Part shown: in pieces, positions 1-53,219 of the stretch | Numbering within the stretch: position 1 is the stretch's first letter | How the letters are laid out: every line of letters begins with the position of its first letter | Assembly (NCBI GenBank): GCA_020831585.1 | Contig: JAFIGE010000014.1 | Span: 1-53,219, forward strand | Length of the DNA: 53,219 bases | Reading direction: 5' to 3' | Source: Opitutales bacterium | GTDB lineage: Bacteria > Verrucomicrobiota > Verrucomicrobiia > Opitutales > Oceanipulchritudinaceae | Made by a program: the position numbers and the translations under genes | The notes under the pieces: model-generated | Told to the model about the DNA's origin: nothing | The model's input: the letters and a program-made list of their open reading frames with translations, nothing else | Database searches by the model: none

Positions 1-508
1 CCGTATCCGCCTCCACGATTACACTGCGGAAACGCTCCGCCCAGAAAGTCCCCACCGTCCCGTGCTTCTGATTATACCACAAAGTAAAGCGCGTCTTCAC
101 CTCCCGCATGAAGACCGACACATCCCCCATCCGCGCCTTCAGGCGTCGACGAATCCCCTCAGCGGAATCCCTGTTCTTAGTCAAAATCACCTCCAGATCA
201 TCCGCATCCAAGCCCAGCGAAGCACACCGCGTCCCCCCATACAGCGCCCGAAACCGCGCCACCAGGCCCGCATCGTCCAAATCCTCGGTCTCCTTCGGAT
301 CCAGCCGCACAAAGATATGAAAGTGATTCGCCATAAAGCAATACGTCAGCACCTCCATCCCCGCAAACGCCGCCTGCGAGCGCATAATATGGCGCATCGC
401 CTCCATCGCCTCTTCATCCATCAGCCGTCTTTTCTGCACCACCCGCGAAATAAGGTGATGGCAAGCCAGTCGTGGATACTTCAGCCGCCTACAAAACTTC
501 CTGCTCAT
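1..508 (-). CDS. REP-associated tyrosine transposase (RAYT), N-terminal part, cut by window start
   Basis: This is the first 169 codons of a Y1/HUH single-strand transposase of the RAYT (TnpA-REP) family; the C-terminus lies outside the window. Translation from the ATG at 508 begins MSRKFCRRLKYPRL and contains the HUH metal-binding motif NHFHIF. It is nearly identical to the complete copy at 41995-42978, which shows where the rest should be. RAYTs nick and join hairpin-forming REP-type sequences and are usually single-copy housekeeping-like genes, so three copies in one window is unusual. The window edge rather than a stop codon truncates it. The family call is firm; whether this copy is intact cannot be judged here. 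Confidence 0.9.
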   Translation of the reverse strand, partial: MSRKFCRRLKYPRLACHHLISRVVQKRRLMDEEAMEAMRHIMRSQAAFAGMEVLTYCFMANHFHIFVRLDPKETEDLDDAGLVARFRALYGGTRCASLGLDADDLEVILTKNRDSAEGIRRRLKARMGDVSVFMREVKTRFTLWYNQKHGTVGTFWAERFRSVIVEADT

Positions 509-548
509 GATGCCACTCAAACACCTGCCTAGCCTCTGTCAATGATGC

Positions 549-563
549 AATGTTCAGAACATT
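549..563. promoter_or_regulatory. 15-bp perfect palindrome upstream of RAYT copy 1
   Basis: AATGTTC-A-GAACATT has 7-bp arms and a 1-nt centre, 40 bp upstream of the RAYT start at 508. The identical 15-mer lies at 43020-43034, 41 bp upstream of the second RAYT. Beyond the palindrome the two loci stop resembling each other, so it marks the 5' edge of the shared unit. It could be an operator or the hairpin recognised by the transposase. Confidence 0.7.
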
Positions 564-702
564 AAAAAAAGTTCCCAGTTCCAAGTTGGTGATGGATTCT
601 GTTTTAAGTCAAGGGGCCGGATTGCCTAACAATAAAGTGATTTCGCCCCGCCGGTGAAGCGATACGAGGTGGTCATTGACAGGGCAGGGCAGTTTGCCTT
701 GA

Positions 703-1092
703 GTGCTTTTTGTGAAGGTCTGGCTGGCAAGCATCTTTCTTTTGGCGACGTTTTTGTCGTCAGCTTGCTGCTGTGATTTGGCCGCCTGGGTAGCGGCACC
801 TGAGCAGACTGCGGGCTGCTGCGGGGTGCCTGCGCCGGATTCCGATCCGGGTAAATCTGGTTCGTGTCCGGGCGGGGGTGCCTGCGGGCTCTTCGTTTGC
901 GGGGAAAGGCTCGCTGATCCGCTCATGGTGGAAGCTTTCTCTACCTGCCTGCCGGCCGCCCCGCCTATTACCGGAAAGATAGCTTTGGCGAAACCGCCGG
1001 AGATCGCGCCTTCCGGAAGTCTTCCTATGGACCCCGTGCGATTCGGTGGCGGGGTCTCGTACAGGTTGTTGTATTGCGTTCACCTTCTTTGA
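703..1092 (+). CDS. Small exported Cys-rich protein preceding the metal efflux operon
   Basis: A 129-residue protein with a hydrophobic N-terminal export segment (roughly residues 5-22, ending SSACCCD). It has ten cysteines, including CCC, CC and a CxxxxxCxxxxC cluster in a Gly/Pro-rich middle. The start is GTG at 703, with another GTG at 712. It lies 155 bp upstream of the CusC-like gene on the same strand, so a periplasmic metal-binding or accessory role is inferred from context and cysteine content only. I do not recognise a named family; small proteins of this kind occur ahead of HME-RND operons. Its Cys spacing does not match CusF, which binds copper through Met/His/Trp. Coding status is likely but not certain. 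Confidence 0.55.
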   Translation: MLFVKVWLASIFLLATFLSSACCCDLAAWVAAPEQTAGCCGVPAPDSDPGKSGSCPGGGACGLFVCGERLADPLMVEAFSTCLPAAPPITGKIALAKPPEIAPSGSLPMDPVRFGGGVSYRLLYCVHLL

Positions 1093-1208
1093 GGGCAGAG
1101 CCAAAGGGCCGCGTTAAAGGTCATTAGGCATTTTACACCGGGCGGGTTTCCTTCCCGTCATCGTCTTGGGCGCGGATAATCTCCTCAGCTCCCTTCCTTC
1201 CCTCTGTG

Positions 1209-1240
1209 CCGCACGTGCGGAACCCGTTGTTCGCAACAAC
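1209..1240. promoter_or_regulatory. Two adjacent palindromes in the cusC-like leader
   Basis: CCGCACGTGCGG (1209-1220) is a perfect 12-bp palindrome. GTTGTT-CGC-AACAAC (1226-1240) is a perfect 6-bp stem with a 3-nt loop, ending 7 nt before the chosen ATG at 1248. Their position between the Cys-rich gene and the CusC-like gene suggests an operator or a leader hairpin affecting translation. No function is demonstrated. Confidence 0.4.
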
Positions 1241-1247
1241 TCATTCC

Positions 1248-2468
1248 ATGAACACACCCTTTCTCCGGGCTTCTGCCCTCCTTGCCGTCCTGCCTCTTTT
1301 TGTGCGGGCGGATGCATTGCCCGCCCCTGCCGGGCCGGATGATTTCATTGCCCATGCCCGTCTGCACAATGCCGCGCTGGCCGCCGCCACCCACCGCGTG
1401 GAGGCCGCCCGCGAGCGCGTTGGCCCAGCCCGCACACTGCCCGACCCCCTGCTCATGTATGGTTACTACCTCCGGCGCATGGAGACGCGGCAGACGATTG
1501 GTGTAAGCCAGGCGTTTCCCTTTCCGGGCACACTATCGCGGCGCGCTGCCGTGGCGGAAGCGCAAACCGGGGTGCGTTTTCAGGAAGCTGAGGCGGTGCG
1601 CCTGAGTATGGAGGAAGCGATCCGCACCAGCTATGCCGAGTTGGCCCTGCTCGAAGAATCTATCCGCCTCGTGGCTGAGAACAAGGAGCTATTGGACACG
1701 GTGGCCGGGGTGGTGGAGTCCCGCTTGGGAGCGGGGCGCTCGGCCAGCGCGGACTTGATCCGCATCGAGGTGGAGCGGATTCGCCTGGAAGACGAACAGC
1801 TCCGCCTGGAGGCACGGCGGCCCTATCTGCAAGCGCAGCTCGATGCCCTTACCGGGCGTAACCCCGCCGAAATCTTCCCTTCACTCCAGCCCCTGACCGA
1901 GCTTGTGAGCGGGGAGGACTCCCCTCCTTTCGCCGACCTGAACCTCGCGCACAATCCCGTGCTGGAGGGAATTGAGCGCGCCCTCGCGGGGAACCGCGTC
2001 GCCATCGAGTTGGCTCAGCGCGAGGGACGCCCCGGGTTTTCCGTCGGTGCTGAATGGATGGATGCACGCGGGGGCGGACGCGACGAGGTGCGCCTCACCT
2101 TGGGGGTCAGCCTGCCGGTGTGGCGGGAGCGCTACCGCTCCGGCGTACGCGAAGCCCGCGCCGAACAGCGTGCCCTCGAAGCCGACCACCTCGATCTGCG
2201 CCGTCGCCTCCTTGCTGAAATCCGTCAGGCCGAGGACAAACTCCGCGACGCCGAACGCCGTCTAGCCCTCTACGAGGGTCGCCTCATGGAGCGTGCCCGC
2301 GAAGCCCTGGCAGCGGAGGAGAGCGCCTACCGCGCGGGCGGCAGCGATCTGCTCAACCTCATCGACGCCCGCCGCGTGCTCCTCGATATCGAACGCACCC
2401 ACCGCCAGGCCCTCGCCGAAGCCTACACCGCCCGCGCCGTCCTCCGCCGTATCTTCGGCGACCACTGA
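1248..2468 (+). CDS. TolC/CusC-family outer-membrane efflux protein
   Basis: A 406-residue outer-membrane channel subunit of a tripartite heavy-metal RND efflux pump. A signal peptide is visible (MNTPFLRASALLAVLPLFVRA). The body is the alpha-helical repeat typical of outer membrane efflux proteins, with two similar halves rich in Ala/Glu/Arg and the motifs LPDPLLMYGYYLRRME and QAFPFPGTLSRRA. An upstream in-frame ATG at 1206 would add 14 residues, but the signal peptide favours 1248. The CusB-like gene follows after 35 bp and CusA-like overlaps that, so the three form one operon. Metal specificity cannot be read from this subunit. Confidence 0.9.
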   Translation: MNTPFLRASALLAVLPLFVRADALPAPAGPDDFIAHARLHNAALAAATHRVEAARERVGPARTLPDPLLMYGYYLRRMETRQTIGVSQAFPFPGTLSRRAAVAEAQTGVRFQEAEAVRLSMEEAIRTSYAELALLEESIRLVAENKELLDTVAGVVESRLGAGRSASADLIRIEVERIRLEDEQLRLEARRPYLQAQLDALTGRNPAEIFPSLQPLTELVSGEDSPPFADLNLAHNPVLEGIERALAGNRVAIELAQREGRPGFSVGAEWMDARGGGRDEVRLTLGVSLPVWRERYRSGVREARAEQRALEADHLDLRRRLLAEIRQAEDKLRDAERRLALYEGRLMERAREALAAEESAYRAGGSDLLNLIDARRVLLDIERTHRQALAEAYTARAVLRRIFGDH

Positions 2469-2503
2469 ACCCATTTTTCCATCCGCACCCACCCTTTCCG
2501 AAA

Positions 2504-4945
2504 ATGAACACACCCGATTCCACGCCTGCATCGACGCCCGGGCGGCGTCCGGCCTCCGAGCCACCCCCGTCTCCCGAGAGCGCCGGTCCCCGCCTCTCGA
2601 CGATCCTTGTATTTGTCGCTGGCGGGCTGCTCTTTCTGCTCCTTGGGGTCGCCCTGGCGAAGCCCCTCGGCAGCCTCTGGGAGCGGCTCACGGCCCACAC
2701 CGTCGGGCACACTGGCGATCATGATCACAACGGCCAGTGGTATATCAGTGGCATGCACCCGTGGATCATCCGGCCGGAGCCTGGCTTCTGCCCGGTCTGC
2801 GGGATGGAGCTGACGCCCCTCGATCCCGGGATGCTCTCGGGTGAGCTGGCCATTGACCCGCAGATCGTGGCCAACATCGGCGTGCGCCTTGCCGCTGTCA
2901 CCGAAGGTGCCTTCCGCACTTCCCTCCATACCGTGGGCACGGTGGAGGTGGACGAACGCCTTCGGCGCGAAGTCGTTCTGCGGGCACCGGCCTTTGTCGA
3001 GCGCCTGCATGCCCGCTACGTGGGGCAGCGGGTGGCCGAGGGCGATGTCCTCGCGGAAATCCACAGTCCGGAAATCCTCGGTGCGCTCAACGAACTCCTC
3101 TCCCTCACCCGCCGCGACCCGCGGGGCGCGGAAGCCCGCGCCACCCGCCAGCGTTTGCGCGTGCTCGGTCTCCAGCCAGAGCAGATCGAAGCCATCGAAG
3201 CGAGCGGGGAGGTGCCTTGGACAGTGGAGTTGCGCAGCCCGGCGGACGGGGTGGTCATGGCCTTGAACGGTTTTGAGGGGCAGTCCATCCCCTCAGGCGG
3301 TCGCCTCCTCGAGCTGGCCGATTTGCGCAAGGTATGGGTGCTCGCGACGATTTTCGAGAGCCAACTCGACCGCGTGAGCGAGGGTATGCCGGCCACAGCG
3401 GTGGTGGGCAAGCCGGGCGGGACGCGCCTCGACGGGGAGGTGAGCTACCTTTACCCCACTCTTGATCCGCGCACGCGGCAGGGGCGCATGCGTCTCGAGT
3501 TTGACAATGCCGACGGGCGGCTCAAGCCGGGCATGTTTGTCCGCGTGGAAATCGACGACACCGGCGATGCCGATGTGCGGCAAGTCCCGCGCGAGGCCGT
3601 GCTCGATACGGGCGTGCGTCAGATCGTCTTCATCAGTCGGGGCGACGGTCGTTTCGAGCCGCGCGAGGTGCGGATCGGTCGGGAGAGTGAACGCGGCATG
3701 GTCGAGATCTTGAGCGGCCTCAGCGTGAATGAGAGGGTCGTGGTGAGCGGTCAGTTTCTCCTCGACAGTGAAAGCCGCTTGCGGGAATCGCTTCTCAAGT
3801 TGGTTATGGGGGAAACAGCGGCGGAACAGCGCGTGCAGGCACCCGTGGAGGCCACGCCCGTGCTGGAGACGATGCCCGCCGGCCTCGGTGCCGGGCTCAC
3901 CCGCCTACTCGATGCGTATCTCGAAGCCATCGAACCGCTCATTCACGATCACATCGATGGCGTGGCTGCCGCCGCCGAAGGGATGCAGGCCGCTGCGGCG
4001 TCCATCCATGCCCTCGGGGGCCTCCCGCCCATCGTGGCCGACCTTGTAAAGCAATCCTCCGCACAGATGCGCGAAGCCGCCACGGCCCTTGCACAGGCGC
4101 GGTCGGTGCGCTCGGCCCGCATCGCTTTGCGCGACTTGAGCGATCCGCTGCGCGAACTGCTCCACGCCACCGGTCTACCCCCGGAGTATGCGAACGAGGT
4201 CCACGAGATCCGCTGCCCGATGTTCCCCGAACTGGGAGACATGGCCTGGTGGTTCCAGCGGGACACCACCACCGCCAACCCCTATATGGGGCAGGGCATG
4301 CTCACCTGTCAGGACCGCCGCTTCGCCCTCCCGCGCACCGGGCAGCGGCCGGAAGAGACCCCCGCGCCCGTTACCGCGCAGGCGGAGGAACCGTCGGCGA
4401 AGGAAGTGGCGCTGGGCGAGATCACGGAGTTTCCCTCCATGCGCCTGGGGGAGGCCGGGGAGACTGCCCTCGCTGAAGCCTTGCGCGCATATCTCGCCAT
4501 CGGCAAACGCCTCGTCGGCGATAGCCTGAGCGGTGTTCCCGGAGAAGCCGGCCGCCTCGCCGGTGCCCTTGACCGCTTGACCGATGCGGGCACAGCAGAC
4601 ACGCCCCACGCCTTTCACCGCGATGATCTCTTGGGCCGCATGCGTGTGGCAACGCAAACAATCCGCCGGAGCGACAACCTTGCCGACGCGCGCATGGCCT
4701 TTGCCATCCTTGGCGAGGAACTCACGGGCTTCCTTCAAGCCACCGGCGTGCCGGAGCAGATCGGCGACGACCTCATCGCGGCGCGCTGCCACATGTTCCC
4801 GACCTTCGGGGAAAACGGTTGGTGGATTCAAATCGCCGGACCGCTGGAAAATCCCCTGTGGGGCCCCGCCATGCTCCGTTGCGCCGACCAGCGCCGCGAC
4901 CTTCCCCGCGCCACCTCGATGAACGGAGGACACCCCCATGATTGA
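2504..4945 (+). CDS. CusB-like RND periplasmic adaptor with heavy-metal-binding domain and two C-terminal DUF3347-like domains
   Basis: An 813-residue membrane fusion protein linking the inner-membrane pump to the outer-membrane channel. An N-terminal membrane anchor (about residues 32-52) is followed by a His-rich stretch and a heavy-metal-binding domain around residues 78-108 (GMHPWI...FCPVCGMELTP). The usual barrel-sandwich/beta-barrel core extends to about residue 445. The C-terminal 360 residues hold two copies of a DUF3347-like helical domain (about 455-608 and 638-803). Each ends in the same pattern, RCPMFPELGDMAWWFQ...GMLTC and RCHMFPTFGENGWWIQ...AMLRC, which looks like a Cys/Met metal site. 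Typical CusB proteins are about 400 residues; one DUF3347 is known in family members and two in tandem is unusual. The stop overlaps the CusA start by 8 nt. Confidence 0.92.
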   Translation: MNTPDSTPASTPGRRPASEPPPSPESAGPRLSTILVFVAGGLLFLLLGVALAKPLGSLWERLTAHTVGHTGDHDHNGQWYISGMHPWIIRPEPGFCPVCGMELTPLDPGMLSGELAIDPQIVANIGVRLAAVTEGAFRTSLHTVGTVEVDERLRREVVLRAPAFVERLHARYVGQRVAEGDVLAEIHSPEILGALNELLSLTRRDPRGAEARATRQRLRVLGLQPEQIEAIEASGEVPWTVELRSPADGVVMALNGFEGQSIPSGGRLLELADLRKVWVLATIFESQLDRVSEGMPATAVVGKPGGTRLDGEVSYLYPTLDPRTRQGRMRLEFDNADGRLKPGMFVRVEIDDTGDADVRQVPREAVLDTGVRQIVFISRGDGRFEPREVRIGRESERGMVEILSGLSVNERVVVSGQFLLDSESRLRESLLKLVMGETAAEQRVQAPVEATPVLETMPAGLGAGLTRLLDAYLEAIEPLIHDHIDGVAAAAEGMQAAAASIHALGGLPPIVADLVKQSSAQMREAATALAQARSVRSARIALRDLSDPLRELLHATGLPPEYANEVHEIRCPMFPELGDMAWWFQRDTTTANPYMGQGMLTCQDRRFALPRTGQRPEETPAPVTAQAEEPSAKEVALGEITEFPSMRLGEAGETALAEALRAYLAIGKRLVGDSLSGVPGEAGRLAGALDRLTDAGTADTPHAFHRDDLLGRMRVATQTIRRSDNLADARMAFAILGEELTGFLQATGVPEQIGDDLIAARCHMFPTFGENGWWIQIAGPLENPLWGPAMLRCADQRRDLPRATSMNGGHPHD

Positions 4946-7900
4946 GCGGCTCATCGATGCCTCTATCCGGAACCGCGCCCTGGTTCTGCTCCTCGCCGTC
5001 GCCGTTGCCGCCCTCGGCATGTGGTCAATGCGCAACCTCACGGTCGATGCCATCCCCGACCTCTCCGATGTGCAGGTGGTGGTGGTGACCGAGTTTCCCG
5101 GCCAGGCCCCGCAGGTCGTCGAAAATCAGGTGACCAATCCGCTCGCCCGCGCCCTCCTCGCCGTGCCCGATGCCCGCGATGTGCGGGGTTACAGCATGTT
5201 TGGCGTGAGCTTTGTGTATGTGCTTTTTGAGGACGGGACGGACCTCTACTGGGCGCGTGCCCGCGTCCTCGAGCAACTGAGCACCATCGCCCCCCGCCTT
5301 CCCGATACAGCCTCGGCCCAACTCGGACCGGACGCCACCGGCGTCGGCTGGGTCTACCAATATGTCCTCACCACCGGCCTGCATTCGCCGGAGTTCCCCA
5401 ACGGATTCTGGCACGACCCGCTGACGGATACGTGGTTCACCGCTCCTGATGAGTTGCCCAACGATCCCGCCACGCGCGACCGCCTTGTGCGCTTCCGCGT
5501 CTTTCCGGAAAACGGCGGCCGAACCACTTGTCCGGTATCGGGTGTGCCGCTACAACGGCCCGATATCGACCTCTCCGAACTGCGCGGCTTGCAGGATTGG
5601 TTCTTGCGCTACGAACTGACCGCCGTCCGGGGCGTGAGCGAGATCGCCACCGTCGGCGGCTTCGAAAAGCAGTATCAGGTGACCGTCGATCCGGCCGTGC
5701 TGCTCGCCTACGGCCTCACCTTCGGTGAGATCGCCGATGCCATCCGCGCCTCCAACCTCGACACGGGCGGGCGCTCCCTTGAAATCAGCGAGACCCAATA
5801 CATGGTGCGCTCGCGCGGCTACCTGGGCACGCTCGATGAGGACATCATTGCCGACCTTCCCACCGATGGCATCAGCCTCATGCGGGCCCGCACCCGGCAA
5901 GTGCGTGAGGACCTGGCCAGCATTCCGCTGGGCGTGGGCGAGGGAGGCGTGCCCATCCTCCTGGGCGAAATCGCGCGCATCGACGTGGGCCCGGAGATCC
6001 GCCAGGGGATGGTGGACTGGAACGGCGAGGGGGAAACCGTCGGCGGCATCGTCATCATGCGCTTCGGCGAAAATGCCCGCGACACCATCGCCCGCGTGAA
6101 AGACCGTTTGCAGGGGCTCGAAGCCGCCTTGCCCGCCGGGGTCGGGATTGAGGTGGGGTATGATCGCTCCGACCTTATCGACCGCTCCATCGCCACCCTG
6201 AGCAACACCCTCCTCAAGGAGATGCTCGCCGTGACGCTCGTCATGATCCTCTTCCTCCTGCACGTGCGCAGCGCCCTTGTGGCTGCGCTCGTCCTGCCCT
6301 CCGCCGTGCTCATGAGCCTCACAGCCATGCAACTGATGGGGATCAATGCCAACATCATGAGCTTGGGCGGCATCGCCATCGCCATCGGCGTGATGGTCGA
6401 TTGCTCCATCGTCATGGTGGAAAATGCGCACAAGCACCTCGAAGCCGAAAAGGCCGCCGCGCGCGAGGGCCGCGCCACGCGCACACAGGTCGAGGTCGTC
6501 AGCGATGCCGCCCGAGAAGTGGGCCCGACACTCTTCTTCAGCCTGCTTGTCATCACGATCAGCTTTCTCCCTATCTTCATTCTGGGCGAGCAATCGGGTC
6601 GCCTCTTCAAGCCCCTCGCCTACACCAAGACCTTTGCCATGGCAGCCGCCTCGGTGCTCGCGGTCACCCTCACGCCCGTGCTCATGGTCTATTTCGTGAA
6701 GGAGCACGTTCTCCCCGAGCGTTGGGCTGTTTGGCGGCGGTGGCTCACCCTGGCCGCCATTGCCCTGATCCCCGCCGTCGTGGTCTTTCTGCTACCTCTG
6801 GAGGTCTTGCTTCCCTGGCGGGGATGGATCGCCGTCGGCTGGATTCTGCTCGTCCTCATCCTCTTCGCGCCCCAGCGAATTCCCGAAGAGGACAAGAATC
6901 CCGTCACGCGCATCCTCGAAACGATCTACGCGCCCTTCCTCGCGCTCTCCATCCGCTTCCGCCTTCCTCTGCTGCTTGCATCCGTTGCGGCCGTGGCCGT
7001 GACGCTGCTTTGGCCCCTGCGCGAATTGGGCACGGAGTTCATGCCCCCTCTCGAAGAGGGCGATCTCCTTTACATGCCCACGACTGTCGAGCCCGGCCTG
7101 AGCTACACCAAGGCGGTGGAGCTTTTGCAGCAGACCGACAAGCTCATCGCCGCTTTCCCCGAGGTCGTGGCCGTGAAAGGCAAAATCGGACGCGCCGAGA
7201 GCGCCACCGATCCCGCCCCCTTCAACATGATCGAGACTACGATCACGCTCCATCGTGACATGAAACAATGGCGGCATGTTCCCCGCCCGCGCTTCTTCAC
7301 AAACTGGCCGAGCTGGATGCGATGGGCACCCGCAAAGGTTTTTTCGGAATCGCGGCCCATCACCATGGACGAGTTGATTTACGGCTTTGAACTGCCCGAC
7401 GGCAGCCGCCATCCGGGGCTCGATTCCGCCGTGCAAATCCCCGGCCTGGCGAACGCCTGGACGATGCCCATCCGCGCCCGCATCGACATGCTTTCGACCG
7501 GTTTTCGCACGCCCGTGGGCATCAAATTCATGGGCACTGAACTGGGTACCCTGGCGGACCTCGCCCGGCGGGCCGAGCAAATCATCGCCACCGACCCCGA
7601 GCTGGGACCCTTCACGACAAGCGCATTCGCGGAGCGGGCCGAGGGTGGCAAGTATCTCGACATCACGCCCGATCGCGCGGCCCTCGCCCGATACAACCTC
7701 TCCATGGTCCGTTTCCAGGAAGTCATCGCCGGCGCCCTCGGCGGCATGCCTGTGACGGAAACGATTGAAGGACTCGACCGCTACAGCGTGAACCTTCGCT
7801 ACCCGCGGGAGCTTCGCGACAACCTCCCCATGCTGCGCCAACTCCTTGTCGATACGCCCACGGGGGCACAGGTGCCCCTCGGCGATTTGGCGAGCCTGGG

Positions 7901-8618
7901 CCTGCGCGACGGACCCTCCATGATCCGGAGCGAAAACGCCCGCCCCTCCGCCTGGGTTTACATCGACATCGCCGACATCGATGTGGGCACTTACGTGGAG
8001 AGGGCGCGACGCCTTATCGAACGCGAGCTCCCCCTGCCACCGGGCTATTCCCTCGTCTGGTCGGGACAGTTTGAATATATCCAGTCCGCCCGGGCTCAGT
8101 TCATGGTCGCGATCCCGCTCACGCTCATCGGTATTGTCCTGCTCCTCTACCTTGCCACACGCAGCTGGGCGCGCGTCCTCCTCATCTTCCTCACCCTCAG
8201 CTTCAGCGTCATCGGGGCCATCTGGTTCCTCTGGTTGCTCGACTACAACCTCTCCGTGGCCGTGGTCGTGGGCATCATCGCCCTTCTCGGCCTGGACGCC
8301 GAGACCAGCCTCATCATGCTCCTGTATTTGGATACCTCCTACGAGAAGTTCAAAAAAGAAGGCCGCCTGACCAACCGCAACGCCCTCTGGCAGGCGGTCT
8401 ATCATGGGGCCGTGCAGCGCATCCGTCCCAAGACCATGACCGTGGTCACAACCATCGCCGGGCTCCTGCCCCTCCTCTTTGCCACCGGTGCCGGTGCCGA
8501 CACCATGAGCCGCCTCGCCGCCCCCATGATCGGCGGCCTCCTGACCAGTTTCCTCCTCGAACTCCTCATCTACCCCGCCATCTACTACCAAATGCGCCTC
8601 CGCGAACTGAAGCGGTAA
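4938..8618 (+). CDS. CusA/CzcA-type heavy-metal RND efflux permease
   Basis: A 1226-residue inner-membrane proton antiporter of the HME-RND family, pumping metal ions out through the CusC-like channel. The N-terminus (MIERLIDASIRNRALVLLL), the TM4 proton-relay segment GVMVDCSIVMVENAHKHLE (around residue 485) and the C-terminal RIRPKTMTVV/GLLPLLFATGAGAD are family hallmarks. Methionines matching the three Cu/Ag-binding positions of E. coli CusA appear conserved in LLYMPTT, FNMIETT and RIDMLST, which favours Cu(I)/Ag(I). It is longer than E. coli CusA (about 1047). One insertion of about 45 residues near 150-205 contains TTCPVSG, just before the conserved LRGLQDWFLRYEL. Translation is probably coupled to the CusB-like gene by the 8-nt overlap. 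Confidence 0.94.
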   Translation: MIERLIDASIRNRALVLLLAVAVAALGMWSMRNLTVDAIPDLSDVQVVVVTEFPGQAPQVVENQVTNPLARALLAVPDARDVRGYSMFGVSFVYVLFEDGTDLYWARARVLEQLSTIAPRLPDTASAQLGPDATGVGWVYQYVLTTGLHSPEFPNGFWHDPLTDTWFTAPDELPNDPATRDRLVRFRVFPENGGRTTCPVSGVPLQRPDIDLSELRGLQDWFLRYELTAVRGVSEIATVGGFEKQYQVTVDPAVLLAYGLTFGEIADAIRASNLDTGGRSLEISETQYMVRSRGYLGTLDEDIIADLPTDGISLMRARTRQVREDLASIPLGVGEGGVPILLGEIARIDVGPEIRQGMVDWNGEGETVGGIVIMRFGENARDTIARVKDRLQGLEAALPAGVGIEVGYDRSDLIDRSIATLSNTLLKEMLAVTLVMILFLLHVRSALVAALVLPSAVLMSLTAMQLMGINANIMSLGGIAIAIGVMVDCSIVMVENAHKHLEAEKAAAREGRATRTQVEVVSDAAREVGPTLFFSLLVITISFLPIFILGEQSGRLFKPLAYTKTFAMAAASVLAVTLTPVLMVYFVKEHVLPERWAVWRRWLTLAAIALIPAVVVFLLPLEVLLPWRGWIAVGWILLVLILFAPQRIPEEDKNPVTRILETIYAPFLALSIRFRLPLLLASVAAVAVTLLWPLRELGTEFMPPLEEGDLLYMPTTVEPGLSYTKAVELLQQTDKLIAAFPEVVAVKGKIGRAESATDPAPFNMIETTITLHRDMKQWRHVPRPRFFTNWPSWMRWAPAKVFSESRPITMDELIYGFELPDGSRHPGLDSAVQIPGLANAWTMPIRARIDMLSTGFRTPVGIKFMGTELGTLADLARRAEQIIATDPELGPFTTSAFAERAEGGKYLDITPDRAALARYNLSMVRFQEVIAGALGGMPVTETIEGLDRYSVNLRYPRELRDNLPMLRQLLVDTPTGAQVPLGDLASLGLRDGPSMIRSENARPSAWVYIDIADIDVGTYVERARRLIERELPLPPGYSLVWSGQFEYIQSARAQFMVAIPLTLIGIVLLLYLATRSWARVLLIFLTLSFSVIGAIWFLWLLDYNLSVAVVVGIIALLGLDAETSLIMLLYLDTSYEKFKKEGRLTNRNALWQAVYHGAVQRIRPKTMTVVTTIAGLLPLLFATGAGADTMSRLAAPMIGGLLTSFLLELLIYPAIYYQMRLRELKR

Positions 8619-8674
8619 CCCCAAGCCCCCCCCCTCCTCGCCCCCTCGCCCCCTCGCCGCCCCCACAGCATTAG

Positions 8675-8733
8675 TTTTGTCACCTGACAAAAACATTGCT
8701 CCAAGGCGCCTGGCAAAAATTTCGTCAGGTGAC
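8675..8733. promoter_or_regulatory. Operator-like palindromes in the cusA/rpsA convergent spacer
   Basis: TTTTGTCA-CC-TGACAAAA (8675-8692) is a perfect 8-2-8 palindrome. Its core GTCACCTGAC recurs inverted as GTCAGGTGAC at 8724-8733. The elements lie between the 3' ends of two convergent genes, where no promoter is expected, and no obvious U-tract terminator accompanies them. They resemble paired regulator sites. The rest of the 8619-8983 spacer holds a G-run and the rpsA terminator and no credible gene. Confidence 0.45.
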
Positions 8734-8756
8734 CATCGTTTTGCTGCGGTCGCGAC

Positions 8757-8780
8757 GGGGGGGGGTGGGAGGGGGGGGGG
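8757..8780 (+). repeat. G-run tract with quadruplex potential
   Basis: Nine consecutive G, then T, GGG, A and ten G on the plus strand. This low-complexity tract lies in a non-coding spacer, and its exact length may suffer from sequencing error. Confidence 0.6.
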
Positions 8781-8912
8781 CACCGAGGCGAAGGGCAGGC
8801 GGGGTCTTCGGTTTTGATGCCTTTTGGGGTGGGGTTTCGGCTGGGCGTGGGAAATTTGGGCCGACGCTCAGCGACGGAGACCTGGTGAAATGAGGGACCC
8901 GCAATAAAAACG

Positions 8913-8944
8913 AAGCCCCTGCCGGGGAGAACCGGCAGGGGCTT
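8913..8944 (-). terminator. Rho-independent terminator of rpsA
   Basis: A perfect 13-bp stem (AAGCCCCTGCCGG pairing with CCGGCAGGGGCTT) closes a 6-nt loop. Read on the minus strand it is followed by CG and then TTTTTATT, 40 bp downstream of the rpsA stop. This is a textbook intrinsic terminator for rpsA. Confidence 0.92.
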
Positions 8945-8983
8945 GGAAAGAAACGTTTGGTCGCACCAATGGGTGCGCTAACT

Positions 8984-10639
8984 TCAGCGGGTCGCTTCGT
9001 CGAGAATGTCGCCGAGGCTCGTGAGCTCGTCACCACCGAGGGAATCGAAGGCGGCCTTTTCGGCGGCGAGTTCGGATTCGCTGTAGTTGGCGGCTTTGAT
9101 GCTCAGGCCAATGCGGCGCTCGTCGCGGTCGATCTTGATCACGCGGGCGGTGATCTCTTCGCCCACTTTGAGGTGATCCTTGATCTTTTCCACGCGCTCT
9201 TCGCTGACTTGGCTGATGTGCACGAGGCCATCGATGCCTTCCTTCAGTTCAATGAAGGCACCGTAGCTCGTGAGCTTGCCCACGCGGCCTTTGACGACGT
9301 CGCCGATCTTGAAGTGCGTGTCGATTTCGTCCCACGGATCGGTCGCGAGCTGCTTCATGCCGAGGCTGATGCGTTGCTGGCTCGGATCCACATCGAGGAC
9401 GAGGGCATCGATCTCGTCGCCCTTCTTGACCGCCTCGGAGGGGTGGTTGATCTTCCGCGTCCAGGACATGTCGGAGACGTGGACCATGCCGTCGATACCT
9501 TCTTCGAGTTCGATGAAGGCGCCGTAGCTTGTGAGGTTGCGCACCTTGCCGCGCACGCGGGCACCGACCGGGTAGTTGTGGCGCACCATGTCCCACGGAT
9601 TGGCTTCGAGCTGGCGGAGAGAGAGGCTGATCTTCTGGTCTTCCTTCTGGATACCGAGAACAACCGCTTCCACTTCGTCGCCCACCTTGATGACTTCGCT
9701 GGGCTTATTGATGCGCTTCGTCCAGGACATTTCGGTGACGTGCACCAGACCTTCGACACCTTCTTCGAGTTCGACGAAGGCACCGTAGGGAACAAGGTTG
9801 ACCACCTTGCCGCGCACCTTGGCGTTGACCGGGTAGCGGTTTTCGATGCCGTCCCACGGATTGTCCGTGGTTTGCTTGAGGCCGAGGGAGACGCGCTCGC
9901 GGTCGCGGTCGACTTCGATGACCATGACGCTGATCTCTTCACCCACCTTGACCATTTCGCTCGGGTGGTTGATGCGGCCCCAGGACATGTCGGTGATGTG
10001 GAGGAGGCCGTCGAGACCGTCGAGATCGACGAATGCACCGTAGTCGGTGATGTTTTTCACGGCACCGCGGCGGATATCGCCCGGCTTGATGTTGGAAAGA
10101 AGGGCGCGGCGTTTTTCGAGGCGCTGCTCTTCGATCAGTTCGCGGCGGGAAATGACGATGTTGCGGCGGTCGAGATTGATCTTGAGGACCTTGAAGTCGT
10201 AGGTCTGGCCCACGTATTGGTCGAGATTCTTCGGCGGTTGCACGTCGATCTGGGAAGCGGGGAGGAAGGAATCCACGCCGATATTCACGACGAGGCCGCC
10301 CTTCACTTTGCTGCGCACACGACCGCTGACGATCGTGCCCTCTTCGCACTTCGAGAGGATATTTTCCCAGTTCTTCTTCTGCTGCGCTTTTTCGTAGGAG
10401 ATGACGGGGTTGCCGTCGCGGTCTTCCACGCGCTCGAGATAAACTTCGATTTCTTCGCCGATCTGCAGTTCACCGACATCGATAAATTCGTGCGCCGGGA
10501 CCATCCCCTCGGCCTTGGAGCCGATGTCGAGGACAACTTCGTTTTCGCGGATTTCGGTGATCGTGCCTTTAATGATCTGGCCCTGTTCCAAGTTTTGGAA
10601 CGTGCTTTGGGCCAGGAGTTCTTCCATTACGGAGGACAT
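8984..10639 (-). CDS. rpsA: 30S ribosomal protein S1
   Basis: A 551-residue ribosomal protein S1, which binds mRNA on the 30S subunit and helps unfold leaders during initiation. Six S1/OB-fold repeats are visible, at roughly 20-86, 104-170, 191-259, 276-346, 363-433 and 450-518. The later ones carry the classic YGAFVDL/YGAFIEL...GLVHIS/MSW signatures. Length and repeat number match the long Gram-negative form (E. coli S1 is 557). The start MSSVMEELLAQ at 10639 is plausible; the Met four residues on is an alternative. It appears monocistronic, with its own terminator at 8913-8944 and a repeat-bearing leader upstream. Confidence 0.97.
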   Translation of the reverse strand: MSSVMEELLAQSTFQNLEQGQIIKGTITEIRENEVVLDIGSKAEGMVPAHEFIDVGELQIGEEIEVYLERVEDRDGNPVISYEKAQQKKNWENILSKCEEGTIVSGRVRSKVKGGLVVNIGVDSFLPASQIDVQPPKNLDQYVGQTYDFKVLKINLDRRNIVISRRELIEEQRLEKRRALLSNIKPGDIRRGAVKNITDYGAFVDLDGLDGLLHITDMSWGRINHPSEMVKVGEEISVMVIEVDRDRERVSLGLKQTTDNPWDGIENRYPVNAKVRGKVVNLVPYGAFVELEEGVEGLVHVTEMSWTKRINKPSEVIKVGDEVEAVVLGIQKEDQKISLSLRQLEANPWDMVRHNYPVGARVRGKVRNLTSYGAFIELEEGIDGMVHVSDMSWTRKINHPSEAVKKGDEIDALVLDVDPSQQRISLGMKQLATDPWDEIDTHFKIGDVVKGRVGKLTSYGAFIELKEGIDGLVHISQVSEERVEKIKDHLKVGEEITARVIKIDRDERRIGLSIKAANYSESELAAEKAAFDSLGGDELTSLGDILDEATR

Positions 10640-10704
10640 AGGTTGTGGGTTTAAGCTCCCCGGCGGAACGCGCGAACCTCAGTGTCCGGACGGCCTAAAG
10701 GGAG

Positions 10705-10738
10705 GTTAGGTTGTTGATTGTTAGGTGTTTTGGTTAGG
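10705..10738 (-). repeat. Three short direct repeats in the rpsA leader
   Basis: GTTAGG on the plus strand (CCTAAC in the rpsA sense) occurs at 10705-10710, 10720-10725 and 10733-10738, about 13-15 nt apart and 65-100 nt upstream of the rpsA start. rpsA is known to autoregulate its translation in other bacteria, so a leader element is possible. These may also be chance repeats. Confidence 0.35.
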
Positions 10739-10811
10739 TTTCATTTCCTTTCCAGCCGGTCGTCGACGGGAAAATCCTTGATACTGCGTAAGGGCGGCGA
10801 CCCGGAGCAAG

Positions 10812-10850
10812 AAAAAAGCGGAACTCCTTTAACAGAAGGTCCGCTTTTTT
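10812..10850 (-). terminator. Rho-independent terminator after aqpZ (bidirectional form)
   Basis: AAAAAAGCGGA pairs with TCCGCTTTTTT around an inner CCTT/AAGG stem, giving an A-tract/stem/T-tract terminator 35 bp downstream of the aqpZ stop. The symmetry would let it work in both directions, but only aqpZ reads into it. Confidence 0.85.
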
Positions 10851-10884
10851 TGCCGCTCAGGCGACGGGAGTTGCCAGAGCCGGA

Positions 10885-11580
10885 TTATTTCGAGTCGGAA
10901 GGTTTTCCGATGAACCGATAGACGAGGGCACCGAGGGCTCCGCCAATAAGGGGAGCGACCCAGAAGAGCCAGAGCTGCCCGATGGCCCAGCCGCCGACAT
11001 AGAGGGCCACGCCGGTGCTGCGGGCGGGGTTGACGGAGGTGTTGGTCACGGGAATGCTGACGAGGTGGATGAGCGTGAGGCCAAGGCCAATCGCGATGGG
11101 TGCGAAGCCGGCGGGGGCCCGCTTGTCGGTCGCCCCGAGGATGATGAGAATGAACATCATCGTCATGACCACTTCGGTGATAAAGCCGGAGAGCATGGAA
11201 TAGCCGCCGGGGGAGTGCGCGCCGTAGCCGTTGGCGGCAAAGCCGTCGGAAACGGAGAACCCTGCCTGCCCGGAAGCAATGAGGTAGAGGATTCCCCCGG
11301 CGACCACACCGCCGAGAACCTGGGCGATGATGTAGGGCGGAAGCTCCTTCGCCGGGAAGCGGCCACCAGCCCAGAGACCCACCGAGACGGCGGGATTCAG
11401 GTGGCAGCCGGAAATATGCCCAATGGCATACGCCATGGTGAGGACAGTGAGACCAAATGCGAGCGAAACGCCCAGGAGGCCGATGCCGACTCCCGGAAAC
11501 GCCGCCGCGAGAACTGCACTGCCGCAGCCCCCGAGAACCAGCCAAAATGTGCCTACGAATTCAGCCGCATACTTATTCAT
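10885..11580 (-). CDS. aqpZ: Aquaporin Z
   Basis: A 231-residue water channel of the MIP family with six predicted membrane helices. Both NPA boxes are present (HLNPAVS at 62-64 and SVNPARS at 184-186). The narrow selectivity filter of water-specific AqpZ can be traced: Phe42, His172, Thr181 and Arg187, against Phe43/His174/Thr183/Arg189 in E. coli. This makes water rather than glycerol the likely substrate. Length equals that of E. coli AqpZ (231). It starts at the ATG at 11580 and ends before the strong terminator at 10812-10850. It appears to be transcribed alone. Confidence 0.95.
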
Positions 11581-11735
11581 GTTTTCTGTGTTTAGACGTT
11601 AAGGTAACCCAACAGTTTGAGTGAGAATACGCTTTCAATTTTGTTTGACGAAGGATTTCAAGAAGATTTTCACGATGGGCGAAGGGTTGGAAGACGGGCT
11701 TGCCGTGTGCGCGCTGATCGAAGAGGCTGGGGGGG

Positions 11736-12743
11736 ATGTTGAAGGTGGCCTTTCTTTATGCGGAGGAGTTTGCGGATCACGACACAGGGCAACAGCATCC
11801 GGAGACAGCAGAGCGGGCCCGTTGGATCGCTTCGGCTGTGCGCCGTGGTCCGCTGGGCGCGCACGTTGGGTTCATAGAGCCCCGGGCGGTTCCGAGTCGC
11901 TGGATCGACCGGGTGCATACGGCGGATTACCGGCGGTTTATCGAGGAGGCCGCGCTCAAAGGGCTGCGTTCGGTGGATTTTGGGGAGACGTTGGTTTCCC
12001 CGGAATCTTTCGAAGTTGCGCGTTTGGCGGCCGGGGCTGCTCTTGGGGCGGTGGAAGCGGCGTGCAGCGGTCGTTGGCTTGCCGCGTTCGCGTGTTGTCG
12101 TCCGCCGGGCCACCACGCGCGCACGGAGCAGGCTATGGGCTTTTGCCTCTTTAACAATGTGGCGATTGCGGCCGTCTATGCCCGTGAGGCGCTGGGCCGG
12201 GAGCGCGTTTGTATTATCGATTGGGATGTGCATCACGGCAATGGCACGCAGGAGAGCTTTTATGCGAGTCCGGGAGAGTTGTTCATCAGCATTCATCAGC
12301 ATCCTTTGTATCCGCACACGGGTTGGCGGGAGGAACGCGGGAGTGGGGCGGGGGCGGGCTTTAACTTGAATTTGCCGGTGCCCGCCGGGGCCACGGGGGA
12401 GGATTATCGGCGGCTTTGGGATGAGCAGGTGGTTCCGGCGGTGGAAGCGTTTCAGCCGAATCTGTTGCTGATTTCCTGTGGTTTTGATGCGCACCGGCTT
12501 GATCCGCTGAGTGCGGTCGATTTGGAGGAGGCAGACTACTATGATCTGACCCGGCGGGCTTGGAATCTCGCCCGTTCTTTTCCCGATTGTCCGGTTGTTT
12601 CTGTATTGGAGGGCGGTTACCATCCAGACGCGCTTGTGCGTTCAGCGCTCTTTCATTTGTGCGGGCTTGCGGAGGGCGATGCGGAGGGCACGCTCCTTCC
12701 CTCCTTTCGCAGGGCGTTTCTCGCCGAGCGGGCGGGTGGATGA
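11736..12743 (+). CDS. Histone deacetylase-like (HDAC superfamily) amidohydrolase
   Basis: A 335-residue zinc-dependent deacetylase of the arginase/HDAC fold. All catalytic elements are present: RPPGHHA at 122-128 (the His pair), DWDVHHGNGTQ at 162-172 (Zn ligands Asp164 and His166), GFDAH at 249-253 (Zn ligand Asp251) and EGGYHP with the catalytic Tyr at about 295. Bacterial members act on acetylpolyamines, acetoin-related compounds or unknown acetylated substrates, so the substrate is open. AGAGG precedes the ATG at a normal distance. The stop overlaps the next start as ATGA, implying translational coupling with the KpsF-like isomerase. Confidence 0.9.
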   Translation: MLKVAFLYAEEFADHDTGQQHPETAERARWIASAVRRGPLGAHVGFIEPRAVPSRWIDRVHTADYRRFIEEAALKGLRSVDFGETLVSPESFEVARLAAGAALGAVEAACSGRWLAAFACCRPPGHHARTEQAMGFCLFNNVAIAAVYAREALGRERVCIIDWDVHHGNGTQESFYASPGELFISIHQHPLYPHTGWREERGSGAGAGFNLNLPVPAGATGEDYRRLWDEQVVPAVEAFQPNLLLISCGFDAHRLDPLSAVDLEEADYYDLTRRAWNLARSFPDCPVVSVLEGGYHPDALVRSALFHLCGLAEGDAEGTLLPSFRRAFLAERAGG

Positions 12744-13807
12744 CCGGGCGCTTAGGCATTGCCAGAGAACGGGGCAGGGGGTTGAGTGGGCGTGTGGAAT
12801 TGAAGGAGGATACACCCCAACTGCCCGATGAGGCCCGTCTTCTGCCCCTGGCAAAAGATTGTCTGCGGTGGGAGGTTCAGGCCATTGAGGCCACGGCAGC
12901 GGATCTCGGAGAGGAATTTCTGGATGTCAGTCGCCGTGTTCACGCGACGGTGTGTGCCGGAAGGAAGCTGATTTTTTCGGGTGTGGGAAAGAATGTGGCG
13001 GTGGCCCAAAAGCTGGTGGCCACGTTTAACAGCACCGGTGTGCGCTCTACATTTCTCGATCCGCTGCAAGCCTTTCACGGGGATCTCGGCTTGTGTATGT
13101 CGGGCGACCTTGCCTTTTTGCTGAGCAACAGCGGAGAGACGGATGAAATCGTGCAACTGCTTCCCGCGTTGCGCCGGTTTGGGGTCGGGGTGGTCGCTTT
13201 TACAGCTGAGCCGACCTCGCAATTGGCACGCAATGCGGACGCGGTTCTTCGTTTTCGCTATCAACACGAGGGGTGCCCCCTGAATCTTGCTCCGACCGCG
13301 AGCACGACGGCGGCGCAAGCCCTCGGGGATGCGCTGGCCATGGCCTATATGGGCGCGCGGGGTTTTTCGAGGGAAGACTTTGCCCGCTTCCATCCGGGAG
13401 GCGCTTTGGGCCAGCGGCTCTTGCTGCGGGTGGCGGACATCATGCGCACGGGAGCGCGTTTTGCCGCGGTGGAGCAGTCGGCTTCGATTCAGACCGTTTT
13501 GTTGGCCCTGACGGAAGCCAAGTGCGGTACGGCGGCCGTCTGCGATGGCCCCGGTGGCCGCCTTGCGGGCGTCTTTACGGACGGGGATTTCCGACGCCTT
13601 GCTTTAACATTTCCGCATGTATTGGATTTGCCGGTCGCGGAGCACATGACTCGCCAACCGCGGACGATCCAAGCCACGGCGCTGGCGGTCGAGGCCCTGA
13701 AGATTCTCGAAAACTCACGGGTCAACGATCTTGTGGTGTTGGATGCCGAAGGTCGCCCGGTGGGTCTTCTCGATGGTCAGGATCTACCCAAGCTGCGCCT
13801 GTATTAG
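12740..13807 (+). CDS. KpsF/GutQ-type arabinose-5-phosphate isomerase (SIS plus two CBS domains)
   Basis: A 355-residue sugar-phosphate isomerase predicted to interconvert ribulose-5-phosphate and arabinose-5-phosphate, the first step towards the KDO of lipopolysaccharide. An N-terminal SIS domain (about 45-190) shows FSGVGKN, HGDLG, LLSNSGETDEI, NLAPTASTTAAQALGDALA and FHPGGALGQRL. Two CBS domains follow (about 225-350; VADIMRTG, VFTDGDFRRL, VAEHMTR, GLLDGQDL). The usual SGVGKSG is SGVGKNV here, a small deviation. The ATG at 12740 overlaps the HDAC-like stop by 4 nt. A longer in-frame reading back to 12560 runs through the HDAC gene and is not needed. Confidence 0.9.
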   Translation: MTGRLGIARERGRGLSGRVELKEDTPQLPDEARLLPLAKDCLRWEVQAIEATAADLGEEFLDVSRRVHATVCAGRKLIFSGVGKNVAVAQKLVATFNSTGVRSTFLDPLQAFHGDLGLCMSGDLAFLLSNSGETDEIVQLLPALRRFGVGVVAFTAEPTSQLARNADAVLRFRYQHEGCPLNLAPTASTTAAQALGDALAMAYMGARGFSREDFARFHPGGALGQRLLLRVADIMRTGARFAAVEQSASIQTVLLALTEAKCGTAAVCDGPGGRLAGVFTDGDFRRLALTFPHVLDLPVAEHMTRQPRTIQATALAVEALKILENSRVNDLVVLDAEGRPVGLLDGQDLPKLRLY

Positions 13808-13908
13808 GGGGCACCCAAAGCTGTCACAGAAAAGTGACGCGCTTCGGTTGACGTGGAGGGGGGAGGTGTTTGAATGCGGTTTCTTTCATCCTCCTGTTAC
13901 AAATCACT

Positions 13909-16575
13909 ATGAAGACCACTGGTAGCTCATTTTCCACATCTGTTTTGTCGGGCACGAATCTCATCAGTATTCGCGCCCTTTTTTTTGCCTTCGTTTTTCT
14001 GCTTTCCAGCCTAAGCGGTCTGCGTGCGGCGGAAGTCATCTGGTCAGAAAGTCTTCGTGATGGAGCCCTGCCCGCCGGCTGGACGGAGGAGTCAGTGCTC
14101 TTTCCGACAGTTGCGGGAGGCTATGCGCGCTTCACGGAGATAGACTCGGTCCTGACCTCCCCGGTCTTTGACGGGTCCGCCTTCAAAAGTTTCCTCCTGA
14201 CCTTTACGGTGGCGAAGTTTGGACAAGGTCCGGATGGGCCGATCACCGTCGAGTATTCTATCGACGGAGGGATGAGCTGGATGCCGGCCGGTGTCTCTCC
14301 GGTGCCCACGAGTGCAACTTACCTGAGTGCCGAACTGCTCTTGGGCCGGTTTTCAGAAACCATGCAGATTCGTTTTACCCGCCCGGACAGCCCCTCGGAG
14401 AAGCGCTTGCGTGATTTGGTGCTAACGGGTCTACCCGATGCCCTCCCTCCGACCTTCGGAAATGTGGTGCTGGAATCGCGAACGTCGGATAGTTTGGGCG
14501 TGAGCGTTTCATTCGATCCAGTCGGCGCGGAGGATCTCGGTGACTACGGTTTTCTGATCTCGGAGATGGCCATTGATCCGACCGTGACGACTGTTGTCGT
14601 GGGCACGGGAGATCCGGGTGCGTCCTTTGAAGCGCTGATCGGCGGTCTTTCCGCGGGTGTGATCTATCTGGTGCAACCCTTTGCCGAATACGAAGATGGC
14701 GTTGCGCTGGGCGATTTGGCGGTGTTCCGCACGCTCACGCTCACCCCGGTTCTTACAGTGGACGGGCCCTACGAGGAGGATTTTGGTTCTTTTGATTCTG
14801 AACTTTCCCTGCCTGCCGGTTGGAGTGTGGCTGGCCCCAATGTGAGCTACTTCGGTCCCTGGGGGTCTGGTGCGAGCAGCGGCTTGCGGGGCGACGCGGA
14901 TGTCCTCGGCTTTCAGTTAACGGCCAACGGTAACTCCATTGAGAAGATCCTTACCCTCGAAAACGGAACCGGGACGGCGCTCAGCGCAGTAACGATCTCC
15001 TACATCGGTCGCGCCGAGCGTCTCGAATTGACGGGCCGTCTGCCCGCTTATGAAGTTTTTGTGAATGGAGTGGAGGCCCCCGGCCTGGCCTATTCCACGG
15101 CGGACGGAGACGGGGTAGGGATCTCAGCGACGGTCGGCGGCCTTTCCGTTGCTCCGGGCGAGACCTTTACCATCGTTTGGCGCGCCCTCTATCCCTCCGG
15201 CGTGCAGGGTGCCCGGCAGATCGGGATCTCCGCCGTCTCCGTGGAACGGGCCGATGGGGTTTTTCTCTCGCCGGTGGTGATCACGCCGGAGTCCGGGACT
15301 TACTTTGAGCCAGTGGAAGTCGAGCTCTCGACACCCGATGCCGGGGTTGCCATTCACTTTACGCTCGACGGGACGGATCCAACGGAAGCTTCACCGGTTT
15401 ACGCCGCACCTTTTTTTGTGACGGAGACGTCGGAGGTGCGCGCCCGGGCCTTCCCTCTGGAGCCCACGGGGGATGAGACGCTCGCGTTGGTAACCTCCCG
15501 CAGTTACGTGCTCCCGATGGAGGTGCCGGATCTTGCCGCCCTTGCCAGCGCGGAGGTGGGCGGCCTTTACCGGATCACGGGAGAAGTGGTGCTCACCGCC
15601 GCCATCACCTTCCGTAATCAGGCCTTTGTGCAGGATGCCGCCGCAGGTATCATGATTGATGATTTCGCTGGTTTTCTGGCCGCGCGTGACAATTACGAAC
15701 TGGGTGACGCGCTGACCGGCCTCGTCGGCACCCTCGGAGAATTTGGTGACATGTTGCAGTTTGTTCCCACGGGTGTGTTGCCGACGGTTACGGGCGTCGG
15801 GCTACTGCCCGTGCCCATCGACCTGACGCTTGAGCAGCTCTATGCCGACTTCCCAACCTTCCGCGCCCGTCTGGTGCGCTTGACGGATGTCTCTTTTGAT
15901 GACGCCGACGGTTTGGCCAGTTTTGCCAGTGGGCAGGTCTACGGGATCTCGGATTCCTCCGGCAGTGGTTTTTTCCGCACGAGCTTTTTTAGTGCCGATA
16001 CCGACTACATTGGCGCGCCTTTGCCCGTGGGCGCGGGTAGCCTCCTTGTTCTCCCGACCAGCCGCACGGACGGAAATTTTGTCACAGCCCGCTTCCTCGC
16101 CGACTTCGATTTCCCCCAAGTCCTTTCAGCGCTGGATCTTTTCCTGGCTGGTTTTGGAATTACGGGTGAAGATGCCGATCCCTTTGCCAGCCTTGGAGGG
16201 GACGGTCTCACAAATGTGCAAAAGTGGGTCTTCGGCGGTCATCCTTTGCAGGGTGATCTCGCTAATCTGCCATTCACCGGAACCATCGTGGATCAGGATG
16301 GCCTCACCTACGCCACACTGTCGGTCTATCTGGCCGTGGATGCCACGTGGGATCCGGTAAACACCCGTTTTCTGTTGGATGGGGCCACGATCGATATCCT
16401 TCAAGCCGACAGCGATCTTTCTGTTTTCACCTCGGCGGAAGTCTTTCTCCTGACCGGTGAAACCAGCTGGACGCCTGCGGAAGAGATTCCGGGCGGAAAT
16501 TGGGTGCGGCTCCAATCCGCTCTTCCTTTGGAGGAGGGCCCCGTCTTCTTCCGCACCGCCGTGACGGTTCCCTGA
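13909..16575 (+). CDS. Large secreted multidomain protein with chitobiase-C-like and DUF5689-like domains
   Basis: An 888-residue predicted exported protein; MKTTGSSF at 13909 precedes a hydrophobic stretch ending LSGLRAAEV. The interior is beta-rich and acidic. Around residues 458-520 there is a chitobiase/beta-hexosaminidase C-terminal-type module (ITPESGTYFEPVEVEL and IHFTLDGTDPTEASPVY), then a DUF5689/OB-like stretch (VPDLAALASAEVGGLYRITG, FVQDAAAGIMIDDF). The end has a segment typical of large Verrucomicrobia/Planctomycetes exported proteins (DPFASLGGDGLTNVQKWVFG) and a GPVFFRTAVTV tail resembling the tails of the beta-helix proteins at 33.7 and 36.5 kb. No catalytic motif is evident. 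A surface or extracellular role is inferred from composition. Confidence 0.72.
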   Translation: MKTTGSSFSTSVLSGTNLISIRALFFAFVFLLSSLSGLRAAEVIWSESLRDGALPAGWTEESVLFPTVAGGYARFTEIDSVLTSPVFDGSAFKSFLLTFTVAKFGQGPDGPITVEYSIDGGMSWMPAGVSPVPTSATYLSAELLLGRFSETMQIRFTRPDSPSEKRLRDLVLTGLPDALPPTFGNVVLESRTSDSLGVSVSFDPVGAEDLGDYGFLISEMAIDPTVTTVVVGTGDPGASFEALIGGLSAGVIYLVQPFAEYEDGVALGDLAVFRTLTLTPVLTVDGPYEEDFGSFDSELSLPAGWSVAGPNVSYFGPWGSGASSGLRGDADVLGFQLTANGNSIEKILTLENGTGTALSAVTISYIGRAERLELTGRLPAYEVFVNGVEAPGLAYSTADGDGVGISATVGGLSVAPGETFTIVWRALYPSGVQGARQIGISAVSVERADGVFLSPVVITPESGTYFEPVEVELSTPDAGVAIHFTLDGTDPTEASPVYAAPFFVTETSEVRARAFPLEPTGDETLALVTSRSYVLPMEVPDLAALASAEVGGLYRITGEVVLTAAITFRNQAFVQDAAAGIMIDDFAGFLAARDNYELGDALTGLVGTLGEFGDMLQFVPTGVLPTVTGVGLLPVPIDLTLEQLYADFPTFRARLVRLTDVSFDDADGLASFASGQVYGISDSSGSGFFRTSFFSADTDYIGAPLPVGAGSLLVLPTSRTDGNFVTARFLADFDFPQVLSALDLFLAGFGITGEDADPFASLGGDGLTNVQKWVFGGHPLQGDLANLPFTGTIVDQDGLTYATLSVYLAVDATWDPVNTRFLLDGATIDILQADSDLSVFTSAEVFLLTGETSWTPAEEIPGGNWVRLQSALPLEEGPVFFRTAVTVP

Positions 16576-16632
16576 TCCGGGCGGGAGATTGCGGCAGATC
16601 CCTCTGATCGACTGCGCCGTCGCGGTCCCCGC

Positions 16633-17496
16633 TCAGTCGCGCCTGGTGGCGAGAGCGAGGGCTGCGACGAGCAGGCCGCTGCCAATGAGCAGTGGCACCC
16701 ATTCGGGGCGTTCACCGAGCAGAACGAAGGCAAACACGACCGCCAGGGGCACTTTTACGTTGTTCATGACCGCAAGCATCTTGGCTTGAACGAGGACGGC
16801 ACCCCGGTTCCACCAGAAAAAGCTCATCCCCGAGGCTATCCAACCGAGGTAGAGCAGGGTGAGCCAACCGGAGCTATCGAGCCGCCCGAGGCTTGAAAAG
16901 CCGCCTGTCCAAAGGACTGCGGGCAAGGTGATGGCGACGCCCCCGGCGTAAAGGAGGGCGAAGACCTGCCGGTCGGCGTGGTTGCCGAAGGCGGGCCGCA
17001 GCCGTTTGTAGGCCACCTGACCGAAGGCGAAACAGGCGTTGGAGGCTTGCAGGAGGGCAAATCCCTTCCACGACTCCAGGGCAAGCGCGCCGGGTTTGTA
17101 TTGGATGATGGCCGCCCCGGCCAGCGCGGGCAGGACGGCGATCAGGGCCCACGCCAGCCGCCGCGTCTGGCCGTTGTGTGCGAAGAGCACCACCATCAGG
17201 GGCGTGGTCACCGTAAACAGCGCCACTTGGTAGGCGGCAAGGTAAGCAAAGGAGGCAAAGAGGCAGATATACATGAGCCCGTATTGCACCGCGCCAATAA
17301 AAGCGAGCCGCGTCGCGACGGTTCCATCCAATCCCCTCCAAACGAAAAAGGGCAGGAAGAGCGGCAAGGCCAGCAGGAGACGGGCAAAGCTGATGAAAGC
17401 GGGATCGATACCGCTCAGCTGACCCTTCACGAGAGAGAACGAGAGCCCCCAGATGACCGATACGAGAACAAGGTAGAACATGGTGTGGACCTGCAT
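16633..17496 (-). CDS. EamA/DMT-family permease
   Basis: A 287-residue membrane protein with about ten hydrophobic segments in two repeated halves, characteristic of the drug/metabolite transporter (EamA) superfamily. The opening VSVIWGLSFSLVKGQLSGIDP and the second-half LYLGWIASGMSFFWWNRG...NNVKVPLAVVFAFVLLGE are family-typical. Members export amino acids, purines or other metabolites; the substrate cannot be inferred. A Met five residues in (17481) is an alternative start. It is divergent from truC, with only about 60 bp between starts. Confidence 0.88.
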   Translation of the reverse strand: MQVHTMFYLVLVSVIWGLSFSLVKGQLSGIDPAFISFARLLLALPLFLPFFVWRGLDGTVATRLAFIGAVQYGLMYICLFASFAYLAAYQVALFTVTTPLMVVLFAHNGQTRRLAWALIAVLPALAGAAIIQYKPGALALESWKGFALLQASNACFAFGQVAYKRLRPAFGNHADRQVFALLYAGGVAITLPAVLWTGGFSSLGRLDSSGWLTLLYLGWIASGMSFFWWNRGAVLVQAKMLAVMNNVKVPLAVVFAFVLLGERPEWVPLLIGSGLLVAALALATRRD

Positions 17497-17555
17497 TGAC
17501 CCGCGCGCGTTCTTCGATGCATTGGTGGCGCATGGTCAAGTTGGAGAGAATCGAT

Positions 17556-18266
17556 ATGTCCCACATCCTGCACAAGGATGAAAACCATGTGGCCCTGAAC
17601 AAGCCCTCGGGATGGCTCGTGCACAAATCGGCCATGGCGGGGGATCGCCGCAATTGCCTTTCCGTGCTCCGCAACCTCCTCGACCGCCCGCTTTGGCCGG
17701 TTCACCGCCTGGACCGGAAGACGTCGGGCGTCCTCCTCTTTGCCCTCTCGCCGGAGGCCGCGCGGCGGGCGATGGAGCAATTCAGCGAGCGCCGTGTGCA
17801 CAAGGAATACCTCGCCATCGTGCGCGGGTGGGTGCGCGCGGAGCAAGTGGTTAAAGATGCCCTGGTCCCGCCCGACGGCGGCCCGCCACAGGAAGCCCGC
17901 ACCCATGTTTACCCGCTGGCGCACGGCGAGTTGCCCTACGCGGTGGGGCCGTTTCCGACCGTGCGCTACAGCCTCCTTCGGCTCGTTCCGGAGACGGGTC
18001 GCTGGCACCAGATCCGGCGTCACCTTAATCACATCAGCCACCCGGTTTTGGGCGATGCGGTGCATGGCGACGGCCGCCACAACCGCTTTTTCCGCGCCCA
18101 TTTCTCCACCGATGGCATGACCCTCCACGCCTCGCGGCTGGCGATCGGGTTGGAGGCCGGAGCTGCGCCGCTCCGGCTGGAAGCGCCTCCGCCCCCGCTC
18201 TTTGAGCAAATCGCGACTGCCTGCGGCTGGGAGCTGCCCGGCATCGAAACGGGGGTGCGGGCGTGA
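17556..18266 (+). CDS. truC: tRNA pseudouridine(65) synthase TruC
   Basis: A 236-residue RluA-family pseudouridine synthase. The N-terminus MSHILHKDENHVALNKPSGW aligns with TruC. The catalytic motif HRLDRKTSG (Asp53), the Arg-rich GRWHQIRRHLNHISHPV and DAVHGDGRHNR are TruC hallmarks, pointing to pseudouridine at tRNA position 65. In-frame ATGs at 17496 and 17532 lie upstream, but GGAGAG at 17543-17548 sits 7 nt before the ATG at 17556, which decides the start. The sirtuin gene begins on GTGA overlapping this stop, so the two are co-translated. Confidence 0.92.
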   Translation: MSHILHKDENHVALNKPSGWLVHKSAMAGDRRNCLSVLRNLLDRPLWPVHRLDRKTSGVLLFALSPEAARRAMEQFSERRVHKEYLAIVRGWVRAEQVVKDALVPPDGGPPQEARTHVYPLAHGELPYAVGPFPTVRYSLLRLVPETGRWHQIRRHLNHISHPVLGDAVHGDGRHNRFFRAHFSTDGMTLHASRLAIGLEAGAAPLRLEAPPPPLFEQIATACGWELPGIETGVRA

Positions 18267-18997
18267 GCGGCCGGCCACGGTGTCATGTGGTCGTGCTTTC
18301 CGGTGCGGGCATGAGCGCGGAAAGCGGCGTGCCGACCTTTCGCGGGGCGGGCGGGTGGTGGAATGAGTTTCGCGCGGAAGATCTCGCTACGCCGGAAGCC
18401 TGGGCGACGCATCCCCGACGTGTGCTCGATTTCTACAACTTTCGCCGCCGACAGCTCTACTCCGTGGAACCCAACGCCGGGCACCGCGCCCTCGCAGAGT
18501 TGGAAAAGACCCACCGCGTGAGCATCGTCACACAAAACATCGATAACCTGCATGAACGGGCGGGCTCAACGCAGGTTCTGCACCTCCACGGGGAACTGGA
18601 TGTGGCCCGCAGCAGCATTGATCCTTCCCTTCTGTATCCGCTGAACGGGCGGGATATCTTGATGACCGACCGCTGCGCACGGGGTTCGCCCCTGCGGCCC
18701 CATGTCGTCTGGTTTGGCGAAGCCGTGACCGCCATCCCGGCCGCGCAGGCACTCGTGGAGACGGCGGATGTTCTCCTCGTTGTGGGGACGTCGTTGATGG
18801 TCTACCCGGCGGCGGGTTTGATCGATTTCGCTCAGACGGCCGCCCGTTGTTTTCTCGTTGATCCGCACATTCCGCCTTCCGTGGACGCGGATCGCTTCAC
18901 CTGCATCGCGGAGCCCGCCGGGGTGGCTTTGCCGCGCCTCGTTCACACGCTTCAGGCCGAAGAGGCGGGGGGACCGGAGGCGGTCGGACCGAAATGA
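18263..18997 (+). CDS. cobB: NAD-dependent protein deacylase, sirtuin/CobB type
   Basis: A 244-residue Sir2-family enzyme that removes acyl groups from lysines using NAD+. Visible motifs are GAGMSAESGVPTFRG (14-28), TQNIDNLHERAG (90-101), the catalytic His109 in HLHG, and GTSLMVYPAAG. Tyr58 and Arg61 (FYNFRR) match the YxxR pair of class III sirtuins such as SIRT5 and CobB that accept succinyl/malonyl lysine. The structural zinc cysteines are absent: only one Cys lies between HLHG and LRPHVVWFGE, as in Bacteroidetes-type sirtuins. It starts on GTG at 18263 overlapping the truC stop; a GNAT gene follows after 6 bp. Confidence 0.92.
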   Translation: MSGRPRCHVVVLSGAGMSAESGVPTFRGAGGWWNEFRAEDLATPEAWATHPRRVLDFYNFRRRQLYSVEPNAGHRALAELEKTHRVSIVTQNIDNLHERAGSTQVLHLHGELDVARSSIDPSLLYPLNGRDILMTDRCARGSPLRPHVVWFGEAVTAIPAAQALVETADVLLVVGTSLMVYPAAGLIDFAQTAARCFLVDPHIPPSVDADRFTCIAEPAGVALPRLVHTLQAEEAGGPEAVGPK

Positions 18998-19003
18998 CTC
19001 CCT

Positions 19004-19591
19004 ATGTTTCCCATGAACCAACCCTTTCAAATTAATGCGGGCGACGGCCTCCGCTTGGAGTTGCTTATGCCCGATGAGGCCCCGCGGGTCTTTGCCGAGA
19101 TCGACCGCAGCCGGGCGCACTTGCGCGAATGGTTGCCCTGGGTGGATGCGGCGGTGAACGCCCGGCAGACCCGCGCACATTTGCGGGAGTCGATAGAAGG
19201 CTTTGCGCGGGGCCAGGGCTTTTCCCTGGGCTTGTTCGAAGGGGACGTGTTTATGGGCATGATCGGTTTTCACGCCTTTGACATGGCCAACCGCCTGACC
19301 AGTGTGGGCTACTGGTTGGGCGAGGCATACGGCGGGCGGGGTCGCATGACGCGTGCGGTTATCGCCGCCTGTGACTACGCCTTCAAGGAGCGGGGAATCA
19401 ACCGCGTGACCATCCGCTGCGCCACCGGCAACCTGCGCAGCCGCGCCATTCCGGAGCGGCTCGGCTTTGTCCACGAGGGCTGCCAACGCGAGGCCGAGTG
19501 GCTTTACGGGCAACCCGTCGACCTGGAAATCTACGCCATCCTCGCCCGCGAGTGGGCGGTTCGGAAGGCGTTTCAACCCGGCCAAGGATGA
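19004..19591 (+). CDS. GNAT N-acetyltransferase, RimJ/RimL-like
   Basis: A 195-residue acetyl-CoA-dependent acyltransferase. The RimL-like pattern is clear: an N-terminal LRLELLMPDEAPRVFAEIDRSR...LREWLPWVD, the central VGYWLGEAYGGRGRMTRAV (acetyl-CoA pyrophosphate loop) and NLRSRAIPERLGFVHEG near the C-terminus. RimJ/RimL relatives acetylate N-termini of ribosomal proteins or small amines, so the substrate is uncertain. It follows the sirtuin by 6 bp, placing a protein deacylase and an acetyltransferase in one operon. The start could be 19004 or the Met at 19013. Its last 19 bp overlap the convergent membrane-protein gene. Confidence 0.87.
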   Translation: MFPMNQPFQINAGDGLRLELLMPDEAPRVFAEIDRSRAHLREWLPWVDAAVNARQTRAHLRESIEGFARGQGFSLGLFEGDVFMGMIGFHAFDMANRLTSVGYWLGEAYGGRGRMTRAVIAACDYAFKERGINRVTIRCATGNLRSRAIPERLGFVHEGCQREAEWLYGQPVDLEIYAILAREWAVRKAFQPGQG

Positions 19592-20322
19592 AACTCCTTT
19601 TTCAGAACGGGAAGAAGGTCAGTCCAGGGGTCGGGTGCCATAACCAAGGCTCCGGTAATGATGGAGATATTCAGGACAATGATTCCGAGGGCGATCTTGG
19701 AGGTGTATCTCCACGGTGCTTGCCAAGGAAAGCGGTAGGTTTGGATTCGTCGCCGCTCGGCTTCGCGGATGGCTGCCTGGTCGGCCAATTTTTCGGCCTT
19801 CAGCCAAAGCAGTTTCCGCTGCAAAGAGTCCCGCCGATCCATTTTCCTTGTGCAGACAATGCGAAAGGCCAACACGAGGTCTTTAATCGGGACAAACGAA
19901 CGGGACGCTCCGCTGAAACGGCTTAAGACCGCGCTGAAGCGGGCAAGCCCGGCGATTCCGGCGATACCAAAGCGAACCTCGGTCACGACCAGCAAAACCA
20001 AGGCCATCGTAAGGAGCACCACATCGAACTTGATATCCCAAAGCGCGAAAGCCAAGACGCGGCGCGGTTCGAACACACCGTCGTCATTTTTTTTCAGGCA
20101 TTCGAAACAGAGGTGTACCCCGACCAGAAAGAATAACCAGAACAAGCTGATGCCAATCGTGAGGAAAATCGTCAGGCCCACATAGCCGATGAGAAAGCTC
20201 CGCTTGTCATCGTGATCAATGATCCAGCGCACCACGGCGTTTTGCCACCATGCGGCGCGTTTGCCCGACGGGTTGTCGGGACGGAAAGGTTCGACGGGGC
20301 GATCCTGGGCGGGAGGAATCAT
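19573..20322 (-). CDS. Uncharacterised membrane protein coupled to an OFA-type MFS gene
   Basis: A 249-residue protein of unknown function. Two hydrophobic segments (around FLIGYVGLTIFLTIGISLFW and DVVLLTMALVLLVVTEV) precede a basic, helical soluble stretch (RKMDRRDSLQRKLLWLKAEKLADQAAI). A third hydrophobic segment (IALGIIVLNISIITGALVM) lies near the C-terminus. The ATG at 20322 overlaps the MFS stop as ATGA, which argues for this start over the longer reading from 20400 and for co-translation with the transporter. It may be an accessory subunit. I do not recognise a family. Confidence 0.75.
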   Translation of the reverse strand: MIPPAQDRPVEPFRPDNPSGKRAAWWQNAVVRWIIDHDDKRSFLIGYVGLTIFLTIGISLFWLFFLVGVHLCFECLKKNDDGVFEPRRVLAFALWDIKFDVVLLTMALVLLVVTEVRFGIAGIAGLARFSAVLSRFSGASRSFVPIKDLVLAFRIVCTRKMDRRDSLQRKLLWLKAEKLADQAAIREAERRRIQTYRFPWQAPWRYTSKIALGIIVLNISIITGALVMAPDPWTDLLPVLKKEFHPWPG

Positions 20323-21701
20323 TTTGCCGCTTCCCTGGCCATCGCTCCTCGGAGGGGGCCGGGTGCTTCCGACCCTTTCACCGGTGCATGCTGGACGCAT
20401 TCCCGGTGCAAGGTCCGGAAGGTGTAGACAAGACCGGTGGACAAAACGAGGGACCCGGCACAGATGTAATACGCGACTGTTGCGGCGTGCTGCGGAATCG
20501 TGTCATTCATGTAGCCAAAGAGGGGTGGGGCTGTCAGGCCCGCGACGGCCCAACCGGTTAGGACCAAGCCGTGCATGGAAGACATCCGTTTGGGCCCGAA
20601 GAGGTCGCTGATCAGGGAAGGGATCGTTCCAAAAGCACCGCCGTAGCACGCGATGGCGTAGCAGATAAGGGCGGCAAAGAGAAACGGTGTGGTGATGTGG
20701 GGCATCAAGAGATAAGCCACTGCCGAGGTGCCAAGGAGAATGGTGAACGCATTCACCCGGCCGATGATGTCCGAAATCCATGCCCAGAAGAGGCGCCCAA
20801 CGCTGTTTCCGATTGATGCAAAAGCAATCAGCGTGGCACCGGCGGCGGCCAGTTCAGCCGTTCCCATGGAGGGGTTCCGCGTTGCCATCAAATTTTGCAT
20901 TAGAGGCGACAGCAAACTAATGATTCCCAGTCCCGCTACGCTGTAGAAAAAGCATACCAACCAGAGGCGGACACGGGTCTGGGTTTGATGCGCGAAGGTA
21001 TCCGCGATAGTGGGCCTTTGCAGCACCGTAACGGCGGCGTGGGGACTGTAAATGAACCGGCAGGCGAGGGTCATGATGACAGCGTAGACCGCAGCGATAA
21101 AGAGAAAGGCATTCGCCACATTTCCTCCGGAAATATACATCGAAAAAGGTGCAAAGACCTTGCTCATAAAGAGGGCTCCCATGCCGAAGCCCATCACGAT
21201 GAGGCCCGTCGCAAATCCCTTCCTATCAGGATACCAGCCGGCCACAGTGGAGACGGCCGTCACATATCCGGTACCCAAACCGATGCCGCCAATCACTCCG
21301 TAGCCAAACGCGAGAATGAGAAAGCTCAACCAACTGATCAGAGGCGAGTCAACGCTCCCCACAACCCCTGACCCCAGGTAGAGGCCTCCGGCCGCAATCA
21401 CGTAGCCGGAGACGAAAAAAACCGCGGAACGCTTCATCAGGCGACGGGAGCCGAGCTTGGCAACCAGCGGCCCCGAATACAGCGCGGAAAAGCCCAACCC
21501 GGCCACAGCGAGGCTAAAGACGATAGAAATCTGCGCGTTGCTCCAGTGGTATGCCTCTTGCAGCGGCCGCGTGAAAAAGCTCCACGCATAAATGGACCCG
21601 AGGCTGGCTAGCAGGGTCACTCCTGCCACGAGAATGTGGCGGCGGTCCAGGGCTTTTGCCGGAAGCGGCTCGTTAAAGGGATTGTCCGGAGTGTTTTTCA
21701 T
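20319..21701 (-). CDS. Oxalate/formate antiporter (OFA)-family MFS transporter
   Basis: A 460-residue major facilitator with twelve predicted helices. The features point to the OFA subgroup: the opening HILVAGVTLLASLGSIYAWS and PLQEAYHWSNAQISIVFSL, the GLGTGYVTAVSTVAGWYPDRKGFATGL loop (abbreviated signature WYPDRKG) and FGPKRMSSMHGLV. OFA members exchange oxalate/formate or other small carboxylates, so substrate is inferred at class level only. It starts at the ATG at 21701. The unknown membrane protein follows with a 4-nt overlap. No oxalate-degradation gene is nearby. Confidence 0.88.
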   Translation of the reverse strand: MKNTPDNPFNEPLPAKALDRRHILVAGVTLLASLGSIYAWSFFTRPLQEAYHWSNAQISIVFSLAVAGLGFSALYSGPLVAKLGSRRLMKRSAVFFVSGYVIAAGGLYLGSGVVGSVDSPLISWLSFLILAFGYGVIGGIGLGTGYVTAVSTVAGWYPDRKGFATGLIVMGFGMGALFMSKVFAPFSMYISGGNVANAFLFIAAVYAVIMTLACRFIYSPHAAVTVLQRPTIADTFAHQTQTRVRLWLVCFFYSVAGLGIISLLSPLMQNLMATRNPSMGTAELAAAGATLIAFASIGNSVGRLFWAWISDIIGRVNAFTILLGTSAVAYLLMPHITTPFLFAALICYAIACYGGAFGTIPSLISDLFGPKRMSSMHGLVLTGWAVAGLTAPPLFGYMNDTIPQHAATVAYYICAGSLVLSTGLVYTFRTLHRECVQHAPVKGSEAPGPLRGAMAREAAK

Positions 21702-22148
21702 AAGATGATTGTGGAGCGATCAATCGATGGCTAATCTTTCGTTATCTCATTCCGTCGCCCAATCCGGGGCGGCCCCGACACAGGCATGTTTCCTTTCAGC
21801 TCTACGGGTCCGGCAGGTGCAATTGTGCATAAGGAATACTGTTTAAATTGATTTAAATTCTGAAGGGTGGCTAATGGCTTGGTTGTCGCTTGTCCAAGAG
21901 AAAGAGGCATGCTTAGCCGGTTATCAGGCTGCCTTTGGGAGACCTGCCGAAATGCTAATGGGATAAGAAGCGCAGGGAGTGGGAGGCCGGCATCGCATGA
22001 ATGGGGTAATCCCCCTCGCGGAGGCTTCGTTGCCATATCGTTCGTCCGGTTTTTCTCCTGTGTGACGAACCGCGTTATTGGACCCGGCTGTTCAATGCCC
22101 GGCGAATTGGGGTTGTTTGCCCGCCGAAATAAGGTATCAATCGACCTT
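21702..22148. other. Non-coding region between divergent MFS and cls genes
   Basis: About 450 bp that must hold promoters for both divergent genes. Visible are an AT-rich stretch near 21840-21858 with a direct TTTAAAT repeat three bases apart, a GGGG-TAAT-CCCC hairpin near 22005-22016, and an AAGGT...ACCTT inverted repeat just before the cls ATG. An open frame extends upstream of cls to 21867, but it lacks family similarity and is probably not translated. I recognise no riboswitch or RNA gene. Confidence 0.5.
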
Positions 22149-23612
22149 ATGGTTGAATGGGGAGAGACGATTGCTTCTTCGATCGGGTGGATCATTGGTC
22201 TGACCCTGTTGCTTCTGCAATTGGCGGGTTTTGTTGCGGCCGGGCACGCCATCATGACCAATCGTACCACTCAGGGGACAATTGCCTGGGTTGTGGTGCT
22301 GCTCACCTTTCCCTACCTCGCAGTGCCCTTCTACCTCCTTTTCGGGGGTAGCCGCTTTCGCGGATATGTGCGTGCGCACCATGCCAAGGTGGCCGCGCTT
22401 CAAGGCGTGCACCGTGAATATGTTCGCCGGATGGAGCGTTTTCTCGTGTCCCCCGAAGATACCCCCGAAGGCTTCCGCACGATCGAGGGCCTCACGCGCA
22501 CTCCCTTCACAGAGAACAACGCCATTGATCTCCTCGTCGACGGTGAGGTCACCTTTCGATCAATTTTCGAGGGTATTGAGGAGGCTCGCGATTATGTCAT
22601 CGTGCAGTTTTTCATCATTCGCGCGGATGCGCTTGGACTGGAGCTGAGGGAGCGCCTCATTCGGCGGCTGAAGGAGGGCGTGCGCGTCTACTTCCTCTTT
22701 GACAAAATCGGCAGCCGCGCCCTTTTCGAGGGCTTTCTCGGTCCCTTGCGCGAGGCGGGCGCTCACATCGGTGAGTTTGGTGCGGCGCGCGGAATCAGCG
22801 ACAGCCTCCGCCTCAACTTCCGTAATCACCGCAAGGTCGTTATCGTTGACGGCAAGGCCGCGTGGATCGGCGGGCACAATGTCGGTGTGGAGTATCTCGG
22901 AAAAGACCGGAAGATGGGGCCATGGCGGGATACGCACGCCCGTGTCACCGGCCCCGTCGTGCAGTCGATCCAGTTGGTCTTTCTGGAGGACTGGTATTGG
23001 GCCTGCGGGGCGGTGCCGGAGTGGAACTGGGCACCGCAAGCGGCCGACGCCCCGGCCGAGGAGTCGCGCCGTATGCTCGTGATCCCCGGCGGCCCGGCAG
23101 ATGATCGGGAGACCATCTCTCTCTCCTTTCTTCACGCAATCAACTCGGCGCAGAAGCGCGTTTGGATTCACAGCCCGTATTTCGTGCCTGACGAGGTGAT
23201 TGTGACCGCTCTTCAGCTGGCCACCCTGCGGGGTGTGGATACACGCATTCTTCTTCCCGAGCGACCCGACCATCTGCTCGTTTGGCTCAGCTCGATTTCC
23301 TACACGGGCGACGAAAAACTGCGCAAGGTGCGCTTCTTCCGCTATCAACCGGGATTCCTTCACAGCAAAATGATGGTGGTCGACGACAGCCTCGCCGTGA
23401 TTGGCACGGCCAACCTCGATAACCGCTCCTTCCGCATAAACTTTGAGATGCTGCTCGCCGTCCTTTGCCCGGAGTTCACCGCGCGCATGGCCGCGGTGAT
23501 GGAACAGGATTTCGCCAATTCGCGGGAGGAGGAAACCGACGCCTACTACACGCGCCCCCTCTGGATGCGCGTGGGTGCGCGCGCGGCACGGCTCATGGCT
23601 CCGATTCAATGA
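22149..23612 (+). CDS. cls: Cardiolipin synthase (phospholipase D superfamily)
   Basis: A 487-residue membrane enzyme joining two phosphatidylglycerols, or related phospholipids, into cardiolipin. Two N-terminal membrane segments (about 13-33 and 42-66) are followed by the PLDc_N feature RTTQGTIAWVVVLLTFPYLAVP. Two HKD motifs follow: NHRKVVIVDGKAAWIGG (from about 226) and HSKMMVVDDSLAVIGTANLD (from about 404). The length is close to that of ClsA proteins (about 480-490). The start at 22149 gives the expected topology; in-frame alternatives exist upstream (for example 22098) with no better ribosome site. The 3' end overlaps the convergent truA by 20 bp. Confidence 0.92.
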   Translation: MVEWGETIASSIGWIIGLTLLLLQLAGFVAAGHAIMTNRTTQGTIAWVVVLLTFPYLAVPFYLLFGGSRFRGYVRAHHAKVAALQGVHREYVRRMERFLVSPEDTPEGFRTIEGLTRTPFTENNAIDLLVDGEVTFRSIFEGIEEARDYVIVQFFIIRADALGLELRERLIRRLKEGVRVYFLFDKIGSRALFEGFLGPLREAGAHIGEFGAARGISDSLRLNFRNHRKVVIVDGKAAWIGGHNVGVEYLGKDRKMGPWRDTHARVTGPVVQSIQLVFLEDWYWACGAVPEWNWAPQAADAPAEESRRMLVIPGGPADDRETISLSFLHAINSAQKRVWIHSPYFVPDEVIVTALQLATLRGVDTRILLPERPDHLLVWLSSISYTGDEKLRKVRFFRYQPGFLHSKMMVVDDSLAVIGTANLDNRSFRINFEMLLAVLCPEFTARMAAVMEQDFANSREEETDAYYTRPLWMRVGARAARLMAPIQ

Positions 23613-24387
23613 CAGCGCGATCCGGCGGCACCGAGGCGTCGGCCATTTCCGGGTAGAAGACCTTTTCGAGGCTCAATCCGTCCGCCGGGGCGGTGGCCAC
23701 GAGGGAGGTGCGCTGCCGGGAAGCGAGGATCTCGCCCACCTGCTCCGGGCGCAGCTTGCCGATGCCCACATCGAGAAGGCAACCGGCCAGGCTCCTCACC
23801 ATGCGGTAGAGGTAGCCGGAACCCTCTGTTTCGAGGAAAATTCGCCGCCCATCCTGCGTCACCACCAACTTGCGCAGCGTCTTTACTGGGCTTTCCCGCC
23901 GCCCATCGCGCGGATTCGCTCCGAAGGCACTGAAGTCGTGTTCGCCTATCAGGTGGGCCGCCCCCCGGTTCATCGCCTCCACGTCCGGGGACCGCCTCCC
24001 CAGCGACCAATAATACCGGTATTCAAAGGGCGAGGCGTGTCCCGCATAATAGGCATAGCGGTAGCGCTTGCCCACCGCCGAAAGCCGCGCGTGAAAGGAC
24101 GCCCCCACATGCTCCACCGAGATAATTTGCAGGCTGCGTGGAAACCCCACCCGCAGCGCCACGAGCAAGCGCGCCGCCCCGTGTGGCCAATCCCCGTCGA
24201 AATGAAAAACCTGTCCGCGCGCATGCACCCCGCTATCCGTCCGCCCCGCGCCATGGATCCGCACCGGGCGCTCGAAGATCACAGCAAGACGCCGCTCGAT
24301 GAAATCCTGCACCGCATTGCCATTGGGCTGGGACTGCCAACCGGCATACTCCGTCCCGTCATAAGCCGCCTCACACTTCCAACGCAT
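23593..24387 (-). CDS. truA: tRNA pseudouridine(38-40) synthase TruA
   Basis: A 264-residue enzyme that makes pseudouridine at positions 38-40 of tRNA anticodon stem-loops. The catalytic GAGRTDSGVHARGQV (Asp51) is intact, along with YDGTEYAGWQ at the N-terminus, KRYRYAYY, GEHDFSAFGA and GSGYLYRMVRSLAG. Length is standard. I prefer MRWKCEAAYDG at 24387 over the Met six residues upstream because family members begin close to the YDG motif. It is divergent from metF. Confidence 0.94.
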   Translation of the reverse strand: MRWKCEAAYDGTEYAGWQSQPNGNAVQDFIERRLAVIFERPVRIHGAGRTDSGVHARGQVFHFDGDWPHGAARLLVALRVGFPRSLQIISVEHVGASFHARLSAVGKRYRYAYYAGHASPFEYRYYWSLGRRSPDVEAMNRGAAHLIGEHDFSAFGANPRDGRRESPVKTLRKLVVTQDGRRIFLETEGSGYLYRMVRSLAGCLLDVGIGKLRPEQVGEILASRQRTSLVATAPADGLSLEKVFYPEMADASVPPDRAVIESEP

Positions 24388-24482
24388 TCTCCCTATTGGG
24401 CACACTCCCGCGCCCCGTGCAAGTTTCGAACCCCCGCACTTTTCGCTTTACATATCATCTTATCCGGATTTGATGATGCGTT

Positions 24483-25370
24483 ATGAGTGAAAACAAGCGC
24501 ATCGCGGACATGCTTGGTCGGGGCAAACCGGTCCTTTCGGTGGAATTTTTCCCCCCGAAAGACGAAGCGGGAGGTGAACTAATCGTGCGCACGGCCATGG
24601 AAATCCGCGAGTCGCTCCGGCCGGACTTTGTTTCCATCACCTACGGTGCGGGCGGGACTACGCGGGAGCGTACTCTCCGCTACGCGCGCATCCTCAAGGA
24701 CGACTGTGGCTTCGCGGTCATGCCGCACCTGACCTGCGTGGGCTCTTCGCGGGACGAGATCGCGGAAATCGTGGAAGGCTATGCGGCGGAGGGCTTTTGC
24801 AACCTTATGGCGTTGCGCGGCGATCCGCCGAAGGGTCAGACTGATTTCCAGCCACATCCGGAAGGATTTGCCTATGCGAATGAGTTGGTGGGCTTTTTGA
24901 GCAAGCGCTTTCCGGGGTTCAGCATGGGCGTGGCCGGCTATCCCGAGGTCCACCCGGAGGCCACCGACGCCGCCACCGACATCCGCCACCTCAAGACAAA
25001 GGTCGATGCCGGGGCCGCCTTCATCACCACCCAGCTCTTTTATGACAATGCCGCTTTCTTCCAGTTTGTGGAGAACTGCCGCTCGGCGGGGATCCAGGTG
25101 CCCATTATCCCCGGCCTCATGCCTATCCGCTCGGCCGACCAGGCCCGCCGATTCTGCAAAACCCTCCCTGAGGAACTGGAAGAGGCCCTGCGTATCGCCG
25201 GTGACGACCCCGCCGCCCTGCGCGAAACCGGTGTTGCCTGGAGCCATCGCCAGATCCGGGAGTTGTTGGATTTTGGCGTCGCCGGCGTGCATCTCTACAT
25301 CATGAACCGCAGCGGCATGGCCCGCGACCTGATCGACCGCCTTCGGCAGGACGGGTATTTCACCGCCTGA
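24483..25370 (+). CDS. metF: Methylenetetrahydrofolate reductase
   Basis: A 295-residue FAD-dependent TIM-barrel enzyme that reduces 5,10-methylene-THF to 5-methyl-THF for methionine synthesis. Family motifs are LSVEFFPPKDE (catalytic Glu), DFVSITYGAGGTTRERT, HLTCVG, NLMALRGDPPKG, VAGYPEVHPEA and DAGAAFITTQLFYD. Length matches bacterial MetF (about 295). The 95-bp gap to truA contains a short ATCATC...GATGAT inverted repeat just before the start, but is too short and lacks the motifs of known SAM or SAH riboswitches. It is probably a single gene; no other methionine genes are nearby. Confidence 0.95.
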   Translation: MSENKRIADMLGRGKPVLSVEFFPPKDEAGGELIVRTAMEIRESLRPDFVSITYGAGGTTRERTLRYARILKDDCGFAVMPHLTCVGSSRDEIAEIVEGYAAEGFCNLMALRGDPPKGQTDFQPHPEGFAYANELVGFLSKRFPGFSMGVAGYPEVHPEATDAATDIRHLKTKVDAGAAFITTQLFYDNAAFFQFVENCRSAGIQVPIIPGLMPIRSADQARRFCKTLPEELEEALRIAGDDPAALRETGVAWSHRQIRELLDFGVAGVHLYIMNRSGMARDLIDRLRQDGYFTA

Positions 25371-25412
25371 GCCGGGGCCGCCAACGCGCGGAAAATAGAA
25401 AGACGACGTCTC

Positions 25413-26513
25413 CTAACGGCGTTTTGCCCCGGTGGGCCGTTTGGCTGTTTTTTCGCCAGACTCACCATTCTCGCCCGACTTGGAGTGGGGGAGAATGGAG
25501 GCACCGGCAATGAACTCTCCGTCTACGAGCAGGTGCCGCCGCGGCGCCGCCGGTTGCTCCAGCCGACGCAATAGCTGGTTCACCGACGAACGGCCAAGCT
25601 CGTCATATGGGACGCGGATGGTTGTTACCGGGGGATGGTTCGACGGGGGGACGATTCCATCAAAACCGGTGATCGAGCAATCCTGTGGGACCTTCAGCCC
25701 ATGGCGCGCCAAGTCGGCCATGAGGCTGTAGGCTTGGTGATCCGCCGCGCAGCAAAATGCCGTCACATCCCCATGCTTGATTTTTTCGGCTGCCACGGCG
25801 GCGGCTTCCTCCGGTTTGAGCATGTCCGTCAGGTGGATATTGATGCAATCTTCCTCACGGAATTTCAGGCCGCAGCGGTAAAGCGCCTCCACAAAACTCC
25901 CCAAACGGTGCTGCACCCACGGTGTCTCCAGTTGATAAATCCAACTGTAGAAGCCGATGCGCTTGTGGCCCGCCGCCACCAAATGACGCACCATGGTAAG
26001 TATTCCTTCGGACTGATCGACATCCACGCAGTCGATATGATCGCTCTTGTAATTTTCAATAATGGTCACACACGCAATGGCGCGTCCGATCATCTCGACG
26101 ACCTCCCGGGACATCGGGTGGAAGAGAATCGCTCCCTGCCAGCCCACTTGCTTGATCCGGCGCAGGAGGGTCTTGCCCTTCATGTCGCTGGGTTCGTAAT
26201 GACACACATCCAGAATGAGGTTTTCCGAAGTACTCTTCTCCGAAATACCCCGCAAGACCGGCTGAAAAGTTTCCGATTTGCTCTGATACTGCTGCGGAAT
26301 CGAGATCACGATGCCGATCACGATGGGTTTGGACGCCCCTTTGCCTTTCCGAAGTTGGTTGACTTTTTGCTGATACCCGAGCCGTACGGCCGTCTCCCAA
26401 ACCAAAGCCTTGGTGTCCGCATTGATCGCTGGGTGATTTGCCAGGGAACGGGAAACCGTTGGTTGGGAAAGGTTAAGGAGCTTGGCGATCTCGTGCTGAC
26501 TGGCTGATGGCAT
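25413..26513 (-). CDS. LacI/GalR-family transcriptional regulator
   Basis: A 366-residue repressor-type regulator. The N-terminal helix-turn-helix (residues 5-50; SQHEIAKLLNLSQPTVSRSLANHP) matches LacI DNA-binding domains. The rest is a periplasmic-binding-protein-like sensor fold (IGFYSWIYQL, FCCAADHQAYSLMADLARHGLKVPQDCSITGFDG). The C-terminus has an unusual basic tail of about 20 residues rich in Gly, Lys and Arg. It is divergent from the penicillin acylase-family gene. The 355-bp spacer carries two diverged direct repeats, each with an ACGT-centred motif, which are plausible targets. The effector is unknown. Confidence 0.92.
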   Translation of the reverse strand: MPSASQHEIAKLLNLSQPTVSRSLANHPAINADTKALVWETAVRLGYQQKVNQLRKGKGASKPIVIGIVISIPQQYQSKSETFQPVLRGISEKSTSENLILDVCHYEPSDMKGKTLLRRIKQVGWQGAILFHPMSREVVEMIGRAIACVTIIENYKSDHIDCVDVDQSEGILTMVRHLVAAGHKRIGFYSWIYQLETPWVQHRLGSFVEALYRCGLKFREEDCINIHLTDMLKPEEAAAVAAEKIKHGDVTAFCCAADHQAYSLMADLARHGLKVPQDCSITGFDGIVPPSNHPPVTTIRVPYDELGRSSVNQLLRRLEQPAAPRRHLLVDGEFIAGASILPHSKSGENGESGEKTAKRPTGAKRR

Positions 26514-26656
26514 TTCTTAAAAAAACTGATAATTCACGCTGAATTTCGAAGTTCGCATAATCAATGCATACCGCACAAGATGAAAATCGGCAGCTTCGCC
26601 TGACTTTGCCTTTGTTCGGTATCAACCCGGAGGCACCTGGCCTGGTCGCCAGACAT

Positions 26657-26819
26657 GCTCGCCAATTCTTGCACACACCTCTGGGGTACCCATCTCCGCC
26701 TCGTGTCAAGTAAATAAACGTGGTATGTCTGCCGTATGTCTGCCGGCTCGTCAAATTTTTGCGCACACCCCTCAACTCTCTATCTTTGCGTCAAGGAAAT
26801 AAACGTGGTTGTTTGTCTG
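26657..26819. repeat. Two diverged ~75-bp direct repeats in the lacI-type/acylase spacer
   Basis: Copy 1 spans 26657-26731 and copy 2 spans 26746-26819, offset by 85-89 bp. Both run GCTCG, then TTGC-CACAC, GTCAAG and the shared 13-mer AAATAAACGTGGT (26712-26724, 26797-26809), ending at GTCTG. They lie upstream of the acylase gene inside the 26514-26868 non-coding spacer. The ACGT core is reminiscent of LacI-family sites, which are CG-centred. The remainder of the spacer shows nothing recognisable. Confidence 0.6.
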
Positions 26820-26868
26820 TAGCTTTGTGTGTGATGAGAAAGTGCGGGGTTGAAAAGGGACGGTCTGC

Positions 26869-29358
26869 GTGCAGATTGGCGGCATGGGGCGTTTCCGGAT
26901 ATTCAGGTGGAGTTTGGGAGTGGCGGTGCTGGTTGTGCTTTTGTTCGCTGGGCTGGGGGCGACGATGGCGTGGCTTTTTCGGGCGAGTTTGCCGATTCTG
27001 GAGGGTGAGGTGCGGGTGACGGGCTTGAGAGCAGGGGTGGAAGTGGAGCGCGATGCCCTGGGCGTCGTGACGATTCGTGCGGCGGATCGCCTTGATTTGG
27101 CGAGGGCAACGGGTTTCGTGCATGCTCAGGACCGCTACTTTTCGATGGATTTGCAGCGTCGCTTGGGGTCGGGAGAGCTGGCGGCCTTGATAGGTGCCGT
27201 GGCGCTTCCGATCGACAGGCGGCGGCGCCTGCACGCGGGGCCTGAGGTCATTGCGGAGATGTTTGCGGGTCTGCCAGCCGGGCAAAAGGCCCTTTTGGAG
27301 GCCTACGCGGAGGGGGTGAATGCCGGCTTGGCCTCGCTGGGATCGCGTCCGCCGGAGTATTGGCTTTTGCGCGAGCGTCCGCAGCCTTGGCAGGCGCGGG
27401 ACACTTTGGCCGTGGCGGTGGCCATGGCTTACGTTTTGCAGGATGCGGAGGCACGGATGGGGTGGACAGCAGAGCGGGCGCGTACCGTATTGCCGGAGGA
27501 AGTGATGACCTTTCTTTTCCACGGAGTGCGTTTTGGTGAGGCACCTTTGGATGAGGATGCAAATGTGGATACCGGGGCCATGCCCTTTCCGGCGGAAGCT
27601 TGGGCGGAGGTATTGGAGCGATTTTCCGGGAGCGCGGAGGGCCTTGCCCGCAGAGGCGCGGTGGGCGAGGAGCCCTTTTTTGGAAGCAATGCATGGGTGG
27701 TGGGGCCGGAGCGCACCCGTGGTGGACGGGCTCTCCTTGCGGGGGATCCTCATTTGGGCCTCTCCGTGCCAAACACGTGGTATCGAATGTCCCTCTTCTA
27801 CGAGGATCAAGGCGCGGTGCGCAGTTTGCACGGGGCGACTTTTCCAGGGGCTCCGTTTTTGGTCGCCGGCTCGAACACACGGGTGGCCTGGAGCCTCACC
27901 AACAGCTATGCCCGCATGAGTGATCTGGTCCGGGTGGAGGTGGACCCGGCGGATTCGCGCTATTATCTGACGCCCGATGGGCGGGAGCGATTTGGACGGC
28001 GGCGTGAACAAATTTTCGTGAAGGGACAGCGCGAAGCCGTGGTCCACGAGGTGAAGACGACGCGCTGGGGGCCGGTTCGGCCTTCGGCTTCGTCATCCGC
28101 TTCTAAAGGATTGCAACCGGAGGCGGCTACGGCGGATGGGGAGGAGGAGGATTCGGTTTACGCCCTTCTTTGGCTGGGCTTGGGGCAAGGCCGTTTGACA
28201 GCCGGTTTAGGCCAGTTGGAAGCCGCAAATTCCCTGCAGGAGCTGTTCGCCGCATCCTCGGAGGGGGGGATCCCCACGCAGAATCTGATCGCCGCCGATA
28301 GCATGGGACGCATCGGTTGGACGCTTTTGGGCCGCTTGCATGACCGCACGTCGACGCCCCATCCGTTTGCATTGGAGGCGGCTGAGGCCGATGTGGTGTT
28401 GGCGGCACGGGTTCCGGCATCGGCCTATCCGGTGATTTTGGATCCACCATCCGGCACTATTTGGTCAGCCAACCACCGCAAAGTGGGCGGAGCCCCCGGG
28501 GCCCTGATCGGTGAGGGCGGATTTGCCCGGGACGGTCGGGCTTTGCGCATTCGGGAGCGATTGCTGGATCACAGCGAACACGACGTATCGTCTTTCCTGG
28601 CGCTGCTCTTGGATACCCGGACGATTTATTTCGACGACTACCGCGACCTCCTGATGGGGGTGCTCGATGATTTCCCGGAAGGGGAGGGGGCTGATTCCGG
28701 CCAGGGACCTCGTTTTGAGAAAATGCGGGAGATTTTGCGCGACTGGAACGGGACGGCTGCCGTTGACTCGAAGGCCTACCGTCTGCTGGAGGCCTGGTAT
28801 GGACGCGCTTCGCGGGCGATCCAAACCCACCTTTTCGCACCGCTGGGAGAGGGGGTGTATCCGTCGCGGTTGCCGGGTTTTGGCGAGGTGTTGCGGCGTG
28901 TAATGTTGGAGCAACCGGCATCGCTCGTTCCGTTGGATGCGGCTGATTGGAATGCGTTTCACGGCGAGATACTGGCCGAAATTGCGGAGACTGCCTTTGA
29001 CGGTGCGGGAAACTGGATGCCGACTGCGACCTGGGGCGCATACAACCGATTGGATATGCGGCACCCCTTTTCAAACATGGTGCCGCAGGTTTCCCGCTGG
29101 TTGGATATGCCAGCGGATCCATTGCCGGGCAGCACGTTTTCGCCCCGGGTGCAGGGTCGCACCTTTGGGGCAAGTTTTCGCATGGTGGTCTCTCCGGGCG
29201 ATGAGGTCTCCGGGCTGTTTCACATGCCGGGCGGCAACTCCGGGCATTTCCTCTCACCTTTTTTTCGCGCGGGACACGCTGACTGGGTTGAGGGGCGGGC
29301 CGTGCCGTTGTTGCCAGGGGAGGCGGTGCATCGTTTGCGGTTGCATCCTGTCCCCTGA
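26869..29358 (+). CDS. Penicillin acylase-family Ntn-hydrolase, membrane-anchored
   Basis: An 829-residue autoprocessing amidase. An N-terminal membrane/signal segment (about residues 10-35) suggests a periplasmic location. The alpha-chain portion has VTIRAADRLDLARATGFVHAQDR and RRLGSGELAALIG. The catalytic serine is in FFGSNAW at residue 273, which becomes the free N-terminal nucleophile after self-cleavage. GDPHLGLSVPNTWY and GSNTRVAWSLTN (oxyanion/Asn region) follow. Relatives cleave beta-lactam side chains, acyl-homoserine lactones or other N-acyl amides, so the substrate is open. GTG at 26869 has AAGGGA 8 nt upstream; the Met at 26884 is an alternative. It ends 16 bp from the convergent tatD-like gene. 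Confidence 0.9.
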   Translation: MQIGGMGRFRIFRWSLGVAVLVVLLFAGLGATMAWLFRASLPILEGEVRVTGLRAGVEVERDALGVVTIRAADRLDLARATGFVHAQDRYFSMDLQRRLGSGELAALIGAVALPIDRRRRLHAGPEVIAEMFAGLPAGQKALLEAYAEGVNAGLASLGSRPPEYWLLRERPQPWQARDTLAVAVAMAYVLQDAEARMGWTAERARTVLPEEVMTFLFHGVRFGEAPLDEDANVDTGAMPFPAEAWAEVLERFSGSAEGLARRGAVGEEPFFGSNAWVVGPERTRGGRALLAGDPHLGLSVPNTWYRMSLFYEDQGAVRSLHGATFPGAPFLVAGSNTRVAWSLTNSYARMSDLVRVEVDPADSRYYLTPDGRERFGRRREQIFVKGQREAVVHEVKTTRWGPVRPSASSSASKGLQPEAATADGEEEDSVYALLWLGLGQGRLTAGLGQLEAANSLQELFAASSEGGIPTQNLIAADSMGRIGWTLLGRLHDRTSTPHPFALEAAEADVVLAARVPASAYPVILDPPSGTIWSANHRKVGGAPGALIGEGGFARDGRALRIRERLLDHSEHDVSSFLALLLDTRTIYFDDYRDLLMGVLDDFPEGEGADSGQGPRFEKMREILRDWNGTAAVDSKAYRLLEAWYGRASRAIQTHLFAPLGEGVYPSRLPGFGEVLRRVMLEQPASLVPLDAADWNAFHGEILAEIAETAFDGAGNWMPTATWGAYNRLDMRHPFSNMVPQVSRWLDMPADPLPGSTFSPRVQGRTFGASFRMVVSPGDEVSGLFHMPGGNSGHFLSPFFRAGHADWVEGRAVPLLPGEAVHRLRLHPVP

Positions 29359-29374
29359 AAGGAGAGAAGCCGCC

Positions 29375-30205
29375 TCACTGAAGAAATTTCAAAAGGTCTC
29401 GCAGATTTTGTTCGAGGGCTTCACGAAGAGATTCGGTGTCTTCTCCGCGTAATCCCGCGAGGCTGCGGAGCGATACGGCGAGATTACCGGGATGGCTGAG
29501 GCACGGGCCGTCCTCTCGCGCTTTCAAAAGAAGGGCTCCGGGCGTGTCTGCCGGCGGCGGCATGGAGGGCGCATCGGTTTCGACAAGGAGCCGCTCGCGG
29601 GGTATGATCCGGAAGGCGGCCCGCGCCCGCGTTTTCCGGGGGTCGGCGAACGAAGGAGAATAGGAAAAATAGGCACCCAGGTCTACGAAAACCGGCACCA
29701 GCTCCGGAGGCCCTCCGTATCCGTGAAGAAGGAAGGCAGGGGGGCGGTTCGGCGTGCCCTCCAGCACTTGGCGCAAGGGACCCCATGCCCGTAGGCAGTG
29801 CACCGTAAGTGGGCGGTTGAGACGATGTGCGAGGGAGAGGTGCTCCTTGAAAACGTGTGTCTGATCGGTGATGTCGGCCCCTTCGATCCACTTGTCGAGG
29901 CCACATTCGCCCACGCCTGTCTGCGGGTTTTGGATCAGGAGCGTTTCCAGCCGGCTCGCCCAGTCGCGGGGGCGCTCCCGAACTCGCCACGGATGTAGAC
30001 CAATTTGAGGAAGAATGCGGGCATCGGTGCGGGCGAGGGCAAGAACCGCTTCCCAGTCTGCGGGAGACGTGCCATTCACGATGCCGCGCCAATCGGCCGG
30101 GGCTTCGTCGCACAGCCAACGTTCCACGGAAAACCCGGCACCCCGCAATTGATCGTCGTGGAGATGGCAATGCGCATCGGTGAGCGGCCCGGGGGGAAGG
30201 TCCAC
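29375..30205 (-). CDS. TatD-family metal-dependent hydrolase
   Basis: A 276-residue TIM-barrel amidohydrolase of the TatD DNase family. The metal-site motifs are visible: DAHCHLHDDQL at 10-20, IGLHPW, GECGLDKW (metal-bridging Glu), the His in TVHC, HGYGG and ETDAPSM near the end. TatD proteins are metal-dependent nucleases, but several paralogues have unproven roles, so this is a family-level call. The sufE-like gene lies 9 bp upstream on the same strand, so they are probably co-transcribed. Confidence 0.88.
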   Translation of the reverse strand: MDLPPGPLTDAHCHLHDDQLRGAGFSVERWLCDEAPADWRGIVNGTSPADWEAVLALARTDARILPQIGLHPWRVRERPRDWASRLETLLIQNPQTGVGECGLDKWIEGADITDQTHVFKEHLSLAHRLNRPLTVHCLRAWGPLRQVLEGTPNRPPAFLLHGYGGPPELVPVFVDLGAYFSYSPSFADPRKTRARAAFRIIPRERLLVETDAPSMPPPADTPGALLLKAREDGPCLSHPGNLAVSLRSLAGLRGEDTESLREALEQNLRDLLKFLQ

Positions 30206-30214
30206 CGCGAGACT

Positions 30215-30634
30215 CTAGTTGCTGCCCGGGGTCCCCGCCATCTGGGCGGTGGCAAAGGCCACCATGCGCTTGTAAATCTGCGTGAGCCCGTTACGGCGAT
30301 TCGGCGAAAGGTGCTGGGTGATGCCAAATTTTTCGAGGAAAGCGGGCTCCTCGCGGATGATCACACCGGGCCGCTCCCCGCTGTAGAGGTGGCAGAGAAT
30401 GGCCGCGATTCCCTTGACGATGGCGGAATCGGCATCCACGCGGAAGCGGCAAATGCCGTCTTCGGCGGCGCAGACCAGGAAAACCTCCGACACGCAGCCC
30501 TCCACTTTGCGCTCCGGCGTCTTCTCGGCGTCGGCCAAGCCACCGTGAGCCCTTCCCAGGTCCACCACATACTCCAGGCGCTCATAGGCATCCGGCAGCA
30601 GTTCGAGCTGCTCGCCCAACTCCGTTCGTTTCAT
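30215..30634 (-). CDS. sufE: SufE-family cysteine desulfurase activator
   Basis: A 139-residue SufE-type protein that accepts persulfide sulfur from the SufS cysteine desulfurase during Fe-S cluster assembly. The active cysteine sits in KVEGCVSEVFL (Cys47 from the Met at 30634). LSPNRRNGLTQIYKRM at the C-terminal end is the conserved SufE helix. A start four codons upstream (30646) is possible. No other suf genes are in the window; instead it pairs with the TatD-like gene. It is divergent from the FAD oxidoreductase. Confidence 0.9.
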   Translation of the reverse strand: MKRTELGEQLELLPDAYERLEYVVDLGRAHGGLADAEKTPERKVEGCVSEVFLVCAAEDGICRFRVDADSAIVKGIAAILCHLYSGERPGVIIREEPAFLEKFGITQHLSPNRRNGLTQIYKRMVAFATAQMAGTPGSN

Positions 30635-30716
30635 TGCAAAATCCACATCCTCACCATGGACCCTTTTCTCCCGACTTCAAGAACGCATCAAAAAACACCC
30701 TCACCCAACGTACAAA

Positions 30717-30731
30717 GTATAGGCAGTATAC
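30717..30731. promoter_or_regulatory. GTATA-N5-TATAC dyad between sufE and FAD oxidoreductase
   Basis: GTATA-GGCAG-TATAC has perfect 5-bp arms, 83 bp upstream of the sufE start and 58 bp upstream of the FAD gene start. It sits in an AT-rich part of the divergent spacer, so it may be an operator or overlap a promoter. No regulator is assigned. Confidence 0.35.
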
Positions 30732-30788
30732 CAGATTTATTTTGTTGTCGCTGTTTGGAGTGGACAGCAGCGGGGGAGGGTGACTTCG

Positions 30789-32420
30789 ATGAGCGGGATG
30801 GAACGTTCAGCTTTGAATGCCGCGAAGGAGCGGCGCACGGATATCATTGTGCTGGGTTCGACGCCTGGCGGGATCATGGCGGCGGTAGCGGCGGCGCGCG
30901 AGGGATGCCGCGTTTTGCTCCTCGAGCGCTCGGATCATATCGGTGGGCTCCCGGCGAATGGCCTGGGGGCCACCGATATCGGCACGCGCGGGGGGACGGG
31001 GGGGCTTTTTCTGGAGTTTGTTGAACGTGTGCGGGCTCACTACCTGGAGATGTATGGTGTGGACTCGGCGCAGTTACGGGATTGCAGCGATGGGTATCAC
31101 TTCGAGCCGAGTGTGGCTGAGCGGGTGCTGGAAACGATGCTGGCCGAGGTTTCGGACCGGGTGGAGGTGCTGCGGATGCACGAGTTTCCGTCGACCGGGG
31201 GGCTGGTGGAGATGGCGGACGGCGCGCTCCGGAGTCTGCGCGTGCGCAACCGCCTGACCGGGGAGACGGTTGTTTGTGTAGGCCGCGTATTTATCGATGC
31301 CACCTATGAAGGTGATCTTTTTGCGGCAGCGGGCGCGCCCTTTCGGATGGGACGCGAGGGCCGTGCGGAGACGGGCGAGGAGATGGCGGGTTGCCTCTAC
31401 CAGGGGTGGCGGGAGCCGATGCACCCAGCCTCGACCTTTGAGGGCGATCATCGTGTGCAGGCTTACAATTATCGGTTGTGCCTCACGGAGCGGGCGGGCA
31501 ATCAGCGGGCCTTTGAGCGGCCGCCCAGTTTTGTGCGCGAGGAGTATCTTTCCCTGATTGACGATGTGCGCACCAACCGCTGGGCGGGCAAGATCGGTCC
31601 GGAGCTGCATTTGGAGGGGATTGGTAGGCTGACGAATATGGTTATTCTTCCGAATGGAAAGACCGATGCGAACAACCAGCACCTGGCCTTCCTTTCGACG
31701 GATTTACCCGAAGAAAACCAAGGCTGGGTGACGGGCTCCTGGGCCTTTCGCGACGCCTTCGCGCAGCGTCTTCGGGACTACACGGAGGGGCTCCTCTGGT
31801 TTGCAGCCAATGATCCGGAGGTGCCGGAGGCTTTCCGGCAAAGGTGTGCGCGGTGGGGGTTTGCGGCGGATGAATACACCGACAACGGAAATTTCCCCCG
31901 CCAGGTCTACGTGCGTGAAGGCCGCCGTTTGGAGGGGCGCTACGTTTTTTCGGCGAAGGATGTATTGCCCCTGGCGTCGACGGGGCGCCCCCCAGTTCAT
32001 GCGGATTCGGTGACGGCAAGCCACTATGCGCTCGATTCGCACGCGGTGCGCAAGCGGGAGGCGGACCGCCCGCATCTGGAAGGCTTTTTTAATGTGAGTG
32101 CGCGGCCCTACACGGTGCCTTACCGGGTCATGCTGCCGCAGAAGGTGGAAAATTTGCTCGTGCCGGTGGCGGTGGCGGGCACGCACGTGGGCTTCAGCAC
32201 CCTCCGGATGGAGCCCTGTTGGATGGCCCTTGGACAGGCTGCGGGAACGGCCGCCGCTCTGGCTTTGCGGGCGGGGCACGACCGCGTGGCCGAGGTCGAC
32301 ATCACCGCCTTGCAGGATCGTTTGTGGGCAGGCGGCGCGGTGCTGATCCATGGCGCACCCGAAGCCAAAGACGCCGAGAAACGCACTGCCTGGGAGCGCG
32401 AACAGTTGCGACAGGCGTAG
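30789..32420 (+). CDS. FAD-dependent oxidoreductase (FAD_oxidored-type)
   Basis: A 543-residue flavoprotein. The dinucleotide-binding start is DIIVLGSTPGGIMAAVAAAREG followed by LLERSDHIGG, the pattern of the PF12831 FAD_oxidored group common in Verrucomicrobia, Lentisphaerae and Planctomycetes. Other typical segments are FIDATYEGDLFAAAG, YNYRLCLTE, LPNGKTDANN, VPYRVMLP and THVGFSTLRMEPCWMALGQAAG. No signal peptide is seen. GGAGGG at 30775-30780 is 8 nt before the ATG at 30789, which favours it over the GTG at 30780. The substrate is unknown; relatives often sit near polysaccharide-degradation genes. A terminator at 32532 separates it from the next gene. Confidence 0.85.
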   Translation: MSGMERSALNAAKERRTDIIVLGSTPGGIMAAVAAAREGCRVLLLERSDHIGGLPANGLGATDIGTRGGTGGLFLEFVERVRAHYLEMYGVDSAQLRDCSDGYHFEPSVAERVLETMLAEVSDRVEVLRMHEFPSTGGLVEMADGALRSLRVRNRLTGETVVCVGRVFIDATYEGDLFAAAGAPFRMGREGRAETGEEMAGCLYQGWREPMHPASTFEGDHRVQAYNYRLCLTERAGNQRAFERPPSFVREEYLSLIDDVRTNRWAGKIGPELHLEGIGRLTNMVILPNGKTDANNQHLAFLSTDLPEENQGWVTGSWAFRDAFAQRLRDYTEGLLWFAANDPEVPEAFRQRCARWGFAADEYTDNGNFPRQVYVREGRRLEGRYVFSAKDVLPLASTGRPPVHADSVTASHYALDSHAVRKREADRPHLEGFFNVSARPYTVPYRVMLPQKVENLLVPVAVAGTHVGFSTLRMEPCWMALGQAAGTAAALALRAGHDRVAEVDITALQDRLWAGGAVLIHGAPEAKDAEKRTAWEREQLRQA

Positions 32421-32531
32421 CCGGGACGGCTTCAGCCCCCGGCCCGCAGCGGCCATTGGTGTGCGGATTGACCGACGTTGATGGCGTCGCGCGAAAGCGC
32501 AGGGTCTCTGTGGACTGCCTGCCGTTGCGCT

Positions 32532-32562
32532 GTCGGGGGATAAATCCCACCGACTACTTTTT
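32532..32562 (+). terminator. Rho-independent terminator after the FAD oxidoreductase
   Basis: GTCGG-GGGAT-AA-ATCCC-A-CCGAC forms a 10-bp stem with a single bulge, followed by TACTTTTTG. It lies 112 bp past the FAD gene stop and 65 bp before the next start, so the two genes probably have separate transcripts. Confidence 0.75.
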
Positions 32563-32626
32563 GCGCGCAATCCCGTGCGCCGGTTTACAGTTGCCGGTCG
32601 CGCATTGTGTATCTTCTCATGTATGC

Positions 32627-33523
32627 ATGATCCTCGAAAAGACGGCGCGTGCATCCCTCACGGCCTTTGAACTCGATGTTGGCGATGAGCTGCACTTTCG
32701 TATGTCCAACGGACAGGTCCGCCGCATCCGCCTGGAAAGGGCCCATGCCGCTATCGACCACACGACCTTGAAGAAGGTCAAGGAGCCGGAATTTGGGGCG
32801 CACACGGTCTTGCGCATGCACGCGCGCATCCTCGTCGACGGGCACGCGATCGATCTCGTCCGTTGGGTGGGCAACCAAAAGAGCTTTTACGAGCCGTGGG
32901 AGTTTTTCGGATTGCGGCTCTGGTTTGATGGCGTGGCGGCCCTCTTTGATCACTTGAATGAGAACCACGGGGCCTGCAAGCCCCGCAAGGCGGCGCGCTT
33001 TGCCGTGCAGGAGGCGGGTGCGCGCATCTGCCCGGTGCTGCTGCACCCGTGGTGTCCTCTGCCGCGCGGAGGCCTTCGCATAGAGGATTGTTATGAAGGT
33101 TCTGACTGCTGGATGGGTCCCTATCATGGTGCGGATGCCCATGGGGGGCTGGATATCAACCATCCGGCGGGCACGCCCATCTGGACACCGGTGCCCGTGC
33201 AGAGGCACGGGCTCTTCAATTCCCTGGAAAAGGGCGACAACAACAACCGGTGGCGCGGGTTCTGTGAATGGGGCGATGGTTCTGTGTGGGTTCTGCAGGT
33301 GCACCACCTTCTGCGCCTGCGTGTGCCCGAAGAGCGACCACTGGCTGCGGGTACTCTTCTTGCGGATGGGGCCGGCGTTTGGAATGGATCTCACGAGCAC
33401 AGCCACTTCGCTTTCAAGGTGACCGAGCCCGGTTGCGAGGAATCCGACGCCATCCCGCTCGATCCGTGGATTCTCTTTTGGCAAATGTACCGCGACCGTG
33501 CGGCTGCGTTGTCTCATCGATGA
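32627..33523 (+). CDS. M23 (LytM)-like zinc peptidase-fold protein without signal peptide
   Basis: A 298-residue protein whose C-terminal half matches the LytM/M23 zinc-peptidase pattern. It has His172-x3-Asp176 in HGGLDINHPAGTPIWTP, a VWVLQVHHL strand-His motif, LAAGTLLADGAG, and His258-x-His260 in SHEHSHFAF. The metal ligands therefore appear intact. The N-terminal half (MILEKTARASLTAFELDVGDELHF) is not recognised, and no export signal is visible, which is odd for a peptidoglycan endopeptidase. The start at 32627 excludes an upstream frame that runs back into the FAD gene. It may act on another substrate or be exported non-classically. Confidence 0.7.
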   Translation: MILEKTARASLTAFELDVGDELHFRMSNGQVRRIRLERAHAAIDHTTLKKVKEPEFGAHTVLRMHARILVDGHAIDLVRWVGNQKSFYEPWEFFGLRLWFDGVAALFDHLNENHGACKPRKAARFAVQEAGARICPVLLHPWCPLPRGGLRIEDCYEGSDCWMGPYHGADAHGGLDINHPAGTPIWTPVPVQRHGLFNSLEKGDNNNRWRGFCEWGDGSVWVLQVHHLLRLRVPEERPLAAGTLLADGAGVWNGSHEHSHFAFKVTEPGCEESDAIPLDPWILFWQMYRDRAAALSHR

Positions 33524-33695
33524 ACGACTCCGCGCATGTGGCTTACGCATTTTTGCATGTGATTGGCGCAAATTAGACTTTCAATTCAAGTGGTTCTCGT
33601 AGATAATGCTTTAACCGGTTGAGATCCTTCTCCCTTACTGTGGATCTCTGCTCCCATTCCGGTTTTCTTCTTAATCCCAACCCCCCATCCTGTAT

Positions 33696-36215
33696 ATGCG
33701 AAATTCTCCGAACTTTGGAGTGCGCCCGATGTGTGCACTTCTTTTAACTGGTTTTCTGGTGACCAGTCTGTCGGCTCAGCCGACCTACAATCCGGTTGCC
33801 GCTCATTACGGATCCGATGCGGGCTACCCCGCTTGGACGGAAACCATCCGCTGGGACAATGTCATCGACATGTCGACCTACACGAATGGTGACAACAACT
33901 TCGAGCGTTTTGAAAATGCGCGCGACGAACTCCATGCGCAAGGCGGAGGCGTCCTCTTTTATCCGGCGGGCACGTATTTCTTTGACCTTCCCGACATGGG
34001 CTTTGGTCCGGGCATCGGCCCCCTGAGCCGCGGTCTCATGCTCAAGAGCGGTGTGGTCATTCGGGGCGAGACGCCCTCAGCCAATCAAGCGGTTGTGCGG
34101 GCCTCGGAAGACACGACCCATCCGGACTTTGCCAACAACGTGACGCATAACCTGAACCCGGAAACGGTTTTCGTTTTTCCGACGCACATGCGTGGAGTTG
34201 ACCCAGTCACCAGTAATCCGAATTCAGCGGGTGAGGTTCCCTCGCACTGGAGTTTCATCGGCATGACCGTGGGGGATGGCGAAGACAACTTGGCCGACGT
34301 GCACAATATCGGCATCGTCAATGTCACCCTTGAGGGAGGCACGGTTTACTGGGGCTACCACACCAACCGCCCGGCGACCATGCAAGAAGGCCGCTGGTTC
34401 AATGGTGTGTGGAAAGACAACTGGCCGGGCTTTGCCGCCCCTGAGGAAACCTGGGCCGGGCACACCCCCAATGGCACGCACTACATGCACGCCATTCACG
34501 GTGCCCAAAACTGGCACGACCCGGTCTTCGCGGGCTCCGGTCGCCTCGTCATGAACGTGAAGATCAATAATGGCGCGACGTGGAACGATATGTTCTATCC
34601 TGACCGCCGCAGCCCCGACAATACGTTCTTACCGGCCGATGCCTTTTCGCACTACCGCTTTACCGGTCGCATCAGCGTGCACGGGTCGAACATTTTTGTG
34701 GCGAACAACGTCATTGCCAAGCCCACGAAGAACTTCATCCACCGCATGCTCCAAACCCCGCGTTCCCAGGCAGGCAATCATGAGCGCCTTGTCCTCTTCG
34801 ACTACGCCAATCACATCGGGGTGGATATCAACAAGAGCAATTTCGGGGGTAAGCAGGATAACCCCACGGTGATCATGCCCGGGACAGGTTATAATTTCGA
34901 GAACGTCATCGTGCGGGACAACTGGGTCTTTAACCGTGGCAACAAAAACTTCGAAATCTCCGGCCAGTGGGTCACGATCAAGAACAACCATGCCGAGAAA
35001 TTCCAGATTGGGCTCACTTTCCCTTTCAACTATGTGACGAATCCAACCGTCGTGGCGGGCGCATCCGAGGCCACGGGGGTGACGATGCAAGGAGTCTCCT
35101 TCGACGGCTGGGATTATCAGCACACGACAACCGCCTCCGACTACATGAACCGCGGCTTTGATATCGGCGGCCGGAATCTCTGGGCGCACCGCAATTCCCT
35201 CGTCAATTCCGGTTCTATCGGCAACGACGGTGAAGGCGTGATGGCGCAGGAGCACAACCGCGTCGGCGTCTATTCCTGGGCCTTCTCCCATAACATGCAC
35301 GGTCGGGCGAACAAGGGCCCGGGGACGATCGGCGAGAACGGCTGGCACGGCTCCTGGAACATGCAGCAATTCGGCTTCCTTCTTCTGCGCAACTGGTCGC
35401 ACGGCGGCGTCGGTTTCTTCGGCGTAAACCGCGATTCCAGCCCCGATACGGGCTTCAATTGGCTTCTCGATGCCTCGATTGTGGGCGGAAACACCGGCCC
35501 GGGCGGTATCTCGCTGGGGCTGACGGGTGGCGATTGGGTTGGTCCGAACGAACCGATCGACTACAATATCTCCGACCATGCCGACGAGGTGAGTGCGCCG
35601 TCAGACGTCACCGCCACGCTTCAGGCCGATGGCAGCGTGCGTATCGATTGGGTAGATACAGCGGATAACGAGCTGGGTTTCCGCGTGGATCGACGCGTGG
35701 ATGGCGGCGATTGGCTCACAATCGCCTACCGACCCCTTTCCAATTTGCTCAAAACAATTACGGATGTTCAGGATCCTCTCGAACGGAAGGGCGCTTCTTC
35801 TCTTGTTCCGACACCGACCATGATCTCTGAACTCAATCCGCAGGCCTGGGTCGACTTCCTTGCCCCGACGGGTTCAGCCGACCTCATCGAGTACCGCGTG
35901 GTTGCCATCAATGTGAACGATGACGATTCCACGGGCGTGAGTGAAGTGGCCGCGCTCGGAGCCGGTCCACCGCCAGTGCCGCAAGTGCCGGTGGGTGTGG
36001 CCCTCCGCGTCGATTCCGGCGACATCAAGGTTAGCTTTGTTTCTGCGAACGGCGTGCGTTATCAGCTCCAGCGTTCAACGACTCTGGCGGCCGATAGCTG
36101 GGTCGATGTCGGCCCGGAATTGATCGGCGACGGCTCGGAAATGGAAATGACTCACGAGAGCGGCGCACCCGCTTCCGGAGAACGGGTCTTCTTCCGTATC
36201 CAGGTAATCGACTAA
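33696..36215 (+). CDS. Secreted right-handed beta-helix (pectate lyase-like) protein with fibronectin-like C-terminus, paralogue A
   Basis: An 839-residue exported protein. The signal peptide ends at SLSAQ (about residue 28). The next region has the glycan-lyase/phage-tailspike-type opening (ARDELHAQGGGVLFYPAGTYFF, LMLKSGVVIRGETP), and the core is rich in Asn/Gly turns typical of parallel beta-helices. From about residue 630 a fibronectin-like module (VRIDWVDTADNELGFRVDRR, EYRVVAINVNDDDSTG) leads to a tail ending RVFFRIQVID. No catalytic residues can be assigned. It is the upstream member of a tandem pair; 617 bp of it (34507-35123) is identical to paralogue B while the flanks have diverged. 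Polysaccharide binding or degradation is a class-level inference. Confidence 0.82.
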   Translation: MRNSPNFGVRPMCALLLTGFLVTSLSAQPTYNPVAAHYGSDAGYPAWTETIRWDNVIDMSTYTNGDNNFERFENARDELHAQGGGVLFYPAGTYFFDLPDMGFGPGIGPLSRGLMLKSGVVIRGETPSANQAVVRASEDTTHPDFANNVTHNLNPETVFVFPTHMRGVDPVTSNPNSAGEVPSHWSFIGMTVGDGEDNLADVHNIGIVNVTLEGGTVYWGYHTNRPATMQEGRWFNGVWKDNWPGFAAPEETWAGHTPNGTHYMHAIHGAQNWHDPVFAGSGRLVMNVKINNGATWNDMFYPDRRSPDNTFLPADAFSHYRFTGRISVHGSNIFVANNVIAKPTKNFIHRMLQTPRSQAGNHERLVLFDYANHIGVDINKSNFGGKQDNPTVIMPGTGYNFENVIVRDNWVFNRGNKNFEISGQWVTIKNNHAEKFQIGLTFPFNYVTNPTVVAGASEATGVTMQGVSFDGWDYQHTTTASDYMNRGFDIGGRNLWAHRNSLVNSGSIGNDGEGVMAQEHNRVGVYSWAFSHNMHGRANKGPGTIGENGWHGSWNMQQFGFLLLRNWSHGGVGFFGVNRDSSPDTGFNWLLDASIVGGNTGPGGISLGLTGGDWVGPNEPIDYNISDHADEVSAPSDVTATLQADGSVRIDWVDTADNELGFRVDRRVDGGDWLTIAYRPLSNLLKTITDVQDPLERKGASSLVPTPTMISELNPQAWVDFLAPTGSADLIEYRVVAINVNDDDSTGVSEVAALGAGPPPVPQVPVGVALRVDSGDIKVSFVSANGVRYQLQRSTTLAADSWVDVGPELIGDGSEMEMTHESGAPASGERVFFRIQVID
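34507..35123 (+). repeat. 617-bp tract identical to 37341-37957 (copy in paralogue A)
   Basis: Base-by-base comparison shows identity to 37341-37957 at a constant offset of 2834 with no indels. The sequences differ immediately outside: CCC/CCG before it and ACGAC/GGGAC after it. Neighbouring coding sequence shows scattered differences, including many synonymous ones. Confidence 0.9.
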
Positions 36216-36243
36216 TTTTTTAGCACACCGGCCTTTAAATCCC

Positions 36244-36324
36244 TTAAGTCAGAAACCGCTCCGCCTCGCCCTTCTTGGGCATTCGGCAAGCCTCGCGCTT
36301 GCCGAAGAGGCGGTAGCGGTTTCT
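36244..36324 (-). pseudogene. Relic of the 3' end of the DCC-family gene
   Basis: Read on the minus strand, this encodes the last 26 residues of the DCC-family protein at 39119-39559: RNRYRLFGKREACRMP, then the same GEAERFLT end and a stop. There is one substitution (KKGE for KAGE). Similarity stops at about 36324. It has the same position and orientation relative to paralogue A as the full gene has to paralogue B, so it is a truncated by-product of the tandem duplication. Confidence 0.9.
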
Positions 36325-36522
36325 TTCTGTACGCAAGCTGAATCAAAAGGGAGCATGGTCGGGCGGCCTCAGGGTGTTCGCAAAATGAATGTTTTTCTTC
36401 GCGAATTTGCGTAGATTTTTTGCCAGGTTTTTCGTATTTTGGAGATGTGAAGCGAAGGTTCCCCTTTCATTTGGAGAACTGTTCCCAATCCTAACCCCAC
36501 CTAAGAAAGCTCCCCATCTTCT
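36325..36522. other. Spacer upstream of paralogue B
   Basis: About 200 bp between the DCC relic and the second paralogue. It is AT-rich near 36385-36450, with a CGCAAA...TTTGCG inverted repeat (36379-36384 with 36406-36411), and may contain the promoter. The open frame reading through it joins paralogue B only because of the downstream frameshift. Confidence 0.45.
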
Positions 36523-39085
36523 ATGCGATATTCCCCATCCCTCATCGCGAGTTTATCTTGCGGTCTTTTCTCCTTTAGCCTGCTCATGGCCGGGCTCTCG
36601 GCCCAACCGACCTACAATCCCGTTTCCGCTCATTACGGGTCCGACACCGGCTACCCCGCTTGGACGGAAACCATCCGTTGGAACAATGTCATCGACATGT
36701 CCGCTTACACCAATGGATCCAATCACTTCGAGCGCTTTGAAAATGCGCGCGACGAACTCCACGCCCAAGGCGGCGGTGTCCTCTTTTACCCGGCGGGCAC
36801 GTATGTCTTCGATCTGCCCGACGTGGGCTTTGGTCCCGGAATTGGCCCGGCCAGCCGTGGCCTCATGCTTCAAGAGCGGTGTGGTCATCCGGGGCGAGAC
36901 GCCCTTGGCCAATCAAGCCGTTGTGCGGTCCACGGAAGACACAACCCATGAGGACTTTGCCAACAACGTGACGCATAACCTCAATCCGGAAACGGTTTTC
37001 GTCTTCCCGACGCACATGCGTGGAGTGGACCCGGTCACCGGCGATCCGAATTCGGCGGGTGAGGTACCCTCGCACTGGAGTTTCATCGGCATGACCGTTG
37101 GGGATGGCGAAGACAACCTGGCCGACGTGCACAACATCGGGATCGTCAATGTCACCCTTGAGGGAGGCACGGTTTACTGGGGTTACCACACCAACCGTCC
37201 GGCGACCATGCAAGAAGGCCGCTGGTTCAATGGTGTGGGGAAAGACAACTGGCCAGGCTTTGGCTTTGCCGCCCCTGGGGAAACCTGGGCCGGGCACACC
37301 CCGGACGGCACGCACTACATGCACGCCATCCATGGCGCCGAAAACTGGCACGACCCGGTCTTCGCGGGCTCCGGTCGCCTCGTCATGAACGTGAAGATCA
37401 ATAATGGCGCGACGTGGAACGATATGTTCTATCCTGACCGCCGCAGCCCCGACAATACGTTCTTACCGGCCGATGCCTTTTCGCACTACCGCTTTACCGG
37501 TCGCATCAGCGTGCACGGGTCGAACATTTTTGTGGCGAACAACGTCATTGCCAAGCCCACGAAGAACTTCATCCACCGCATGCTCCAAACCCCGCGTTCC
37601 CAGGCAGGCAATCATGAGCGCCTTGTCCTCTTCGACTACGCCAATCACATCGGGGTGGATATCAACAAGAGCAATTTCGGGGGTAAGCAGGATAACCCCA
37701 CGGTGATCATGCCCGGGACAGGTTATAATTTCGAGAACGTCATCGTGCGGGACAACTGGGTCTTTAACCGTGGCAACAAAAACTTCGAAATCTCCGGCCA
37801 GTGGGTCACGATCAAGAACAACCATGCCGAGAAATTCCAGATTGGGCTCACTTTCCCTTTCAACTATGTGACGAATCCAACCGTCGTGGCGGGCGCATCC
37901 GAGGCCACGGGGGTGACGATGCAAGGAGTCTCCTTCGACGGCTGGGATTATCAGCACGGGACAAGCGCCTCCGACTACATGAACCGGGGCTATGACCTTG
38001 GCGGGCGCAATCTCTGGGCGCACCGCAACTCCCTCGTTAATTCCGGTTCGATCGGCAACGACGGTGAGGGCGTGATGTCGCAGGAGCACAACCGCGTCGG
38101 CGTCTATTCCTGGGCCTTCTCCCACAACATGCACGGTCGGGCGAACAAAGGACCGGGGACGATCGGTGAAAACGGCTGGCACGGATCCTGGAACATGCAG
38201 CAATTCGGCTTTCTGCTGCTTCGCAACTGGTCGCACGGGGGGGTTGGCTTTTTCGGCACCAATCGGACTGCCAGCCCGGAAACAGGTTTTAACTGGTTGC
38301 TGGATGCGTCCATTGTTGGCGGGAACACCGGCACCGGATTCACCACTCTGGGGCTCGGTGCAGAAGGACCGAACAATCTTGGGCCCATGGAGCCTCTCGA
38401 CTACAATATTTCCGACCACAGCGACCCGGTGAGCCCGCCGTCGGAAGTCACAGCTGTTTTGCAAGCGGACGGCAGTGTGCGTATCGACTGGGTGGATACG
38501 GCGGATAATGAGCTGGGTTTCCGCGTGGAGCGCCGGGTCGATGGTGGCGATTGGCTGACCATCGCCTACCGCCCGCTTTCTAATCTGCTTCGCACGGAGA
38601 TGTTTCAGACAATCCAGGATCCCTTGGAGATTCGGTGGAGCGGCACAAACAATACGACACAAGGTGCCTCGCTTGTCCCGCATCCGACCATGATTTCCGA
38701 GCTCAATCCGCAGGCGTGGGTCGACTTCCTTGCCCCGACGGGTTCTGCCGATACCATCGAATACCGCGTGGTCGCGATCAACGTGAACGATGATGATTCC
38801 ACCGGCGTGAGTGATGTGGTGATGGTGAATTTGGACGAGACGCCAGTGCCGCAAGTGCCGGTGGGCGTGGCTTTGCGCGTCGATTCCAGCGATGTTAAAG
38901 TAAGCTTTGTTTCTGTGGCAGGTCTTCGCTACCAGCTTCAGCGATCAACGGATCTTGATCCGGAAGGTTGGGTAAATGTGGGTCCGGAGATGGAGGGCGA
39001 TGGCACGGAGATGGAGATGACTTACGAGAGCGGCGCACCCGCTCCCGGCGAACGGGTCTTCTTCCGTATCCAAGTGCTCGACTGA
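36523..39085 (+). pseudogene. Secreted beta-helix protein, paralogue B, interrupted by a +1-nt frameshift
   Basis: This is the tandem copy of the gene at 33696-36215. The ATG at 36523 gives its own signal peptide (MRYSPSLIASL...LMAGLSAQ) and the conserved FERFENARDELHAQGGG region. At 36869-36870 an extra T changes ATG-CTC-AAG-AGC of copy A into ATG-CTT-CAA-GAG. Frame 1 stops at 36951, and the rest of the protein (SGVVIRGETP onward) continues in another frame to 39085. The span of 2563 nt is one base over a multiple of three, confirming a single insertion; repaired it would be about 853 residues. It is a pseudogene, a sequencing error or, less likely, a programmed shift. Confidence 0.85.
37341..37957 (+). 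repeat. 617-bp tract identical to 34507-35123 (copy in paralogue B)
   Basis: Partner of the tract in paralogue A. It lies about 470 bp downstream of the frameshift, inside the shared beta-helix region. Perfect identity within diverged paralogues suggests gene conversion, or collapse of reads during assembly. Confidence 0.9.
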
Positions 39086-39118
39086 AGAATTAAGGGAGTT
39101 TTTCAAGTCGCTGATCGC

Positions 39119-39559
39119 CTAAGTCAGGAACCGCTCCGCCTCGCCCGCCTTGGGCATTCGGCAAGCCTCACGCTTGCCGAAGAGGCGGTAGCGGTTTCTG
39201 GCTATCAGGCGATAGAGCGGATCGCGCAGGAAACGGGGCAGACAGCGCAGATGACGAAGCCACCGCCACGGACGGCAAAGCTCCTCGCTGATGCGCAAAA
39301 CCGCATCGCTCTCGCTCAGCAGCACGCCGTCAACAAGGACGAAAATCGAGTTGAGTTCGAGGGGATCCTTCCCGAGGGCGGGGAGGTGTTTCGCCGCAAA
39401 GTCTGATTGCAGGGAGGCGAAGCGTAATTGGCCACCGACGTCCCGCTCCATAATGAAGGCCACGGCTCCATTGCACAGATTGCACACTCCATCGAAGAAG
39501 ACGATGGGGTAGGTGAAGGGAGGTGGTGCGGGAAGCCCCGCGTGATTCGGACTTTGCAT
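39119..39559 (-). CDS. DCC-family thiol-disulfide oxidoreductase-like protein (DUF393)
   Basis: A 146-residue small protein with the family-defining start VFFDGVCNLCNGAVAF (CxxC at Cys26 and Cys29), RFASLQSDFAA, and the C-terminal YRLIARNRYRLFGKRE block. DCC proteins are thioredoxin-like and presumed redox-active; no specific substrate is known. It lies 26 bp downstream of the TolB/TPR gene on the same strand and is probably co-transcribed. Its 3' end is convergent with paralogue B, and a truncated copy of that end survives at 36244-36324. Confidence 0.9.
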   Translation of the reverse strand: MQSPNHAGLPAPPPFTYPIVFFDGVCNLCNGAVAFIMERDVGGQLRFASLQSDFAAKHLPALGKDPLELNSIFVLVDGVLLSESDAVLRISEELCRPWRWLRHLRCLPRFLRDPLYRLIARNRYRLFGKREACRMPKAGEAERFLT

Positions 39560-39585
39560 GGGGTTGCCGAGAAGATGTGGTCAGC

Positions 39586-41850
39586 TCAGTCGATGTATCC
39601 GGGAGCCACTTCGCGGACGTAGGCGAGCACAGCCGGGTGGTCCGCGAGTTCTCTTTGAAAGCGGGGATCGCTGATCAAAGAGGGGAAGGCCAGGGGAATC
39701 ATGGAAACGGACCAAAGAGTCAGCCCCGGCAGTTCGCGCGCGCTCTCAGCACGAAAAACTTCGTAGGCCCTCTCTGGCTCGAGGATGATGCGTGCCCGGG
39801 AATAGTGATGGCGAAGCCCGCCTTCGTTGGAAAGTGTCCGCAGATGGCTGCGCTCTTCGCTCAGGAAAGACCGTATCTCCTCCAAGTGTTTGCGTGCGCG
39901 TTGATGGTCACCCCGGTGAACGGCCACTGTGAGCTCAAGCAAGTGCCGCCAAGCCAGGAAAACAAAGTGGAACCCCTGCGCCTCCTCGGGAATCCCTTCG
40001 GAGGGTGCCGTGACTTCGGGCAGAAGCCTTTCCAAACGCGAAATCTGTTTCTCCGCTTCTGCTTCATCGCCAACAAACCTTGCGTGAAGGTAGAGGGAAT
40101 TCGTCAGCGATAGGCGGAAGGCGGGACGCGCCTCCGGTATGACTCGATCCTCGAAGCGCGCGATGGCTTTCGCCCGGTCTACTTCTCCCAGGATCAGATA
40201 AATGCTGGCGAGTTGCAGGATAGCCTCAAAGTTTTGGAGTTGTCCGCTGCCTTCGAACTCCAGTTCCTTCTGCGCAACCCAATCACGGACGCGGGGGATA
40301 TCCGGGCGAAGAGTCATTTCCATTCCAAAGATGAGGTCCTTGAGGTCGGCATCCTCGGGGTAAAACGCGGAGAGCCGGCGGGCGACTTCCAATACCTCAT
40401 GAGGATTGCCCATTGGTTGCACTTGGAGCAGTGTCTGCTGCAAAAGGCTGCTGTTGCGGGGATCAAGGCGGATGGCGTCCCAGAGGCGTTGAAGCGACTC
40501 CCGGTAGCGACCGACGCGGCGCAAAACGAAAGCTTCGGCGGCAAGCATCTCACTGTTCTCTGGTTCAAGCACCCGCAGGCGGGCGAGATCTTCGAGCGCG
40601 CCATCAAAATCACGGCGTCCGTGGTAGCGCACGTAGGTTTCCGCGAGCAGGGTGTTCGGGTGGCCGGGCGCGAGGGTCTGCGCGCGGGCCAGCGCCGCGT
40701 CGGCTTTCTCCAGATGCTCATCGACATCCCCCACGGAAAAGTGCACGCTGGAGGCATGGTACCAAGCTACCAAGCTCCACGCATCGGCAAATTCCGGATC
40801 TATTGCGAGGGCTTTACGCAGGAGTTCGATGCCTTTGGTTAGGTTTTCACCCTGGCGGTCGCGCGCCCGATTCAACTCCCGTGCTCGCAGGAAGAGATCG
40901 TAGGCTTCGACGCTGCTGGTGGGAGCATCCCGAAGTCGCGCCCTTTCGTCCGGAGTGAGCTCGGCGCGAAGGGCGAGGGCGATCTCATCGGCCACCTGGC
41001 TCTGAATGGCAAAAATATCATCGAGGTCGCGGTCAAACCTGTTGGCCCAAATGTTTTCTTCCGTGCGGACATCGATAAGCTGCGCGGTGATGCGCACGCG
41101 CCCGCCAACGCGGCGGACGGATCCCTCCACAAGGTGCGTGGCCCGAAGGTCCTCGGCGATCTCGCGGAAACTGGGCCGGGTGTGTTCATAACCCATCACG
41201 GATGTGCGCGAAATTACCCGCAACTGGGATATACGCGAAAGGTTGGTGAGCAGGTCTTCGTGCACGCCGCTGGTGAAAAATGCATTGTCGGCGTCGGGGC
41301 TCATGTTGACAAAGGGAAGGATGGCCAGGACAGGGCGGCTTTCTCCCGTTCGTTGGAAGGGCAAGGGCTCCGCGGATGATGCGAGATCCGCAGGGATGCC
41401 AACAAGTTCTGACGCCGCCTCCGGGTAAGCGTCACTTCCTTGAAAATAGCGGATGGCGAGGGCACCCAGAATGATGCCCAGGGAAAAAGCGGGAATGAGG
41501 GCTCCCACCAAAATGGCCAGCCGCGTGCGCCTCCGGTTTTGGGTCGGAGAGAGGTTCTCCTCCTGACTGCCCGCTTCACGGGCCCGACGGGTTGACTTCA
41601 CGCCATCCGGTGTGAGTTCAAATGCCCACGCGAGGATAAGGGCCAGAGGAAAGCCCGCCGCCACCGTGAGGATAACAAAGCGGCTCGCCCACATGGGGAT
41701 GTCGAACTGAGGGAAGACAGCAACCGTCACTTGAATCACGAGCCAGCCCACGATCAGGTAAGAAACTCCGACCTGAAACACTTTACGCTGCTTCAGCTCC
41801 TCAAAGAGGCTGAGCGGGCGATCAGACTTCGTTGGTTCCGGTTGCGGCAT
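39586..41850 (-). CDS. Membrane protein with TolB/FlgO-like N-terminal domain and TPR repeats
   Basis: A 754-residue protein. Membrane segments lie near the N-terminus: QVGVSYLIVGWLVIQVTVAVF, then FVILTVAAGFPLALILAW followed by AFELTPDG, and a third near LAILVGALIPAFSLGIILG. A TolB/FlgO-like domain follows (SRPVLAILPFVNMSPDADN, FFTSGVHEDLLTNLSRISQL, ATHLVEGSVRRVGGRVRITAQL, VWANRF-type IWANRFDRDLDDIFAIQ). The C-terminal half is tetratricopeptide repeats. This architecture is common in adenylate cyclase-like and winged-helix regulators, but neither a cyclase nor an HTH domain is present. A scaffold or sensor role is likely but unproven. The start MPQPEPTKSD at 41850 is chosen because the upstream extension is not family-like. 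Confidence 0.82.
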   Translation of the reverse strand: MPQPEPTKSDRPLSLFEELKQRKVFQVGVSYLIVGWLVIQVTVAVFPQFDIPMWASRFVILTVAAGFPLALILAWAFELTPDGVKSTRRAREAGSQEENLSPTQNRRRTRLAILVGALIPAFSLGIILGALAIRYFQGSDAYPEAASELVGIPADLASSAEPLPFQRTGESRPVLAILPFVNMSPDADNAFFTSGVHEDLLTNLSRISQLRVISRTSVMGYEHTRPSFREIAEDLRATHLVEGSVRRVGGRVRITAQLIDVRTEENIWANRFDRDLDDIFAIQSQVADEIALALRAELTPDERARLRDAPTSSVEAYDLFLRARELNRARDRQGENLTKGIELLRKALAIDPEFADAWSLVAWYHASSVHFSVGDVDEHLEKADAALARAQTLAPGHPNTLLAETYVRYHGRRDFDGALEDLARLRVLEPENSEMLAAEAFVLRRVGRYRESLQRLWDAIRLDPRNSSLLQQTLLQVQPMGNPHEVLEVARRLSAFYPEDADLKDLIFGMEMTLRPDIPRVRDWVAQKELEFEGSGQLQNFEAILQLASIYLILGEVDRAKAIARFEDRVIPEARPAFRLSLTNSLYLHARFVGDEAEAEKQISRLERLLPEVTAPSEGIPEEAQGFHFVFLAWRHLLELTVAVHRGDHQRARKHLEEIRSFLSEERSHLRTLSNEGGLRHHYSRARIILEPERAYEVFRAESARELPGLTLWSVSMIPLAFPSLISDPRFQRELADHPAVLAYVREVAPGYID

Positions 41851-41994
41851 TCGGTGTGGAGAGACAGAAAGAATTTTGCAAGTGAGACAGGGGGAGCAGT
41901 TTTCGTTCCCCGGCTTTCTTCGCAAGAACAAACCCGCCGGGTGTTGTCACGAGGGTATAATCAGGACGCTTGCCGAATTCAATCGGGCCTTTCT

Positions 41995-42978
41995 TCAGTG
42001 GCGTTTCACGGCGGTCGCGACCCGCGCGAAGTCAGTTCCACCGCCCGGCGCAACCGGTTGGGCTTTTCTTCCCATTCTATAGCCCAGCCAGCCATTGCTC
42101 GCACAGAAGCTCTCGACCCAGTCAACCGAACCCACCACCCAGCCCTCACTGAAGGCGCGGATTTTCGAAAGAAGCCCGGATTTTGCGGCCGCAACGGCTC
42201 CAGGGTCAGCTTCGCCCTTCGTCGCTCCGGCGGCCCTTTGGCCTCCCCGGGGAGGCGGCCCCATCCGGCTGCACAAGCGCGCCCGGTAGCGCTCGTGCCA
42301 TTTCGTTGTCCAGGCCATCTTGCCCTCGATCCGGGCGATTCCCCGCCGAGCCCTCCTGTCACCCGCGCACGCCTCCCCGAACCCGCTGAAAGCATAGTCG
42401 CCCGCATCCTCCACCAGACCCGCCCGCACCGGGTTCAAATCGATATACGCCGCCACCATCCTTTGCGCCGCCGTATCCGCCTCCACGATGACACTGCGGA
42501 AACGCTCCGCCCAGAAAGTGCCCACCGTCCCGTGCTCCTGATTATACCACAAAGTAAACCGCGTCTTCACCTCCCGCATAAAGACGGAGACATCGCCCAT
42601 CCGCGCCTTCAAGCGTCGCCGGATGCCCTCAGCAGAGTCCCCATTCTTCTTCAGAATGACCTCCAGATCATCCGCATCCAATCCCAGCGAAGCACACCGC
42701 GTCCCCCCATACAGCGCCCGAAAGCGCCCCACCAGCCCCGCATCGTCCAAATCCTCCGTCTCCTTCGGATCCAGCCTTACGAAGATGTGGAAGTGATTCG
42801 CCATAAAGCAATACGTCAGCACCTCCATCCCCGCAAACGCCGCCTGCGAGCGCATGATATGGCGCATAGCCTGCATAGCCTCCTCATCCATCAGCCGCCT
42901 TTTCTGCACCACTCTCGAAACAAGGTGGTGGCAAGCCAGCCGTGGATACTTCAGTCTCCGACAATATTTTCTACCCAT
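41995..42978 (-). CDS. REP-associated tyrosine transposase (RAYT), complete copy
   Basis: A 327-residue Y1/HUH transposase. The metal-binding HUH pair is His62 and His64 in MANHFHIF, and Tyr178 in AAYIDLNPVRAGLV is the likely nucleophile. A C-terminal extension of about 110 residues (CSRMGPPPRGGQ...WVESFCASNGWLGYRMG) matches longer RAYTs. The start MGRKYC at 42978 aligns with MSRKFC of copy 1; the in-frame ATG at 42987 is an alternative. It lies between the TolB/TPR and nadA genes. The palindrome at 43020-43034 marks its 5' side, and its 3' flank (CTTCAGTGGCGTTTCAC) is shared with copy 3. Confidence 0.93.
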   Translation of the reverse strand: MGRKYCRRLKYPRLACHHLVSRVVQKRRLMDEEAMQAMRHIMRSQAAFAGMEVLTYCFMANHFHIFVRLDPKETEDLDDAGLVGRFRALYGGTRCASLGLDADDLEVILKKNGDSAEGIRRRLKARMGDVSVFMREVKTRFTLWYNQEHGTVGTFWAERFRSVIVEADTAAQRMVAAYIDLNPVRAGLVEDAGDYAFSGFGEACAGDRRARRGIARIEGKMAWTTKWHERYRARLCSRMGPPPRGGQRAAGATKGEADPGAVAAAKSGLLSKIRAFSEGWVVGSVDWVESFCASNGWLGYRMGRKAQPVAPGGGTDFARVATAVKRH

Positions 42979-43019
42979 GCCCGCCATCCAAACCGCCTGC
43001 TTGCAGAGATGTCAATAGC

Positions 43020-43034
43020 AATGTTCAGAACATT
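43020..43034. promoter_or_regulatory. 15-bp perfect palindrome upstream of RAYT copy 2
   Basis: AATGTTCAGAACATT, identical to 549-563, 41 bp upstream of the RAYT start and preceded on its left by a shared TGTCAAT. The flanks beyond it differ from those of copy 1. Confidence 0.7.
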
Positions 43035-43096
43035 GTATTTGCTTGGGCAGCGATTCTTTAATCAGTCTGGCGGGATTCGGCGGTGAGCCCTGCGCC

Positions 43097-44077
43097 TCAG
43101 CGGCTCCAGTCGAGCATGCGCTGGATAGGGGTGAGGGCAGCGGTGCGGATGGCTTCGTCCATTTGGATTTCCGGTGTTCCGTCGCGGAGGGCGTCGCGGA
43201 CCTTCTCCAGCGTATTCATCTTCATGAAGCGGCAATCGTTGCAGGCGCACCGGTCCGTTGGGCCGGCGATGAAGGTCTTTTCCGGGATGTCCCGCTGGAG
43301 GCGGTGGATCATGCCGCTTTCGGTGGCGATGATGATCTCTTTGGCAGGTGTCTCTTTGCAAAAGTGCACCATCTTTTCCGTGCTGCAGACGATGTCCGCG
43401 AGGTCGCGCACAGCTTCCGTACACTCAGGGTGGGCGACAATCGGGGCATGGGGGTATTGTGTTCGCACGCGTTCCAAGGCGCTCACAGTAAAAAGCACGT
43501 GGGCATAACAACTGCCGGGCCAGAGGCGGATGTGTCGCTTCGTTTGACGGGCGACCCAGGCCCCGAGATTTTGGTCGGGGACAAAGAGAATCTCTCGGTC
43601 GGCGGGTACCCGTTCAACGATTTTCACGGCGTTGCCACTTGTGCAAATGACGTCGCTGAGAGCTTTCACTGCAGCGGAGCAGTTGATATAGGCGACGACG
43701 TAGAGATGTGGGTTGGCGGCCTTGTAGGCGGCGAGTTTGTCGGCCGGGCAACTGTCGGAGAGCGAGCAGCCGGCGTTGGCATCGGGCAGAAGGACCCGTC
43801 GCGTGGGGTTTACGATTTTAGCGGTCTCCGCCATGAAGTGAACACCGCAGAAGAGGATGGTTTCGGCCTGGGCATTGGCGGCGGCATAGGCGAGGCCGAG
43901 CGAGTCACCCAGATGATCAGCCACGCGCTGAATCGGCTCGATTTGGTAATTGTGCGCGAGAATGACGGCATTGCGTGCCTTCTTCAACTCGAGGATTTCT
44001 TCCTGGAGGGCATTGAGCGGGGAGTTCCCGGTTTTCGGGGGGAAGACGGCGGCAGGAGGGGCGGCGGTTGAGATCAT
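43097..44077 (-). CDS. nadA: Quinolinate synthase
   Basis: A 326-residue [4Fe-4S] enzyme that condenses iminoaspartate with dihydroxyacetone phosphate to quinolinate in de novo NAD synthesis. Cluster cysteines are assignable as Cys104 (NAGCSL), Cys190 (WPGSCYAH) and Cys282 (CACNDCRFMKMNTLEK). Their spacing is close to that of E. coli NadA (113/200/297). AHNYQIEPIQRVADHLGDSL and FCGVHFMAETAKI are family signatures. Cys279 and Cys282 form a CxxC in the final motif. The TPR and Fur-like genes lie immediately upstream on the same strand and may share a transcript. nadB and nadC are not in the window. Confidence 0.95.
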   Translation of the reverse strand: MISTAAPPAAVFPPKTGNSPLNALQEEILELKKARNAVILAHNYQIEPIQRVADHLGDSLGLAYAAANAQAETILFCGVHFMAETAKIVNPTRRVLLPDANAGCSLSDSCPADKLAAYKAANPHLYVVAYINCSAAVKALSDVICTSGNAVKIVERVPADREILFVPDQNLGAWVARQTKRHIRLWPGSCYAHVLFTVSALERVRTQYPHAPIVAHPECTEAVRDLADIVCSTEKMVHFCKETPAKEIIIATESGMIHRLQRDIPEKTFIAGPTDRCACNDCRFMKMNTLEKVRDALRDGTPEIQMDEAIRTAALTPIQRMLDWSR

Positions 44078-44119
44078 GCGAAGGGAACGGGGCGGGGGCC
44101 GGCGGGCGCGGGGGGAAAG

Positions 44120-44485
44120 CTAAAGGCGACGTTCGCTCTGCAGCTCTTCCATCAGCTCAATGAAACGCGGATGCCCGCGGAGGGGCTTGAGATCTTCGTC
44201 CGTCAACATCCATTGAAAGTCATCATATCCGAGAGAGATTGCTTTCCGCAGAGCGGTGACGGCACGGGCTCGCTGGTTCTTGAGGGCGAGGCTGCAGGCG
44301 AGGTTGTAGTGGTGTGTGGCATTCTCCGGTTGCATGGCGACGAGCTTTCGGTCGATGCGGAGCCCCTCATCCAGGCGCCCACTCTTTGTGTAGAGGGTCG
44401 CGAGCATTTCGAGGGCCTCGACGTAGGTGCTTTCGCGGCGGACGATGCCCTCCAGGAATTCGATTTCGAATGCGGTTGATTTCAT
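44120..44485 (-). CDS. Small tetratricopeptide-repeat protein
   Basis: A 121-residue protein made of about three TPR-like helical hairpins (YVEALEMLATLYTKSGRLDEGL, ATHHYNLACSLALKNQRARAV). It ends with LRGHPRFIELMEEL, a common final motif of bacterial TPR proteins. The Met at 44485 is preferred because a longer reading from 44527 would overlap the Fur-like gene. It sits between fur-like and nadA on the same strand. The role is unknown, probably protein-protein interaction. Confidence 0.75.
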   Translation of the reverse strand: MKSTAFEIEFLEGIVRRESTYVEALEMLATLYTKSGRLDEGLRIDRKLVAMQPENATHHYNLACSLALKNQRARAVTALRKAISLGYDDFQWMLTDEDLKPLRGHPRFIELMEELQSERRL

Positions 44486-44511
44486 TTTTCGATAATCAAC
44501 CTTTGCATCCC

Positions 44512-45003
44512 TCACTTTGCCGGGCAAGCATCCTCTTCAGTTAACGGTTTGCGAATGGGGCGCCCTTGTACTTGCAAGCGTTGGGAGACCACTTCCAGCC
44601 CTACCTTTTCAGCGATGGACTTGGCATACCACTCGAGGAAGGGGGCATCGATTTCGTAGATGCGATCGGTCTCGATGTCGACGACTTGGGCTTTGTCAAT
44701 TTGGCGCCCGCGCACGGCGAGGTAGAATTTGTAATCAAGGCCCACGTCGATCTCCCGCACGAGTCCGCTTTCGGTGAGGATGGGAAGGGTGCGGTAGACG
44801 GTGGCGCGGGAGACGGAGCGGTCTATTTTGCGGGCCACAGCGAGCAGACCTTCCGCCGTGAAATGTTCCGTTTGTTGAAAAGCAGCCTCGAAAATCGCCA
44901 TGCGTTGATTGGTCGTTCGCAGACCTTTGCGCCCGAGGAAATCCAGGAAAGAGGCTCGTGACTTTACAATGTCCTCTGCGGGCGATTGGGCAGTTTGCAT
45001 CAT
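44512..45003 (-). CDS. Fur-family transcriptional regulator lacking the canonical metal sites
   Basis: A 163-residue protein. The N-terminal winged helix is clearly Fur-type ([46 protein letters not shown]). The dimerisation half is atypical. Where Fur proteins carry the His-rich HHDH/HNHIIC stretch and CxxC, this one has [19 protein letters not shown] and [20 protein letters not shown]. No cysteine is present until one near the C-terminus (ACPAK). The regulatory metal site and structural zinc site therefore appear lost, and sensing by another mechanism or constitutive binding is possible. A dyad at 45029-45050 lies just upstream and could be autoregulatory. Confidence 0.85.
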
Positions 45004-45028
45004 GACGGAAAAAAGGATCGGGGCATGT

Positions 45029-45050
45029 TATTGAGACAGGTGTTACAATA
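45029..45050. promoter_or_regulatory. 22-bp dyad upstream of the Fur-like gene
   Basis: The dyad reads TATTG-N2-ACA-N2-TGT-N2-CAATA, with 16 of 22 positions symmetric, 26-47 bp upstream of the Fur-like start. It is a plausible operator for autoregulation and does not match the classical 19-bp Fur box. Confidence 0.5.
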
Positions 45051-45133
45051 TCCCTGCGGCAACGGGCAAGGATTTTCCGGACTGATCCGGAGGGGAATGG
45101 CGAAGTTTGCCAAGCATGCCGGAAAACGGTCTC

Positions 45134-45550
45134 TCAGGGCGTCACTCCGCCGGCGGGAGCGATAGCCTCCGAATCGGTTTGGTAGGAAGCGGCCTCTTCG
45201 CGAGCCTTTCCGCAGCGCAGAGACATAGGGGTGGGGGCAAACCGTTTTTTGAAGGCGGCGTTGAGATGGCTGCGTTTGGAAAACCCTGTGCGGGCGGCGA
45301 TTTCGCCTAGAGGGAGCGCCTCGCGGCGATCATGCCCCTGCTTTGTTCGCGCCACACGAAGCAGGTAGCCTAAGGCATTTTCCCCGATGCACTCCCAGTT
45401 CGGGCGCGCACTGGAGAGAGAGATCCGCGCTATATTGCATTGCAGGTCGTCGTCCACGCCCGATATGGCCAAGACCTCCGGCACGGCGATTCCGGCCATG
45501 TGGGTGGCCTGGAACGCTGTGGCGGGCCGACCGGCGGGCCGTGCGTCCGC
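45134..45550 (-). pseudogene. Decayed XylR-type (LacI/AraC hybrid) regulator
   Basis: Minus-strand translation shows the end of a sugar-sensing domain as in XylR regulators (GIAVPEVLAISGVDDDL, then ISLSSARPNWECIGENALGYLL). It runs directly into the second AraC helix-turn-helix (LPLGEIAARTGFSKRSHLNAAFKKRF). Intact XylR proteins are about 390 residues; the N-terminal sensor part is missing, and about 70-80 residues linking the sensor to the last HTH helix pair are deleted. The upstream in-frame sequence to 45736 is not family-like. It is therefore a truncated, internally deleted remnant and unlikely to function. Confidence 0.68.
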
Positions 45551-45665
45551 GTGAACGCGGGGTCGCCAACATCTTTGACATCCCTTACGATCCCATCCCG
45601 TCGATCCACTTGGTCCCTCCCCGTCATTGACATTCGACGGCGGCCCCTCAGTTTTTGCGATTTCG

Positions 45666-46223
45666 ATGACTTTGACTTTGGCCACCTTTCTAACGGCGCT
45701 TGCCTTTCTTTTGCCCGGTATCGCTTTTCTCAGCAATTCGCCGAAGTGGCAGGGTGCCCTGCGGGCTTTTCCGCGCAGTGAACAGGCTGCCTATCTTTTC
45801 TTTGGTCTGGCGTCCCTGTGGTTCCTGTGGAAGGTCTGGAACCTTTCTCCGGCGGATAACTTGTTTAATATGGATTTCACTCGCTTTCGCATTCTCCTCA
45901 TCGGGGTTTTCGGGGCCACGGCGGTTGGATCGTTTTTGTATGTGCGCGATTTGCTGCCCATCCGCGGTCTGGCGATTTTGCTGCTTCTTTTTGCCGGTGA
46001 GGGGCTCTCCGCCGCGTTTGGTCTCTATGATGTGCCGCAGCGCCTTGTCCTGGTGACGGTTCTCTATGTGGTGATTGTGGCAGCCATTATCGTTGGAGCG
46101 GCTCCCTACCATCTGCGAAATGCCTTGCAATGGCTCCTGATGGCACCTGAGCGCGGGCGGGCCGTCGGCATCGGCATGGTGCTGATTGGTGTCGTTCTCG
46201 GTGGAGTGGCCCTCAGCTACTGA
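45666..46223 (+). CDS. Uncharacterised multi-pass membrane protein
   Basis: A 185-residue hydrophobic protein with about five or six membrane segments (TLTLATFLTALAFLLPGIAF, AAYLFFGLASLWFLWKVW, ILLIGVFGATAVGSFLYV, GLAILLLLFAGEGL, LVLVTVLYVVIVAAIIVGA, GMVLIGVVLGGVALSY). I recognise no family. The Met at 45666 is preferred over 45627 because the longer reading adds a non-hydrophobic lead. The TraB-type gene begins 5 bp after the stop, so the two are probably co-expressed. Confidence 0.75.
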   Translation: MTLTLATFLTALAFLLPGIAFLSNSPKWQGALRAFPRSEQAAYLFFGLASLWFLWKVWNLSPADNLFNMDFTRFRILLIGVFGATAVGSFLYVRDLLPIRGLAILLLLFAGEGLSAAFGLYDVPQRLVLVTVLYVVIVAAIIVGAAPYHLRNALQWLLMAPERGRAVGIGMVLIGVVLGGVALSY

Positions 46224-46228
46224 GAAGG

Positions 46229-47179
46229 ATGGCTTTTCCCGGTCCGTGGCGTTTTCGGCGGGATTTTCCGGGGGTCGGCTTCGTCCGGTTGTTGATCTTC
46301 GGTTTTCTGTTTGGCCATGGGGTAACCCCGGTGGCTGCCTGGGAGGGGCCGCCCTTTTTGTGGCGTATGGAGAAGGGGGAGGCAGAGGCCTACCTTTTTG
46401 GCACCATTCACTTGGGAGATCCGCGCTTGCGCATCCTCCCGCCTGCCGTCAACGCGGCTTTTGAGCGGAGTCAGGTGATCTATACGGAGATCCCGTTTGA
46501 TCCTCCAAGTTTATCGGAAGCACACCGGGCCACGCAGGCACCATCTGGAGAAGAGCTGCGCGGGCGTCTGTCCGGCGACTTGTTGCTTGAAGTTGAAGAA
46601 GCGTTGGCCGCCATCGATCCCTCGCTGGAGATAGTCGCTTTTGCTGACCGGCGGATGTGGGCCTTTGCCGTCGAGTTGATCACGCTTGAGGCGCGATTGC
46701 GCCATCCCTTCCTCACGGCATTGGATCACCAGCTCCACCAGCGGGCTCTTTGGGAGGGGCGCGAGGTGCGCGCGCTGGAAACCGTGGAAGAGCAATTGGC
46801 GGTGTTCCGCGGAATGACGCCAGCCGATGAGGAAGACATGTTGCGAGACACCTTGGCGCACCTTCGGAACGCGCGCGAGAGTGGAGTGGATGCGACGGAT
46901 GTTTTGATAAGCCTTTATCTATTGGGTGATCCCGGGGCGCTGGCCGTTCAATTGGAACTATGGTTGGGCGAGCCGGCTACGGAAGGTGCGGATTTTCGCG
47001 ACGCGCTTCTTACGCGCAGAGACGTTGTCTTGGCGGAAAGGATACTTGCCCACCTGGCCGAAGAGCCCGACCGCGTTCACTTCTTTGCGCTTGGAGTGGC
47101 TCACTTGGTTTTGGAGAGGGGAATTCTTTCTCAATTGAAGGCAGCCGGATGGCGAGTCACCCGCGTCGGGCCGGAGTGA
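46229..47179 (+). CDS. TraB/GumN-family protein
   Basis: A 316-residue protein with a signal-like N-terminus (FVRLLIFGFLFGHGVTPVAA). Its family-defining start follows: LWRMEKGEAEAYLFGTIHLGDPR. The matching end is VHFFALGVAHLV...GILSQLKAAGWRVTRV. TraB/GumN proteins share a fold proposed to be a metalloprotease (Tiki-like); bacterial roles are mostly undefined. The ATG at 46229 directly abuts a GAAGGA sequence, too close for normal ribosome binding, so the true start may be a little downstream. It is likely in an operon with the preceding membrane protein and is convergent with hrpB. Confidence 0.85.
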   Translation: MAFPGPWRFRRDFPGVGFVRLLIFGFLFGHGVTPVAAWEGPPFLWRMEKGEAEAYLFGTIHLGDPRLRILPPAVNAAFERSQVIYTEIPFDPPSLSEAHRATQAPSGEELRGRLSGDLLLEVEEALAAIDPSLEIVAFADRRMWAFAVELITLEARLRHPFLTALDHQLHQRALWEGREVRALETVEEQLAVFRGMTPADEEDMLRDTLAHLRNARESGVDATDVLISLYLLGDPGALAVQLELWLGEPATEGADFRDALLTRRDVVLAERILAHLAEEPDRVHFFALGVAHLVLERGILSQLKAAGWRVTRVGPE

Positions 47180-47195
47180 GGGGAGGGGGCGATTG

Positions 47196-49757
47196 TCACC
47201 GCCATTCATGTTTTGGGTAGCGACCCCTCAGATCTTTCTTCACGGCGAGGTAACTGGTGCTCCAGAACGCGTCGAGGTCGGCGGTTATCTGTACGGGGCG
47301 CTGATTTGGGGCGAGGAGCTCGACTTTTGGGCGATGGCGCCCGTCGGCGAGGACAAGCTGCGCGTGGGGCACATCGTAGAGTTGTTGAATACGGGCGGAA
47401 ACGATGGCCCCGTCGCCTTCATAGCGTATACGGGCGCGGGCGCCATTGGGCAGAAGGATTCGCTCGGGAGCCAACCGGTCGACTTCGGGAAGGAGTCCGT
47501 CGGGCAGCCATGCGTGAAGGGTCGGCCAGACGTCGCGGTCTTTCAGCTCTTTGTAAGAAGGCGCGCCGTGGCAGATTTGCTCGAGGAGCAAGCGGCGTTC
47601 GGCGCTTTCGATGAGAGCGAAACCGTAGTCGGGGCACACGCGTGCGAGGAAGTTCACGCGGGCAATCCATCCTTCCACAGAGGGTCCCCAGTTTTTGAGA
47701 ATGAAAGCGCCTTCCTGAATTCCATCGGCGAAGAGGCCAGCTGCGATATCGGGATCCACCTCTCCGCCATCCCTCTCACTGAGGACCAGGTCGCGGAAAA
47801 CAACGCGTGTGCGGGCGACGGCCCGGCGGGTGGATGAGTCGATGAGCGTTTCCGTTTTGTTGGAAAAGTCGTCCGGGAAGTGCTTCCGCAGCCACTCGGG
47901 ATCGATTGCGGTGTTGCCGCCCAACAAAAGAGACACGTCCCGTCCCTTCTGGCGCTCCTCCACCTCCGTAGCGACGAAGTAAGAGGCCTCTTCGAGGTGG
48001 CTGTAGGGGGCGATTTCACCACGCCGGTTGTGGACGAGGGCGCACCGGCGGGTGACGCTGTCGAGTCGCTTTGCGAGGTGATCGGCAAAACCGAGAAGAA
48101 GGCATTCGCGGGCAGCGGATTCGTCGATGTTTGGGGGGCATTCGAGGGAGAGGCCTTCACGGCGGGCGATATGGGTGAGCTGATCCGCCACCTCGGCCGC
48201 ACGCCGGGCGCGTTGGGCATGGAGGCCGGTGGCGCGGGCAAACTCGGGATCAAAGCGGTTGGCCTGAAGGAGGCTCCATGCTGCCACTTCAAGAAAGAGA
48301 TCCGATGTCACGGGGTGTCCGCCGCAGAGCTTGTCGAGGCGCGCGTTTGTCTCGCGGGCGTTGGGCAGGGGCAGCAAAAGGGAGCGGTCCTGACAGAGCG
48401 CGACCATGCGGATAATGAGCGGAAGCACCCCCATTTCGTGACCGGCGAGGAGCAATCGCGACCAACGGGGGTGCAGCGGAAAGGCCGCCATTTTGCGTCC
48501 GAGGGGCGTGAGCTGGGCTTCTGAATCAAGCGCCCCGAGATCGTCGAGGAGGGTATGTGCGCGCCCCCAGGCAGCGGGTTCCGGTGGATCAACCCAGGGA
48601 AGTTGGGTGATTTCCGATGGGGTGAGAAGATCGGCCAGTTGCAAGCGGGCCGGGCCAAGGTCGAGCCGGTGGATCTCCGGGGCAAGGTTGGCGGGTCGGG
48701 CAAAATGATCGGCTTCCGACCAGAGGCGGAGGCACATACCGGGACCAAGGCGTCCGGCTCGTCCGGCCCGTTGATCGGCGGAAGCGCGAGAGATCTTTTC
48801 GACGAGAAGGGTGTTGACTCCCCGTCGTGAATCGAAGCTCGGAATGCGGGCAAGGCCGCTGTCGATAACCGCGCGCACACCGGGGAGGGTGAGGGAGGTC
48901 TCGGCGATGTTGGTGGCGACAATGATCCGGCGTCCGCCGTCGTCGTCGATCGCGGCGTCCTGCTCCTCGGGGCGCAACTCACCGTGCAGGGGGAGCACGC
49001 GGCAACCCTTCGCTTCCGGGGTTGCCCGCAGCGCTTCCACGGTGCGGCGGATTTCGTAGGCACCGGGCATGAAGATCAGAAAACTGCCTCCGTCGACCTC
49101 GCGGGCCAGTCGGCGGTAAGCAGTGGCGGCGCGTTCCCATACCGGTGTCCGCGCGTCGGCTTCCGCCCCGCGCGCGTAGCGGATGTCCACCGGAAATTGA
49201 CGTCCGTCGGTGTTCAGCCGGGCACAGGGAGCAAGATGATCCGCCAGCAAGTCGGCATCCAGGGTGGCGGACATTACGCCGATGATGAGGTCGGGCCGGT
49301 GGCTCTTTTGCAGATCAAGGGCGATGGCGAGGGAGAGGTCGCTGTCGAGATGGCGCTCGTGAAACTCATCGAAGAGGAGGGTCCCTACGTCCGATAGCCG
49401 CCGATCTTGGGCGAGCCGTCGCAGAAGGATGCCCTCGGTGATGTAGAGAATCTCGGTTTGCGCGGACTGAACATTTTCAAAACGCACCTGATAGCCCACC
49501 CGGTCACCGAGACGGGAGCCCGACTCCTGAGCCACCCGCCGGGCAAGCAGGCGGGCGGCGACCCGGCGGGGTTGGAGAACAACAATGCGCCCGCAGTTGC
49601 CACCGGTTGCCTCCCGGATCATACTCGGCAGGCGAGTCGATTTGCCGGACCCGGTGGGGGCACTGAGGACGAAGCGCCGGTAATCCCGCAGCGCTGTGGT
49701 GAGATCGGCCTGGATCTCCTCAATAGGGAGCGCTGTCTTATCGTGAGGTGAAGGCAT
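47196..49757 (-). CDS. hrpB: ATP-dependent RNA helicase HrpB (DEAH/RHA type)
   Basis: An 853-residue superfamily 2 helicase. In order it shows SAPTGSGKST (Walker A), LQPRRVAARLLARRVA, DEFHERHLDSD (motif II, DEFH as in HrpB), MSATLDADLL, TNIAETSLTLPGVRAVIDSG (motif V) and QRAGRAGRLGPG (motif VI). The HrpB-specific C-terminal domain ends LAVKKDLRGRYPKHEW. Length is normal for HrpB (about 810-850). The biological role in bacteria is poorly defined. The start MPSPHDKTALPIEEI at 49757 fits family alignments; GTG at 49805 or ATG at 49796 would add about 13-16 residues. Confidence 0.93.
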   Translation of the reverse strand: MPSPHDKTALPIEEIQADLTTALRDYRRFVLSAPTGSGKSTRLPSMIREATGGNCGRIVVLQPRRVAARLLARRVAQESGSRLGDRVGYQVRFENVQSAQTEILYITEGILLRRLAQDRRLSDVGTLLFDEFHERHLDSDLSLAIALDLQKSHRPDLIIGVMSATLDADLLADHLAPCARLNTDGRQFPVDIRYARGAEADARTPVWERAATAYRRLAREVDGGSFLIFMPGAYEIRRTVEALRATPEAKGCRVLPLHGELRPEEQDAAIDDDGGRRIIVATNIAETSLTLPGVRAVIDSGLARIPSFDSRRGVNTLLVEKISRASADQRAGRAGRLGPGMCLRLWSEADHFARPANLAPEIHRLDLGPARLQLADLLTPSEITQLPWVDPPEPAAWGRAHTLLDDLGALDSEAQLTPLGRKMAAFPLHPRWSRLLLAGHEMGVLPLIIRMVALCQDRSLLLPLPNARETNARLDKLCGGHPVTSDLFLEVAAWSLLQANRFDPEFARATGLHAQRARRAAEVADQLTHIARREGLSLECPPNIDESAARECLLLGFADHLAKRLDSVTRRCALVHNRRGEIAPYSHLEEASYFVATEVEERQKGRDVSLLLGGNTAIDPEWLRKHFPDDFSNKTETLIDSSTRRAVARTRVVFRDLVLSERDGGEVDPDIAAGLFADGIQEGAFILKNWGPSVEGWIARVNFLARVCPDYGFALIESAERRLLLEQICHGAPSYKELKDRDVWPTLHAWLPDGLLPEVDRLAPERILLPNGARARIRYEGDGAIVSARIQQLYDVPHAQLVLADGRHRPKVELLAPNQRPVQITADLDAFWSTSYLAVKKDLRGRYPKHEWR

Positions 49758-50007
49758 AGGAGAATCGAAGGCGATTCCCGCCGGACCTTCAACCATGGGA
49801 ATCACGATTTTGGTGATGCGGGAAGGGATCGGGTCCGGGGGGGGGCCGTGGAAAGTAGTTCGGCTGATTCATCGCCGGATCGCGACGCAAAGGAGGCTAG
49901 GCACTTTCGAGCGCCGCAGGCGACGAGGCAGGCGCACGACGGGCGAACGGCGTGTTTCCGCCTCAGGTCGACCACTGAAGCAGGTCGACTACGGACGGGG
50001 GTCGTCT

Positions 50008-52389
50008 TTACCAGTGCCGTGTATAGCGAAGCTGGATACGGCGCGGGAGTTCGCGGGCGACAAACTGGTTGTTGAAGAAGGTGTCGCCGTTGTGCCGCCA
50101 GTTGGAAGAATTGCCGAGGTTGAAGATATCGAGCGAAAAGCGGTCGGCGGCTCGTTCCCACGTGAGGCTGAGGTTGCCCTCGTTCTGTGCGGGTAGGGTG
50201 AATTCGCGGCGCAGGTTGCCATCCTGCTCCGAGCGCCAGACCCACCACACATTGGCGGTGAGGTTGTTTGTCAGGCGATGGCTGAGACCGGTGCTCACTT
50301 GCCACCGGGAGTGCCCGGGGAAGCGGTAGTTGCCGGGCGGCAGGCTGTTGAGAAAGAAGCCGCCGATGTAGCCCAGGCCATTGCCCAATCCCTCCGGTCC
50401 CGTGCCGGGGGCGAAGACATTGCCGATACTGCTGCCCCCGAATTCCGCCGGAGAGGCGTTTTTGTAGTGCGCATCCACATAGGCCGCATTGGCGAAAATC
50501 CGCCAGCGCGCACCAACCGGACTCCACGCCGACTCCAGCTCGACGCCCTTGCTCTCCACGTCGCTCGGACCAAAGAAGTCGCGGCGCACGCGGGTTTGCC
50601 GGAAAAGCGTCCACCCCGCACTCAAATCGCCGCCGCCGAGGCTGTAGCGACCTCCCATTTCCCAGAGCCGGGAACGGTTGTCCAAATCCTCCGCACGAAT
50701 GCCTTCTTCCACGTAAAGATTCAGACCGTCGCTCACGGTGTTGCCCCCCACCGCTGACATGAGATTGAAGGCGAGGTAATGCGCCGCCGGGCCCCGCTGA
50801 TAGTGGAGCGCGCCTTCGAAGCCGACGGTTTCATTGGAGGCCCGTGCGCGGACGGGCGCTACTCCGGGAGGTGGGAGCGGATTTCGCGCGCGGGCGCGCA
50901 GAAGGTCGCCGCGCACGCCCGTGACCAAGCGCAGCCCTTCCGTGATTTGCCATTCCGGGCGCACGAAAAGCGCCAGGTTGGTCAGGCGGGAATCGGACGT
51001 CTCGGGCGTGGCGAAGGGGCTTTGCGGGCTGTAATACGGTTGCCCGTCGGGACCATCGACCGCACCGGGTGCGATGAATGCGGGGAAGCGGGCGAGTGTA
51101 TCAAATTCCCGCCCCGCCGTGATATCGAAGGCGTAGGCAAACTCATTCCAGTAATTGGTGAAGCCGAGGCGTTCCTCGTAGCGGATTGTTGCCCCCGAGA
51201 CGGCACTCCATCCATCGCCCGCATCCGGTTGCCAGAGCCACTCGGTGCGGTTTTCGAAGGTCCACTGAGTGGCCCGCTCCAGATACAGAAACCCGTTGCG
51301 CTTCCGCCGGTGCGCATGATCGACAAGGGTGCGGTTGATCAAACGATCCCCCGAAGCCAGCTCCTCCGTCCAGATGGTCTGGGCATAAAATGCGTTTGCA
51401 TTCGCATAATCATCTTGGGAGAGGAGAATATCCCGCCGGTCGATGCGGGTGCGGTCTTCCGGGCCGGGAACGAGGAGCCCCGGATCGACGACGCCCGGCG
51501 TGAAGATCCCCAAATCATCGGGCGGCACGAATGTGGGATCGGGTTCGCCGGTGAAATAGAGATTGCGGCGCAGGAGATCGTTGTCGGGGCGGTTCACCCC
51601 CAGCGTCTGGGGCGCGGCGGACCATTGATATTGAAAAAACATCTCCACTTTGCGCGAAGGCAGTGGATTCCAGAGGAGGGAGAGGAAGAGCTCCTGAAAG
51701 TCGTCGCGCCCGTCGTTCCGGTGATAGAAGGTTTCGTTCCACTGACCCGCATACGCGAACTGCCAGGACCAGGCGGGTCCGATTTCGCCCCGTTGCCGGA
51801 GCCCGATTTCGGCATCGCGATAGGAGCCTCCGCCGGAGGGCACCCAGGTGCCGAGGCGCAGGGACAGCTCGCCGGTCGGTCGGGTGGTTTCCGCGGCGGC
51901 CAGCGGAATAAAGTTGATGAGGCCGCCGGTCTTGCTACCGGGACCGAGGACCACATTGCCCGGCCCGCGCACGATCTCGATGGCTTCCATGGAGTGGTAG
52001 CTCGGGCGGAAACCGAAGAGGTTGCCGCTCCGGCGCTGGCCGTTGATGAAGGTTTCCGCCACATCTCCCCGAAGATTGGGCACGGTGGCAACGCCGAAGC
52101 GGGCGGGAACGGAGATCCCTGGGACTAGCGGAACCAAGTCTTCCACGCGGCGCACGGCGAAGGCGTCCATCTCCGGGCGAGTGAGCATGGCCGCCGAACG
52201 CACCGCCTCTCCGGGGGCGAGGCTGAGTGTGCCGGCGCGTGTGGCGCGGAGGTTGGCCGCCGTATCGGCAGCGGCGACCACGGCCAATTCGTCCAGTTCG
52301 ACGATGAGGGAGTCGGTTTCGGCAAAGGCCGAAAGACCTGTCGAGAGAGCGGCGGCGGCAAGCAGCGCGGAGGCGGATAATCTATGCAT
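50008..52389 (-). CDS. TonB-dependent outer-membrane receptor, probable thiamin/precursor uptake
   Basis: A 793-residue receptor. The signal peptide MHRLSASALLAAAALSTGLSAFAE precedes a short linker and a plug domain (RRVEDLVPLVPGISV, FINGQRRSGNLFGF, MEAIEIVRGPGNVVLGPG, GGLINFI). The rest is a beta-barrel rich in aromatic/Arg strands, ending LPRRIQLRYTRHW with a terminal aromatic as usual for barrel assembly. A TPP riboswitch lies in its leader, which is the main evidence for thiamin, a phosphorylated form or a pyrimidine precursor as ligand. Sequence alone resembles siderophore-type receptors. A GTG at 52437 would lengthen it by 16 residues; the signal peptide supports 52389. Confidence 0.9.
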   Translation of the reverse strand: MHRLSASALLAAAALSTGLSAFAETDSLIVELDELAVVAAADTAANLRATRAGTLSLAPGEAVRSAAMLTRPEMDAFAVRRVEDLVPLVPGISVPARFGVATVPNLRGDVAETFINGQRRSGNLFGFRPSYHSMEAIEIVRGPGNVVLGPGSKTGGLINFIPLAAAETTRPTGELSLRLGTWVPSGGGSYRDAEIGLRQRGEIGPAWSWQFAYAGQWNETFYHRNDGRDDFQELFLSLLWNPLPSRKVEMFFQYQWSAAPQTLGVNRPDNDLLRRNLYFTGEPDPTFVPPDDLGIFTPGVVDPGLLVPGPEDRTRIDRRDILLSQDDYANANAFYAQTIWTEELASGDRLINRTLVDHAHRRKRNGFLYLERATQWTFENRTEWLWQPDAGDGWSAVSGATIRYEERLGFTNYWNEFAYAFDITAGREFDTLARFPAFIAPGAVDGPDGQPYYSPQSPFATPETSDSRLTNLALFVRPEWQITEGLRLVTGVRGDLLRARARNPLPPPGVAPVRARASNETVGFEGALHYQRGPAAHYLAFNLMSAVGGNTVSDGLNLYVEEGIRAEDLDNRSRLWEMGGRYSLGGGDLSAGWTLFRQTRVRRDFFGPSDVESKGVELESAWSPVGARWRIFANAAYVDAHYKNASPAEFGGSSIGNVFAPGTGPEGLGNGLGYIGGFFLNSLPPGNYRFPGHSRWQVSTGLSHRLTNNLTANVWWVWRSEQDGNLRREFTLPAQNEGNLSLTWERAADRFSLDIFNLGNSSNWRHNGDTFFNNQFVARELPRRIQLRYTRHW

Positions 52390-52454
52390 ACGGGTGATGG
52401 CGATACAGGTTGGGTTGTTCACCAAATCACGCCGCACGGAATGCCGTTAACTCG

Positions 52455-52545
52455 ACCTCCCTGCGCCAGCATGATCTGGATCAGGTTCAACGGGTCAGGC
52501 AGTGAAGATCCGCCAATCTCAGCCCCTCGATAGGGACCCCCCGGG
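52455..52545 (-). promoter_or_regulatory. TPP riboswitch (THI element)
   Basis: Read on the minus strand, the conserved TPP aptamer elements appear in order: GGGGGGTCCC, GAGGGGCTGAGA (CTGAGA at 52517-52522), the central TGACCC, TGAACCTGATC (52479-52489) and GCTGGCGCAGGGAGG. These match the pyrimidine-sensing CUGAGA loop and the 3' GAACCUGAUC...GCGxAGGGA consensus. It ends about 66 nt before the TonB-receptor start. No clear U-tract terminator follows, so translational control is more likely. Binding of TPP is expected to repress the receptor. Confidence 0.95.
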
Positions 52546-52656
52546 TTGAAGGAGACGAACGAAAGGAACTCTCCTTCACGCACGCAAGAATGAAATGGGC
52601 GAAAATCCAAAAGCCGGTGTGATCACAAAGGTTCTCACACCCGAATCGGGGCTTCT

Positions 52657-53219
52657 TCAGTGGCGTTTCACCCAGGTCGCGACGGTCGCGAAGTCAGCCC
52701 CTCCCTCATCCACAACCGGTCGGGCCTTCTTTCCCCTCATATACCCCAGCCAGCCATCTGCCGCACAGAAGCTTTCCACCCAAGCAACCGACCCCACCAC
52801 CCAGCTCTCACTGAAGGCGCGGATCTTCGAAAGAAGCCTGGATCTTTGGGCCACAACGGCTCCTGACATCGTTTCCTCCTTTAATGCACCTTCTGCCACA
52901 GTCTTTTGGTCTCCCCGAAGAGGTCGCGCTCCTGGCCCCATCCGGCTGCACAACCGCGCACGGTAGCGCTCATGCCATTTCGTCGACCAAGTCATCTTGC
53001 CTTCGATCCGGGCGATCCCCCGCCGCGCCGCCGAGCCACCTGCGCACGCCTCCCCGAAACCACTGAAAGCATAGGCACCCACATTCTCCACCAGACCTGC
53101 CCGCACCGGGTTCAAGTCGATATACGCCGCGACCATCTTTTGCGCCTCCGTATCCGCCTCCACGATTACACTGCGGAAACGCTCCGCCCAGAACGTGCCC
53201 ACCGTCCCGTGCTTCTGAT
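52657..53219 (-). CDS. REP-associated tyrosine transposase (RAYT), C-terminal part, cut by window end
   Basis: The last 187 codons of a third RAYT copy; the N-terminus lies beyond the window. It includes the nucleophile region AAYIDLNPVRAGLV and the same C-terminal extension as the complete copy (CSRMGPG, AFSESWVVGSVAWVESFCAADGWLGY), ending WVKRH. It is more diverged from copy 2 in the linker after CSRMG, with a few extra residues. Its last 72 bases nearly repeat the first 72 bases of the window. Confidence 0.9.
   Translation of the reverse strand, partial: QKHGTVGTFWAERFRSVIVEADTEAQKMVAAYIDLNPVRAGLVENVGAYAFSGFGEACAGGSAARRGIARIEGKMTWSTKWHERYRARLCSRMGPGARPLRGDQKTVAEGALKEETMSGAVVAQRSRLLSKIRAFSESWVVGSVAWVESFCAADGWLGYMRGKKARPVVDEGGADFATVATWVKRH
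53148..53219. repeat. 72-bp terminal repeat of the window (matches 1-72)
   Basis: The final 72 bases match the first 72 bases with two mismatches (window positions 47 and 50 at the start). Both lie in RAYT coding sequence in the same orientation. This is typical of a contig ended by a repeat; it would also be compatible with, but does not prove, circular closure. Confidence 0.85.

Follow-up and report, generated by a model that had tools for sequence, protein, structure and literature searches.

Locus organization

The window, the 53,219-nt stretch of DNA analyzed here, is an entire contig (C125) of a 5.28-Mb genome that is 98.5% complete, with 0.05% contamination, in 262 contigs. Its minus strand carries, from 5′ to 3′, a TPP riboswitch aptamer (52441–52553), a predicted leader hairpin (52387–52438), and the gene of a 793-aa TonB-dependent receptor (50008–52389), whose ATG at 52389, about 50 nt downstream of the aptamer, opens a good signal peptide (MHRLSASALLAAAALSTGLSAFA). 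A cmscan of the whole window against 4,227 Rfam families matched RF00059 (TPP) at 52553–52441 (−) with 75.4 bits against a gathering score of 54.3 (E, 4e-13), and no other family exceeded its gathering score. The alignment spans the complete model (positions 1–105) and, read together with the sequence, places the CUGAGA core, the pyrimidine-binding element of TPP aptamers, at 52517–52522 (−) and the GAACCUGAU conserved core at 52480–52488 (−). The ligand-binding core sequence GCGCAGGGA is also present, the CUGAGA, GAACCUGAU, and GCGnAGGGA elements are intact, and the P1 helix contains a single mismatched pair, A-C. The TPP riboswitch is genuine. The original prediction, that the core THI-element motifs stand on the minus strand ahead of a TonB receptor gene, was upheld by the Infernal check it proposed, the score lying above the threshold rather than below it; the interval given for the element, 52389–52545, takes in the leader up to the ATG and the aptamer with its first 8 bases clipped.

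In an RNA fold of the 88 nt downstream of the aptamer, the hairpin at 52387–52438 (−) had a free energy of −26.7 kcal/mol and paired the AUG start codon (52389–52387), making it a candidate translational expression platform. The hairpin also appeared when the complete leader was folded to minimum energy (z, −2.4). No terminator-like site was found in this leader, nor was a clear Shine-Dalgarno sequence seen, and RNAalifold returned no common leader structure among relatives. The position of the AUG inside the predicted hairpin suggests that control is probably translational, as far as a fold prediction from one sequence can indicate.

The next gene on the receptor strand, about 200 bp away, encodes an HrpB helicase (47196–49805), in agreement with the description of the receptor gene as lone. 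As also predicted, no thiamin biosynthesis gene was found on the contig; the thi genes that were found lie on contigs C57, C101, C182, and C244. Assembly contamination was considered and rejected: the GC content and tetranucleotides of the window agree with those of the thi-bearing contigs, a composition in support of a single genome. A REP-type (Y1/IS200-like) transposase gene (52657–53217) lies upstream of the riboswitch at the contig end, and a gene of the same type ends contig C182, which carries TenA (L210, 5249–6103); the assembly probably breaks at both contig ends due to repeated transposase genes.

Within the receptor, Pfam recognized the Plug domain (PF07715; 28.2 bits against a cut-off of 23.9), whereas the PF00593 beta-barrel was unreported for this protein yet recognized in several of its relatives. 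The best NCBIfam match was the siderophore receptor subfamily TIGR01783, at 56.5 bits and far under its cut-off of 223.5, and phmmer found no match among PDB sequences. An AlphaFold2 model (pLDDT, 75; pTM, 0.81) aligned in Foldseek with solved TonB-dependent receptors over their whole length (E, about 1e-31; TM-score, about 0.6–0.75), the nearest being Fiu, PiuA, and FhuA at 12–16% identity. This match of a modeled structure is one of receptor fold and names no substrate. Sequence and fold alone would place the protein near siderophore receptors, and the riboswitch points to a substrate that similarity misses, as originally proposed; vitamin uptake is thereby assigned to proteins that similarity searches put elsewhere.

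A receptor clade paired with the TPP riboswitch

A homologue search of 273 genomes of the same order, with E below 1e-60 taken as strong, found receptors of the window type, here called class A, in 13 further genomes (14 in total). A TPP riboswitch lies just upstream in 12 of the 13 relatives. Eleven receptors are directly downstream of it, counting G271, whose riboswitch scores slightly below the cut-off (53.9 bits); in the twelfth, G144, riboswitch and receptor occupy facing contig ends. The remaining receptor, that of G227, lacks the riboswitch, and its gene shares 4 bp with a gene of the PnuC/PnuT transporter family. Contigs of named genomes gave no match to the single receptor protein, and an alignment query succeeded, returning 56 class-A loci, all labeled as Opitutales/Opitutae genera or Verrucomicrobia. 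The riboswitch was present at 48 of the 50 loci with enough upstream sequence (47 by motif, plus L165 by covariance model, the same locus as L075/G028); the two exceptions were L176, which shows the same 4-bp overlap with a PnuC/PnuT-family gene, and L181, a second copy. The search for the same pair in related genomes that the original prediction proposed found the pairing conserved across class A; the counterevidence it named, receptor orthologues consistently linked to siderophore loci without the riboswitch, did not materialize. Among the cultured hosts are Cephaloticoccus capnophilus CV41 and C. primus CAG34. Each has two class-A copies (L076, 4796–10421, and L073, respectively), and in C. 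capnophilus the riboswitch stands directly in front of the second copy only.

A quick maximum-likelihood tree resolved class A as one clade (SH-aLRT, 100), apart from a second group, class B (99). The window receptor sits deep within class A, its nearest relative being 36% identical, and falls outside the class-B clade, the order's presumed omr1 type. The receptors of G255 and G084, which bear a weak resemblance to class A, were placed outside the clade and rejected as members.

No siderophore genes were recognized among the neighbors looked at around class-A receptors, and no conserved neighbor gene emerged: a CNT transporter and a pRiA4-type gene recur, neither of them generally. The CNT nucleoside transporter gene lies directly or one gene behind the receptor in G031 and G063 (loci L065, 2942–5599, of G031, and L143); a close homologue is unlinked to the receptor in G004. 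It is a candidate inner-membrane partner. In at least 10 genomes (L069, L071, L076, L156, L162, L166, L169, L171, L180, and L196), the class-A receptor gene is followed, in the same orientation, by one for a pRiA4b ORF-3-like protein (PF07929).

Most of the TPP riboswitches examined outside thiC, about 50, precede a class-B receptor of about 700 aa (e.g., L082, 3917–6232; L083, 3812–5950), and a few precede thiM. The class-B locus of G070 has genes for thiamin pyrophosphokinase and a sodium:solute symporter as neighbors. Class B is presumably the omr1 type reported for Opitutales. The statement that thiamin-regulated receptors are known mainly in Bacteroidetes is partly outdated in view of these riboswitches and of the omr1 uptake described for Opitutales (PMC12442306). 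Another arrangement was observed in G056 (ThiC−, ThiG+, TenA+; L102, 2756–5666), where two divergent TPP riboswitches lie about 100 bp apart, one in front of a sodium:solute symporter gene and the other in front of a gene for an FAD-dependent oxidoreductase that precedes thiG. One order thus holds two receptor clades under the same riboswitch, of which class A occurs only in ThiC-less genomes.

Thiamin gene content

The window genome has two TPP riboswitches in all. The second one, on contig C57 (55.2 bits), precedes thiS (read from sequence), a TenI-like gene, thiG, thiH, and thiF. ThiC, the bacterial pyrimidine synthase, was not found in this genome, and ThiG, ThiD, ThiL, and TenA were; the TenA is a match to TenA proteins of solved structure and carries the catalytic-cysteine LPCYW motif. 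A ThiE proper was not located: the C57 operon offers a TenI-like gene instead (TIGR00693; 22 bits against 145), and the examined portion of the related complete genome G004, 77% of it, yielded none. Permeases of the NCS1/CytX type were not found in the window genome, and an inner-membrane transporter was not identified there. Judged by its gene content, the organism makes the thiazole half only and is not a full thiamin auxotroph, and it has a candidate pyrimidine-salvage genotype (ThiC absent; ThiG, ThiD, and TenA present).

The class-A genomes share the absence of ThiC (0 of 14, against 134 of the 259 others; Fisher's P = 9e-5, not corrected for kinship). Four of them, from four families (G000, G004, G014, and G028; type 1), possess ThiG, ThiD, and TenA; the other ten (type 2) lack ThiG and TenA, and nine of these, all except G206, also lack ThiD. 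TenA is rare in the order (14 of 273 genomes), being found in 4/4 ThiG-positive and 0/10 ThiG-negative class-A genomes and in 10/269 genomes outside the four. The presence of TenA in every type-1 genome has a P value of 4e-6, the groups having been set by ThiG before TenA was searched for. The type-1 receptors are not monophyletic in the tree. The predicted loss of thi genes is supported: ThiC is gone, often along with ThiG and ThiD, and the window genome keeps its riboswitch-led thiS-(TenI-like)-thiG-thiH-thiF operon. Thiamin pyrophosphokinase (TIGR01378) is absent from every class-A genome, including the window genome and the ThiG-negative ones.

A PnuC-family gene occurred in 11/11 ThiG-negative genomes whose receptor belongs to class A or resembles it and in 0/4 ThiG-positive class-A genomes. 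This correlation was dropped as a marker of the thiamin transporter PnuT because most copies adjoin a NadR-like kinase gene, which fits nicotinamide riboside uptake; the link was kept only for G227 and L176, where the gene overlaps that of the receptor.

Proposed substrate and alternative explanations

The absence of ThiC, the retention of ThiG, ThiD, ThiL, and TenA, and the rarity of TenA together suggest that the window receptor most likely delivers the missing pyrimidine half, as HMP, AmMP, or thiamin. For this genome, the ThiC gap lends partial support to the predicted uptake of "thiamin, TPP or a pyrimidine precursor" and narrows it, short of proof, toward the pyrimidine half. In the proposed mechanism, plentiful TPP would shut off the receptor through the leader riboswitch and scarce TPP would allow it. 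The receptor would then import a vitamin-B1 vitamer carrying the pyrimidine ring, a substrate suggested because the genome builds thiazole (ThiS, ThiG, ThiH, and ThiF) without ThiC. Imported HMP, AmMP, or TenA-cleaved thiamin could enter through TenA and ThiD, and the pyrimidine would be joined to the thiazole by a ThiE that is assumed, not located, before ThiL finishes the product. Taken as a whole, a riboswitch-controlled receptor importing a pyrimidine-bearing B1 vitamer is the best explanation, to which we assign a probability of roughly 0.75; TPP binding, the direction of control, and the substrate are what we infer. Within it, thiamin or thiamin phosphates are a plausible substrate, if short of even odds, and free pyrimidine (HMP or AmMP) is perhaps a shade less so. 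In type 1, the imported compound may be free HMP or AmMP, with thiamin that TenA then cleaves being about as compatible. In type 2, without ThiC, ThiG, and, in nine of ten genomes, ThiD, class-A receptors have to accept thiamin or its phosphates whole, so a pyrimidine-only substrate cannot hold clade-wide. Compounds bearing the thiamin pyrimidine may be the simplest common denominator for class A.

The main competing view is that the receptor imports intact thiamin or thiamin phosphates only, with the thiazole genes being a recent pathway remnant and TenA being otherwise employed. The ten class-A genomes that need whole thiamin, the two receptors overlapping a PnuC/PnuT-family gene (G227 and L176), and the thiamin-importing OMthi of Bacteroides, likewise under a TPP riboswitch (PMC5613172), are in its favor. 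In the window genome, however, the thiazole operon is intact beneath its own riboswitch, and three class-A genomes of different families have also kept ThiG, ThiD, and TenA. The lack of TIGR01378 from class-A genomes counts against it as well, although this is equally true of the ThiG-negative ones. We regard a restriction to intact thiamin as a tentative alternative, deserving about one-third credence. The idea that class A includes a TonB-dependent receptor for free HMP or AmMP in thiazole-making, pyrimidine-less bacteria is less likely than not. HMP is small enough to pass porins, which counts against a dedicated receptor, and we know of no outer-membrane transporter for HMP or AmMP. If the idea is true, such bacteria would have an energized uptake route for these compounds.

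Two further explanations would sever the receptor from thiamin. The TIGR01783 match and the nearest solved folds could indicate an ordinary siderophore receptor that carries a TPP riboswitch by coincidence; the TIGR01783 score is far under its cut-off, the riboswitch is kept across a clade that goes with the absence of ThiC, and the neighbors looked at show no recognized siderophore genes, which makes this explanation improbable. A decayed riboswitch with no effect on the receptor, for which the mismatched P1 pair and a leader without terminator-like structure or clear Shine-Dalgarno sequence could speak, is slightly more improbable still. Its 75.4 bits exceed the score of the riboswitch before the thiazole operon, and the distance from aptamer to start codon, similar among relatives (about 55–86 nt in most), argues for use. 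Uptake of a pyrimidine-bearing vitamer under riboswitch control remains our preferred reading. It has been described as unclear which transporters carry the pyrimidine compounds formed when vitamin B1 breaks down (PMC10470507), and class A offers a defined candidate set for them, with the cultured Cephaloticoccus hosts included.

Comparison with known systems

A TPP-controlled TonB receptor is a known kind of system. OMthi (BT2390) of Bacteroides thetaiotaomicron is a TPP-riboswitch-controlled TonB-dependent thiamin transporter (PMC5613172) and resembles class A in being a receptor of this type that supplies a vitamin-B1 vitamer. As described, OMthi works with PnuT and Tnr3 alongside a complete pathway, whereas the window receptor is a lone gene in a genome without ThiC. 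Closer in taxonomy is omr1 of Opitutales, reported in 2025 from Baltic metatranscriptomes (PMC12442306): as the presumed class B, it shares with class A the order and the presumed regulon, and it differs in length (about 700 aa versus about 800 aa) and in forming a separate clade. Putative thiamin TonB receptors were also predicted in several transporter clusters (PMC2771747, PMC3400609); those belong to other phyla, whereas class A was seen here only in Opitutales/Verrucomicrobiota records. The ThiV-like sodium:solute symporter of G056 is, like the window receptor, a TPP-riboswitch-controlled transporter in a ThiC−, ThiG+, TenA+ genome of the same order, but it is an inner-membrane symporter rather than an outer-membrane receptor. 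What is new here is class A itself, a receptor clade separate from class B under the same regulon and tied to ThiC loss, together with the ThiC-less, TenA-bearing setting in which the window receptor is found.
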